Source of the DNA: Actinomycetes bacterium
GTDB taxonomy: Bacteria; Actinomycetota; Actinomycetes; JAHEKZ01
DNA: 51,509 nt
NCBI GenBank assembly: GCA_024644435.1
Contig: JAHEKZ010000001.1
Coordinates: forward strand, 65,703-117,211
Direction of reading: 5' to 3'
The translations under genes and the position numbers were made by a program. Numbering within the stretch: the first letter of the stretch is position 1; every line of letters starts with the position of its first letter. Of the stretch, positions 1-51,509 are shown in pieces. The notes below the pieces were generated by a model. That model was not told the DNA's origin. It worked only from the letters and a program-made list of their open reading frames with translations, and made no database searches.

Positions 1-949
1 CATCTGCCAACGCTGCTGCGAAGTCGGTCTGTGCCTGGGGGCCGATATCGAGGCCCATCGCCTCAGCGGGAATCGCCGACGCGTCGACCACACTCGCTAC
101 GGCGTCGGCTGCGAAGCGGTCGCCGACCACGATGTCGCGCGGAAGAACGATCTCAACGCCTCGCTCGGTCGCCTTCGACAGCAGGCCGCGTACCGTCTCG
201 ACCTGATCGCTCTCGAGGAGCGACGTCCCCGTTCCATGTCCCTGGGCTGCAAGGAATGTGTAGACCATGCCGCCACCGACCAGTATCCGGTCGACACGGT
301 CGAGCAGGTGAGAGATGACCCCGAGCTTGTCGCTCACCTTCGACCCGCCCAGGACTACGGCGTAGGGCCGGCGCGGATCGTCTGTCAGCCGGGTGAGCAC
401 ACGCATCTCGGCGTCGACCAGCCGGCCCGCATAGGCGGGTCGCCTGCGGGCGATGTCGAAGACGCTGGCCTGTTCCCGATGGACGACACCAAAACCGTCG
501 CTGACGAACGCATCGCACAGGCGCGCATACTCCTCGCCGAGAGCGGCTCGATCAGCAGCAGTCTTGCTGGTCTCACGAGGGTCGAACCGCACGTTCTCGA
601 GCAGCAGCACCGCACCAGGCGCCAGACCGTCCACTGCGGCCTCGGCCTGCGGTCCGGACGATGCCTGGACGAATGCCACAGGTGCCGTCAACAGCTCACC
701 GAGCCGGGCAGCTACCGGAGCAAGCGACAGGTCGGGTTGGATCTGGCCCTTCGGCCGACCGAGGTGGGCGGCCACCACCACTTTGGCCCCTGCGTCGACC
801 AGCTCCTTGATCGTCGGGATGCTGGCCCTGATCCGACCGTCGTCGCTGATCCGACCGCCGTCGAGCGGCACATTGAGGTCAGATCGTACGAGCACCCGAG
901 AGCCGGCAACCCCACCCTGCGTCGCGAGCAGGGCGTCCAAGGAACGCAC
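1..949 (-). CDS. pgk: phosphoglycerate kinase, C-terminus outside window
   Basis: Glycolytic enzyme that moves phosphate from 1,3-bisphosphoglycerate to ADP in the cytoplasm. The frame is open from a GTG at 949 to the window edge, so about the last fifth of the protein is missing. Near the N-terminus it reads [14 protein letters not shown], the substrate-binding signature of the family, followed by DDGRIRAS and later [11 protein letters not shown], the form I know from actinobacterial Pgk. An [11 protein letters not shown] segment and [11 protein letters not shown] in the middle also fit. The start lies 6 bases after the gap stop codon, so gap and pgk are co-transcribed. There is no obvious Shine-Dalgarno sequence, which suggests translational coupling. 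Confidence 0.95.
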
Positions 950-955
950 GATGGA

Positions 956-2005
<1,050 letters not shown>

Positions 2006-2986
2006 CTACAGGCGGAGCATGTCGGCGGTGACGTTCGCCTCGGTGCCTTCGATGCCGAGCTCGGTCGCCCGCTTGTCGGCCATGGCGAGCAGCCGCCGGA
2101 TGCGCCCGGCAATGGCGTCCTTGGTCAGGGGTGGGTCGGCCAGCGCACCCAGCTCTTCCAGGCTCGCCTGCTTGTGCTCGAGCCGGAGCCGCCCGGCCAC
2201 GGCGAGGTGTTCGGGAACCTCGTCCGCCAAGATCTCAAGGGCCCGCTCCACGCGTGCGCCCGCGGCCACGGCCGCCCGGGCCGAGCGACGAAGGTTGGCG
2301 TCGTCGAAGTTGGCCAGTCGGTTGGCGGTGGCGCGCACCTCTCGCCGCATGCGCCGGTCCTCCCACGCCAGGACGCTGTCATGCGCGCCTAGGCGCGTCA
2401 GCATGGCGCTGATGGCATCACCGTCACGGATGACGACCCGGTCGACGCCCCTGACCTCACGTGCCTTAGACGAGATGCCGAGCCGTCGGGCGGCACCCAC
2501 CAGTGCGAGGGCTGCCTCAGGTCCGGGACACGTGATCTCCAGCGCCGAGGAGCGACCCGGCTCGGTCAGGGACCCATGGGCCAAGAACGCACCACGCCAG
2601 GCGGACTCGGCATCGCACAGCGCACCCGACACCACGGGAGGCGGAAGGCCCCTGACGGGACGTCCCCTGCCGTCGACGAGCCCGGTCTGCCGGGCGAGCG
2701 CATCGCCGTCCTTGACGATCCGCACGACGTAGCGGGTGCCCTTCCGCAGCCCTCCGGCCGCGAGCACCGCGACATCGCTGGAGTGTCCGTAGACCTCTGA
2801 GATGTCCTTGCGCAGGCGTCGGGCAGCGGCTCCGGTGTCAAGCTCGGCCTCGAGCACGATGTGCCCGCTCACGATGTGCAGCCCGCCGGCCAGACGCAGA
2901 AGGGCCGATACCTCTGCCTTCCGGCAGCACGGCTTGGTGACGGTCAGCCGGGCGAGCTCGTCCTTCACCTGGGCGGTCATAGCCAT
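2006..2986 (-). CDS. whiA: WhiA sporulation/cell-division regulator
   Basis: DNA-binding protein conserved in Gram-positive bacteria, where it has roles in sporulation septation (Streptomyces) or cell division and chromosome segregation (Bacillus). I chose the ATG at 2986 ([12 protein letters not shown] after MA) because GAGAGGAT lies at proper distance; another in-frame ATG at 2995 has no usable ribosome-binding site. The protein has 326 residues. The N-terminal two thirds match the LAGLIDADG-like fold of WhiA, including the [17 protein letters not shown] segment near the start. The C-terminus, [19 protein letters not shown] followed by AIAGRIRRL, is the helix-turn-helix. It sits in the classic rapZ-yvcK-whiA order with 13 bases separating it from yvcK. 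Confidence 0.95.
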
Positions 2987-2999
2987 GGGCGGCATCCTC

Positions 3000-3983
3000 T
3001 CACCCCGCAGACCCCGACGGGGGCGTAGGGGCGGAAACGACCGTCTCCAGGGCGGCGGCGAGAGTCTTGGGATCGTGACGCGGCAGCCCCGACTGACTGC
3101 GCACGTCGGCGAGGACGACCTCAGCCCCGAGCTCGTCTGCCGCTCGCTGAAGTGCGGCGAGATCCGGTACCGACGAGGGGTCGGCGAGGACCACGTCGAG
3201 CCTTAGCTCCGGGGCGTGCCGACGCAGCACCTCGAGATAGGACTCAGGGGTGAACCCCGACGTCTCGCCCGGCTGCGGCTCGAGATTCACGATCACCATC
3301 CGCCGCGCAGTCGTACGGACGAGCGCATCGGCCAGCTCAGGGACCAGCAGGTGCGGGATGACACTGGTGAACCACGAGCCCGGACCCAGCACGACCCAGT
3401 CGGCCGCCCCGATGGCCGCCACCGCCTCGGCACAGGCAGGCGGCTCGGGGGGAGACAGACCCACCTCGACGATGCGTCCCTGGGTGGTCGCGACCGCCAC
3501 CTGGCCGCGCACGGTGCTGTGGGAGCCGTCGGCACCCTGCACCGTTGCCTCGATCTCAAGGGGAACGGTCGACATCGGAAGAACACGCCCGGTGGCCTTG
3601 AGCAGACGTCCGACCCAGTCCAAGCCCTGCACGGGGTCGTCGGAGGCCAGCTCCCACAGGGCCACGATCAGAAGGTTGCCCACGCTGTGCCCGGCCAGGT
3701 CGCCAGGTCCGGAGAACCGGTGCTGCACCACCTGGCTCCACGTACGGCCCCACTCGTCGTCCTCGCAGAGAGCCGCCAGCGCCATGCGGAGATCGCCGGG
3801 TGGCAGGACGCCGAGGTCACGGCGTAGCCGACCGCTGGAGCCGCCGTCGTCGGCCACCGTCACGACGGCGGTCACCTCGGGAGTCACCCGACGCCAGGCG
3901 GCCAGGGACGCCGCTAGACCATGCCCGCCGCCCAACGCCACCACGGCCGGTCCGGACGTTGCCTGGTCCGGTCGGTCACTCAC
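3000..3983 (-). CDS. yvcK: YvcK/CofD-like gluconeogenesis factor
   Basis: Member of the YvcK (GlmR) family, UDP-sugar-binding proteins needed for growth on gluconeogenic carbon sources and for directing carbon into the cell envelope. The 327-residue protein begins with the family signature [14 protein letters not shown] (residues 14-27) and [15 protein letters not shown]. It then has [24 protein letters not shown] and [17 protein letters not shown], all typical of the CofD/YvcK fold. The gene overlaps the end of rapZ by 8 bases (GTG start at 3983), which indicates translational coupling. The last 15 residues ([10 protein letters not shown]) are low-complexity and probably not part of the fold. 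Confidence 0.95.
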
Positions 3984-4938
3984 GGCCGAGATCCCGGTGG
4001 ACGACGCGGATCGACACCTGCTCGGAAGCGATGCCGCGAGCCAGCGCCGAGGCCATCGCGACGCTGCGATGCTGTCCCCCTGTGCACCCGAGGGCGACCG
4101 TCGCGTATCGCTTGTTCTCCGACTGATACCCCTGCATGGCCACCCGCAGCGTTGCCTCGAACGACTCGAGGAACTGGGCAGCTCCAGGCTGGCTCAGAAC
4201 GTAGTCGGAGACCGAGCTGTCCTGACCGGTCAACGGTCGTAGCTCGGGGACCCAGTAGGGGTTGGGGAGAAACCGGCAGTCGGCGACGAAGTCTGCATCC
4301 ACCGGCAGTCCGTACTTGAAGCCGAAGGACATCACGGTGATCTGGACAGGTCGGCTGCCGCCGTGTCCGAGCGCGGTCTCGATCCGGCTCCGCAGCTGGT
4401 GGACATTGAGCGGTGAGGTGTCGACCAGCAAGTCAGCCGACTCGCGCAGAGACCCGAGCAGCTCGCGCTCCGCGGTGATCCCGTCCACCAGCCGCCCGTC
4501 CCCTTGCAGAGGGTGCGGACGACGGGAGGCCTCGAAACGCCGCACCAGGGTGTCGTCGTCGGCCTCCAGGAAGACCAGCCGCGGCATGATGCCAAACTCC
4601 CGAACCGCCTGGAGTGCCGACTGAAGGTCACCGAAGAACTCGCCACCGCGGACGTCGGCCACCGCGGCGATCCGCAGCGCCGGATGCGGGGAGTCCGAGG
4701 TGACGGCGACTGCCCGTCCCTGCCGTGCGAGCTCGACCATCCGCGGCAGTAGCGACGGGGGCATGTTGTCGACCACGAACCAGCCGAGGTCCTCGAGCGC
4801 GTTAGCCGCTGTGCTTCGGCCGGCACCCGACATGCCCGTGAGGACCAGCACCTCGGGCTGGTCGACGGGGATCGCGCCCGGATCTGCGGGGGGATCAGAT
4901 GCGCTCGGGGTGTCGGCCACGGGGCCATTGTGGCGCAC
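3976..4938 (-). CDS. rapZ: RapZ-family nucleotide-binding protein
   Basis: P-loop protein of the RapZ/YvcJ family. In Escherichia coli RapZ guides RNase E to a small RNA controlling glucosamine-6-phosphate synthase; in Gram-positives the role is less defined. It has 320 residues. The P-loop reads GMSGAGRST (about residues 35-43), with Arg where the Walker A Lys usually is; I believe this is common in actinobacterial members. The C-terminal domain has SFGFKYGLP, DCRFLPNPYW and CTGGQHRSVA, the diagnostic motifs. The GTG start at 4938 lacks a clear Shine-Dalgarno sequence, and a GTG six codons later is an alternative. It lies between uvrC and yvcK in one operon. Confidence 0.93.
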   Translation of the reverse strand: MRHNGPVADTPSASDPPADPGAIPVDQPEVLVLTGMSGAGRSTAANALEDLGWFVVDNMPPSLLPRMVELARQGRAVAVTSDSPHPALRIAAVADVRGGEFFGDLQSALQAVREFGIMPRLVFLEADDDTLVRRFEASRRPHPLQGDGRLVDGITAERELLGSLRESADLLVDTSPLNVHQLRSRIETALGHGGSRPVQITVMSFGFKYGLPVDADFVADCRFLPNPYWVPELRPLTGQDSSVSDYVLSQPGAAQFLESFEATLRVAMQGYQSENKRYATVALGCTGGQHRSVAMASALARGIASEQVSIRVVHRDLGRE

Positions 4939-4955
4939 TGTTGCTGATCGAAGGC

Positions 4956-6875
4956 CTAGTCACCCAGAATCTCGCCGGTCGCGGTGTCGACTCCCCCGGT
5001 TGGACGCTGCCCCGCCAGCGCCTGGTGGATGGTGACGGCCAGACCGGGGCCAATTCCGGACACCTCCTGCAGCGCCACCGGGTCAGCGGCCTTGACGTTT
5101 CGCAGTGACCCGAAGTGGCGCAGGAGGGCCTTCTTGCGCGCGGGGCCGAGCCCCGGAATTGCATCCAGCGCGCTGGCCGTCGTGGCTCGGCCCCGCCGTT
5201 GACGCTGGTATGCGATCGCAAAGCGATGCGCCTCGTCGCGCACCCGCTGGAGCAGGAAGAGCCCCTGCGAGCCGCGCGACAAGATGTTCGGCTGGTCATC
5301 CCCCGCGACCCATACCTCTTCGAGCCGCTTGGCCAGCCCCACCACGGTGACGTCAGTGATGCCCAGCTCTGTCACGGCGTCGGCCGCGGCCGCTGCCTGC
5401 ACCGGACCGCCGTCGACGACGACCAGCTGCGGTCGGTACGCGAACCGCTTGGGGCGCCCACTCTCGTCGTCAGCATCGGCACTGCGGTCCTCGATCAACC
5501 GGCGGAACCTGCGACCCACCACTTCTGCCATCGCTGCGGGATCATCCCCGCCCTGGGTCTTCACCGAGAATCGTCGGTAGTCACTGGTGCGCGGCATGCC
5601 GTCTTCGAACACGACCATCGAGGCAACCGGGTCAGTACCCGCGAGGTGCGAGATGTCGAAGCACTCGATCCTGAGGGGGGCCTCGGCCAGACCCAAAGCC
5701 TCCTGCAGCTCCTCCAGAGCCACCGCCCTGGCCGTCAGGTCACCGGATCTGCGGACCTTGTGCTGCACCAGGGCGTGCGAAGCATTCTGCGCCACCGTTT
5801 CCATGAGGACGCGCTTGTCTCCTCGTACCGGACGACGCACATCGACGTGAGCGGCGCGTCGCTCGGAGAGCCAGGCGCTGACCAGGGCAGGGTCCGTCGG
5901 CTCGACACCGGTGAGCACCTCACGTGGGATCGACTCGGGGACCAGCTCGCCGTAGAGGTACGTCAGGAACTGCTCCATGAGGGCCGAGCCGTCTACGTCG
6001 GCGACCTTCTCGGTGACCGTGCCCCGCTGGCCACGGACCCGGCCGCCACGCACGTGAAAGACGTGAAAGGCGGCCTCGAGCTCGTCCTCGACCATGGCGA
6101 TCACGTCGGCGTCGGTGTCGTCGGGCAGCACGACGGTGTTGCGCTCAAGGGCTCGTTCGAGCGCTTTGATGTCGTCTCTCAGCCGCGCAGCTCGCTCGTA
6201 CTCTTGGCCGGCAGCAGCCGCCTGCATCTCGTGCTGCCGATCCTTGAGGAAGCGTCCGGTGTCGCCTGCCAGGAAGGCGCATAGGTCGTCGACCAGGGCG
6301 CGGTGCTCCTCTGGCGAGATCCGCTCTACGCACGGCGCTGTGCACTTGTCGATGTAGCCGAGCAGACACGGACGTCCCATCTGCCCGGCCCGCTTGAAGA
6401 CGCCGTTGCTGCACGACCGGATCGGGAAGACCCGCAGCAGCTGGTCGAGCGTCTCGCGGATCGCCCAGGCATGTGAGTACGGACCGAAGTAGCGCACTCC
6501 CTTGCGTTTGGAGCCCCTCATCACCTGTGCACGAGGGAACTCCTCGCCCACACTCACGGCGAGAAAGGGGTAGCTCTTGTCGTCGCGGTACTTGACGTTG
6601 AACCGTGGGTCGAACTCCTTGATCCACGCGTACTCGAGCTGGAGCGCCTCGACCTCGGTGGCCACCACGGTCCAGGTGACCGACGACGCCGCCCAGACCA
6701 TGGAGCGAGTACGAGGGTGCAGCGCTTCCGGATCCTGGAAGTACTGCCCCAGCCGACTGCGGAGACTCTTCGCCTTGCCGACGTACACAACCCGACCATC
6801 GGCGTCGAGGAACCGGTAGACCCCAGGTCGGTCAGGAACGCTGCCCGAGGCCGGACGGTAGAGCGCGGGGTCCAT
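4956..6875 (-). CDS. uvrC: UvrABC excinuclease subunit C
   Basis: Makes the 3' and 5' incisions around bulky DNA lesions after UvrA/UvrB hand-over. It has 639 residues with the full domain order. A GIY-YIG nuclease lies at residues 16-95 ([20 protein letters not shown]). A cysteine-containing stretch [13 protein letters not shown] is near 168-180. The UVR domain that contacts UvrB is near 205-240 ([17 protein letters not shown]). The RNase H-like endonuclease spans about 370-540 ([29 protein letters not shown]). Tandem helix-hairpin-helix motifs are at 575-625 ([17 protein letters not shown]). It is followed by rapZ after 17 bases and preceded by the Rieske gene with 9 bases between them. Confidence 0.97.
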
Positions 6876-6884
6876 GACGATGCG

Positions 6885-7358
6885 CTACGCGCGCACGACC
6901 TCGCCACCATCGACGGCGACCGGCACAGGGGGCAACGGTGCTGGAGCGGGCCCGGCCACCACGGAACCGTCTTCGATCGAGAACCTCGACCCGTGGCACG
7001 GGCAGTTGATGGTGCCGTTCGCCACCTCGTTGACCGGGCAGCCCTGATGGGTGCAGATCGACGAGAAGGCCACGAACTCGCCAGCTTTCGGCTGGGTCAC
7101 GACCACCTCGGGATCGCTGAGCACGACCCCGCCACCCTCAGGCACATCGGCCGTGGACACCAGTGCCTCGGCGCCAGAGCTGCCGCCCCCACCGCCCGGC
7201 GTGGAGGTGTCGGGCGTCGGCGAGGAGCCGCCGCTGGTGACGGTCGAGTCGCTGCTGCCGCATGCGGCCAGGACGGCCCCGCCTGCCACAGCCGCACCTG
7301 CAACGCCCATGCCGCGCAGCAGCGCGCGACGTTCGAGTGACTGCTTCTGCTGGTCCAT
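6885..7358 (-). CDS. Tat-exported Rieske 2Fe-2S lipoprotein
   Basis: Small Rieske protein of 157 residues. I chose the ATG at 7358 because AAGGAG lies four bases upstream; an ATG at 7373 has no such site. The N-terminus has a twin-arginine-like motif (RRALLRG), an Ala/Gly-rich hydrophobic stretch and the lipobox LAAC, so it should be exported folded and lipid-anchored on the outer face of the membrane. A Ser/Gly/Thr/Pro linker follows. The Rieske ligands are intact: CTHQGC and CPCHGS. The redox partner is unknown, because no quinol oxidase or oxygenase gene is nearby. It sits between uvrC and uvrA, five bases or fewer from the former group, a context that gives no functional hint. Confidence 0.92.
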   Translation of the reverse strand: MDQQKQSLERRALLRGMGVAGAAVAGGAVLAACGSSDSTVTSGGSSPTPDTSTPGGGGGSSGAEALVSTADVPEGGGVVLSDPEVVVTQPKAGEFVAFSSICTHQGCPVNEVANGTINCPCHGSRFSIEDGSVVAGPAPAPLPPVPVAVDGGEVVRA

Positions 7359-7378
7359 CTGGCTCCTTGACATGGTCG

Positions 7379-10261
7379 TTAGCGGGAGGCGGTCCGTCGT
7401 CTGCGCTTGGGTTGGGCCTTCTCCGGCCTGACGATTGTGGCCAGAAACGACCCCGTGTGGCTGTCATCGACTGCGGCCACTTGCTCTGGTGTTCCCTCCG
7501 CCACAATCTTTCCACCACCCGAGCCTCCCTCGGGCCCGAGGTCGATCAGCCAGTCAGCAGTCTTGATCACATCGAGGTTGTGCTCGATCACGATCACCGA
7601 GTTACCCGCATCGACCAGCCGCCCGAGGACGCCGAGCAGTTTGCGGATGTCTTCGAAGTGCAATCCGGTCGTCGGTTCGTCGAGCACGTAGACGGTGCGG
7701 CCGGTCGAGCGCTTCTGCAGCTCGGCTGCCAGCTTCACCCGCTGTGCTTCGCCGCCGGAGAGTGTCGGCGCTGGCTGCCCGAGCCGGACATACCCGAGCC
7801 CAACGTCGGTGAGGGTCTGGAGGTGGCGGGCGATCGCCGGGATGGCGGCAAAGAACTCCAGCCCCTCCTCGATCGGCATGTCGAGCACTTCGGCAATGGT
7901 CTTGCCTTTGAAGTGCACCTCCAGCGTCTCGCGGTTGTAGCGCGCCCCGTGACACACCTCGCACGGCACGTAGACGTCGGGCAAGAAGTTCATCTCGATC
8001 TTGATCGTGCCGTCGCCGGTGCAGGCCTCGCACCTGCCACCTTTGACGTTGAACGAGAAGCGACCCGGTTGGTAGCCCCGGACCTTCGACTCAGGGCTGT
8101 TCGCAAAGAGCTTGCGCACGTGGTCGAAGACCCCGGTGTACGTCGCCGGGTTGGAGCGTGGAGTTCGGCCGATCGGGCTCTGGTCGACGTGCACGACTTT
8201 GTCGATGTGTTCGAGCCCGCTGACCTTCGTGTGCCGGCCAGGGACAGCTCGGGCGGAGTAGACGTGTCGGGCGAGAGACGCGTAAAGGATGTCGTTGACC
8301 AGAGTTGACTTCCCCGATCCGCTGACCCCGGTCACCGCGGTGAGGACCCCCAGCGGGAAGGACACCGTGACGTCTTGCAGGTTGTGCTCACGCGCCCCGT
8401 GCACCACGATCTCGCGCCCCGGCGTCAAGGGGCGTCGGACCGACGGGGTGTCGATCTCGAGCCGGCGGTCCAGGTAGGCCCCCGTCATGGAGTCAGTGCT
8501 CGCGAGCAGGTCGTCTACCGTGCCCGAGACCACGACCTGCCCGCCGTGCTCGCCGGCACCGGGCCCGATGTCGACGACCCAGTCAGCAGCCCGAATCGTG
8601 TCCTCGTCGTGCTCGACCACGATCAGCGTGTTGCCGAGGTCGCGGAGCCGGATCAACGTCTCGATCAGGCGGTGGTTGTCGCGTTGGTGAAGCCCGATAC
8701 TCGGCTCGTCCAGAACGTAGAGGACGCCGACGAGTCCCGAGCCGATCTGGGTGGCCAACCGGATGCGCTGGGCCTCTCCCCCGGCCAAGGTTCCGGCCGC
8801 GCGGTCGAGTGAGAGGTAGTGGAGACCCACGTCGATCAGGAAGCGAAGCCGCTCGTTGACCTCCTTGAGCACGCGCAACGCGATCTGTTCCTCACGGGCC
8901 GACAGCTCGAGCGACAGCAGAAAGTCGGCTGCGTCACCGATCGGCAGGGCGGCGACCTCGGCGATCGAACGACCCCCCAACGAGACAGCCAGGGCGATCG
9001 GCTTCAACCGGGCACCACCGCAGGCGCTGCACGGGATCTGACGCATGTATCCCTCGAAGCGTTCGCGCGAGGTGTCGGTCTCGGCCTCTGCGTGACGTCG
9101 CTTGACGTAGGGAACGACCCCCTCGAAGGTCGCGTAGTACGAACGCTGTCGCCCGTACCGGTTGCGGTAGCGGACGTGCACCTGCTCGTCGACGCCGTGG
9201 ATGACGGCCCGGCGCACCTTGATCGGCAGCTTGCCGAACGGCTTGTCGATGTCGAAGCCCATCTCGTCGGCCAGCGACTCAAGCAGTCGGGTGAAGTACT
9301 GGCTCGTGTGGGCACCGGTCCAGGGCGAGATCGCCCCTTCAGCGAGCGACTTCCCCGGGTCGGGGACGAGCAGGTCTTCGTCCACCTCCATCTGGGTGCC
9401 CAGTCCGTGGCAGTCGGGACAGGCGCCGTAGGGGCTGTTGAACGAGAACGACCGCGGCTCGAGCTCGTCGAACGAGAGGCCGTCGCGGGTGCAGGCAAGG
9501 TGTTCGGAGAACGTCCGCTCTCGCTCGGGGTCGTCGTCTGCCAAGTCGACGAAGTCGAGAACTACCAGCCCACCCGCCAGCCCCAGTGCCGTCTCGACCG
9601 AGTCGGTCAGCCGCTGCTTGGACGAGGACTTCACGGCTAGCCGGTCGACCACGACCTCGATCGTGTGCTTCTTCTGCTTGTTGAGCTTCGGCACCTCGCC
9701 CAGCGGGTGCACGGTGCCGTTGACCCGGACCCGCGCGTAGCCCTGGGCCTGCAGCTGCCGGAAGAGATCCACATACTCGCCCTTGCGTCCCCTGGCCACG
9801 GGAGCGAGCACCTGGAAGCGAGATCCAGGCTCGAGCGCGAGAACCTGGTCGACGATCTGTTGCGGAGTCTGCCTGGCGATTGCGTCGCCACAGACCGGGC
9901 AGTGCGGATGGCCGATCCTGGCGTAGAGCAGGCGCAGGTAGTCGTAGACCTCGGTGATGGTGCCTACCGTCGACCGCGGGTTGCGCGATGTCGACTTCTG
10001 GTCGATCGACACCGCCGGCGACAGGCCCTCGATGAAGTCGACATCAGGCTTGTCCATCTGGCCCAGGAACTGCCGGGCGTACGCCGAGAGGCTTTCGACG
10101 TAGCGACGCTGTCCTTCGGCAAAGATGGTGTCGAACGCCAAGCTGGACTTACCGGAGCCGGACAGGCCGGTGAAGACGATCAGGGCATCGCGCGGCAGGT
10201 CGAGCGACACGTCCTTGAGGTTGTGCTCGCGTGCTCCGCGCACGACTAGCCGGTCAACCAC
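7379..10261 (-). CDS. uvrA: UvrABC excinuclease subunit A
   Basis: Damage-recognition ATPase of nucleotide excision repair. It has 960 residues. The first Walker A is GLSGSGKSS (about residue 33) and the second is GVSGSGKST (about residue 640). The ABC signatures are [12 protein letters not shown] and [12 protein letters not shown], each followed by a Walker B ending in DEPS/DEPT. Cysteine pairs for zinc modules are visible in CPVCGD, CPDCHG, CSACGG and CEACTGDG with CEVCHG. The GTG start at 10261 has GAGGAT a few bases upstream. I looked for a mycobacterial-type LexA box (GAAC-N4-GTTC) in the 104-base region upstream and found none. Together with uvrC and uvrB this window holds the complete UvrABC set. 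Confidence 0.98.
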
Positions 10262-10353
10262 GCGTCATCCTCATCAGTCGGCCATTTCCTGGGGCTCCGC
10301 CAGCCTAACCAGTCACACCGACAGGTTCTTCCTGAAGCCTGGGGTAGGACGGG

Positions 10354-10359
10354 TACCGT
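10354..10359 (+). promoter_or_regulatory. candidate leaderless -10 element for maleylpyruvate isomerase gene
   Basis: TACCGT fits the actinobacterial -10 pattern TANNNT and ends exactly six bases before the ATG at 10366. This places the expected transcription start at or within a base of the start codon. There is no Shine-Dalgarno sequence upstream of this ATG, which agrees with a leaderless transcript. No clear -35 element is visible. This is a prediction from spacing alone. Confidence 0.45.
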
Positions 10360-10365
10360 CAGACC

Positions 10366-11091
10366 ATGACCACCGCAGCCCACCTGGCCGTGCCCCTCAC
10401 TCACCTGACCGAGCTCGAGACGGCCGAGGCATGTCTCCGGGCAGATCTGACGGGTCGAGACGAGGAGTGGGCTGCGGCCGCTTCGGGCCTCCCCGACTGG
10501 ACGCGGGCCCAAGTGGTGGGGCACCTGGCGGGGAGCGCTCGCGGGCTGATCAATCTCTGTGAGTGGGCGTCCACCGGTGATGAAACACCCATGTACGCGT
10601 CCCCCGAGGCCCGGGCTACCGAGATCGACCGGCTGGCCGCACTGCCGTGGAGCGAGCTCACCGCCCAGGTCGAGGTGGCCGGTGCGGAGCTCCGCGACCG
10701 CCTGGCCACTCTCACCGAACCGCTGGTGACGCGATCGCTCCGACTTGCCTCGGGCGCGCGGATCGCGGCGGTCGACCTAGCGGCGGTGCGGATCCGGGAG
10801 ATCGAGATCCACCGGGTCGACCTGGCGGCTGAGTACCAGCCGGTCGACTGGTCGACGACGTTCACCCTGCGCACCCTGGGCCAGCTGACTTCCTTCTTCC
10901 GCGACCAACGTGAGGTCCCAGCGTGCGTCCTGCGCAGCGTCGACTCCGGTCGATGCTGGGAGGTGGGCGACACCGGACCTGACCTGCTGGGCATCGAGGC
11001 CGACCTGCTTGCCTGGCTGGTTGGGCGTGCGCACGGCCCACTGCGGACGTCGGACGACAGCCTGGTTCCCGCCGCCCCGCGATGGGTCTAA
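10366..11091 (+). CDS. maleylpyruvate isomerase family, mycothiol-type (DinB fold)
   Basis: Cytoplasmic protein of 241 residues in the mycothiol-dependent maleylpyruvate isomerase family (DinB/MDMPI fold). The characterised member turns maleylpyruvate into fumarylpyruvate in gentisate breakdown, but many relatives have other or unknown mycothiol-linked roles. The three metal-ligand positions seem present: His53 in VVGHLAGSARG, then Glu145 and His149 in REIEIHR. The N-terminal LPDWTRAQVVGHL is the family hallmark. No gentisate pathway genes are in the window, so the isomerase activity itself is not supported. It is followed after 40 bases by a metallo-hydrolase gene on the same strand, and is divergent from uvrA. 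Confidence 0.85.
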   Translation: MTTAAHLAVPLTHLTELETAEACLRADLTGRDEEWAAAASGLPDWTRAQVVGHLAGSARGLINLCEWASTGDETPMYASPEARATEIDRLAALPWSELTAQVEVAGAELRDRLATLTEPLVTRSLRLASGARIAAVDLAAVRIREIEIHRVDLAAEYQPVDWSTTFTLRTLGQLTSFFRDQREVPACVLRSVDSGRCWEVGDTGPDLLGIEADLLAWLVGRAHGPLRTSDDSLVPAAPRWV

Positions 11092-11131
11092 CGCAGATCG
11101 CGGAAAGAGTCGCACGACCAGAGGAGACGCT

Positions 11132-11782
11132 GTGCCCTACACCGGAGATGTGACCGTTGGGGGCCCCGCCCAGGTCCACGAGCTGCCAGAGCTGATCGTC
11201 AGCAAGGTGGCGGTCGGTCCGTACGACAACAACAGCTACCTCCTCAGGTGCCGCCGATCAGGGGCCCAGCTGTTGATCGATGCCGCGGCCGACCCCGACG
11301 TCCTCACCGAGCTCGTCGGCCCCGACGGCCTCGACACCATCGTCACCACGCATCGCCACGCCGACCACTGGCAGGCCTTGCCCGCGCTGGTCGACGCCAC
11401 CTCAGCCACCACCGTTGCGCATCCCCTGGACGCTCCTGAGCTGCCGGTCACTCCCGACGTAGTGGTGGACGGCGGCGCAGTGGTCGCCTTCGGCGAGGTG
11501 ACGCTGGGGGTGATCCACCTCAGGGGCCACACTCCCGGCAGTATCGCTCTGCTCTACGACGACCCGGAAGGTCCGCCCCATCTGTTCACCGGCGACAGTC
11601 TCTTCCCCGGGGGTGTCGGCAAGACCACGCCCGACACATTCCCACAGCTCATGGCCGACGTGACCGAACGAATCTTCGACCGGCTTCCCGACGAGACGTG
11701 GTTCTACCCTGGCCACGGCAAGGACTCCACGCTTGGAGCTGAGCGACCCCACCTCGACGAGTGGCGCGACCGCGGCTGGTAG
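11132..11782 (+). CDS. metallo-beta-lactamase fold hydrolase (glyoxalase II-like)
   Basis: Probable two-metal hydrolase of 216 residues acting on a thioester or similar substrate. I chose GTG 11132 because AGAGGAG lies five bases upstream. The metal-binding motif is THRHADHW (His74, His76, Asp78, His79). Further ligands are expected in GHTPGS, in FTGDSLF (Asp) and in YPGHGKDS (His). The arrangement is that of glyoxalase II-like hydrolases. Because it is paired with a mycothiol-type protein, a mycothiol conjugate or thioester is a reasonable guess for the substrate, but that is inference. The gene ends just before a convergent terminator-like hairpin. Confidence 0.88.
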   Translation: MPYTGDVTVGGPAQVHELPELIVSKVAVGPYDNNSYLLRCRRSGAQLLIDAAADPDVLTELVGPDGLDTIVTTHRHADHWQALPALVDATSATTVAHPLDAPELPVTPDVVVDGGAVVAFGEVTLGVIHLRGHTPGSIALLYDDPEGPPHLFTGDSLFPGGVGKTTPDTFPQLMADVTERIFDRLPDETWFYPGHGKDSTLGAERPHLDEWRDRGW

Positions 11783-11804
11783 ATGTGGACGGGCCCGCCA
11801 CATC
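11782..11804. terminator. short bidirectional terminator-like hairpin
   Basis: GATGTGG (11782-11788) pairs with CCACATC (11798-11804). The interior is CGGGCCCG, itself self-complementary, with one bulged A. It overlaps the last base of the hydrolase stop codon and lies between two convergent genes, where a bidirectional terminator would be expected. There is no long T tract. Confidence 0.5.
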
Positions 11805-11808
11805 ACGG

Positions 11809-12252
11809 TCAGCCAGAATCTGACGAGGGTGCGTCGACGGAACGAAACAGGTAGATCCCCACCACAACTCCGCTGACGGCGAAGCTTTCTCCGGTCCCGA
11901 AAACCTTCTGCCGACTCGATTGCCCCGTGGACACAAACACGTAGCCAACGTTCGCCAGTTTCCACCCCTCTGCTTCGATCGCCGCCAGATCCCCCGCGTT
12001 GTCGTGGTGACTTCGGCTACCTGAGTCAGCCTCACCAAACCGCACGTCACGTGAAGACTCCGCCACCTCGAGCTGAATCTCGAAGAACGTGTCGTTTCGC
12101 TCGCGAGCCCTTCGGGCGAGCTCACGGCTTGCCGGTGGGCCGTCGCCACGAACAAGCTCTCCTTGGGACGCACCACAGTCGAGACAGATGGTGGCTCCGG
12201 AGGCACCCTGCATGACATTCCGATGAGTGCACGACCCAATCGATCCCGTCAT
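11809..12252 (-). CDS. hypothetical protein with zinc-ribbon-like N-terminus
   Basis: I do not recognise a named family. The 147-residue protein starts at an ATG with a strong GGAGG Shine-Dalgarno sequence five bases upstream, so it is very probably a real gene. The N-terminus has Cys8, His10, Cys23 and Cys26 (CTH, then CLDC), which could bind one zinc ion. A middle charged stretch follows (RRARERNDTFFEIQLEVAES). The C-terminal half (GWKLANVGYVFVSTGQS, then VVVGIYLFR) looks like a small beta-rich domain reminiscent of DUF4177-type proteins. No transmembrane segment or signal peptide is visible. The neighbours give no clue to function. Confidence 0.7.
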   Translation of the reverse strand: MTGSIGSCTHRNVMQGASGATICLDCGASQGELVRGDGPPASRELARRARERNDTFFEIQLEVAESSRDVRFGEADSGSRSHHDNAGDLAAIEAEGWKLANVGYVFVSTGQSSRQKVFGTGESFAVSGVVVGIYLFRSVDAPSSDSG

Positions 12253-12369
12253 GGAAACCTCCGACGGCTAGGGACGTGGCACAACGCCTCGCGCTTGAGG
12301 CGACACTAGTCCGCACCCATCAACTGTGTTGCCTCTGTTACCAAAGCTGCACAGTGGCTGTGCCGGCGC

Positions 12370-13173
12370 TCACATCCACGAGCTGAGGTCGCGTCCCAAC
12401 CAGCTGGCAAGCTCTGTGTTGTCGTCGCGGAACCGGGCCCGAAGTTCTCTCCTGAGGTCCGGATCCATGGGCGGATAGTCGTCGCCCGAGACGACGTCGA
12501 GTCGTCGCTCCGGAGGTGTGTCGCCTGCCCGCTCGGAGTTCACGGTGCGGTTGCCGAAGGTGTTGCGCTCGCGCACCTGTACATCACCCACGCCTTTCTC
12601 ATCGACACCAAGAAACCGGCAGGTCCCGCGCAGGACGCCAAGAGGATCCGCACGCAGGTCATCGGTGAGATGAACGAGGATGCGGTCCCGGCCAACGCGA
12701 TCGGCCAGGTCTCCCAGCTGGCGAAGATAGCGTCCCCGGTCAAGATAAGAACCCATGGCGGGCTGTCCGTCACGCTTGGCCCCAAGTCGCCGGGGCTCAG
12801 CCTCGATCGCCTCAGCAAAGGTTTCCAGCTGCTCGGCGCCCTTGCTGCGCGAGAACCAGTAGTGCGAGTACGCCCGAGACACGGGTTCGCGCAGGACGGC
12901 AATGAACGAGGCGGAGGGCAGCGCCTCGGCCATCGCGCGGCGGGCCCGGTCCTTGTAGAGGTAGAAGGGGGTCGACTCACCCCATGCCTGCTGGTCTGGG
13001 GACGGGATGAACTGCTCCTCGTACCACGACAGTCCTCGACCGTGGTGCTTGTCGAAGAAGTGCAGCTCCTTCGGGTCGGAGACCCACACCTGCGGAAGCT
13101 GGCCCAGCAGGTCGTGCAACGTGGTGGTGCCGGACTTCTGGGCGCCAACGATGATGAAGGTGGGCAACGGCAC
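12370..13173 (-). CDS. PAPS-dependent sulfotransferase
   Basis: Transfers a sulfuryl group from 3'-phosphoadenylyl sulfate (PAPS) to an unknown acceptor. It has 267 residues. The 5'-phosphosulfate-binding loop is GAQKSGTTTL (residues 10-19, with Lys13). The 3'-phosphate-binding segment is LREPVSRAYSHYW (Arg95 and Ser103 expected to contact PAPS). The acceptor cannot be told from sequence; relatives act on carbohydrates, lipids or secondary metabolites. It belongs functionally with cysD, cysN, the cysC fusion and cysQ about 7-12 kb away, which make PAPS and remove PAP. The start is a GTG; TTG two codons later would also be possible. Confidence 0.9.
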   Translation of the reverse strand: MPLPTFIIVGAQKSGTTTLHDLLGQLPQVWVSDPKELHFFDKHHGRGLSWYEEQFIPSPDQQAWGESTPFYLYKDRARRAMAEALPSASFIAVLREPVSRAYSHYWFSRSKGAEQLETFAEAIEAEPRRLGAKRDGQPAMGSYLDRGRYLRQLGDLADRVGRDRILVHLTDDLRADPLGVLRGTCRFLGVDEKGVGDVQVRERNTFGNRTVNSERAGDTPPERRLDVVSGDDYPPMDPDLRRELRARFRDDNTELASWLGRDLSSWM

Positions 13174-13227
13174 CCCACCACCCTAAGGCGGTCAGGTCAG
13201 GTGTCGACCGTTGGCGCGTCGGACCGG

Positions 13228-14223
13228 CTACTCGTGCGAGTTGTGGTCTTCCCTGTGTCCATGCAGGGCACCGCTGTGCGCATGAGCTGAGGGATCCCGT
13301 TTCGCCTTTGCCAGGCTGGCGACTGTGGTGACAGTGAGCGTGACGATGATGAAGACCAGAGAAAGTGCCGTCGGGATCTTCGGAATCTCCGGGATCACCT
13401 CGTGGAAGAAGGTCAGGATCAGCTTCACACCGATGAACGCCAAGATGATCGAGAGTCCGACCGCGAGGTAGATCAGCTTGTCGAGCAGGTTGCGCAGCAC
13501 AAAGAAGAGCGCTCGCAGACCGAGCAGCGCGAAGGCGTTGGCCGCAAAGACCAGGAACGGTACCTCGGTCACACCGAAAGTGGCCGGAATCGAGTCGAGG
13601 GCAAAGAGCAGGTCGGTCGACCCGATCGCTACGAAGACCAGAGCCATCGGAGTCCAGCTCCGGATTCCTTCCCGGGTGATCCGCAGCTTGTTGCCGTGGT
13701 AGTCATCGGTGATTCGCATGCGCTTACGGGCGAACTTCAGTACCGCGTTGTCATCGAGGTCGGCGTCTTCGTTGCGATGCCGGTAGAGCTGAACTGCGGT
13801 CCAGATGAGGAAGAGTCCGAAAATGACGAACGTGAAGGCGAAGTACTCGAGCGCAGCTGCACCCACCGCGATGAAAATGGCCCTTAGCACCAGCGCCAGG
13901 GCGACACCGATCAACAGGGCCCGCTGCTGCAGCTCACTCGGCACCGCGAAGCGCGCAAAGATGATGACGAAGATGAAGAGGTTGTCGACCGAGAGGCTCT
14001 TCTCGACCAGCCATGCCGCGTAGTACTGGGTGCCGAAGTCAGCACCCGCCTGGGTCCAGACCACGACTCCGAAGGCCAATGCCACGCCGATGTAGAAGAT
14101 GGACCACAGGGTGGCCTCCCGCATGGACACGTCGTGCGGGTTGCGCCCCACCACGAAGTCGATGACGAGCAGAACGAGAACCAGCCCCACGGTCGCCGCC
14201 CATGCCCAGAGCGGAACGTCCAT
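13228..14223 (-). CDS. TerC/Alx-family integral membrane protein (copy 1)
   Basis: Multi-spanning membrane protein of 331 residues. TerC/Alx relatives are linked to tellurite resistance, pH response and manganese export. I chose the ATG at 14223 because AAGGG lies six bases upstream, rather than the TTG two codons earlier. Hydrophobic spans start near residues 8, 40, 70, 105, 130, 195, 225, 258 and 290. The hallmark acidic motifs are SLSVDNLFIF and STDLLFALDSIPATFG, in which Asp residues within membrane segments probably bind the metal ion. The C-terminus is His-rich (HAHSGALHGHREDHNSH), a likely cytoplasmic or exposed metal-binding tail that the second copy lacks. Confidence 0.9.
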   Translation of the reverse strand: MDVPLWAWAATVGLVLVLLVIDFVVGRNPHDVSMREATLWSIFYIGVALAFGVVVWTQAGADFGTQYYAAWLVEKSLSVDNLFIFVIIFARFAVPSELQQRALLIGVALALVLRAIFIAVGAAALEYFAFTFVIFGLFLIWTAVQLYRHRNEDADLDDNAVLKFARKRMRITDDYHGNKLRITREGIRSWTPMALVFVAIGSTDLLFALDSIPATFGVTEVPFLVFAANAFALLGLRALFFVLRNLLDKLIYLAVGLSIILAFIGVKLILTFFHEVIPEIPKIPTALSLVFIIVTLTVTTVASLAKAKRDPSAHAHSGALHGHREDHNSHE

Positions 14224-14311
14224 CGTCAACCCTTCTCGTCTTCAGCTACCTCCCACCGGACTCGGCAGTGCCTGCCATCGTACTGGAAACAAGCGAACTG
14301 CGCTTCGGGGG

Positions 14312-15292
14312 TTATCCGCCGTCGCCATGTCGCCGCGTGTGGAGCAGGCTCGTGACAGCGGTTACCGCCAGAACCGCCACGATGACGGCCAGGCTGACCG
14401 TGACAGGGATCTCCGGTGCCCACGACACCGGTTCCCCGCCGTTCACGAACGGAATGGTGTTGGTGTGCAGGGCTTCCAGGATCAGCTTGACTCCGATGAA
14501 GCCCAGCACGACCGCCAGACCCATGCTCAGGAAGACGAGCCGGTCGAGCAGACCGCCCAGCAGGAAGTAGAGCTGCCGCAGGCCCATCAGGGCAAACGCA
14601 TTCGCCGTGAACACGAGGTAGGGCTCCTGTGTGAGGCCGAAGATCGCCGGGATGGAGTCGAGCGCGAAGAGCAGGTCGGTGGTGCCGATCGCCACCATGA
14701 CGATCAGCATCGGGGTGAAGAGACGCCGACCGTCGACTATCGTCCGAAACTTGTTGCCGTCGTACGTCTCGGTCGTCGGCAGAACCGACCTCACCCAGCC
14801 GATCACCCGGTTCTCCCGGAACTCCTCACTCTCTTCCTCGTCGTGCCGGGCGAGGTGGTAGGCCGTGTAGATGAGGAAAGCGCCGAAGAGATAGAAGACC
14901 CAGGAGAAGCGGGCGATCGCAGCAGCACCCAAGGCGATGAACCCGGCGCGCATCACCAGCGCTAGCGCGATCCCGATCAGCAGCACCAGCTGCTGGCTCT
15001 GCCGTGGGACGCGGAAGCGCGACATGATGATGACGAAGATGAAGAGGTTGTCGACGGAGAGCGAGTACTCCGTGAGCCAGCCCGCATAGAACTGACCGGC
15101 GTAGTTGCCGCCGAACTGTGCGGCGATGAATCCCCCGAAGACGATGGCCGCGCCGACATAGAAGATCGTCCAGAGCGATGCCTCGCGCATGGACACCGCG
15201 TGGGGACGCCGAACTGCCAGCAGGAAGTCGAAGGTGAAGACCAGCACCAGGCCGACCAGTGTGGCTACCCAGAGAGTGCCATCGATCTGCAC
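14312..15292 (-). CDS. TerC/Alx-family integral membrane protein (copy 2)
   Basis: Paralogue of the preceding TerC gene, 326 residues, with the same topology and the motifs SLSVDNLFIF and TTDLLFALDSIPAIFG. The GTG start at 15292 has AAAGGAG four bases upstream. The two copies are arranged head to tail with an 88-base gap and probably share a transcript. They differ in the cytoplasmic loop after the fourth span (ARHDEEESEEFRE here, YRHRNEDADLDD in copy 1) and in the tail: this copy ends RRHGDGG without a histidine cluster. This suggests they are not fully redundant. I compared the 74 bases upstream with the yybP-ykoY manganese riboswitch and found no match. Confidence 0.9.
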   Translation of the reverse strand: MQIDGTLWVATLVGLVLVFTFDFLLAVRRPHAVSMREASLWTIFYVGAAIVFGGFIAAQFGGNYAGQFYAGWLTEYSLSVDNLFIFVIIMSRFRVPRQSQQLVLLIGIALALVMRAGFIALGAAAIARFSWVFYLFGAFLIYTAYHLARHDEEESEEFRENRVIGWVRSVLPTTETYDGNKFRTIVDGRRLFTPMLIVMVAIGTTDLLFALDSIPAIFGLTQEPYLVFTANAFALMGLRQLYFLLGGLLDRLVFLSMGLAVVLGFIGVKLILEALHTNTIPFVNGGEPVSWAPEIPVTVSLAVIVAVLAVTAVTSLLHTRRHGDGG

Positions 15293-15366
15293 AGCACTCC
15301 TTTGGCTACGGGGAACGGAGGACGGAAACCGTCAGCCGACGGACGCCGACGTCACATTCTGGCCCA

Positions 15367-17478
15367 TCACGGGGCACCCGCCTCGCGCATCCCCCGCAGC
15401 TCCTTCTTCAGCTCAGAGATCTCATCGCGCAGGCGGGCAGCCACCTCGAACTGGAGCTCACCTGCGGCGGCCTGCATCTGGTCGGTCAGCTGACCGATCA
15501 GGTCGGCGAGATCGGCGCTGGGCAAGGTCGCCAGATCGGCTGCATGGCGGCCGACCTCGGCGGCTCTCGACCCAAGGCCGGGTACCGGTGCCTTCCCACG
15601 ACTCTGCGTCCGACCGGAGCCGCCCAGCAGCTCTTCGGTGTCTGCCACTTCGCGAGCCAGCATCTCCGTGATGTCGCCGATGCGTTTACGCAATGGCTCA
15701 GGGTCGATCCCATGTTCCTCGTTGTAGGCGACCTGCTTGGCCCGACGGCGGTTCGTCTCGTCGATCGCGTGCTCCATCGACCGGGTGATCCGGTCGGCGT
15801 ACATATGCACCTGTCCCGACACGTTGCGTGCTGCTCGCCCGATCGTCTGGATGAGCGAGGTGCCCGATCGCAGGAACCCCTCTTTGTCGGCATCGAGGAT
15901 GGCGACTAGGGATACCTCGGGCAGGTCGAGACCCTCGCGCAGCAGGTTGATCCCCACGAGAACGTCGTACTCCCCCATCCTCAGCTCACGTAGCAGCTCA
16001 ACCCGGCGGAGGGTGTCGACCTCTGAGTGCAGGTAACGGACGCGGACGCCGAGGTCGAGCAGGTAGTCGGTCAGGTCTTCGGACATCTTCTTGGTCAAGG
16101 TGGTCACGAGGACGCGCTCGTGTCGTTCCTCCCTGAGCCGAATCTCGTGCAGCAGGTCGTCGATCTGCCCGGATGTGGGCTTCACGATCACTTCGGGGTC
16201 GACCAAGCCGGTCGGTCTGATGATCTGCTCAACCACCCCCTGACCCCGTGCGAGTTCGTACGTTCCGGGAGTCGCCGACAGGTAAACCGTCTGGCCGACC
16301 CGCTCAACGAACTCATCGAACGTCAAGGGGCGGTTGTCCATGGCGCTCGGCAGCCGGAACCCGTGGTCGACGAGGGTGCGCTTGCGTGACATGTCCCCCT
16401 CGTACATCGCACCGATCTGCGGCACCGTGACATGGGATTCGTCGATCACCAGCAAGAAGTCTTCTGGGAAGTAGTCGAGCAGGCAGTTAGGTGGAGTACC
16501 TGCCGCACGACCATCAATGTGCCGCGAGTAGTTCTCGATACCGGAGCACGATCCAACCTGCCGCATCATCTCGATGTCGTAGGTGGTGCGCATCCGCAGA
16601 CGTTGTGCCTCAAGAAGGTTGTTCTGCTGCTCGAGGGCGGCCAGGCGTTCGGCTAGCTCTGTCTCGATCGCCGTGATGGCCCGCTCCATGCTTTCGGGTC
16701 CGGCGGCGTAGTGCGATGCCGGAAAGACGTACATCTCCTCGTCCTCCGTGATCACCTCACCCGTCAAGGGATGGAGCGTCGAAAGCCGTTCGATCTCGTC
16801 GCCGAAGAACTCGATTCGCACTGCATGCAGCTCGTAGACGGGGATCACCTCGACCGTGTCGCCGCGGACGCGGAAGGTGCCTCGAGTGAACGCCAGGTCG
16901 TTGCGGGTGTACTGCACATCGACCAGGTGGCGGAGCAGGCTCTGCCGGTCGATCGAGTCGCCGACCCGGAGGCGCACCATGCGGTCGACGTACTCCTGTG
17001 GCGTGCCAAGACCGTAGATCGCCGACACCGTGGCCACCACGATGGTGTCGCGCCGAGTGAGCAGACTGTTCGTGGCCGAGTACCGAAGCCGCTCGACCTC
17101 ATCGTTGATCGCGGTGTCCTTCTCGATGTACGTGTCAGTTTGCGGGATGTACGCCTCTGGCTGGTAGTAGTCGTAGTACGACACGAAGTACTCGACGGCG
17201 TTGTTCGGCAGCAGCTCGCGGAACTCATTGGCCAGCTGTGCGGCCAAGGTCTTGTTGGGCGCCATCACCAAGGTGGGTCGTTGCAGCTTCTCGACCAACC
17301 ATGCGGTGGTGGCTGACTTTCCGGTGCCGGTGGCACCGAGCAGGACCACATCGGGCTCTCCCGCTGCAATGCGCTGCTCCAGCTCGGCGATCGCATCGGG
17401 CTGGTCACCGCTCGGGACGAAGTCGGATATGACTTCGAACGGAGCCACCGTTCGCGTGATGTCTGAGGAGGGGCGCAC
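15367..17478 (-). CDS. uvrB: UvrABC excinuclease subunit B
   Basis: Damage-verification helicase of nucleotide excision repair; it receives DNA from UvrA and recruits UvrC. It has 703 residues. Walker A is [11 protein letters not shown] (about residue 48). The beta-hairpin that probes DNA contains [12 protein letters not shown]. Helicase motif II is [11 protein letters not shown]. Motifs V and VI include [19 protein letters not shown] and QTIGRAARN. The C-terminal UVR domain ([21 protein letters not shown]) binds UvrC. The region between the helicase core and the UVR domain carries a Gly/Pro-rich linker near residue 620. The GTG start lies nine bases beyond the coaE stop, so coaE and uvrB form one operon. 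Confidence 0.98.
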
Positions 17479-17487
17479 GCGTCCACG

Positions 17488-18120
17488 CTAGCTCTCGGGA
17501 CCGACAGGTGGATCCTGGCCGGTGATCTGACGCCACAGGGTGCCGGCCAGGGCCAGCAGCTCTGCCTCGGACCCGGAGTTGTCGATCACCTCGTCCGCAA
17601 GGGCGAGCCACTCCGCACGACTGGGCTGGCTGCTCATTCGTGCTGCGATCTGATCGGCCGAGAGGCCGCGCCCGAGCAGGCGCTGACGCCGCACGTCATC
17701 GGGCGCATCCACGACCACCACGAGGGGCGTCTCATCGAACGGGCTCCGCCCCGGCAGGGGGACCTCGTAGACGCGCACTGATCCGACCGGCGCATGGGCG
17801 AAACGACGCTGCCCTGCCTCATGCACCAGAGGATGGATGATCCCCTCGAGCTCGGCGAGGAGGGCAGGGTCGGTGAAGACGAGGTCTGCCATCGCTGCGC
17901 GGTCGAGCGACCCGTCGGCAGCCACGACCTTCGGCCCCAACAGGTTCTCGACGGCCGCGCGCCCCTTCGTTCCGGGTTCCACGACGTCTCGAGCCAGCTG
18001 GTCAGCGTCCACGACGTAAGCACCCCACTCGTGGAACACCGACGCCACCCGGGACTTGCCCGATCCGATGCCCCCCGTCAGCACGATCGGCCGAACAGCA
18101 TGAGCCACCACCACTCCCAC
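17488..18120 (-). CDS. coaE: dephospho-CoA kinase
   Basis: Last step of coenzyme A synthesis: phosphorylates the 3'-hydroxyl of dephospho-CoA. It has 210 residues. Walker A is LTGGIGSGKSRV (residues 14-25). VVDADQLARDVVEPGTKG carries the catalytic Asp and CoA-contact residues, VYEVPLP is in place of the common VxxxPLLxE motif, and RRQRLLGRGLS is the lid. The GTG start at 18120 has AGGAAGGG at suitable distance. Some actinobacteria fuse CoaE to a C-terminal GrpB-like domain; this one is the short form. It is co-transcribed with uvrB. Confidence 0.95.
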   Translation of the reverse strand: MGVVVAHAVRPIVLTGGIGSGKSRVASVFHEWGAYVVDADQLARDVVEPGTKGRAAVENLLGPKVVAADGSLDRAAMADLVFTDPALLAELEGIIHPLVHEAGQRRFAHAPVGSVRVYEVPLPGRSPFDETPLVVVVDAPDDVRRQRLLGRGLSADQIAARMSSQPSRAEWLALADEVIDNSGSEAELLALAGTLWRQITGQDPPVGPES

Positions 18121-18227
18121 CCACGCCCTTCCTGATCGACGCTGTCAACCCGACCTGGGCCACCCTAGGGCGGTCCGCGCTCGCTCAGGTGCGGCATGCC
18201 CGGTCGGCGACGCTACGGTGTTCCACT

Positions 18228-18575
18228 GTGGCTGAGCACGACACGGCGCGACCCGTCGCCGGAGAACCGGACACCGGGCGGTCCTATGACGACCTCCCGG
18301 AGTCGGACGTTGCCACCGTGCTGCAGGTCCCCCTGCTCTGGTCATCGGCTCCGACCGCCAACCCTGATGGGAACACTCGCAAGAGTCCACATGGCCGTCA
18401 CCGCGCGACTCCGGCGGCTCCCCCGACGTCTCGCCGCCGTCCGCGCGACGGCGACCGGTCACGTTGGGCAGGCCACCCACTCACCGCAGCAGTACGGGTC
18501 GGGGTGATCTCAGCCGTGCTGGTGCTTGCCGGCTTTGCTGCAGCGCTGCTGGCCTTGGCTGTCTGGCTTCCCTAG
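18228..18575 (+). CDS. hypothetical small protein with C-terminal membrane anchor
   Basis: Probable 115-residue protein with no recognised family. The GTG start at 18228 is preceded by TACGGT (18214-18219), a good leaderless-type -10 element eight bases upstream. Residues 1-90 are hydrophilic and rich in Pro, Arg and Asp (RSYDDLPESDV, then PPTSRRRPRDGDRS). A single hydrophobic span near the end (VGVISAVLVLAGFAAALLA) is followed by only a few residues, as in a tail-anchored protein with its bulk in the cytoplasm. The stop overlaps the convergent sugar transferase stop by 4 bases. It could be a spurious frame, but position, start signal and membrane span favour a real gene. Confidence 0.5.
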   Translation: MAEHDTARPVAGEPDTGRSYDDLPESDVATVLQVPLLWSSAPTANPDGNTRKSPHGRHRATPAAPPTSRRRPRDGDRSRWAGHPLTAAVRVGVISAVLVLAGFAAALLALAVWLP

Positions 18576-20128
18576 TAGGCGCCGCGGCGTCTCAGCACCG
18601 CCAGCACCGTCTTCAACATGATCGTGATGTCCATGGCGAGCGACCAGTTCTCGACGTAGAGCAGGTCGAGCCGTACCGACTCGTCCCAGGTGAGGTCGGA
18701 GCGTCCTGAGACCTGCCACAGCCCGGTGATCCCCGGCTTGACCACCAGTCTGCGCCGCACCAGCGAGGCATACCGGTCCACCTCAGTAGGCAGCGGAGGT
18801 CGCGGTCCGACAAGAGACATGCGCCCGAACAGGACGTCGAAGAACTGCGGCAGCTCGTCGAGGCTGAAGCGGCGAAGGTGCCGACCGATCGGCGTCACGC
18901 GGGGGTCCTCTTTCACCTTGAAGAGGGTGCCGTCCGACTCGTTCAGATGTTCCATCTCGGCCTGTCGGGACTCCGCGTCGACGTACATGCTGCGGAACTT
19001 GTGGATCACGAATGGGCGGCCGTGACGACCGATCCGCACCTGGCGGAACAGCACCGGGCCGCGCGAGGTCACCGCCACCGCAAGCGAGATGCCGAGCAGG
19101 ACCGGCGCCAGCAGGATGATGGACAGCAAAGCCAGGAACCGGTCCAGCCCTCCCTTCACGATCCTTCGGACACCCGAGAACTCCGGCTCCTCGACGTTCA
19201 GCAAGGGAAGACCGGCGACGGGACGGATATGAATTCGAGGGCCGGAGATGTCGGTGAGGCGCGGCGCCACCAGCAGCGTGACCCCCGATCCTTCAAGGTC
19301 CCAAGACAGACGTCGTAGATCGTTCTGCGAGACGTCGGACCAGGCCGTCACCGCCACGGTGTCGGCTCCAACCTCAGAGAGGACGTCGAGCACGTGGTCG
19401 CTGTCGCCAAGGACAGGCACACCCTCGACGGCGTCGGCACGTGGACGATCGATGCAGACCGCGGCAATCTCAAGGCCGGCATGGGGCTCGCGGCGCATCG
19501 TCCGGATCAGCTCTGCCACCGAGCGCTCCAGACCCACGACCACGACCCGCTGCATGCACCGACCACGACGTCGCAGGGTGTGAAGCATCTGCCGCGCACC
19601 CCAGTGCACGAACAGTGAGAGCAGCATGGCGGTGGGCAGCCCCACCACAACCACTCCGCGTGTGAGCTCGATGGTGAAGGCATACGCCATGGTTCCGATG
19701 ACAGCGAGGAAGGCCACGCTCGTGTGGAAGAGCCGCTTGTACTCTTCGCTGCCGTTGCCCACGAATCGGTGCTCGTAGGTGCGTCCCACAGCCAGGGCCG
19801 CGATCCACGCAGGTGGGAACAGCAGCACCACCCAGACATCGACCGGGGACGCGAAGGCCGTGATCGCCACCAAGGCAGCGATGAGGGCCGCAATCCCGTC
19901 GGCGAGGACCACCGATGCCGTGTACCGCCGGAGCCAGGTAGGAGCGGCCTGGACAACCGGACCGAGCTGGGCATAGTCACGGGGATCGTGCGACCCGCTG
20001 ACCGTCGGCTGCGCCGGCTGCTGAGGAAGGTGTGTGATCACGGCGAGCGCGTCTGGCTCAGTGGTGGATGCAGGTCGCATCACACCGCTGGCTGACGCGG
20101 TGGCAGCTGGCTCCTCGACGTGTCGCAT
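18572..20128 (-). CDS. polyprenyl-phosphate sugar-phosphate transferase (WbaP/ExoY family)
   Basis: Starts synthesis of an exopolysaccharide or other cell-surface glycan by moving a sugar phosphate from a nucleotide sugar to undecaprenyl phosphate in the membrane. It has 518 residues. After a hydrophilic N-terminus there are four membrane spans (about residues 68-180), a Rossmann-like domain (RVVVVGLERSVAELIR, VPVLGDSD) and a membrane hairpin near 335-360. The catalytic C-terminal domain has KFRSMYVDAE, RFSLDELPQFFDVLFGRMSLVGPRPPL split over 425-455, and KPGITGLWQVSGRS. GAGGGG precedes the ATG. Nearby genes for PAPS synthesis and a sulfotransferase raise the possibility of a sulfated glycan, but no other glycan genes are in the window. 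Confidence 0.93.
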   Translation of the reverse strand: MRHVEEPAATASASGVMRPASTTEPDALAVITHLPQQPAQPTVSGSHDPRDYAQLGPVVQAAPTWLRRYTASVVLADGIAALIAALVAITAFASPVDVWVVLLFPPAWIAALAVGRTYEHRFVGNGSEEYKRLFHTSVAFLAVIGTMAYAFTIELTRGVVVVGLPTAMLLSLFVHWGARQMLHTLRRRGRCMQRVVVVGLERSVAELIRTMRREPHAGLEIAAVCIDRPRADAVEGVPVLGDSDHVLDVLSEVGADTVAVTAWSDVSQNDLRRLSWDLEGSGVTLLVAPRLTDISGPRIHIRPVAGLPLLNVEEPEFSGVRRIVKGGLDRFLALLSIILLAPVLLGISLAVAVTSRGPVLFRQVRIGRHGRPFVIHKFRSMYVDAESRQAEMEHLNESDGTLFKVKEDPRVTPIGRHLRRFSLDELPQFFDVLFGRMSLVGPRPPLPTEVDRYASLVRRRLVVKPGITGLWQVSGRSDLTWDESVRLDLLYVENWSLAMDITIMLKTVLAVLRRRGAY

Positions 20129-20360
20129 GACCCCCCTCAGGTCGTAGCCCTGAGTCTGCCCTGTCTGGGCCCGCAGCGGTGCAGGATCACCGTAGACGAA
20201 CGGCCGATTTCACCCGGCCGCGTCGTCTCGATCACCTAGCGTTAGACAGTAGTCACCCCTGGTAGTGGGACCTCGTCCGAGAGGATGCCCGGGCCGCCCC
20301 AGGGCGGGTCCCCCGCACCGTTCCACTAGGTTGGCCGCCAGTTTCCTTCGAGAGGTTGAC

Positions 20361-21734
20361 GTGAGCGAGCAGACTGACTCCGAGCCCGCCCTGCAGATCA
20401 CCCTGCACGGCGACGACCTGTCGTGGCTCCACCTGATGCTGGAGGGAGCCCTGCCGGCGGCCTACGCCCTGAGCTCCGGTACGACGGGCTTGCCCGCCCC
20501 CACCCTCACGGTGCCCGACGGCAGCCTGACTCCCGGACGACAGGTCGACCTGCTCGACCCCGAAGGGGCCACGCTGGCCACGCTGGTTGTCGAGGCCACC
20601 GATGGGCCGAACATTGCCGGGCAGGTGACGCCTCGGAGCGGCTTCAGCATCGTCGACCACCTTCGGTACCGCTCCAGCCCGCGTGACACGGCTGACGCCT
20701 GGCCCAACGGTCCGGTGTGGGCGCTGTGGGTCGACGCTCCGGCGCCCTTCGTCGTCCGGCAGACCGCCAGAGCAGCCGCGCGGGCCGCCGGAGCATCAAT
20801 AGCCGAGATCGTCCCCATCCCCACTGGCCGTGAGACCAGCCGGATCGCCAACCTTCCGGCCCGCCTGGCTGTTGCCGCGTCCACGCGAGACCCTCAGGAC
20901 CGAGTCGTCGTCGTGCCCTGGCCCGATGTCCCGTGGGACGAGCAGGGGGTCTGCCTGCGTGCCCGCGTAGCGGCCGCGTACGGAGCAACCGAGCTGCTGA
21001 CCGTCGCCGGACCAGAGCTCGACTCCACAGCAAGCGAAATCGCGGTGCGACACCTCGACGTGCCGGCCGACCAGAGGGCTATCCCCGATGCCCTGCTCGA
21101 CGCCTGGGTCAGCGACGGCCAGACGCTCCCCGCATGGGCTGCCGAGCAGTCGGTGGCCGCCGAGCTCCTCGTCCTGCACCGTCCGGCGCACCTGTCCGGG
21201 CTCACCGTGCTGCTCAGTGGGCTCTCCGGGTCGGGCAAGTCCACCGTCGCACGCGCACTCGCCGTCCGGCTCGTAGAGCACGAGAGTCGTTCGGTGAGCC
21301 TGCTCGACGGTGACGTCGTGCGTCACCACCTGTCGAAGGGGCTGGGCTTCAGCAGGCCTGATCGCATCACGAACGTGCTGCGGATCGGCTTTGTGGCCAG
21401 TGAGATAACCAAAGCTGGCGGCGTTGCCGTCTGTTGTCCCATCGCCCCATACGACGAGACGCGTCGCCACGTTCGGGCGATGATCGAAGAGCACGGCACC
21501 TTCGTGCTGGTGCACGTGGCCACGCCGTTGGAAGAGTGCGAACGACGCGACCGGAAGGGTCTCTACGCCAAGGCCAGGCGCGGAGAGATTCCCGAGTTCA
21601 CGGGGATCTCCGACCCGTACGACATCCCCACAGATGCAGAGATCGTCGTCGACACGACAGGACGAACCATCGACGCATGTGTCGACGACGTGTACAACGC
21701 ACTGGTCCGCTTGGGCGTACTCGCAGCGGCCTAG
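20361..21734 (+). CDS. cysC: APS kinase fused to degenerate ATP-sulfurylase-like domain
   Basis: Phosphorylates adenylyl sulfate (APS) to PAPS. I chose GTG 20361, 457 residues. The C-terminal kinase is complete: Walker [10 protein letters not shown] (287-295), LLDGDVVRHHLSKGLGFS, RIGFVASEITKAGGVAV, IAPYDETRRHVR and FTGISDPYDIP. The N-terminal 270 residues resemble an ATP sulfurylase: a PUA-like domain (LPAPTLTVPDG, LDPEGATLATLVV at about 44-77) and a catalytic-domain-like part ending in a degenerate copy of the family's closing segment (LPAWAAEQSVAAELL, 256-270). The active-site motif QTRNPxHRAH is replaced by WVDAPAPFVV (about 123-132), so both catalytic histidines are absent. It is convergent with cysN with only two bases between the stops. 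The 232 bases upstream show no clear promoter or riboswitch. Confidence 0.9.
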   Translation: MSEQTDSEPALQITLHGDDLSWLHLMLEGALPAAYALSSGTTGLPAPTLTVPDGSLTPGRQVDLLDPEGATLATLVVEATDGPNIAGQVTPRSGFSIVDHLRYRSSPRDTADAWPNGPVWALWVDAPAPFVVRQTARAAARAAGASIAEIVPIPTGRETSRIANLPARLAVAASTRDPQDRVVVVPWPDVPWDEQGVCLRARVAAAYGATELLTVAGPELDSTASEIAVRHLDVPADQRAIPDALLDAWVSDGQTLPAWAAEQSVAAELLVLHRPAHLSGLTVLLSGLSGSGKSTVARALAVRLVEHESRSVSLLDGDVVRHHLSKGLGFSRPDRITNVLRIGFVASEITKAGGVAVCCPIAPYDETRRHVRAMIEEHGTFVLVHVATPLEECERRDRKGLYAKARRGEIPEFTGISDPYDIPTDAEIVVDTTGRTIDACVDDVYNALVRLGVLAAA

Positions 21735-21736
21735 GC

Positions 21737-22993
21737 TCAGACGTCGGTGTCGACGACCATCCCTGCGGCGACAGTTGCACCGGACGCCTCATCGATCAAG
21801 ATGAACGAGCCGGTCTGACGATTACGCCGGTACTCGTCCACGAAGAGCGGCTGCGTGATGCGCAAGGTCAGGCGCCCGATCTCGTTCAGACCCAGGGACG
21901 TCGTCTTCTCATCCCGGTGCAGGTCGTTGATGTCGAGCCGGTACTGCAGGTCCTTGACGATCGTCTTCGCCGTGCGCGTCGTGTGCTTGATGATGTAGCG
22001 GTTGCCCTCTTGGATCCGGGTGCCCTGCTGCATCCACACGACCATCGCGTCGAGGTCTTGGGTGGCATGCGGGTGGTTGTGCGGGCGGCACAGCATGTCG
22101 CCACGACTGATGTCGAGATCATCTGCAAGTCGAACGGAGACGGACATCGGCGGATGAGCTTCCTGCAGCTCTTCACCGAAGAGGTCGATCCCGACCACTC
22201 GGGAGGTCAGCCCACTCGGCTGCACCATGACCTCGTCGCCCACCTTGATCGTTCCGCCCGAGACCGTGCCGGCGTACCCGCGGTAGTCGTGGAACGCGTC
22301 GGACTGCGGCCGGATCACATACTGCACAGGGAAACGGACGTCGATCAGGTTCTGGTCGGACCCGATGTGGATGTTCTCGAGGTGGTGCAGCAGTGAGCTG
22401 CCCTCGTACCACGGCATGTTCTCGGAGCGGTGGACGACGTTGTCGCCCTGAAGCGCCGAGATCGGGATGATCGTGAGGTCAGGGATGTCGAGCTTGGCCG
22501 CGAACGCCCTGAAGTCATCGGCCACCTTCTGGTAGGCCGCTTCGTCGTAGTCGACCAGATCCATCTTGTTGACGAGCATGACGACGTGCGGCACGCGCAG
22601 CAGCGACGAGAGGAAGGCATGGCGCCGGCTCTGCTCGATGACACCGTTGCGCGCGTCGACGAGGATCATCGTGAGGTTCGCGGTCGAGGCTCCGGTCACC
22701 ATGTTGCGGGTGTACTGGATGTGCCCGGGGGTGTCCGCGATGATGAACTTGCGCTTGGGCGTCGCGAAGTAGCGGTAGGCGACGTCGATCGTGATGCCCT
22801 GCTCGCGCTCCGCGCGCAGCCCATCGGTGAGCAGCGCGAGGTTGGTGTACTCAGCGCCCTGATCACGCGACGTGCGCTCAACGGCTTCGAGCTGGTCCTC
22901 GAAGATCGACTTGCTGTCGTACAGCAGACGCCCGATCAGGGTGCTCTTGCCGTCGTCGACCGAGCCAGCAGTCGCCAGTCTCAGCAGCTCCAT
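21737..22993 (-). CDS. cysN: sulfate adenylyltransferase large (GTPase) subunit
   Basis: GTPase subunit of the CysDN ATP sulfurylase. GTP hydrolysis drives formation of APS from ATP and sulfate. It has 418 residues, with no C-terminal APS kinase fusion (some actinobacteria carry a CysNC fusion). GTPase motifs: GSVDDGKST (residues 10-18), EREQGITID, DTPGHIQYTRNM, VNKMDLVDYD. Two beta-barrel domains follow, like those of elongation factor Tu. The start overlaps the cysD stop as ATGA, so the two are translationally coupled. The kinase function is supplied by the convergent cysC gene next door. Confidence 0.97.
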   Translation of the reverse strand: MELLRLATAGSVDDGKSTLIGRLLYDSKSIFEDQLEAVERTSRDQGAEYTNLALLTDGLRAEREQGITIDVAYRYFATPKRKFIIADTPGHIQYTRNMVTGASTANLTMILVDARNGVIEQSRRHAFLSSLLRVPHVVMLVNKMDLVDYDEAAYQKVADDFRAFAAKLDIPDLTIIPISALQGDNVVHRSENMPWYEGSSLLHHLENIHIGSDQNLIDVRFPVQYVIRPQSDAFHDYRGYAGTVSGGTIKVGDEVMVQPSGLTSRVVGIDLFGEELQEAHPPMSVSVRLADDLDISRGDMLCRPHNHPHATQDLDAMVVWMQQGTRIQEGNRYIIKHTTRTAKTIVKDLQYRLDINDLHRDEKTTSLGLNEIGRLTLRITQPLFVDEYRRNRQTGSFILIDEASGATVAAGMVVDTDV

Positions 22994-23907
22994 CAGAAGT
23001 ACCCCTCGCGCTTACGGTCTTCCATTGCGGCCTCTGAGGCCCGGTCGTCTGCTCGAGTAGCGCCGCGCTCAGTGATCCGACTCGCGGCGACGTCCTCGAT
23101 GATCTTGTCCAACGTGTCGGCGTCGGACTCGACGGCTGCCGTACAGGTCATGTCACCCACCGTGCGGTACCTGACCTCGGTCTCGAACACCTCGGCGCCC
23201 TCGTCAGCGGGTGTCACGTCGGTGACCGCCATCAGCATGTTGTCGCGCCAGAAGACCGGACGACGGTGGGCATAGTAGATCGACGGAAGCTCGAGCTCTT
23301 CGCGTTGGATGTACTGCCAGATGTCGAGCTCGGTCCAGTTCGAGAGGGGGAAGATGCGGATGTGCTCACCCTGACGGTGCCGTCCGTTGTAGAGGCTCCA
23401 GAGCTCTGGTCGCTGTGCCTTGGGGTCCCACTGCCCGAACTCGTCGCGGAACGAGAAGACGCGCTCCTTGGCCCGCGCCTTCTCCTCGTCGCGCCTGGCG
23501 CCGCCGAACACGGCGTCGAACTTGTTGTCGATGATGCCCTTGAGCAGCGGCACGGTCTGAATGCTGTTGCGGGACGCCCGCGGACCGGTGGGGTCAACGA
23601 CCAGTCCCTCGGCGATCGCATCTTCGACCGAGGCCACGATCAGTCGGGCACCGAGCTCGTTGACACGCCGGTCGCGGAAGTCGATGACCTCGTCGAAGTT
23701 GTGCCCAGTGTCGACATGCATCAACGGGAAGGGGATCTTCGCCGGCCAGAAGGCCTTCTCCGCCAGGCGGAGCATGACGATGGAGTCCTTGCCACCGGAG
23801 AAGAGCAGCCCGGGACGTTCGAACTCGGCCGCAACCTCCCGCATGATGTGGATGGACTCCGCCTCAAGCAGGTCCAGCTGCGACAGCTGGTAGTCGATCG
23901 ACGACAC
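22993..23907 (-). CDS. cysD: sulfate adenylyltransferase small subunit
   Basis: Catalytic adenylyl-transferring subunit of CysDN ATP sulfurylase, an N-type ATP pyrophosphatase. It has 304 residues. The PP-loop is LLFSGGKDSIVMLRLAEKA (residues 34-52). HVDTGHNFDEVIDFRD, GGARRDEEKARAKERVFSFRD and RIFPLSNWTELDIWQYI are all family motifs, and the C-terminus MEDRKREGYF is the classic CysD ending. The GTG start at 23907 has AAGGAGAG four bases upstream. It lies 29 bases after cysQ on the same strand. Confidence 0.97.
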   Translation of the reverse strand: MSSIDYQLSQLDLLEAESIHIMREVAAEFERPGLLFSGGKDSIVMLRLAEKAFWPAKIPFPLMHVDTGHNFDEVIDFRDRRVNELGARLIVASVEDAIAEGLVVDPTGPRASRNSIQTVPLLKGIIDNKFDAVFGGARRDEEKARAKERVFSFRDEFGQWDPKAQRPELWSLYNGRHRQGEHIRIFPLSNWTELDIWQYIQREELELPSIYYAHRRPVFWRDNMLMAVTDVTPADEGAEVFETEVRYRTVGDMTCTAAVESDADTLDKIIEDVAASRITERGATRADDRASEAAMEDRKREGYF

Positions 23908-23936
23908 GCTTCTCTCCTTGTTCCGTCGGTCAGCCG

Positions 23937-24776
23937 TCAGGCCAACGCGGCGAGTACGCCTTCTGCCAGCTCGGGCCGGCAGATGACCAGGTCGGGTAGC
24001 AGGGTGTTGGCCTGGTTGTAGACCATCGGGCTGCCATCAATCCGGCTGCAGTGCAGCCCGGCCGCCCGGGCCACCGCAACCGGAGCTGCGCTGTCCCACT
24101 CGTACTGCCCCCCGGAGTGGACGTAGGCATCCCCCTCACCAAGGAGGACTGCCATGGCCTTGGCTCCGGCAGATCCCATGGGGACGAGTTCGCCACCAAG
24201 TTCCTGCGCCACGTGCTCAGCCTCGGCCGCTGGCCGGGTACGGCTGACCATGAAGCGCGGCCGACCCGAACGGGACGGCGCAAGGACAGGTACATCGTAG
24301 GTGGCCAGAGTGAGGTCTTTGGCCGGTAACGCCACAGCGCCCGCCGTGAGTTCGCCCACACTGCCGGAGTCTCCTGCCCCGCGTTCCCACAGGGCCACGT
24401 GGATGGCCCAGTCGTCCCGGGGTGGCTCGGAGAACTCGCGGGTGCCGTCGAGCGGATCGACGATCCACACGCGGTCGGCGTCCAACCTCGCCAGGTCGTC
24501 GGCGCCCTCTTCGGAGAGAACGGCGTCTTCGGGCCGGTAGGCCTTCAGCGTGGCGGTGATCAGGGCATGGCCCAACCGGTCGCCGGCATCTTTGAGCGCC
24601 TTGGAGTCACCGCTGTCGAAACGCTGACGAAGCTCGAGCAGCGCTCGCCCGGCCGCCGTGGCGATCGCCGCGGCGAGTCGACCGTCGTCGGAGAGGTCCT
24701 CCGCGCTGAGCGCGTGCTCGTCGAACGCCTCGGGGTCAAGGCCGATCGAGCGACTGGGCACCTCAGGGTTGGTCAC
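23937..24776 (-). CDS. cysQ: CysQ-type 3'(2'),5'-bisphosphate nucleotidase
   Basis: Mg-dependent phosphatase of the inositol monophosphatase superfamily. CysQ proteins dephosphorylate PAP (and PAPS), clearing the inhibitory by-product of sulfotransferases and PAPS reductase. Motifs seen: LSEEGADD, then IVDPLDGTREF (metal-binding Asp residues), GAVALPA and GQYEWDSAAPVAVARAAG near the C-terminus. I use the GTG at 24776 (279 residues); GTG 24794 overlaps the rpsA stop and is also possible. Either start is within a few bases of the rpsA stop, so cysQ, cysD and cysN appear to be read from the rpsA transcript. Substrate preference is inferred from the adjacent cysDN genes. Confidence 0.9.
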   Translation of the reverse strand: MTNPEVPSRSIGLDPEAFDEHALSAEDLSDDGRLAAAIATAAGRALLELRQRFDSGDSKALKDAGDRLGHALITATLKAYRPEDAVLSEEGADDLARLDADRVWIVDPLDGTREFSEPPRDDWAIHVALWERGAGDSGSVGELTAGAVALPAKDLTLATYDVPVLAPSRSGRPRFMVSRTRPAAEAEHVAQELGGELVPMGSAGAKAMAVLLGEGDAYVHSGGQYEWDSAAPVAVARAAGLHCSRIDGSPMVYNQANTLLPDLVICRPELAEGVLAALA

Positions 24777-24786
24777 GTGCGACCGC

Positions 24787-26298
24787 TCACTCACCAGCGC
24801 CGGTGAGCTTCTCGCGCAGCGCCGCAAGAGCCTCGTCGGTCGCCAGCGAGCCGCCGACCGGCTCGTCCTCTACCTCTTCGGCCACGGTCTCGGACGAGTA
24901 GGTCGAAGGAGCGCTGCCCACCTCGAGGGCGGCCTCCTGGTCGGCCTTCTGCGCCTCACCCATCTGCTTCTTGTGTGCCTCGAAGCGCACCTGCGCCTCG
25001 GCGTACTGGCGCTCCCACTCCTCGCGCGCCGACTCGAAGCCGGGCTTCCACTCGCCGGTGTCCGAGTCGAAGCCATCGGGGTAGACGTAGTTGCCCTGGT
25101 CGTCGTAGGTGGCCGCCATGCCGTACAGCGTGGGGTCGAACTCGACGGTCTCGGTGGCACCCTCGTTCGCCTGCTTCAGCGAGAGCGAGATGCGGCGGCG
25201 CTCGAGGTCGATGTCGATGACCTTGACGAAGATCTCGGACCCGACCTGCACGACCTGCTCAGGGATCTCGACGTGGCGCTCTGCCAGCTCGGAGATGTGC
25301 ACCAGACCCTCGATGCCCTCCTGAACCCGGACGAACGCCCCGAACGGGACGAGCTTGGTGACGCGCCCCGGGACCACCTGGTTGATCTGGTGGGTACGAG
25401 CGAACTGCTGCCAGGGGTCTTCCTGGGTGGACTTGAGCGAGAGCGAGACGCGCTCGCGGTCCATATCGACGTCAAGCACCTCGACGGTGACCTCTTGACC
25501 GACCTCGACCACCTCGGACGGGTGGTCGATGTGCTTCCAGGAGAGCTCGGAGACGTGGACGAGACCGTCGACGCCGCCGAGGTCGACGAACGCCCCGAAG
25601 TTGACGATCGACGAGACGACGCCGTTGCGGACCTGGCCCTTCTGCAGCTGGGTGAGGAAGTCTTGACGGACGGCCGACTGGGTCTGCTCGAGCCAGGCGC
25701 GGCGTGAGAGCACCACATTGTTGCGGTTCTTGTCGAGCTCGATGATCTTGGCCTCGATCTCCTGGCCCACGTAGGGCTGGAGGTCGCGCACACGGCGCAT
25801 CTCGACGAGAGAGGCGGGAAGGAAGCCACGCAGGCCGATGTCGAGGATCAGGCCGCCCTTGACGACCTCGATGACCGAGCCCTTGACGACGCCGTCGGCC
25901 TCCTTGATCTGCTCGATCGTTCCCCAGGCGCGCTCGTACTGGGCGCGCTTCTTGGAGAGGATCAGCCGGCCGTCCTTGTCTTCCTTCTGCAGGACGAGAG
26001 CTTCCACCGGGTCTCCCACGGCGACGACCTCTGACGGGTCGACATCGTGCTTGATCGAGAGCTCGCGGGAGGGGATGACACCCTCGGTCTTGTACCCGAT
26101 ATCGAGCAGGACCTCGTCGCGGTCGACCTTGACGATCGTCCCCTCGACGATGTCACCGTCGTTGAAGTACTTGATGGTCTCGTCGATAGCGGCGAGGAAC
26201 GCCTCTTCCGACCCGATATCGTTGACCGCGATCTGGAAGCCAGTGGCCGGATCTTCCTCGATCGTGGGGGTGGGGGCTACCTCGGTGCTACTCGTCAT
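24787..26298 (-). CDS. rpsA: 30S ribosomal protein S1
   Basis: RNA-binding ribosomal protein that helps mRNA join the 30S subunit. It has 503 residues with four S1 (OB-fold) repeats: about residues 46-118 (GDIVEGTIVKVDRDEVLLDIG), 135-200 (GVVKGSVIEVVKGGLILDIG), 220-290 (GQVRNGVVSSIVNFGAFVDLG) and 308-378 (GRVTKLVPFGAFVRVQEG). This four-repeat form plus an acidic, charged C-terminal tail is usual in actinobacteria, as against six repeats in Escherichia coli. It is divergent from the methyltransferase gene. The upstream region holds an 8-bp hairpin that could be part of its mRNA leader. Confidence 0.97.
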   Translation of the reverse strand: MTSSTEVAPTPTIEEDPATGFQIAVNDIGSEEAFLAAIDETIKYFNDGDIVEGTIVKVDRDEVLLDIGYKTEGVIPSRELSIKHDVDPSEVVAVGDPVEALVLQKEDKDGRLILSKKRAQYERAWGTIEQIKEADGVVKGSVIEVVKGGLILDIGLRGFLPASLVEMRRVRDLQPYVGQEIEAKIIELDKNRNNVVLSRRAWLEQTQSAVRQDFLTQLQKGQVRNGVVSSIVNFGAFVDLGGVDGLVHVSELSWKHIDHPSEVVEVGQEVTVEVLDVDMDRERVSLSLKSTQEDPWQQFARTHQINQVVPGRVTKLVPFGAFVRVQEGIEGLVHISELAERHVEIPEQVVQVGSEIFVKVIDIDLERRRISLSLKQANEGATETVEFDPTLYGMAATYDDQGNYVYPDGFDSDTGEWKPGFESAREEWERQYAEAQVRFEAHKKQMGEAQKADQEAALEVGSAPSTYSSETVAEEVEDEPVGGSLATDEALAALREKLTGAGE

Positions 26299-26349
26299 GG
26301 GTTAGGGGACTCCGTGCGGACAGTTAGTCGTGGACGTGCGCGCAGGGAC

Positions 26350-26370
26350 CGGTTTCGCGTGCCGAAACCG
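26350..26370 (-). promoter_or_regulatory. hairpin upstream of rpsA, possible mRNA leader element
   Basis: CGGTTTCG (26350-26357) and CGAAACCG (26363-26370) form a perfect 8-bp stem with a five-base loop. It lies 52-72 bases upstream of the rpsA start, so it may fall within the rpsA leader. S1 represses its own translation in Escherichia coli through leader structure; whether this hairpin does so here is speculation. Confidence 0.35.
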
Positions 26371-26473
26371 CCTGAGGTCGGCGGATGCCAACCCAGCTGA
26401 AAACGACATGGTGCGAGCGCGAGCCTGCTCCGTCCGAGGACGCGCGGGCCCACAGCGCTCTGAGGAGTCTACG

Positions 26474-27307
26474 GTGGCGGCCGTGACAGGGTCAATCGAG
26501 GGTGGTCCGGGCCGGTTCCCGGTCGATGCCAGCACCAGCGTCCGGGCGGCGCAGCGCTGGTGGGACGCCGACGCCGACGCCTACCAGCACGAGCACGAGA
26601 GCCTGCTGGGGTCGGCTCGCTGGCTATGGGGTCCGGAGGGCTGGGACGACGACGATCTCGACCTGCTCCGCGTCCAGGCCGGCTCGCGCGTGCTCGAGCT
26701 GGGGTGCGGGGCCGCCGCCGGGGCCAGATGGCTGCGGGCACGGGGCGTCCGCGCTGTCGGGCTGGACGTGTCAGCGCGGATGCTGCAGCACAGCCGCCGG
26801 CTCGACGACGACACCGGAACAGTGGTTCCGGTGGTCCAGGGACACGCCGGGCAGCTTCCCTTCCGGTCGGACACCTTCGACGTCGTCGCCACGGCCTACG
26901 GAGCACTCCCCTTCGTCGCCGATGCCGGCTCCGTGCTCGCCGAGGTCGAACGCGTCCTCGCGCGAGGAGGTCGTGCCGTGCTCGGCATCTCGCACCCGAT
27001 TCGCTGGGCCTTTGCCGACGACCCCGGCGAGGCCGGCCTGACGGCCATCCGCCCCTACTTCGACCGCACTCCGTATGCCGAGGTCGACGACCGGGGTGAG
27101 GTGTCGTACGTGGAGCACCACCGAACCGTCGGCGACTGGGTCGACCTGGTCGTCGGAGCCGGACTGGTTCTTGATCGACTCGTCGAACCGCCCTGGAAGC
27201 CGGACAACCCGGACATCTGGGGTGGTTGGAGCCCGCTCAGAGGGGAGCTCATCCCCGGCACCTTGATCGTGTCAGCCCACAAGCCACCCGGGTACACACC
27301 TGGCTGA
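26474..27307 (+). CDS. class I SAM-dependent methyltransferase
   Basis: Probable cytoplasmic methyltransferase of 277 residues. I chose GTG 26474 because GAGGAG lies seven bases upstream; the open frame reaches further back but without a good start. The SAM-binding motif I is RVLELGCGAAAGARWL (about residues 75-90). Motif II is VGLDVSARML, and motif post I/IV has PFRSDTFDVVATAYGALPFV, followed by EVERVLARGGRAVLGISHPIRW. This is the Methyltransf_11 type, seen in enzymes with very varied small-molecule substrates, so the substrate cannot be named. It converges on polA with 4 bases between the stops. Confidence 0.85.
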   Translation: MAAVTGSIEGGPGRFPVDASTSVRAAQRWWDADADAYQHEHESLLGSARWLWGPEGWDDDDLDLLRVQAGSRVLELGCGAAAGARWLRARGVRAVGLDVSARMLQHSRRLDDDTGTVVPVVQGHAGQLPFRSDTFDVVATAYGALPFVADAGSVLAEVERVLARGGRAVLGISHPIRWAFADDPGEAGLTAIRPYFDRTPYAEVDDRGEVSYVEHHRTVGDWVDLVVGAGLVLDRLVEPPWKPDNPDIWGGWSPLRGELIPGTLIVSAHKPPGYTPG

Positions 27308-27311
27308 CGCC

Positions 27312-29972
27312 TCAGTGGGCGGCCTCGTGCCACGTCCGGCCGAAACCGACCGAGATGTCGAGGGCGACCGACAACGGGTAGGCCCCGCGCATCTCGTGCT
27401 CGACCAAAGCCGCGACCGCATCGCGCTCTCCGGCGGCGACCTCGAGCACGAGCTCGTCGTGAACCTGCAGCAGCATGCGTGACTGCAGCTGTTCAGCTCG
27501 CAGGCGCCGCTCGACCCCGAGCATCGCCACCTTGACGATGTCGGCAGCCGATCCCTGGATCGGGGCGTTCAGGGCCATGCGTTCGGCCATCTCACGGCGT
27601 TGCCGGTTGTCGCTGGTGAGGTCTGGCAGATAGCGACGTCTGCCCAGCAGGGTCTCGGTGTAGCCCGTGCGCCTGGCGTCGTCTACGACAGAGGCCAAGT
27701 AGTCGCGGACGCCGCCGAACCGGTCGAAGTAGTCGTCCATCAGGCTCTTGGCGTCCTCTGGTCCGACCCCGAGCTGCTGGCTCAGGCCGTACGCCGACAG
27801 CCCATAGGCGAGGCCGTACGACATCGCCTTGATCCGGCTGCGCATCTCTGGGGTCACCGCATCGGCTGAGACGTCGAAGACCCGCGAGGCCATGGTGGTG
27901 TGGAGGTCTTCACCGGTGTTGAAGGCCTCGATCAGGCCGGCGTCCTCAGACAGGTGGGCCATGATGCGCATCTCGACCTGGCTGTAGTCGGCCGTCATCA
28001 ACGTGTCAAAACCATCGCCGACGCAGAACGTCGAGCGGATCCGGCGGCCCTCCTCGGTGCGCACCGGGATGTTCTGGAGGTTCGGGTCGGTCGAGGAGAG
28101 CCGTCCGGTCGCCGCCACGGTCTGCATGAAGGTGGTGTGGATGCGCCCGTCGCCGGCGACGGAGCGCTGGAGCCCCTCGACGGTGACCAGGAGCTTGGAC
28201 ACGTCGCGGTGGCGCAGGAGATAGGCCAGGAAGGGATGCTGGGTCTGCGCGAAGAGCCCAGTCAGTGCCTCGGCATCGGTCGTGAACCCGGTCTTGGTCT
28301 TCTTCGTCTTGGGCATCCCCAGCTCGTCGAAGAGCACCACCTGGAGCTGCTTCGGCGACCCCAGGTTCACCTCGTGCCCGATCTCGGAGTACGCCGACTC
28401 GGCAGCGCGCTTGACCTCGGACGCGAACTCCGCGCGCAACGCGTCCAGGGCCTCTTGGTCGACGGCAACACCCACCTGCTCCATCGAGACGAGCAGCCCC
28501 GTCAGCGGAAGCTCGACGTCATGGAGCAATGACATCGCGCCGATCTGCTCTACCTCCGGCTCGAGGGCCGACGCGAGATCGAGGGTGGCCAGGGCCCTGA
28601 CACCCACCTCGTGCGATCGGCTTTCGTCGGCATCGGTGTCGAAGCTCAGCTGCCCGTCGTCGCTCACGTCAGCGAGATCGCGGTGCAGCCATCGAACGCT
28701 CAGATCGGCGAGGTCGTAGCTGCGCTGGTCAGGCCGCAGGAGGTAGGCCGCGATCGCAGTATCGACAGCCGGGGTCGGCATCGACAGTCCCATCGCACTC
28801 AAGGCCAACATCGGTCCGTTGGCGTCGTGCACGACCAGCTCGGCATCAGCGAGCCAGTGTCCGAGCGCTTCAGTGGACGCGGCGTCCAGCGCGTCACGCG
28901 AAAGAGCGGCGACCGCGCCGTCGTCTGCTGCCAGCCCCACCGCCTCGATGACGCCGGTGCCCGAACCCCAGCTGCCCGAGACCGCGATTCCCACACGGGC
29001 CGACCCGTGCGTTCCCAGCCACTCGGCCACCTCCGGTGCATGCAGCGTCTGCACCTCGAGATCGGGCGCCGCCTCGACGATCTCGTCCTGGTTCTGGAGT
29101 GTCTGGGCCAACCGGTCGCGGAGGATTCGGAACTCCAGGGCATCGAAGACCTGGTGGACGAGCTCGCGGTCCCAGTCGCGCCGCTCCAGATCGTCTGGCC
29201 GAGCCTCGAGCTCGACGTCGCGCACGAGCTCGGTGAGCTGTCGGTTCATGATCACCTGGGCCAAGTTGGCTCGTAGCGAATCGCCTACCTTCCCCCGCAC
29301 CTCGTCGGCCCTGGCGACGAGCTGGTCGAAGGAGCCGAACTCACGGATCCACTTGGTGGCGGTCTTCTCGCCCACGCCCGGGATCCCAGGAAGGTTGTCG
29401 CTCGGGTCACCCCGGAGTGCCGCGAAGTCGGGGTACTGGGACGGTGTGAGTCCGTACTTGTCCTCCACCGCGGCCGGAGTCATTCGGGCCAGGTCTGAGA
29501 CGCCCTTACGGGGGTAGAGCACGGTGACCTGGTCTGAGACGAGCTGGAAGGCGTCGCGGTCGCCGGTGATCACCGATACCTCGAAGCCCTGTTCGGCTGC
29601 CTGCGTGCTCAAGGTGGCGATCAGGTCGTCCGCTTCGTAGCCGTCCAGCTCGACCACCGGGATCTGGAGAGCCTCGAGGACCTCCTTGATCAAGCTCACC
29701 TGCCCCTTGAACTCATCTGGGGTCTTTGCCCGGTTGGCCTTGTACTCGGGGTACCGGTCACTGCGGAACGTCGCCCGCGAGACATCGAAGGCCACCGCCA
29801 GGTGAGTGGGCTGCTCGTCGCGCAGGGCGTTGATCAGCATGGACGTGAACCCGTAGACCGCATTGGTCGGCTGGCCGGTCGCCGTCGAGAAGTTCTCTAC
29901 CGGAAGCGCGTAGAAGGCCCGATAGGCCAGCGAGTGACCGTCCAGCAGCAGGAGCGTCCGCGCGGTGGTCAT
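27312..29972 (-). CDS. polA: DNA polymerase I
   Basis: Repair and Okazaki-fragment polymerase with 5'-3' exonuclease. I chose ATG 29972 (886 residues); the frame extends 64 codons further but that part is the reverse of the thioesterase gene. The N-terminal 5'-nuclease has LLLDGHSLAYRAFYAL, DVSRATFRSDRYPEYKANR and GVGEKTATKWI. The middle domain lacks the Asp-x-Glu and other acidic residues of a 3'-5' exonuclease (it reads VGIAVSGSWGSG), so proofreading is probably absent, as in mycobacterial PolA. The polymerase has motif A TADYSQVEMRIMAH, motif B RSRIKAMSYGLAYG and motif C LLQVHDELVLEV. The start codon appears leaderless (TACGAT six bases upstream). Confidence 0.97.
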   Translation of the reverse strand: MTTARTLLLLDGHSLAYRAFYALPVENFSTATGQPTNAVYGFTSMLINALRDEQPTHLAVAFDVSRATFRSDRYPEYKANRAKTPDEFKGQVSLIKEVLEALQIPVVELDGYEADDLIATLSTQAAEQGFEVSVITGDRDAFQLVSDQVTVLYPRKGVSDLARMTPAAVEDKYGLTPSQYPDFAALRGDPSDNLPGIPGVGEKTATKWIREFGSFDQLVARADEVRGKVGDSLRANLAQVIMNRQLTELVRDVELEARPDDLERRDWDRELVHQVFDALEFRILRDRLAQTLQNQDEIVEAAPDLEVQTLHAPEVAEWLGTHGSARVGIAVSGSWGSGTGVIEAVGLAADDGAVAALSRDALDAASTEALGHWLADAELVVHDANGPMLALSAMGLSMPTPAVDTAIAAYLLRPDQRSYDLADLSVRWLHRDLADVSDDGQLSFDTDADESRSHEVGVRALATLDLASALEPEVEQIGAMSLLHDVELPLTGLLVSMEQVGVAVDQEALDALRAEFASEVKRAAESAYSEIGHEVNLGSPKQLQVVLFDELGMPKTKKTKTGFTTDAEALTGLFAQTQHPFLAYLLRHRDVSKLLVTVEGLQRSVAGDGRIHTTFMQTVAATGRLSSTDPNLQNIPVRTEEGRRIRSTFCVGDGFDTLMTADYSQVEMRIMAHLSEDAGLIEAFNTGEDLHTTMASRVFDVSADAVTPEMRSRIKAMSYGLAYGLSAYGLSQQLGVGPEDAKSLMDDYFDRFGGVRDYLASVVDDARRTGYTETLLGRRRYLPDLTSDNRQRREMAERMALNAPIQGSAADIVKVAMLGVERRLRAEQLQSRMLLQVHDELVLEVAAGERDAVAALVEHEMRGAYPLSVALDISVGFGRTWHEAAH

Positions 29973-29978
29973 GCGCCG

Positions 29979-29988
29979 ATCGTAGGCT
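29979..29988. promoter_or_regulatory. overlapping divergent leaderless -10 elements (polA / thioesterase)
   Basis: On the minus strand TACGAT (29984-29979) ends six bases before the polA ATG. On the plus strand TAGGCT (29983-29988) ends six bases before the thioesterase GTG at 29995. Both fit TANNNT and both place transcription start at the start codon. The two elements share two bases and the whole intergenic region is 22 bp, so each -35 region would lie inside the opposite gene. Confidence 0.5.
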
Positions 29989-29994
29989 GACGAG

Positions 29995-30378
29995 GTGACC
30001 ACTGACCTGCCACCGGTCCCTATCCACCAGCGACTCGGTATCGAGATCGTTGCGGCCGCAGCTGACGAGGTGGTCGGCACCCTGCCAGTTGCGGGCAACG
30101 AGCAACCTTTCGGCGCCCTCCACGGAGGAGCATCGGTGGTCCTTGCCGAGAGCCTGGCATCCATCGGCTCGGCGTTGCATGCCGGCCGCGATCACGGCGT
30201 GGTTGGTGTCGAGGTGAACGCGAGCCACCATCGAGCCGCCACGTCCGGCCTCGTCACCGGACGGGCAGCTCCCCTACGCCTCGGACGCCGGATTGCGACG
30301 TGGCAGGTCGAGATCCGCGACGAATCAGGGCAGCTCACCTGTACTGCGCGTGTGACGTGTCTTCTCACACCTCAGTAG
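29995..30378 (+). CDS. PaaI-type hotdog-fold thioesterase
   Basis: Small acyl-CoA thioesterase-like protein of 127 residues with the hotdog fold. The family signature is EQPFGALHGGASVVLAES (about residues 36-53), where His-Gly-Gly caps the central helix and the following Glu is the catalytic position. VGVEVNASHHRAATSG and TWQVEIRDESGQLTCTARVTC are the later strands. Relatives remove aromatic or aliphatic acyl groups from CoA; the substrate here is unknown. The GTG start has no Shine-Dalgarno sequence but a -10-like TAGGCT six bases upstream. The last seven bases overlap the convergent GNAT gene. Confidence 0.88.
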   Translation: MTTDLPPVPIHQRLGIEIVAAAADEVVGTLPVAGNEQPFGALHGGASVVLAESLASIGSALHAGRDHGVVGVEVNASHHRAATSGLVTGRAAPLRLGRRIATWQVEIRDESGQLTCTARVTCLLTPQ

Positions 30379-30926
30379 CTCCTACGCAGACGTCGCCTGC
30401 GCTCGGCACGCTGCAGCTCACCGGCCAGCCTGCGTTTCAACGCTGTGGTCGCGATGGCCCGACGCATGACCAACGGGCTGAACCCGAGCCGGGCGAAGAA
30501 CCGGTTGCTCTCTCGCGCCGCAGGGAACACACCAACTGACACATAGTCGGAGCCGACATCACTGGCGAACTCCGCAGCAGCAGACACGATCGCCCGTCCC
30601 ACTCCCCTCCGGCGTCGATCGTCCTTGACGTGCATGAAGGAGATCTGCACGGTATCGGCATCACTGATGGGCGTCAGGGGCATGCGACTCAACACCGCCA
30701 GACCCACAACGGTGCCATCTATCTCCGCGACGATCACGCGGTGGGAGGGGTCGGCTCGGAGCGCGTCGAGGCGTTCGCGGATCGCGACCGCCGAGGCCGG
30801 CGGACCGAACGGGCCGACGCGACCACCGTGACGCCGCAACTCGTCCCATAGCTCACCGATCGCCAGGACATCGTGCTCGGTCGCCACACGGGTACCCACG
30901 ATCACTGCTGACACGACTGCGCTCAC
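30372..30926 (-). CDS. GNAT-family N-acetyltransferase
   Basis: Acetyl-CoA-dependent acyltransferase of unknown acceptor, 184 residues. I chose GTG 30926 with GAGG just upstream; the open frame continues to 31505 but that part mirrors the DUF554 gene. N-terminal VGTRVATEHDVLAIGELWDELR starts the fold, IVAEIDGTVVGLAVL is the central strand pair, VQISFMHVKDDRRRRGVGRAIVSAA contains the CoA-binding loop (RRRGVGRA), and RESNRFFARLGFSP is the last motif. The C-terminus is strongly basic (RRLAGELQRAERRRRLRR), which might bind nucleic acid or simply be a tail. It is divergent from the DUF554 gene. Confidence 0.85.
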   Translation of the reverse strand: MSAVVSAVIVGTRVATEHDVLAIGELWDELRRHGGRVGPFGPPASAVAIRERLDALRADPSHRVIVAEIDGTVVGLAVLSRMPLTPISDADTVQISFMHVKDDRRRRGVGRAIVSAAAEFASDVGSDYVSVGVFPAARESNRFFARLGFSPLVMRRAIATTALKRRLAGELQRAERRRRLRRSY

Positions 30927-31068
30927 GGCTCCTCGGATCGTCTGACGCCGCCCAACGCCTTCGGCACTGAGGGCGGCTACGCTCCCCCGTGGCCTTCGGC
31001 CAGCGTAATCGTTCGCTGAACAATGGATTCGCGGGCCACCGAGCAGCGATCGAGCGGAAGGAGCCGTT

Positions 31069-31821
31069 GTGCCCGGCCTCGGCACCCTGCTGAACATCGT
31101 CGCCGTGCTTGTCGGCGGCACCGTTGGAACCCTGTTGGGCGACCGCCTACCGGCCCGTGTCAGAGACGTGGTCACCGATGGTCTAGGGCTCGTGACCTTG
31201 GTGATCGGCGGACTGAACGCCGCGGCCGTGGTCAATGAGGATCTGGTCGACGAGCTGGGGCGGGGTGTTCCCCTTCTGGTCGTCCTGGGGTCGGTGGTGG
31301 CCGGCGGCGTCCTCGGCGCCGCTTTCCGCCTCGAGGCCCGACTCGAGGGGCTGGGGGCGCTGCTGCAGCGCAGGTTCGCGGGAAGGAACGATGCGCCCGA
31401 GAGCCGACGACGCTTCATCGAGGGATACGTCACGGCCTCACTGGTCTTCTGCGTCGGTCCCCTGACGGTGCTCGGCTCGCTGGAAGACGGAATGGGTCGT
31501 GGCATCGAGCTGCTCGCGCTGAAGTCAGTCCTCGATGGGTTCGCCGCGTTGGCTTTTGCCGCCTCGCTGGGCTGGGGCGTCGTGGCGTCGGCAATAACAG
31601 TGTTCGCCGTGCAAGGCAGCTTGACCGTGGTGGGGATGGCAGCGGGCGAGGTGCTGTCAGAGGCTCAAGTCTCCGCGCTGACCGCCACTGGCGGAATCCT
31701 GCTTCTCGGCGTTGGCTTTCGGCTTCTGCGGATCAGACCGATTCCAGTCGGTGACCTGCTTCCTGCGCTCGTCGTCGCACCCCTTCTCACCGCGCTGCTG
31801 GCAACATTTCTTAATTCGTGA
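31069..31821 (+). CDS. DUF554 (YdfK/YqgA-type) membrane protein
   Basis: Polytopic membrane protein of 250 residues in the DUF554 family, function not established. The GTG start at 31069 has AAGGAG five bases upstream. Six or seven hydrophobic spans are visible. Family motifs seen are GTLLNIVAVLVGGTVGTLLGDRLP at the N-terminus (two overlapping parts), GYVTASLVFCVGPLTVLGSLEDG in the middle and LKSVLDGFAALAFA after it. No partner gene is evident. The gene ends 111 bases before livH. Confidence 0.9.
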   Translation: MPGLGTLLNIVAVLVGGTVGTLLGDRLPARVRDVVTDGLGLVTLVIGGLNAAAVVNEDLVDELGRGVPLLVVLGSVVAGGVLGAAFRLEARLEGLGALLQRRFAGRNDAPESRRRFIEGYVTASLVFCVGPLTVLGSLEDGMGRGIELLALKSVLDGFAALAFAASLGWGVVASAITVFAVQGSLTVVGMAAGEVLSEAQVSALTATGGILLLGVGFRLLRIRPIPVGDLLPALVVAPLLTALLATFLNS

Positions 31822-31831
31822 CCCGGAACGG

Positions 31832-31861
31832 GTGACCTGCCACCCTGACCCTGACTATGCT
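31832..31861 (+). promoter_or_regulatory. candidate promoter for the liv operon
   Basis: GTGACC (31832-31837), an 18-base spacer and TATGCT (31856-31861) make a plausible SigA-like promoter 72 bases before the livH start. The preceding ACCCG-GAA-CGGGT inverted repeat (31822-31834) may be a weak terminator of the DUF554 gene. Both are weak predictions. Confidence 0.35.
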
Positions 31862-31932
31862 CCGCAAGAACCGCAAGGCGTCGACCCCGGTGCCGGTATC
31901 GGTCAGCCGCACCACGCGAGGGAGTCCTAAGA

Positions 31933-33207
31933 GTGGTTCATTGGTCGGTCACCCGCGTCATTGCCGTCATCGTCGCCGCTCTCGGACTTCTCGGAACTGT
32001 CGCCGTCGTCTCCGCCGGTCCCGCAAGTGCTGAGGGCGAAGCAATCCAAGGCACCCTGCGTGACCTGGCCGGCGCTCCCGTTGTCGGGGTCACCATCACC
32101 GTCAGCAATGACGGCGGGTTCTCAGACAGCTCGGTGTCCGATGCCGAGGGTGCCTGGGCCGTCGAGGTGCCCGGTCCGGGGGCCTACTCGGTGCTGCTCG
32201 ACGAGGACACACTTCCGGATGGCACCACGCCACCCACGGTGAACCCCATCACCACGAGCGCCGACCCCGGTACGCCGAGGTTCATCAACTTCCGCCTCGG
32301 TGAGCGAGAGCGAAACGTCCAGTCCCGGTGGGACAGGGCGGCACAGCTGTCAGTCGAGGGCTTGCGGTTCGGTCTGGTCCTGGCACTGGCTGCGGTCGGC
32401 CTGTCGCTGATCTACGGAACGACTGGGCTCACGAACTTCGCCCATGGCGAGATCATGACGTTCGGCGCCATCTCCACGTGGTTCTTCAACGTCAATCTCG
32501 GGATCAACCTCATCGGCGCCGCAGTCCTGGGGGTCATCACCGCCGGAGTCTTCGGCTGGGCCCAGGAACGTGGTCTGTGGCGACCCCTCCGAAAACGAGG
32601 CACCGGTCTGATCGCGATGATGATCGTCTCGATCGGATTCGCACTAGCCCTGGCGAACACGTATCTCATCATCTTTGGCGGGGCCAGCCGCCCGTACGCT
32701 GACTACGACTCGCAGGCAGGCATCGAGTTCGGTCCGGTGAGCCTGACGCCGAAGGACATGATCTCGATGGTGATTGCTGCGGTCATCCTGGCAATCGCCG
32801 GCCTTGCACTGCTGAAGACCCGCATGGGCAAGGCCACGAGGGCCGTGGCTGACAACCCGGCGCTGGCAGCATCATCTGGAATCGATGTCGACCGCGTCAT
32901 CATGGTGGTCTGGATCAGCGGGGCGGCCCTCGCCGGGCTCGGCGGGGTCATGCTGGCCATGACGCAGCAAGTCTCCTACTTGATGGGCACGCAGACGCTT
33001 CTGCTCATCTTCGCCGCCGTCACCTTGGGCGGACTAGGTACAGCCTTCGGTGCACTCGTGGGCAGCCTGGTAGTTGGCATGTTGATCCAGCTCTCGACGC
33101 TGTGGATCAACCCTGAGCTGAAGAATGTCGGGGCATTGCTGGTCATGATCATCGTCCTGATGGTCAGACCCCAGGGCATCCTGGGACGACGAAGCAGGGT
33201 GGGGTGA
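31933..33207 (+). CDS. livH: LivH-type permease with exported carboxypeptidase-regulatory-like domain
   Basis: Membrane subunit of a branched-chain amino acid (HAAT family) ABC importer. It has 424 residues against about 290 usual for LivH. GGGAG lies eight bases before the GTG. Residues 1-33 are a signal peptide or first membrane span ending AGPASA. Residues 37-122 form a small beta domain (IQGTLRDLAGAPVVGVTITV, VSDAEGAWAVEVPGPGAYSV) resembling the carboxypeptidase-regulatory/transthyretin-like fold, which would face outside. The LivH core follows from residue 138: LALAAVGLSLIYGTTGLTNFAHGE, MMIVSIGFALALANTYL, and MGKATRAVADNPALAASSGID, the loop that contacts the ATPase. The C-terminus MVRPQGILGRR is typical. 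First gene of livH-livM-livG-livF. Confidence 0.93.
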   Translation: MVHWSVTRVIAVIVAALGLLGTVAVVSAGPASAEGEAIQGTLRDLAGAPVVGVTITVSNDGGFSDSSVSDAEGAWAVEVPGPGAYSVLLDEDTLPDGTTPPTVNPITTSADPGTPRFINFRLGERERNVQSRWDRAAQLSVEGLRFGLVLALAAVGLSLIYGTTGLTNFAHGEIMTFGAISTWFFNVNLGINLIGAAVLGVITAGVFGWAQERGLWRPLRKRGTGLIAMMIVSIGFALALANTYLIIFGGASRPYADYDSQAGIEFGPVSLTPKDMISMVIAAVILAIAGLALLKTRMGKATRAVADNPALAASSGIDVDRVIMVVWISGAALAGLGGVMLAMTQQVSYLMGTQTLLLIFAAVTLGGLGTAFGALVGSLVVGMLIQLSTLWINPELKNVGALLVMIIVLMVRPQGILGRRSRVG

Positions 33208-33214
33208 GGCTCTG

Positions 33215-34201
33215 ATGGACTGGGGATTTATCTTCACCACATCAATGTCGGCCGCGATCGGCATCAGCGCCATCGTGTTCTGCCTCGGAGCAATCGGGCT
33301 GAACATCCAGTTCGGATACACCGGTCTGCTCAACTTCGGTCAGGCTGCGTTCCTCGCAGTGGCCGGCTACGGCCTCGCGACAACGGTGACCACCCTGGGG
33401 CTGAACTTCTGGCTCGGAATAGTGGTCGGCATGGCCGCTACCGTGGTGCTGGCGGTCATCCTCGGTATTCCCACGCTGCGGTTGCGGGCCGACTACCTGG
33501 CCATCGTGACCATCGCTGCCGCTGAGATCCTTCGCCTCACACTTCGTTCGGTGGCGTTCAAGGACACGTTCGGAGGGTCGGACGGTCTGCAGCAGTTCTC
33601 CGATGCCTTCTACAAGCTCAACCCCATCTCTCCAGGGGCCTACGACTTCGGTCCCTTCAAGTACAACGAGAAGTCGTGGTGGGTGATCATCGTTGGATGG
33701 TCGCTCGTCGCGGTGTGGACCCTGCTGGTGTTCCTGCTCATGCGGAGCCCCTTCGGGCGAGTTCTCCGGGGTATCCGTGAAGACGAGGATGCGGTCCGCA
33801 GCCTCGGAAAGAACGTCTACTGGTACAAGATGCAGGCGCTGATCCTCGGTGGACTCGGCGGCGCATTCGCAGGGTTCATGCTGGCACTCGGCCAGTCGGC
33901 GGTCTCCCCTGACGCCTACGCCACGAACCTGACCTTCTTGATCTACGTGGTTCTCATCATCGGTGGAGCAGCGCGGGTGTTCGGCCCGATCCTGGGGGCG
34001 TTGATCTTCTCCTTCCTGTTCCAGTTCGTCGACGTCGTCCTCGACCAAGCTGTCAACACCGGGTTGATCACCTTCATCACGAGCACCCAGGCGGCCCAGA
34101 TCCGACTCGTCATGGTCGGGGTTGGCTTGATGCTCTTGATGATCTATCGACCGCAGGGAATCTTGGGCGACCGAAAGGAGCTGCAGCTCGATGCGCGCTG
34201 A
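33215..34201 (+). CDS. livM: LivM-type branched-chain amino acid ABC permease
   Basis: Second membrane subunit of the importer, 328 residues. Hydrophobic spans include AIVFCLGAIGLNIQFGYTG near residue 20. LNFGQAAFLAVAGYG is the LivM hallmark. The ATPase-coupling loop is SPFGRVLRGIREDEDAVRSLGKN (split at residues 178-200). The C-terminus MLLMIYRPQGILGDRKEL matches the family. The start lies seven bases after the livH stop with GGGGTGAGG as ribosome-binding site, and the end overlaps livG by 11 bases. An insertion around residues 120-155 (FSDAFYKLNPISPGAYDFG) is an extracytoplasmic loop. Confidence 0.95.
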   Translation: MDWGFIFTTSMSAAIGISAIVFCLGAIGLNIQFGYTGLLNFGQAAFLAVAGYGLATTVTTLGLNFWLGIVVGMAATVVLAVILGIPTLRLRADYLAIVTIAAAEILRLTLRSVAFKDTFGGSDGLQQFSDAFYKLNPISPGAYDFGPFKYNEKSWWVIIVGWSLVAVWTLLVFLLMRSPFGRVLRGIREDEDAVRSLGKNVYWYKMQALILGGLGGAFAGFMLALGQSAVSPDAYATNLTFLIYVVLIIGGAARVFGPILGALIFSFLFQFVDVVLDQAVNTGLITFITSTQAAQIRLVMVGVGLMLLMIYRPQGILGDRKELQLDAR

Positions 34202-35123
34202 CCAGTCGATGAACACAAGCCGAGACGCCGCTGTCGCCGCGCTTGCCGACCTGCCACGCGAGCCCGGCGTCTCCAAGCCCGACCCGATCTTGATCGCCGA
34301 CAACGTCGTGCGCCGCTTCGGTGGTCTCACTGCTGTCGACGTCGACCACGTCGAAGTTCAGCGGGGCGCCATCACCGCGCTGATCGGTCCCAACGGTGCG
34401 GGTAAGACCACCTTCTTCAATCTCCTGACCGGCTTCGACAAGGTCGACGAAGGCGAGTGGACCTATAACGGCAAGGCGATCCAGGGCGTGCCCCCCTACA
34501 AGGTGGCCCGCATGGGAATGGTGCGCACCTTCCAGCTGACCAAGGTGTTGACTCGCCTCACCGTGATCGAGAACATGCGGCTCGGCGCCACCGGACAGCG
34601 AGGCGAGCGCGTGCTCCCCAGCGTCATCAGAGCTCTGTGGAGCGGGCAGGAACGCGAGATCACCGAGCGCGCGGACGACCTGCTCAGACGGTTCAAGCTG
34701 GACGCCAAGCGTGAGGACTTCGCAGGGTCGCTCTCCGGCGGGCAGCGCAAACTGCTCGAGATGGCGCGATCGCTCATGGTCAACCCCGAGCTGGTGATGC
34801 TCGATGAGCCCATGGCGGGGGTCAACCCGGCGCTCACCCAGTCGTTGCTCGGTCACGTCAAGGATCTCCGTGAACTCGGGATGACCGTCCTTTTCGTCGA
34901 GCACGACATGGACATGGTGCGCGACATCTCCGACTGGGTCATCGTCATGGCGCAGGGCAAGATCATCGCCGAAGGGCCTCCCCACGAGGTCATGGCCGAC
35001 ACCCGGGTCATCGACGCATACCTAGGCGCCCACCACGACCAGTCCCTCGCTGAGATCGCAGAAGAAGAGGGGCTCGATGTGGCCGGGGAGATCCTCGACA
35101 CGGATGGTGGTGTCCAGACATGA
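34191..35123 (+). CDS. livG: LivG-type ABC transporter ATPase
   Basis: One of two ATPases powering the importer, 310 residues. Walker A is GPNGAGKTTFF (about residue 68), signature LSGGQRKLLEMARSLM (about 180), Walker B ELVMLDEPMAGVNP, and switch His in VLFVEHDMDMV. The MAGVNP sequence after Walker B is characteristic of LivG. There is a 35-residue N-terminal extension before the core and a roughly 25-residue acidic C-terminal extension (AEIAEEEGLDVAGEIL), both outside the conserved fold. Start and end overlap livM and livF, indicating tight coupling. Confidence 0.95.
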   Translation: MRADQSMNTSRDAAVAALADLPREPGVSKPDPILIADNVVRRFGGLTAVDVDHVEVQRGAITALIGPNGAGKTTFFNLLTGFDKVDEGEWTYNGKAIQGVPPYKVARMGMVRTFQLTKVLTRLTVIENMRLGATGQRGERVLPSVIRALWSGQEREITERADDLLRRFKLDAKREDFAGSLSGGQRKLLEMARSLMVNPELVMLDEPMAGVNPALTQSLLGHVKDLRELGMTVLFVEHDMDMVRDISDWVIVMAQGKIIAEGPPHEVMADTRVIDAYLGAHHDQSLAEIAEEEGLDVAGEILDTDGGVQT

Positions 35124-35956
35124 CGAACCCTGCAGGCGGCCTCACACCTGGCGAAGTGCACAACGCTGAGGTCGAGCTCGAACGCGACCGGGATCAACCG
35201 ATTCCTGATCGCAGCGCCCATCTGGAGGCAATGCCGAACGCCCTGGTCATCGCAGACAACCTGGTGGCTGGTTACCTCCCTGGGGTCAACATCCTCAATG
35301 GCTGCGACCTCTATGCCAACCGCGGAGAACTGGTCGGCATCATCGGGCCGAACGGCGCCGGCAAGTCCACGCTTCTCAAGGCGCTCTTCGGTCTCGTCCG
35401 CGTGCACGAAGGTCAAGTGATCCTCGACGGCCAGGACATCACCAACCTCAAGCCGAACCGGCTGGTGTCGCAGGGCGTCGGATTCGTGCCACAGAACAAC
35501 AACGTCTTCCCGAGTCTGACCATCGAAGAGAATCTGCAGATGGGCGCCTATCAGGCACCCAAGAACTTCGCGGAGCGCTTCGACTTCGTCGCCTCGCTCT
35601 TCCCCACACTGGCCGACCGACGCAAGCAACCGGCCGGCTCGCTGTCAGGTGGCGAGCGGCAGATGGTCGCAATGAGCCGCGCGCTCATGATGGACCCCTC
35701 GGTCATCCTGCTCGACGAGCCGTCGGCTGGCCTCTCCCCCGTGCTGCAGGACGAGGTCTTTGTGCGGACCAAGCAGATCAACACGGCAGGCGTCACAGTG
35801 ATCATGGTCGAGCAGAACGCGCGACGCTGCCTGCAGATCTGTGACCGCGGCTACGTGCTGGACCAGGGCAAGAATGCCCATACCGGCACCGGGGCTGACC
35901 TTCTGAACGACCCGAAGGTGATCCAGCTCTACCTCGGCACCCTCGCCAAGGCCTGA
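35120..35956 (+). CDS. livF: LivF-type ABC transporter ATPase
   Basis: Second ATPase of the importer, 278 residues. Walker A is GPNGAGKSTLLKALFG (about residue 76), signature LSGGERQMVAMSRALM, Walker B SVILLDEPSAGLSP, and switch His position is replaced in VIMVEQNARR, where Gln follows Glu as is usual in LivF. FVPQNNNVFPSLTIEENL is the Q-loop region. The N-terminal 40 residues are an extension. The start overlaps the livG stop as ATGA. It is the last gene of the plus-strand operon, before a strong terminator. Confidence 0.95.
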   Translation: MTNPAGGLTPGEVHNAEVELERDRDQPIPDRSAHLEAMPNALVIADNLVAGYLPGVNILNGCDLYANRGELVGIIGPNGAGKSTLLKALFGLVRVHEGQVILDGQDITNLKPNRLVSQGVGFVPQNNNVFPSLTIEENLQMGAYQAPKNFAERFDFVASLFPTLADRRKQPAGSLSGGERQMVAMSRALMMDPSVILLDEPSAGLSPVLQDEVFVRTKQINTAGVTVIMVEQNARRCLQICDRGYVLDQGKNAHTGTGADLLNDPKVIQLYLGTLAKA

Positions 35957-36145
35957 CCGGCTCAACGGGTAGCACGTGTCCATCTGAAGCGCCCCGCGGC
36001 TTCTGCCTGGGCGCAGGGCGGCGGAGTCCGTTTCCGTCCATGATGGGGAGCCGTGAGGCCGGCTCGCACATCTCAGCCGCCGCCGAAGCGACGGGTGGGC
36101 CGACCACGCAGCTATGGCGCAGTACAGCTGATCCTGCGGCACGCG

Positions 36146-36177
36146 AGAGGGGCCCGGCCGTATGGCCGGGCCCCTCT
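36146..36177. terminator. strong bidirectional terminator between livF and livK
   Basis: AGAGGGGCCCGGCC (36146-36159) pairs perfectly over 14 bp with GGCCGGGCCCCTCT (36164-36177); the loop is GTAT. It sits between the convergent livF and binding-protein genes, 13 bases after the latter's stop codon. There is no long T tract, as is common in actinobacteria. Confidence 0.9.
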
Positions 36178-36190
36178 ACTGAGCGAACGG

Positions 36191-37549
36191 TCAGCTGTTC
36201 GGACCGATGCCTTGCTTGACGAGCTCGCTGACCACCTTGGCCGACTCGTCGAACCCGATCAGGACGATGGCATCTGGGTCCATTGCCTTGATCTTCGAGA
36301 CCTCGGCAGCGAAGTTGTTCGCCGTCGGGTCGTAGTAGATCGCGTCTGGCTCGGTGAGCACGGTGCCGCCACCCTCGGAGAACGAGAGTGCGGTGTACTC
36401 GGCCAAGCCTTCACCGTAGGCGTCCTGCAGCGACAAGATCGCCACGTTCTGGATGCCGTCAGCGTTGAGCAGGTTGCCCAACACACGACCCTGGAGCACG
36501 TCGGACGGGGCGGTACGGAAGTACAGCCCGGAGTCCTGTGAGTTCGTCAGGTCGGGTGAGGTGTTGGCAGGCGAGACCTGAAGGATCCCGGCGCCGGTGA
36601 CCTGCTCGAGCGTGTTGAGGCTCACACTGGATGAAGCTGCTCCAATGATCGCGTCGACGCCGCGCTGGATCTGCTTGTCGATCGTCTGCACACCCTTGTC
36701 GAAGTTGGCCGAGTCGCTGGAGTCTCCGTTGAACCACAAGACGTCCTTACCGAGCGCTCCACCACCCTCGTTGGCCTCCTGGACGGCGAGCTCGACGCCA
36801 GCCACCTCGGGCGGGCCGAGCGAGGCAAGCGATCCGGTCAACGGCAGGTATCCGCCCAGCTTGAGCTGGTCGTCGCTGGCACCGCGGTTGTCCTTCGACG
36901 CCAGCGGGTCCGGGCTGCCTTCGGTCGGGTCGATCTGACCAGACTCGTAGTTCAGCGCTGAACCATCCGCCGTAAGACCTGGAACCGTGTTTGTGGCGTC
37001 GTACTGGTAGATGCCAACGAACGCCGACGTCGGGTCACCGAAGTCGTCGAACTCGATCGGACCAGATTGGCCGTCGTAGTCGATGTCATCGCCCTGCGCC
37101 AGCATCTTGTTGCAGTCGTCGAACGTGCTGCACTTGTTGCCGCCCGTGGTCACGTCCTGCATTGCCGCGGCAATGTCTCGCCCGGCGTCAGACTTGGCCG
37201 CAATCGAAGCCAAGATAACGACCATGGCAGCGTCGTAGGACTCAGGTCCGTACGAGTAGCCGATCTTCTTCAGGCTCGAGTCGATCCCGTTGAGCCTGTT
37301 CTTGAAGTCGGAGCTGGCCTCGGCACCAGGGAGCGTTCCCTTGACGCCCTCCAAAGTTCCAGCCGGCAACTCTGCCAGCGGGCCGTTTCCGATGTTGCCG
37401 TCCACCAGGTAGAGCGGGGTGCCGCTGCTCTGGGGCGCCGACGAGGTGCTGCTGCTACCACCGTCATCACTGCCGCCGCACGCCGCAAGCACGAGGCCTG
37501 CAGCACCAGCAACAGCGACCAGACGCCATGAGGCGTTTGCTCGAATCAT
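36191..37549 (-). CDS. livK: circularly permuted branched-chain amino acid-binding lipoprotein
   Basis: Extracytoplasmic substrate-binding protein of the leucine/isoleucine/valine type, 452 residues, ATG with AAGGAG six bases upstream. Residues 1-24 are a lipoprotein signal (LAAC, Cys24), then a Ser/Gly linker. Residues 44-188 (TPLYLVDGNIGNG, TLEGVKGTLPG, YDAAMVVILASIA, Cys140/Cys146, DDIDYDGQSGPIEFDDFGD) correspond to the usual C-terminal part of the family. Residues 189-226 are a low-complexity linker. Residues 227-452 (LKLGGYLPLTGSLASLGPP, VDAIIGAASSSVSLNTL, FRTAPSDVLQGRVLGNLL, DPDAIVLIGFDESAKVV) correspond to the usual N-terminal part. The final GIGPNS would join naturally to TPLYLVDGN, so order is exchanged without loss. 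It lies convergent to livHMGF. Confidence 0.92.
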   Translation of the reverse strand: MIRANASWRLVAVAGAAGLVLAACGGSDDGGSSSTSSAPQSSGTPLYLVDGNIGNGPLAELPAGTLEGVKGTLPGAEASSDFKNRLNGIDSSLKKIGYSYGPESYDAAMVVILASIAAKSDAGRDIAAAMQDVTTGGNKCSTFDDCNKMLAQGDDIDYDGQSGPIEFDDFGDPTSAFVGIYQYDATNTVPGLTADGSALNYESGQIDPTEGSPDPLASKDNRGASDDQLKLGGYLPLTGSLASLGPPEVAGVELAVQEANEGGGALGKDVLWFNGDSSDSANFDKGVQTIDKQIQRGVDAIIGAASSSVSLNTLEQVTGAGILQVSPANTSPDLTNSQDSGLYFRTAPSDVLQGRVLGNLLNADGIQNVAILSLQDAYGEGLAEYTALSFSEGGGTVLTEPDAIYYDPTANNFAAEVSKIKAMDPDAIVLIGFDESAKVVSELVKQGIGPNS

Positions 37550-37614
37550 TCAATACTCCTTGCCGATCGGGCCACGAGGCCCAGGTCCCGGCCAGACTGC
37601 CGGTTGATGATCGA

Positions 37615-37643
37615 AAACTAGCGGCCCGCGCGGGTGATTGCAG
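37615..37643 (-). promoter_or_regulatory. candidate promoter of the permuted livK gene
   Basis: On the minus strand CTGCAA (37643-37638), 17 bases, then TAGTTT (37620-37615) resembles a SigA promoter and would give a leader of roughly 60 bases ending in AAGGAG before the ATG. Weak on sequence alone. Confidence 0.35.
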
Positions 37644-37681
37644 CCTGTGGATGGCCCCCAGGGGCGGGTCGTTGCGGCATC

Positions 37682-37716
37682 GTGACCTTGAATGACTGTA
37701 CGTGACTCTGGGTGAC
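37682..37716. repeat. four TGAC repeats at exact 10-bp spacing, possible operator
   Basis: TGAC occurs at 37683, 37693, 37703 and 37713; three of them are GTGAC. One repeat per helical turn on one DNA face is the arrangement bound by response regulators and other multimeric activators. The array lies in the divergent region between livK (minus) and tRNA-Leu (plus), about 40-75 bp upstream of the candidate livK -35 element. Confidence 0.5.
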
Positions 37717-37804
37717 CGTTTCACCCCGATCTCGGCTCGCCTCCCGGACGCAACCTCGCGGGAATGCGGTCGTTACACTGCATGCGCCCCGTACGGGGGC
37801 AGCG

Positions 37805-37886
37805 GCCCCGGTGGCGGAATTGGCAGACGCGGCGGATTCAAAATCCGTTGCCGAAAGGCATGAGGGTTCAAGTCCCTCCCGGGGCA
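37805..37886 (+). tRNA. tRNA-Leu (anticodon CAA)
   Basis: The acceptor stem GCCCCGG (37805-37811) pairs with CCGGGGC (37879-37885), with discriminator A at 37886. The anticodon loop TTCAAAA has anticodon CAA, read between stem GCGGA and TCCGT. A long variable arm (TGCC-GAAA-GGCA) and the T loop GGTTCAAGTCC confirm a class II leucine tRNA. CCA is not encoded. A TACACT -10-like element at 37774-37779 could be its promoter. Confidence 0.97.
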
Positions 37887-37924
37887 CCCACTCAGAAGGC
37901 CGCGCTCTGGCACGCCCCACGCCG

Positions 37925-38317
37925 TCAGCGGGTGGCGATTCGCCCCAGAACTCCGTTCACGAAAGCGGGCGAGTCGTCGGTGGAGAGCTCTTTGGCCAGG
38001 TCGACGGCCTCGTCGATCGCGATCGCCGGAGCGATGTCGACGCCCCATCGCAGCTCGAACGTCGCCAGCCGCAGCAACGCCCGGTCGACGGCCGGCATCC
38101 GGTCGAGGCTCCAGTCGATGGCGTTCGCTTCGATCAGCTCGTCGATCTCAGTGGCGTGGTCGACAACCCCTGACACCAGGGTCGCGGTGTACGGGTTGGC
38201 CGCTCCGTCACCGCGCGCAGACCGGTCTGCGACGACTACGTCGATCGGTTCGCCGCGCTGGTCGGCCTCGAACAAGATGTCGAGCGCCCGCTTGCGCGCC
38301 TTGTGTCGAGCACCCAT
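37925..38317 (-). CDS. nusB: transcription antitermination factor NusB
   Basis: All-helical RNA-binding protein of 130 residues that, with NusE (S10), supports rRNA antitermination. Family motifs: ARHKARKRALDILFEADQRG at the N-terminus, ATLVSGVVDHATEIDELI in the middle, RMPAVDRALLRLATFEL and PAIAIDEAVDLAKELSTDDS near the end. The gene is the last of the aro-pepP-efp-nusB operon, with three bases separating it from the efp stop. Terminates 38 bases before the convergent tRNA gene. Confidence 0.96.
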   Translation of the reverse strand: MGARHKARKRALDILFEADQRGEPIDVVVADRSARGDGAANPYTATLVSGVVDHATEIDELIEANAIDWSLDRMPAVDRALLRLATFELRWGVDIAPAIAIDEAVDLAKELSTDDSPAFVNGVLGRIATR

Positions 38318-38320
38318 GGC

Positions 38321-38878
38321 TCAGGCGCGACCGAGGTAGCTGCCATCGCGGGTGTCGACCCGGATCCGCTCCCCCTGGGTTATGAAGAGCGGGACGCCGA
38401 TCTCGAAGCCGGTCTCGAGGGTCGCAGGCTTGGTTCCCCCGGTTGACCGGTCACCCTGCAGGCCCGGCTCGGTGTAGGTGATCTCGAGCTCGACCGCCGC
38501 GGGCAGCTCGACGTAGAGCGGGTTCCCCTCGTGCACGGCCACGGTTGCGTTCTGGCCCTCGAGCATGAAATGCGCAGCGTCGCCGACGGTGGCACCAGGG
38601 ACGTGCAGCTGGTCGTACGAGGCCGTGTCCATGAAGACGTAGTCCTCGGCGTCCTGGTACAGGTACTGCATCTCCCGCTTGTCGACGCTGGCGGTCTCGA
38701 CCTTCACTCCGGCGTTGAACGTCTTGTCGACGACCTTCCCGGACAGCACGTTCTTCAGCTTGGTGCGCACAAAAGCACCGCCCTTGCCAGGCTTGACGTG
38801 CTGGAACTCCACCACGGTCCAGAGCCCACCATCGATGTTGAGGACCAGGCCGTTCTTCAGGTCGTTGGTGGTCGCCAC
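38321..38878 (-). CDS. efp: elongation factor P
   Basis: Ribosome-binding factor that relieves stalling at consecutive prolines. It has 185 residues in three beta-barrel domains: KOW-like N-terminal domain with the loop KPGKGGAF (tip Lys32), central domain ([17 protein letters not shown]) and C-terminal OB domain ([33 protein letters not shown]). The tip residue is Lys, not the Arg that is rhamnosylated in some bacteria, and no epmA/B genes are in view, consistent with the actinobacterial form I believe works unmodified. Starts 38 bases after pepP. Confidence 0.97.
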
Positions 38879-38916
38879 AGCAGGTTCGTCTCCTCGTGAG
38901 TACGGCTGAGCGGTGC

Positions 38917-39987
38917 TCAGCCGACGACCAGCAGGTCGCGGGTGGTGGTGGTGAGGCGCTCGACGTGGTCTGCATGGACGACGACGGTGTCCTCGATCCG
39001 CACCCCACCACGATCTGGAAGGTAGATCCCCGGTTCGACGGTGACCGGTACGGAAGCCTCGAGTTTATCGGCAGAGGTGGTCCCGAGGAACGGCGCCTCA
39101 TGGATCTGCAGACCCACGCCGTGCCCGAGCCCGTGCCCGAACGCCTCGCCGAAGCCGGCGTCGACGATGACCGAACGGGCCGAGGCGTCGACCTCACGGG
39201 CAGTCTTGCCCGGCCCCAATGCAGCCACCCCGGTCGCCTGCGCAGCCTGGACGGCGTCGTAGACCTCGCGCTGCCAGTCGCTGATCTGGCCGACGGCGAT
39301 GGTTCGCGTCATGTCGGCGTGGTATCCCTCGACCCGTGCGCCGAAGTCAATGGTGACCAGGTCGCCATCGGCGAGCTCCCGGTCGGTCGGCTGGTGGTGC
39401 GGGATCGCTCCGTAGACCCCCGACGCCACGATCGTGTCGAAAGCAGGGCCTTCTGCGCGGTTCCGCAGCTCGTCGTCTATCCACCTGGCCACCTCTCGCT
39501 CGGTCACCCCCACGCGGATCCGCGGAAGGGCAGCAGCGAGGGCATCGTCACTGGCCTGGCACGCCTTGCGAAGCAGACCGAGCTCGGTGTCGTCCTTCAC
39601 CATGCGCAGCTGGTCGACGGTCGACCCGAGTGGTGTCCACCCAAGGTCGTCACCGAGGTCACGCCAGTCGGCGACCGCCAGGTGCCGGTCCTCGAACCCC
39701 ACCGCTGAGACGCCCGTGGCCGTCAGACGAGCGTTCAAGGTCGAACGTCCGGCGCGGGTTATGTGCGCGGCGATGTCGGAGCACTCGTCACCCACCTGTA
39801 CGCCGTACCTGCTGTCGGTGGCGATCTCGGCGGAGCCGTCGACCCACACCACCACGGCACCCGCCGACCCGGTGAACCCGGTCAGATAGCGCACGTTGAC
39901 CAGGTTGGTCACCAACGCCGCCTCCAGTCCCCCACGCTGGAGCCCCACAGCTAATCGCTGACGTCGCTGCTGATGCTGAGCGGCCAC
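38917..39987 (-). CDS. pepP: M24-family Xaa-Pro aminopeptidase
   Basis: Cytoplasmic dinuclear metallopeptidase removing N-terminal residues that precede proline, 356 residues. The N-terminal creatinase-like domain has [18 protein letters not shown]. The catalytic pita-bread domain has metal ligands in [19 protein letters not shown] (two Asp), [14 protein letters not shown] (His), TVEPGIYLP (Glu) and [10 protein letters not shown] (Glu). The start is GTG at 39987, eight bases after the aroQ stop. Its place beside efp is common in Gram-positive bacteria and both concern proline-containing sequences. Substrate within the Xaa-Pro group (aminopeptidase or dipeptidase) is not certain. Confidence 0.93.
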
Positions 39988-39995
39988 GGGACGCC

Positions 39996-40439
39996 CTACG
40001 ACGACGGTTCGTGAGCGATCGCCTGCAGCGCGAGCAGGTACGACGCGAGGCCGAACCCAGCCACCGTCCCACTCGCGACCTCAGCCACCACCGAGTGACG
40101 GCGGAACTGTTCACGCGCCGCGGGATTGGTCAGGTGGACCTCGATCAACGGCGCGGTCCTCATAGCGACCGCATCGCGCAGCGCGTACGAGTAGTGGGTG
40201 AAGGCGGCCGGGTTGAGAATCACGGGCACGGAGTCAGTGGCCGCCTGATGGAGCCAACCCACCAGCTCGGCTTCGTCATCGGTCTGCCGCACATCGACCG
40301 CAAGACCGAGCGACTCCCCCGCCTCGCGGCACGCCCGCGCCAGGTCGGCCAGCGTCGTGTCGCCGTAGACCTCTGGTTCACGGGCGCCCAGCATGCCGAG
40401 GTTCGGCCCGTTGAGCACCAGCACGTTGCGGTTCGCCAC
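39996..40439 (-). CDS. aroQ: type II 3-dehydroquinate dehydratase
   Basis: Third shikimate-pathway step: 3-dehydroquinate to 3-dehydroshikimate. It has 147 residues. The N-terminal VLVLNGPNLGMLGAREPEVYG carries the catalytic loop Arg and Tyr. LILNPAAFTHYSYALRDA is present as VILNPAAFTHYS, and the catalytic His lies in EVHLTNPAAREQFRRHS. I chose GTG 40439 because GAGGA lies six bases upstream; GTG 40445 overlaps the aroB stop and is also possible. The longer frame mirrors aroB. Sits directly behind aroB. Confidence 0.96.
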   Translation of the reverse strand: MANRNVLVLNGPNLGMLGAREPEVYGDTTLADLARACREAGESLGLAVDVRQTDDEAELVGWLHQAATDSVPVILNPAAFTHYSYALRDAVAMRTAPLIEVHLTNPAAREQFRRHSVVAEVASGTVAGFGLASYLLALQAIAHEPSS

Positions 40440-40441
40440 CG

Positions 40442-42051
<1,610 letters not shown>

Positions 42052-42058
42052 CACTGCG

Positions 42059-43237
42059 TCACCGGACACGCAGGTTGTCGAGGTAGCCGGCGACGTTCCG
42101 TGCCGTCTCACCAACGCTGTCGCCGCCGAACTTCTCCAGCACCGCGTTCGACAGCACCAGCGCCACCATGGCCTCGGCCACGACGGCCGCCGCAGGAACA
42201 GCGCAGACGTCTGACCGCTGGTTGATCGCCTTTGCGGCCTCACCGGTGGCGACGTCGATGGTGTCGAGCGCCCGCGGGACCGTCGAGATCGGCTTCATCG
42301 CAGCCCGTACGCGCAGCACCTCCCCGGTGGTCATGCCGCCCTCGGTGCCTCCGGAGTGGCCGGTCAGTCGACGTACACCGTCAGCCGACGGCACCATCTC
42401 GTCGTGCGCCAGCGACCCACGGCGCCGTGCCACGTCGAAGCCATTGCCCACCTCAACACCTTTGATCGCCTGGATGCCCATCAGGCCAGCCGCGAGCTGG
42501 GCATCGATCCGGCGGTCCCAGTGGACGTGGCTCCCCAGGCCCGGCGGAAGTCCGTGGACCACCACCTCGACCACCCCGCCCAGCGTGTCGCCCGCCTTAC
42601 GAGCCGCCTCGATCTCGGCGACCATGGCAGCACTTGCGACCGGGTCGACGCACCGGACGTCATCGGCGTCAATGGCATCGCGTTGGGCAGGTTCCGGGAT
42701 CACTCCGGCCGGTAGGTCAGCCTCACCGATGGAGACGACGTGGCTCACCACCTCGGCGCCGACGGTCTGCCTCAAGAAGGCCTGCGCCACCGTGCCCAGT
42801 GCCACCCGGGCAGCTGTCTCGCGTGCGCTGGCCCGCTCGAGAACGGGGCGCGCGTCATCGAGGTCGTACTTCTGCATGCCGACCAGGTCGGCATGACCGG
42901 GCCGGGGTCGTGTGAGCGGCGCATTCCGGGCCTGGGCAGCGAGGGTCTCCTCGTCGACAGGGTCGGCAGCCATCACGGTCTCCCACTTGGGCCACTCGCT
43001 GTTGCCGACCTCGATCGCCACGGGTCCACCCATGGTCCGTCCGTGACGGACGCCGGCAACGATTGTGACGGCGTCCTGCTCGAACTTCATTCGGGCGCCC
43101 CGACCATGCCCGAGCCTGCGCCGGGCCAGCTGGGTGTCGATGTCTGATGTCGTAACGGCCACTCCGGCGGGGAAACCCTCGGCAATGGCCACCAAGAGCC
43201 GGCCGTGCGACTCTCCGGCGGTCATCCAGCGCAACAT
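42059..43237 (-). CDS. aroC: chorismate synthase
   Basis: Last shikimate-pathway step: EPSP to chorismate with reduced FMN. It has 392 residues from ATG 43237 ([13 protein letters not shown]). Motifs: [93 protein letters not shown] and MKPIST. The invariant histidines His17-type (ESHG) and PGHAD are present. First gene of its operon. The strong terminator at 43283-43333 isolates it from the pilus genes upstream; no clear promoter is visible in the 45 bases between, so it may lie close to the start. Confidence 0.97.
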
Positions 43238-43282
43238 GGTCGACAGTCTCCCAGACTCAGCCCGGGGCACCTGTCATGGGGA

Positions 43283-43333
43283 GCATGTGAGTGGGGCCCG
43301 CTGTCAAGAAGACAGCGGGCCCCACTCACATGC
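43283..43333 (-). terminator. very strong terminator after the pilM operon
   Basis: A perfect 23-bp inverted repeat: 43283-43305 pairs with 43311-43333, loop AAGAA. It starts ten bases beyond the PilP-like gene stop and lies before aroC on the same strand. It would form an equally stable hairpin in either direction. No T tract follows. Confidence 0.92.
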
Positions 43334-43343
43334 GCACGGTTGG

Positions 43344-44015
43344 TTACCCCGTCGTGAACGTCACCGACTTGCCGGCCACCAGACCGACGGTCATGTCAGA
43401 GCCGAACACCACGAGGGCGGTGTCCTTGCCAGAAGCCAGCTCACCGACACCAATCAGCTTGAACGGGCCGATGTCGCTGCTGGGGAACATGTCCTTTGTC
43501 TTCACCGAGTAGCGCTTGCCATCGACCTCAATCACCGCTGTGTTCTTCTTGAGATCGACCGAGCGAAGCGTCACCTGGTAGGTGCTCACCACGTCCTGCG
43601 TGGGCGCAGGGGTCGGTGTGGTGGTGCCTTCGCCGCCCTTGGTCCCCGACGTCGTCGTGTTCGTGCCCGAGGTGTCATCGGCGACAGGGGCAGGCTCAAC
43701 AACTGCTTCCGCAGCAAGGGGTGCGAAGGGGTCGCGACCCACGGTGAACTTGACGTTCACCTTGTTCGGGACGCTGTCGTCCTTCTTGGCCTTCTTGTCC
43801 TTCTTCCCCTCATCAACGGGCTGCGCACCAGCCGCACTGGGCACCGGTCCGAGGTCTTCCTCATCGCCTCCTGAGAGGAAGAGGAAGTAGGCGCCCAGAC
43901 CCAGTACGAGAAGGAGCGCCGCGCCTCCGACGACGAGCAGCAGACGTCGCTGGCTGCCGCCGTCCGACGAGCCGTCGTCGATGATCGGGTTCTCTGTCGA
44001 GATCGTGTTTGACAT
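43344..44015 (-). CDS. PilP-like type IV pilus accessory protein
   Basis: Membrane-anchored protein of 223 residues, ATG with AGGAG five bases upstream. One membrane span at about residues 25-48 (LLLVVGGAALLLVLGLGAYF) follows a short cytoplasmic N-terminus. A charged Lys-rich stretch (EGKKDKKAKKDD) and a Thr/Gly/Pro linker follow. NVKFTVGRDPFAPL resembles the RDPF motif of PilP/GspC-type inner-membrane proteins. The C-terminal part (YQVTLRSVDLKKNTAVIEVDG, YSVKTKDMFPSSDIGPFKLIGVG) is a small beta domain. Its place after pilO in the pilM-N-O order agrees with a PilP-like role, although a single-membrane cell has no PilQ secretin. Confidence 0.7.
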   Translation of the reverse strand: MSNTISTENPIIDDGSSDGGSQRRLLLVVGGAALLLVLGLGAYFLFLSGGDEEDLGPVPSAAGAQPVDEGKKDKKAKKDDSVPNKVNVKFTVGRDPFAPLAAEAVVEPAPVADDTSGTNTTTSGTKGGEGTTTPTPAPTQDVVSTYQVTLRSVDLKKNTAVIEVDGKRYSVKTKDMFPSSDIGPFKLIGVGELASGKDTALVVFGSDMTVGLVAGKSVTFTTG

Positions 44016-44024
44016 GGCAGTCTC

Positions 44025-44678
44025 CTACGGCGCTGGTGCGGGGCTAGGGGTGGTCGACCCAGAGGCCGCCGACTCGACATCGGTCACCGCTGGGGGTGCG
44101 GGCACCAGGTAGATCCGGGCGTTGACCGTGGCAGTCAAGGCAGAAGAGCCAGCGGACGACTTGTCCGTTCCCTCTTCGTTGATCGTGTAGCCACTCACCA
44201 ACGTGTACCGGGACGAGGTCTCGAGCTCGTTCATGAACTTGGTGATCTCGAAGTAGCTTCCCCCAACCACCATGTCTACGTTCAGCGCTGCCAGCTGCTC
44301 AGGCGTCAGTGCCCCGTCGCCGGAGCCACCACCCCCGAGCTCGACTGCCGTTGACGGTGTGAGCGAGGTGAAGGAGACACCAGCCTGCCGCCCGATGTCC
44401 TGTATCTCGCGGATGTACGACGGCAGATCCGGAGCCTGCGGGATCTTGGTGCGGAGGGCAGCGAGCTCGGCCTGCTTCTCGGGCAGCTCCTTGTTCTGCT
44501 GCTTGAGAACCGCAAGCTCGGTCTCAAGGGAGCTGTTTGCGCGCTCCTGAGCCGTGGTCTGTACCTCGAGGTCGGCGACCTCGGCCCGCTTGGGCGAGAT
44601 CAACAGGAACCACCCCGCCACCAGGATGACTACGGCAATGAGCGCCGCGCCAAGTGTCCACTTTCGGGTGTCTGTCAT
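44025..44678 (-). CDS. pilO: type IV pilus assembly protein PilO
   Basis: Bitopic membrane protein of 217 residues of the PilN/PilO alignment subcomplex. I chose ATG 44678 with GGTGAG four bases upstream; a GTG at 44687 overlaps pilN more. Short cytoplasmic N-terminus, one span (LGAALIAVVILVAGWFLLI), then a coiled coil at about residues 35-75 (EVADLEVQTTAQERANSSLETELAVLKQQ in parts), then a ferredoxin-like domain (FEITKFMNELETSSRYTLVSG, the segment diagnostic of PilO). The C-terminus is Pro/Ala/Thr-rich. A Gly/Ser insertion (ELGGGGSGDGALT) lies mid-domain. Confidence 0.9.
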   Translation of the reverse strand: MTDTRKWTLGAALIAVVILVAGWFLLISPKRAEVADLEVQTTAQERANSSLETELAVLKQQNKELPEKQAELAALRTKIPQAPDLPSYIREIQDIGRQAGVSFTSLTPSTAVELGGGGSGDGALTPEQLAALNVDMVVGGSYFEITKFMNELETSSRYTLVSGYTINEEGTDKSSAGSSALTATVNARIYLVPAPPAVTDVESAASGSTTPSPAPAP

Positions 44679-44679
44679 G

Positions 44680-45375
44680 TCACTCACCGTTCGCGATCGT
44701 CAGGAAGCGGTTGGAGGCCGCCTCCAGGCTCAACTGCGTGGACGACTCGACGTTGTAGAACGTGCCGGCCGTGTCGGCCTCCTCGGCCTTGATCACGTTC
44801 TGCACCGTCGGCTCGAGATAGCCCTTCTGCTTTGCCAGTGACCGCAGCCACGAGGCAACGGCATCGAAGTTCGTCGAGCGACCGGTGAAAGTCATCGAAC
44901 CCATCGACACCTGCCCGAGTGGGCTCATCACTCCCTCGCCCGTCGTGACGCTTCCGTCGAGCTGTGCCGCCGCGGCATCGTTGACGGCGATCAACGACGC
45001 CAGCCGGGTGGTCTTGGGGATGGTGAGGCTCAGGTCGTTGAGGTAGAACGACCACCGGATCTCCGGTGTACTGGCCGTGACCAGGTTTGCCTGGGCGGTG
45101 TTCAGCTCAGCCAGGACCTTGGGTACCTCGGCATATGTGGCCACTTCGCTCTGCAGCACGTTCCCCTGTGCCTGGGCCGTTGCGAGCTCGTCCTCGGCGC
45201 CACCGATCTGGTTGCTGGCGACCAGGAAGATCAAGAGCACCGCGGCCATGGCGGCGAGCAACATCGCTCCCAGCATGACCTGCAGCCGCTTCAGCTTCGC
45301 GGCTGCCGCAATCTCAGGCGGAAGAAGGTTGACCCGAGGCATCTGCGCCAGACGGGTCGGCGTCAAGGTGGTCAT
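44680..45375 (-). CDS. pilN: type IV pilus assembly protein PilN
   Basis: Bitopic membrane protein of 231 residues, partner of PilO and PilM. The N-terminal PRVNLLPPEI (residues 13-22) is the motif by which PilN docks into PilM. One membrane span follows (LGAMLLAAMAAVLLIFLVA), then a coiled coil (AEDELATAQAQGNVLQSEVA in parts) and a ferredoxin-like domain with TFTGRSTNFDAVASWLRSLA. The ATG overlaps the pilM stop as ATGA. Order pilM-pilN-pilO is conserved across type IV pilus systems. Confidence 0.92.
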   Translation of the reverse strand: MTTLTPTRLAQMPRVNLLPPEIAAAAKLKRLQVMLGAMLLAAMAAVLLIFLVASNQIGGAEDELATAQAQGNVLQSEVATYAEVPKVLAELNTAQANLVTASTPEIRWSFYLNDLSLTIPKTTRLASLIAVNDAAAAQLDGSVTTGEGVMSPLGQVSMGSMTFTGRSTNFDAVASWLRSLAKQKGYLEPTVQNVIKAEEADTAGTFYNVESSTQLSLEAASNRFLTIANGE

Positions 45376-46436
45376 GAGGCGCCTCCCAGCGCGAGGCCGA
45401 CGGGCACAGCGGCCAGTGGCTCGACGAACTCCATCTGATCGGGGCTGAGCCCGGTCTTGCCGATCTCCAGCTCGCCGAAGGCCGCGCCACGCTCCACCTC
45501 AACTCGTGTCGAGTTGAAGAGCCGCTCTGACAAGCCGGCGAGTCTCGAGCCACCGCCGGTGACGACGATCCGCTCGATCGGGCGGGCACCCGGTGATGCT
45601 GTGTAGTAGTCGAGTGAGCCGCGCACCTGGTCGATGAACGCCTGGCCTGCGGCTTCCATGACGCGTCCGGCGGCCTGGACCTTGGGGTCGCTGTGGTCGG
45701 AGGACATGCCCATCTCGTGCTTGAGCGACTCTGCCTCGGTCTGTTCCGAGCCGGTGCGCTCGGCGAGGGCGTCAGTGATGTCGGCCCCACCCATGAGCAA
45801 GATTCGAACGAAGCGAGGTACGCCGCCTTCGTGGACCACGATGTTGGTGACTCGTGCGCCGACATCGATCAGCGCCTCCATGGTGCTGCCCATTCCGAGG
45901 TCGTCGCTGTCAGCGAGTGACCTCAGCACGGCGAACGCCGTCAGGTCGACCATCACCGGGTTGAGCCCCGCGTCGGTCACAGCCTGCAGCTGCGCCTCCA
46001 CCATGTCGCGCTGAGCCGCGACGAGCAGCCCGCGGTAGGTACGCGTGCCGTCCTCCGTTGTCAGCTCTTCCAGGGGGTAGTAGTCCAGAAGGGCCTGGTC
46101 GACGGCCATCGGGATGGTGTCCTGGACCGCGAAGGGCAAGGACTCCTTCAGCTCGTCGAGCGGCTGCCACGGCAGGTCGACCTGCCGGACGATGACCTTC
46201 TGGTTCGCGACACCGACGATGACGTCCTTGCCGCTGAACTTGGTGTGGGCCCAGAGTTGCTTGATGGCCTCGGTCACAGCGCCGGGCTGGACCACCTCGC
46301 CGTCGCGCACGGCACCCTCAGGGAGGGCCACCTGCCCGAACTTCTCGAGTGTGATTCCCGACTTGCCGAACGCCAGCTCGGCTGCCCGGACACCGGACGT
46401 ACCGATGTCTAGGCCGATGGCGGTGCGTGCTGCCAC
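45372..46436 (-). CDS. pilM: type IV pilus assembly ATPase-like PilM
   Basis: Cytoplasmic actin/FtsA-like protein of 354 residues that binds PilN and links the motor to the membrane complex. I chose GTG 46436 because AAGGGGAGA precedes it; the GTG at 46451 lacks a site. Phosphate-1 loop AIGLDIGTSGVRAAEL, then VANQKVIVRQVDLPW, LPFAVQDTIPM, phosphate-2 ALIDVGARVTNIVVHEGG, RFVRILLMGGADIT and the adenosine motif RIVVTGGGSRLAGL. First gene of the pilM-N-O-P-like operon. A FliA-type promoter element lies about 70-100 bases upstream and a structured leader between. Confidence 0.95.
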   Translation of the reverse strand: MAARTAIGLDIGTSGVRAAELAFGKSGITLEKFGQVALPEGAVRDGEVVQPGAVTEAIKQLWAHTKFSGKDVIVGVANQKVIVRQVDLPWQPLDELKESLPFAVQDTIPMAVDQALLDYYPLEELTTEDGTRTYRGLLVAAQRDMVEAQLQAVTDAGLNPVMVDLTAFAVLRSLADSDDLGMGSTMEALIDVGARVTNIVVHEGGVPRFVRILLMGGADITDALAERTGSEQTEAESLKHEMGMSSDHSDPKVQAAGRVMEAAGQAFIDQVRGSLDYYTASPGARPIERIVVTGGGSRLAGLSERLFNSTRVEVERGAAFGELEIGKTGLSPDQMEFVEPLAAVPVGLALGGAS

Positions 46437-46457
46437 GTCTCTCCCCTTCACGCCGAC

Positions 46458-46494
46458 GGCGATGTTCCGCCAGGTGGGTGAGTCCTTTCGGACT
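46458..46494 (-). promoter_or_regulatory. structured leader of the pilM operon
   Basis: Two hairpins lie between the candidate promoter and the pilM start: AGTCC-GAAA-GGACT (46494-46481, a GNRA-type tetraloop) and GGCG-GAACAT-CGCC (46471-46458). Together they may form a regulatory leader RNA. It does not match the c-di-GMP-I riboswitch core as I know it. Confidence 0.45.
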
Positions 46495-46506
46495 ATGTCA
46501 GCGGGA

Positions 46507-46535
46507 AGATCGGCGCATCGGGGGCCACCCTTGAG
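46507..46535 (-). promoter_or_regulatory. FliA/WhiG/SigD-type promoter for pilM operon
   Basis: On the minus strand CTCAAG (46535-46530), 15 bases, GCCGATCT (46514-46507). The -10 part matches the GCCGAT core of sigma-28-family promoters (Bacillus SigD consensus TAAA-N14-16-GCCGATAT) and the spacing fits. The same element with the same spacing stands upstream of the minor-pilin operon at 51103-51131, which makes chance unlikely. Confidence 0.7.
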
Positions 46536-46583
46536 TGCTAACTCACAATTCGTCGCAAGATCTCTCGTGGGCGGCTGGGCTGA

Positions 46584-47363
46584 TCAGGTGAGGGTGTCCA
46601 GGTACACGTCCCACACCTGGCCGCCCCACAGGATCGCCAGCAGGGCACCTGCGAGCATGAACGGCCCGAACGGGATCTTGCTCTTGCGACCCGCCTTCCG
46701 GACCAGCATTAGGCCCCCTCCCACCACTCCGCCGAGCAGGAAGCCCAAGAACCCGCCCACCACGAGCACACTCCAGCTGAGCCATCCCAGCACCAGCCCG
46801 AGGACCCCAGCCAGCTTGACGTCACCGAACCCCATGCCCGCCGGATAGATGACGGCCAGAAGGAAGTAGAAGGCGAAGAGAGCCAGGGCGGCGAGCCAGG
46901 ATCTGAGATAGCCCGACCAGTCACCGTCCGCCACAGCAGGTACCAGGAGGAGCACTCCTAGCACGACATAGCTCGGCAGGGTCAGCGCGTTGGGGAGTCG
47001 CTTGGTGTCGAGGTCGATCGCGGCCAGCGCGATTCCGACCGACGCGAAGTAGAGGTAGGCGGGCAGCTCCCACGACCACCCGAAGCGCCAGAGCATGACC
47101 AGCCACAGCGCTGCATGCGTCACCTCGACGACCGGGTATCGCACGCTGATCGGCTCGGCGCAGTGCCGACACCGCCCCCTCAGGACGAGCCAGGACAGCA
47201 CAGGAACGTTGTCTCGTGCCGCGATCTCGACGCCACAGCGAGGACACCGGGACCTGGGGTGGACGACCGACTCACCTGCCGGCACGCGCGCGATCACGAC
47301 GTTGAGGAACGAACCGATCAGCAGGCCGACAAGCGCGAGCAGCGACGCAAAGTACATGTCCAC
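46584..47363 (-). CDS. pilD: prepilin peptidase / N-methyltransferase
   Basis: Bifunctional inner-membrane aspartic protease that cuts prepilin leader peptides after Gly and methylates the new N-terminus. It has 259 residues and about eight membrane spans. The N-terminal methyltransferase part has GLLIGSFLNVVIARVPAGES and two cysteine pairs, CPRC and CRHC, for zinc. The protease Asp residues are in AAIDLDTKRLPNALTLP and AGMGFGDVKLAGVLG, both intact. It serves the prepilins encoded just upstream (DDGM and ADGF cleavage sites). It lies 48 bases after the PilX-like gene. Confidence 0.96.
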   Translation of the reverse strand: MDMYFASLLALVGLLIGSFLNVVIARVPAGESVVHPRSRCPRCGVEIAARDNVPVLSWLVLRGRCRHCAEPISVRYPVVEVTHAALWLVMLWRFGWSWELPAYLYFASVGIALAAIDLDTKRLPNALTLPSYVVLGVLLLVPAVADGDWSGYLRSWLAALALFAFYFLLAVIYPAGMGFGDVKLAGVLGLVLGWLSWSVLVVGGFLGFLLGGVVGGGLMLVRKAGRKSKIPFGPFMLAGALLAILWGGQVWDVYLDTLT

Positions 47364-47411
47364 GAGATCATCTAACGGGCCGACTGGACCAAACGCGCCA
47401 GCGGCACGCCG

Positions 47412-48818
47412 TCAGCCGGTGTACTCGAGCCAGAGAGTGGTGTTGACCACGCTGTAGACCGGTGCTTCAACAGACTGGTCGTACGTGATCGTCATACCCT
47501 GCACGTTGTTGGTCCCGGCTGCAGCACAGGTGTTGTTGGCAATGATCGAGCCCTTCACCGTGGCGCTCGAGGTCTGCATGTCAACTTTGTCACCAGCCAG
47601 CATGAGACCAGCCTGGGCAGTCGAGTTGGCACTGCCGCTGAGCGACCCCTGCGCGATGAAGAGGACGCCGCGGAGGTAGTTCTGGATGTCGAAGAGCTTC
47701 CAGTTGATGTTGCCGCCATACTTGTTGCACGTAGCTGCGTTCGTGTAGCCCGATGGGTAGGTGGACTCAGCTAGCACCGAGACGGTCTGCACCACAGCGC
47801 CATTTCCGTTCGCGCCGATCTGCGCATTCGCCCCGTAGACGTAGTAGACGCCTGGATATGTCGTGCCGGTGTTCTGCAGCGTCCAGGTACCTGGCGCCGC
47901 GGCGCTGCCGGCCGTCCAGTACCAGCTGCGGTAGGGGGAGGTGGAGATCTGGGGACCGCTGCAGGGCACGGGTGGAACGGCCGTGGAAGGCGAACGGACC
48001 GTTCCGTCATTGCACAGGTCGTACCATTGACCGGTTGTGAGCGCGTACTCAGCATAGACCGCCCGCGGGTTCGCCACCGGGATCCGCTCCTTGGGCTGAT
48101 TCGTCTTGCAGCCGCCCGCGATACCGCTGGGGCAGGTGTTGACCGTGCCCGTAGCAGTGATGCCGCCTGACACGCTCAAGCTGTTGTTGATCCCGGTCAC
48201 GCTTGCGTTCGTGTGTACGTCTGCGGGCAAACCGGCTATCGCATTGATCGCCACACTTCCCGCGAAGTTCACTGTTCCGCCCGTCAGAAGAGCCTGGCCG
48301 GGGCGGTACGGCGCAAAGATGTACTCCACCTTGAGCAACCGCTCCTTGGCGTTGGCGGCACCGCGTGAGGGCGACCACCCCATCGAGTAGACGATCTGGC
48401 GGCCCGGCACCTTGAAGGAGACGTACTCACCTTGCGCGTTGTTCTTGGTGCAGCTCGACGGGAGTGCATTGAGCGACGTACGCGCCCAGGCCTTCTCGGT
48501 CGCCTCGGATGCAAATACGCTCGACGAAGGCGCTGCAGGCCGGCACGCCACCGGCGACTCGTAGTTCACGCTGGGTACCTGGTTGCGGGCCGACTGCACG
48601 TTGCTCAGCTCGGAGTCGACACCTGACTCGGCGGCGGCCAGGGACTGCTCGAAGTTGACATGGTCACTGCTGCTGCCCAACGAGCGGATCGCGGTGGCGG
48701 TGATCACAGCAAGCAGGATCGCCATCATGGCGCTGATCCCGACCACCAGGATCAGGCCGATTCCCTCGTCCTGTCGGATCAGCCGGGCCAGGATCACAGA
48801 ACGCCTGATAGATGCCAT
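47412..48818 (-). CDS. PilX-like minor pilin / pilus assembly protein
   Basis: Predicted exported minor pilin of 468 residues. I chose ATG 48818 (MASIRRSVILARLIRQDEG); ATG 48830 is an alternative. The N-terminus is basic, then RQDEG-IGLILVVGISAMMAILL, a class III-like prepilin signal with a hydrophobic helix, then FEQSLAAAESGVDSEL, the AAESG motif typical of PilX proteins. The remaining 390 residues are a beta-rich exported region with many Asn, Thr, Ser and Gly (VHTNASVTGINNSLSVSGG). Several cysteines (for example CTKN, CPSG and CAAAG) may form disulfides. Starts one base after the preceding prepilin gene stops. Confidence 0.8.
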   Translation of the reverse strand: MASIRRSVILARLIRQDEGIGLILVVGISAMMAILLAVITATAIRSLGSSSDHVNFEQSLAAAESGVDSELSNVQSARNQVPSVNYESPVACRPAAPSSSVFASEATEKAWARTSLNALPSSCTKNNAQGEYVSFKVPGRQIVYSMGWSPSRGAANAKERLLKVEYIFAPYRPGQALLTGGTVNFAGSVAINAIAGLPADVHTNASVTGINNSLSVSGGITATGTVNTCPSGIAGGCKTNQPKERIPVANPRAVYAEYALTTGQWYDLCNDGTVRSPSTAVPPVPCSGPQISTSPYRSWYWTAGSAAAPGTWTLQNTGTTYPGVYYVYGANAQIGANGNGAVVQTVSVLAESTYPSGYTNAATCNKYGGNINWKLFDIQNYLRGVLFIAQGSLSGSANSTAQAGLMLAGDKVDMQTSSATVKGSIIANNTCAAAGTNNVQGMTITYDQSVEAPVYSVVNTTLWLEYTG

Positions 48819-48819
48819 G

Positions 48820-49422
48820 TCAGCCCACATTCCTGATGCGCTCGGTGAAGGTATTGGTCCGTTCATTGCTGCCATAGGCCAACGCGGAGTCGTATTGCAG
48901 CGTGACCTTGACAATGCTTGTGTTGGTGGCATCCGTGTCGGACAGTGGCGTCGGCAGGCAGTCAGCTGGGTCGTCGCTCGGCGCGCTGAGATAGCAGAAG
49001 GCCAGGCTGCTCACCAGAGTTCGTGCTTGCAGCTGAACCTGTCCTCCGGCAGTTGACCGCAGGGTGTTGAACTGAGTTCCCGAGCCCGCGTCGACCACCG
49101 ACCAGGTGATGATCTCGTCCGGCTGCGAGGTGGCGTTTCGTACGTAGTCGGAGTTGTAGTCGATCCACAACACCAAGTTGCTCCCCGTCGCGCCGGCATC
49201 CACTCCACGGGACACACGAATATCGCGGCCGAGCCGCTCCACGACTACGCGCGTATCGGAAAGGCCGGTCGCCTCATCTGTGGCAATTCGCACCTGCTTC
49301 TGGCTCATCAGGACTGCGGCCGCCACGATGGCTCCGAGAACCCCCACCAGAACCATGGCCACGATGAGTTCGACCAGAGTCATGCCGTCGTCGCTTCGCA
49401 TGCGTGAGCGCAGCTGTCGCAT
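48820..49422 (-). CDS. type IV minor prepilin (PilW-like)
   Basis: Prepilin of 200 residues from ATG 49422. The leader MRQLRSRMRSDDG ends with Gly and is followed by MTLVELIVAMVLVGVLGAIV, the prepilin cleavage and hydrophobic helix; position five of the mature protein is Glu, needed for assembly. A beta-rich C-terminal domain follows with a cysteine pair (FCYLSAPSDDPADC). The position between a PilX-like and a large minor pilin is like the fimT-pilV-W-X order. Start overlaps the previous stop as TGACATG, the same junction as for the next gene. Confidence 0.9.
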   Translation of the reverse strand: MRQLRSRMRSDDGMTLVELIVAMVLVGVLGAIVAAAVLMSQKQVRIATDEATGLSDTRVVVERLGRDIRVSRGVDAGATGSNLVLWIDYNSDYVRNATSQPDEIITWSVVDAGSGTQFNTLRSTAGGQVQLQARTLVSSLAFCYLSAPSDDPADCLPTPLSDTDATNTSIVKVTLQYDSALAYGSNERTNTFTERIRNVG

Positions 49423-49423
49423 G

Positions 49424-51070
49424 TCAGGCCACACTCACGTAGAGGAACGACTTGGAGAGATTCTGTTCGTAGTCGAGCCGAATCTTCTGGCCCGCGGCAC
49501 CGCCTGTCACCCAGAGTCGCGCCGACAAGTTGGAGGGCGACCCTTGGTACCTGTTGAACACCGTGAAGGAGGCGGCCACCGGCATCGAGACTGTCACACG
49601 GGCCCAGCTGTTCGCCGAGGCACAACTCACGGTGGTCGACCCGGCGCCTTGCAGGATCCAGGTACCAGCACCCTTCTCATGGTAGGTACCAATGGCCCCA
49701 TTCAGGGTGACGTCCGCACCAACCACAGGGCAGGAGACGAGCACGCTGATGGTTGCGGTGCCGGCGGCGACAGTCTTGTTCGCCGATGGGTTCCACCGCC
49801 ACTCAGCCCGTTGTGCTGCCGTGGTAGTGGTCACGTTTCCGCCCGTGGTGAGCGACCGTCCCGTTCCGGCCCCTGCCTCCGTGGAGTAGTTGGCTGTCGC
49901 CGTCTGGTTCAGGCAGACGTTCTCGGTCATCGAGTTCACCAGCTGGCTTGCGGTGTCTCCACTGGTTGCTGTTGTTCCGTTGCGGAACCCGAAGGGTGTT
50001 CCTGCACCGGACGGCGTTGGCGCACAGACCGTGCTTGGCGGCGCCGTACCAGTTCCGGTCGGTGTTGGGGTGGCGGTTCCGCCGGTGGAGCCATTCGTCA
50101 CCGTGACGGTGTAGGCCCCGACCCCGACGGCTGCGCCGTCGGCCCACGGCTGGGCCGACGACTGGAGGTTGAAGGTGACGGTCGAGACCCCCAGCTCGGC
50201 GGCCGGAATGGTGCGTTGAGCCACGACGCAGAAGGGCGGGTTGTTGTTGGGGTCGAGCTTGCCGGTATCTGGGCGAGTGTCGCCCAGTGCCGAGTCGGTG
50301 TTGGCCAGGGTCGTGTCCTCACCCGGGTCGCGGGCCCCGTTGCAGTCGGAGTCGACGTAGTACGCCCATGTACCGCTTGAGGCCGCGATGTTGAAGGTGT
50401 CGCGCGCACCCCGGTTGATCACCTGGAACCCCCAGGTGAGGGTGGTGCTGGGAGCTTTGGTGGCCGTGGTGGGCGAGGTGGGAATCACCGAGTACCGCGG
50501 AAGCGGGAGGCCGCGCGTCGTCTCGGTGAGAACCGTCGAGATGGAACGCTCGTGTGTCTGGCCGTAGGTGGTCCAGGTCGCGACGACCGTGAGTCGTTTC
50601 TGGTACGGCTGACCGGCGTTGTCCAGAGTGGTGCCGGGCGGTGTGGTCACGTAGGTCTTGGCGATGTACTCAACGCCGTCGGCGGTGGTGCTGCTCGGCA
50701 CCGTTTCCACGTGCGGGTTGACCGACCCGGTCGACTGGGCCCAGACATTCTCCTGGCCCACGCCGTTCGGCACTGTGTACCTGGGGGTCGGTCCCGTGGT
50801 GATGGCAGTGTCGCCGACCTGCAGATCTGAGGTGACCATGGCCACCGTGGCGTAGTTGACGCCTCTTGTTTGTTCCACCAGCCGGTTCAGGACATCGACC
50901 GCCTGCTGGTTCTGCCGGGCGACGACCGATGCCCGTACGCCGGCCAGGCCTGCTGCAGCCATCGCCGAGAAGACCACTGTGGCGATCGAGAGAGCAACAA
51001 CCAGCTCGATCAGGGTGAAGCCATCCGCCTCTTGGCGACGACGCAGAACCGCACGTACCGTGGCTACCAC
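49424..51070 (-). CDS. large minor prepilin with adhesin-like modules
   Basis: Prepilin-like protein of 548 residues, GTG 51070 with AAAGGAG six bases upstream. The leader ends ADG (Gly17) followed by FTLIELVVALSIATVVFSAM, with Glu at mature position five. A pilin-like region follows to about residue 185. Residues 195-330 look like a surface DUF11/CARDB-type beta domain with a calcium-loop-like motif DSDCNGARDPGED (240-252). A Thr/Pro linker (PTPTGTGTAPPST, about 335-347) leads to a C-terminal beta-sandwich (TTSGNV-like repeats, GAGTWILQGAG, TVFNRYQGSPSNLSARLWV). Much larger than ordinary pilins, so a tip or adhesin role is inferred. Confidence 0.85.
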   Translation of the reverse strand: MVATVRAVLRRRQEADGFTLIELVVALSIATVVFSAMAAAGLAGVRASVVARQNQQAVDVLNRLVEQTRGVNYATVAMVTSDLQVGDTAITTGPTPRYTVPNGVGQENVWAQSTGSVNPHVETVPSSTTADGVEYIAKTYVTTPPGTTLDNAGQPYQKRLTVVATWTTYGQTHERSISTVLTETTRGLPLPRYSVIPTSPTTATKAPSTTLTWGFQVINRGARDTFNIAASSGTWAYYVDSDCNGARDPGEDTTLANTDSALGDTRPDTGKLDPNNNPPFCVVAQRTIPAAELGVSTVTFNLQSSAQPWADGAAVGVGAYTVTVTNGSTGGTATPTPTGTGTAPPSTVCAPTPSGAGTPFGFRNGTTATSGDTASQLVNSMTENVCLNQTATANYSTEAGAGTGRSLTTGGNVTTTTAAQRAEWRWNPSANKTVAAGTATISVLVSCPVVGADVTLNGAIGTYHEKGAGTWILQGAGSTTVSCASANSWARVTVSMPVAASFTVFNRYQGSPSNLSARLWVTGGAAGQKIRLDYEQNLSKSFLYVSVA

Positions 51071-51102
51071 CGCATACTCCTTTGTACCTCGCCCATGCCG
51101 CC

Positions 51103-51131
51103 TCATCGGCGTCCGGAAATCGGTTCTTGAG
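51103..51131 (-). promoter_or_regulatory. FliA/WhiG/SigD-type promoter for minor-pilin operon
   Basis: On the minus strand CTCAAG (51131-51126), 15 bases, GCCGATGA (51110-51103). Same -35 hexamer, spacing and GCCGAT core as the pilM element. It lies 33 bases upstream of the GTG at 51070 and just downstream of the pilin-gene terminator, so it would start a separate transcript of the minor pilins and probably pilD. Confidence 0.7.
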
Positions 51132-51134
51132 CAG

Positions 51135-51168
51135 ACGAGGGGCCGATCCCGCAGGATCAGCCCCTCGT
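51135..51168 (-). terminator. terminator after the partial pilin gene
   Basis: ACGAGGGGCCGATCC (51135-51149) pairs with GGATCAGCCCCTCGT (51154-51168), 14 of 15 pairs with one C-A mismatch, loop CGCA. It lies 22 bases beyond the pilin stop codon and ends three bases before the next promoter element. Confidence 0.8.
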
Positions 51169-51189
51169 TCACTCGTCCGGGCCAGTGCG

Positions 51190-51509
51190 TCACGGCCCGC
51201 CGTTGGTGATGAAGCCGCCGTTGGCCCCTCCGGTCGAGACCGGGCACCCTGCACTGCCTTTGTCCTGCAGACCACCAGCCTGGCTGTCGTAGTACCAGAC
51301 TTCGTCAGACTGGGTGCTCTCCCCGCGGAGGCAGTACCCCAGGCTGTCGTACGACTCAACAGTGACAGTCACCGTCTGGGACGCCCGGACATCCGAGCCA
51401 TCCGCCAACAGCTCGGCCACGGTTCCGTAGTTGAACTCCGAGGTGAAGTAGCTCTCCTCGAACTCCGCCATCAGTCGCATGTCGCTCTTGACCGCGGCGT
51501 CGGTGGCCA
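51190..51509 (-). CDS. type IV pilin (PilA-like), N-terminus outside window
   Basis: The frame is open to the window edge; the visible part reads ATDAAVKSDMRLMAEFEESYFTS, which resembles the helix region just after the hydrophobic helix of type IV pilins (compare ATKSDLRTLANEMETYY in relatives). Then comes a beta-rich head with two cysteines (GYCLRG and AGCPVS) that may form the C-terminal disulfide loop, and a Gly/Asn-rich tail (GGANGGFITNGGP). The prepilin leader and FTLIE segment must lie beyond 51509. It may be the major pilin; it precedes the minor-pilin operon on the same strand and ends before its own terminator. Confidence 0.8.
   Translation of the reverse strand, partial: ATDAAVKSDMRLMAEFEESYFTSEFNYGTVAELLADGSDVRASQTVTVTVESYDSLGYCLRGESTQSDEVWYYDSQAGGLQDKGSAGCPVSTGGANGGFITNGGP

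Follow-up and report, generated by a model that had tools for sequence, protein, structure and literature searches.

In the window, by which we mean the whole 51,509-nt stretch of an Actinomycetes bacterium contig analyzed here, a gene beside the livHMGF operon was found to encode a substrate-binding lipoprotein in which the two halves of the Peripla_BP_6 domain stand in exchanged order. Profile matches, conservation, and genomic context indicate that this gene very probably encodes the working substrate-binding protein (SBP) of the adjacent LivHMGF importer of branched-chain amino acids (or similar compounds), and that the protein is genuinely circularly permuted. Judging from the sequences of its relatives, the permutation is an ancient and recurrent feature of this family and not a one-off event.

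Most circular permutations found in nature go back to one old event, and their ordinary counterparts are remote. For Type I SBPs, a natural permutation is already known from TpMglB-2, and the recurrence within one family is the interesting part of the present case. In the open-licence literature, we found neither a report of a permuted Liv-type protein nor an orthologous SBP family in which permutation had occurred independently more than once. Related genera carry permuted or ordinary orthologs at a shared syntenic position, a natural experiment in the causes and course of protein permutation. With several origins and two breakpoints, the route, the constraint on the breakpoint, and any benefit become testable by comparing natural pairs.

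Domain Order and Genomic Context of the Window Protein

The 452-residue ORF lies on the minus strand, and its checked translation is that of a lipoprotein (table 1). The earlier note had claimed an ORF of this length with exchanged segments, which agrees with the ORF, the translation, and the profile matches. Using Pfam PF13458, for which the window protein exceeds the curated cut-off of 31.7 bits in both orders, we found that the native chain is matched at residues 229–448 only (profile 2–215 of 343, 106.8 bits), whereas the re-ordered chain gives a single match over profile 2–312 of 343 (119.8 bits). A sharper profile, built only from ordinary-order orthologs, matched the native chain in two pieces, profile 3–224 at residues 226–451 (303.9 bits) and profile 224–369 at residues 42–189 (188.6 bits), and the re-ordered chain as one domain, so that 509 bits in one piece stand against 304 + 189. 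Both pieces join at profile position 224, indicating that nothing was lost or doubled at the breakpoint and bearing out the proposed continuity of GIGPNS into TPLYLVDGN: the N-half ends at the exact point where an ordinary protein would run on. By its profile score the window protein belongs to the Liv-type Type I SBPs, but it lacks their collinear N-to-C order. On this profile evidence, it is a Peripla_BP_6 member by descent and a permuted variant by topology.

The earlier note was right to place the C-terminal half first, but its boundary at residue 188 has to be moved to about 207, since NYESGQI matches the DFRFGQI-stop of the ordinary ortholog L006 and the old natural C-terminus is thus kept. 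The linker, previously given as 38 residues, is therefore only about 19 residues long; it is the least conserved segment of the protein (56–79% identity in the genus). At the other end, residues 1–30 are 70–80% identical to the start of an ordinary ortholog and of a congener, and the signal peptide and tether are homologous to those of ordinary orthologs. The Cys pair at residues 140 and 146, described before as intact, does not vary across a diverse set of 17 permuted proteins (C95 and C101 in A1). An AF2 model from a two-sequence alignment (window protein and L032) had a mean pLDDT of 30.

Scanning of the window protein against NCBIfam revealed no specific model, with weak LivK/urea-binding matches far below cut-off. 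Pfam and NCBIfam matches cover only the second half of permuted proteins, a warning that domain scans can misread permuted SBPs as truncated.

The protein has a lipoprotein signal with a LAAC lipobox, and its gene is linked to livHMGF, which converges on it from the plus strand (31933–35956), with tRNA-Leu(CAA), nusB, and efp on its far side. A neighborhood of polA, thioesterase, DUF554, livHMGF, SBP, and tRNA-Leu(CAA) was also observed in many families of the class, where the SBPs have ordinary order, implying that the permuted gene of the window is the positional ortholog of these ordinary genes.

Table 1. Features of the permuted SBP locus, in window coordinates
Feature	Position	Strand	Evidence or remark
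livH permease with N-terminal CarboxypepD_reg ectodomain	31933..33207	+	Pfam BPD_transp_2, CarboxypepD_reg
livM permease	33215..34201	+	Pfam BPD_transp_2
livG ATPase	34191..35123	+	Pfam ABC_tran + BCA_ABC_TP_C
livF ATPase	35120..35956	+	Pfam ABC_tran
Perfect 14-bp-stem hairpin, terminator-like	36146..36177	.	Between convergent livF and SBP genes, past SBP stop
Permuted Liv-type substrate-binding lipoprotein gene, 452 aa	36191..37549	-	ORF, translation, domain order, genus conservation
N-terminal half of Peripla_BP_6, placed last, residues 227–452 (LKLGGYLPLTG...GIGPNS)	36194..36871	-	Profile matches
Linker, old C-terminus to old mature N-terminus, residues 208–226	36872..36928	-	Aligned by neither half
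C-terminal half of Peripla_BP_6, placed first, residues 44–207 (TPLYLVDGN...NYESGQI)	36929..37420	-	Half-profile and ordinary-ortholog profile matches
Signal peptide, lipobox (LAAC, Cys24), and short Ser/Gly-rich tether, residues 1–43	37421..37549	-	Sequence
tRNA-Leu(CAA)	37805..37888	+	Syntenic marker beside SBP gene in most related loci

Conservation and Selection

Each of the four genomes sampled from the genus encodes the full-length permuted protein in an unbroken frame (100, 93, 71, and 70% identity), and one of the four is also present as a separately titled public MAG record (JAHELE010000012.1). Several other families have the permuted order too. Within the genus, dN/dS is 0.03–0.28 for the halves, with higher values for the linker, and the gene is under purifying selection. 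Permuted relatives also occur on complete single-contig chromosomes (e.g., G700:C1 and G610:C1). These observations, together with the profile alignments, uphold the proposal of a true circular permutation. The further claim that the signal peptide and frame are intact and the gene is not broken fits the finding that this SBP is the only PF13458 match found in its genome and lies beside livHMGF, with a Shine-Dalgarno-like AAGGAGT and a hairpin at its 3' end.

The window genome is a draft assembly of 110 contigs, and a misjoin within 36191–37549 might have swapped the halves. We consider the probability of such an assembly or binning artifact negligible, as the permuted reading frame is complete and uninterrupted in the three further genomes of the genus, the separately titled MAG contig repeats it, permuted kin lie on single-contig chromosomes, and the continuous frame is under purifying selection; the congeners, the MAG, and the complete chromosomes rule it out. 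Fusion of halves from two unrelated genes was also ruled out, as both halves group with the same orthologs in the half-trees (see below).

Compared with its closest congener, L003, the window protein is 99% identical in the N-half and 88% in the C-half (dS 0.35 vs. 0.55). This uneven divergence perhaps reflects partial recombination.

Distribution of Permuted Proteins and Breakpoints

Families of the sampled genome set are referred to by internal labels (f codes), f1 being the family of the window genus. A permuted copy was detected in approximately 100 sampled genomes, and a query across the permuted junction gave matches in three further families. Searches and two half-profiles identified copies with the same, first breakpoint in f34/g85 (3 genomes), f26 (25), f48 (14, all of the f48 genomes sampled), f37 (11), and f61 (1). 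In the class sample, 9 of the 88 genomes with a close homolog had the permuted form.

In the phylum sample, a second breakpoint, located downstream of the other by about 20 residues, was found in other classes (f124, f70, and f83). These second-breakpoint proteins end in ...GIGPxxxxVYGxDGNxGNALxxxFxxGx, start with LAGMKGTTPL or similar, and adjoin livFGMH. Classified by query span, 41 of the 68 f83 genomes with a match are permuted, outnumbering ordinary copies. There are families with both ordinary and permuted forms, and no correlate of the difference is evident.

Examples of second-breakpoint SBPs in other classes of the phylum are L173–L178 (genomes G1208, G1028, G1112, and G1170). Several f37 proteins (L163, L164, L165, and L184) have no liv genes within about 9 kb and form a long branch in the tree; they are possibly orphan or re-purposed binding proteins. 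Additional permuted copies were also observed: a second permuted paralog away from the liv operon (L168, in G581), two copies each in G593 and G635, and a tandem pair of permuted SBP copies (G1243:C22:10688-13231). Among plasmid records there were four matches, and the two examined included no permuted copy: they were ordinary-order SBPs (Nonomuraea) and an SBP split over two frames (Arthrobacter plasmid). No relative was detected in the viral contigs scanned.

Number of Independent Permutations

Trees were built on the re-ordered core of the proteins, and separate trees were also made for the N-half and the C-half. The first-breakpoint proteins fell into clades A (f48, f37, and f61), B (f1 with f34/g85), and C (permuted f26). 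Clade C was sister to the ordinary f26 proteins in the whole-core tree. It stayed with ordinary f26 in the N-half and C-half trees, in which B and C were never joined, and this agreement argues against chimeras. AU tests rejected a single clade of all permuted proteins (P-value = 4e-8), B+C (P-value = 6e-7), and A+C (P-value = 2e-4). The P-value for A+B was 0.077 in a smaller sampling and 0.001 with other-class sequences added; given this dependence on sampling, three first-breakpoint events are likely and two are firm. In the wider tree, which included other classes, clade A was unresolved near the root. The second-breakpoint proteins were split in the tree, and a single clade was not rejected (P-value = 0.06). 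A tree of the liv operon, meant to stand in for the species tree, had low resolution and suffered from the mis-sampled locus L161, which shows no liv genes near its SBP; we give it no weight.

Barring exact reversions, these trees firmly indicate a minimum of three gains, of which two were at the first breakpoint and one was at the second, and four or more gains in this SBP family appear likely. Clade B joins families which are not neighbors for their other members, making lateral transfer of the locus within this clade plausible.

A different reading is a single ancient permutation, after which several lineages returned to ordinary order or permuted alleles were passed on laterally. The first breakpoint is equal within a few residues across A, B, and C, linker lengths are similar (29–38 residues between half-profiles), and an A+B clade was not rejected in the smaller sampling. 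In addition, B unites f1 with f34/g85, yet other f34 genera are ordinary and lie elsewhere in the tree, so that some transfer of the locus within B is likely, and the tree alone is compatible with some reversions to ordinary order. However, a single clade of all permuted proteins was rejected, C lies beside ordinary f26 in the whole-core and both half trees, and A, B, and C have ordinary lineages between them, which under a single gain would call for several exact reversions; moreover, the different second breakpoint cannot stem from the same event. We thus regard a single origin as improbable and prefer several independent gains.

Proposed Origin by Duplication

We infer from the sequences that these permutations arose by gene duplication. 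The first step of each would be a tandem duplication of an ordinary SBP gene, followed by in-frame fusion of the C-half of copy 1 to the N-half of copy 2 and then by removal of the two outer halves. The joint in those permuted proteins that were examined consists of the old C-terminus, a linker of about 20 residues, and the old mature N-terminus, often with its GDG(T/V) start kept, and the end of the chain falls no more than a few residues from the breakpoint. Old termini retained around the linker are the expected remnants of duplication, fusion, and trimming. A tandem pair of ordinary, unfused SBP genes was found at a liv locus (L171, 7912–10644, in G530), indicating that the first step of this route occurs.

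Permutation by duplication is a model described in a review, with DNA methyltransferases and saposin/swaposin as cases (PMC3320104). The mechanism considered here is alike, and intermediates are predicted by that model. Unlike the reviewed cases, the Liv SBP family shows repeated use of one breakpoint at an orthologous locus, and the 129 distinct ORFs surveyed included no fused intermediate, whether N-C-N or C-N-C.

Comparison with Known Binding Proteins

The window protein has significant matches to solved LivJ/LivK structures in PDB. It shares both halves, the lipobox, and the livHMGF neighbors with LivK/LivJ-type proteins (PF13458, Type I / Cluster B; PDB 4n0q, 4gnr, 3ipc, 1z15, and 1usg), and differs from these ordinary proteins in that the halves are exchanged.

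TpMglB-2 (Tp0684) of Treponema pallidum is a naturally permuted Type I SBP, for which the designation Type Ic / Cluster Bc was proposed; it binds glucose, changes conformation and closes, and has a fourth crossover (PMC4990184). It therefore provides a precedent for a functional permuted Type I SBP, and the window protein is likewise a natural circular permutation of a Type I binding lipoprotein. On the other hand, TpMglB-2 is a sugar-binding protein in which the strand order of the N-lobe is permuted and that of the C-lobe is unaffected, whereas the break in the window protein lies just before a C-lobe strand. Furthermore, a single group was described for TpMglB-2, whereas several independent events probably took place in the orthologous Liv SBP family. 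The best Pfam and PDB matches of the window protein are Liv-type, its break follows profile position ~215, and glucose/galactose-binding proteins were absent from the 60 PDB matches listed for it; neither TpMglB-2-like homology nor the same breakpoint was thus observed. Engineered permuted halves of T. maritima RBP indicate that the PBP fold tolerates permutation (PMC9815098), although those constructs are designed single lobes, whereas the window protein is a natural full-length chain.

Possible Function and Tethering

It is expected that the permuted SBP would carry out ordinary amino-acid delivery to LivHMGF. The permuted chain would still fold as an ordinary two-lobed Venus-flytrap with the ligand between the lobes. 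According to the alignment, the breakpoint corresponds approximately to residues 219/220 of 3ipc, which we take to be in the loop before the strand with the Liv ligand-site acidic residue. With the new ends in lobe 2, the point of lipid anchoring would shift from lobe 1 to lobe 2, and a fourth lobe-to-lobe connection would be supplied by the linker. A possible change of the tethered lobe follows from the fold, and we infer altered lobe tethering by the permutation. Its recurrence would reflect a tolerant loop together with a neutral or mildly favorable re-siting of the tether.

If the loop before VDGN is among the few sites at which new ends are tolerated and tandem duplication is frequent enough, drift might account for the recurrence. 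The inter-half loop varies in length among ordinary proteins (1–6 residues between half-profiles) and tandem copies occur at the locus (L171), but the permuted form holds across the sampled f48 genomes and reaches 41/68 in f83; we consider the arguments for and against such neutral recurrence evenly balanced. Alternatively, the permutation may have been selected because it shifts the tether from lobe 1 to lobe 2 and supplies a fourth inter-lobe strap, with altered docking or opening. Recurrence at one loop and its near neighbor, in lipoproteins mostly beside liv genes, is consistent with selection, and the authors of the TpMglB-2 study proposed tethering as a driver (PMC4990184). However, the tether of either form is flexible and of low complexity, and the two forms coexist in the same families; we consider selection somewhat less likely than not. 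That permutation took place repeatedly, in at least three clades at one loop, with a second loop also affected, because a lobe-2 anchor and a fourth strap are advantageous, as a case of convergent protein topology, seems rather unlikely to us. Natural pairs of permuted and ordinary SBPs bear on the tethering idea raised for TpMglB-2.

In the window LivH, a secreted N-terminal CarboxypepD_reg (Ig-like) domain precedes the permease. This domain was also observed in LivH of L034, a relative with an ordinary-order SBP, with a weaker match below the curated cut-off, indicating that its presence is not linked to the permutation. The tethered SBP could dock on this domain.
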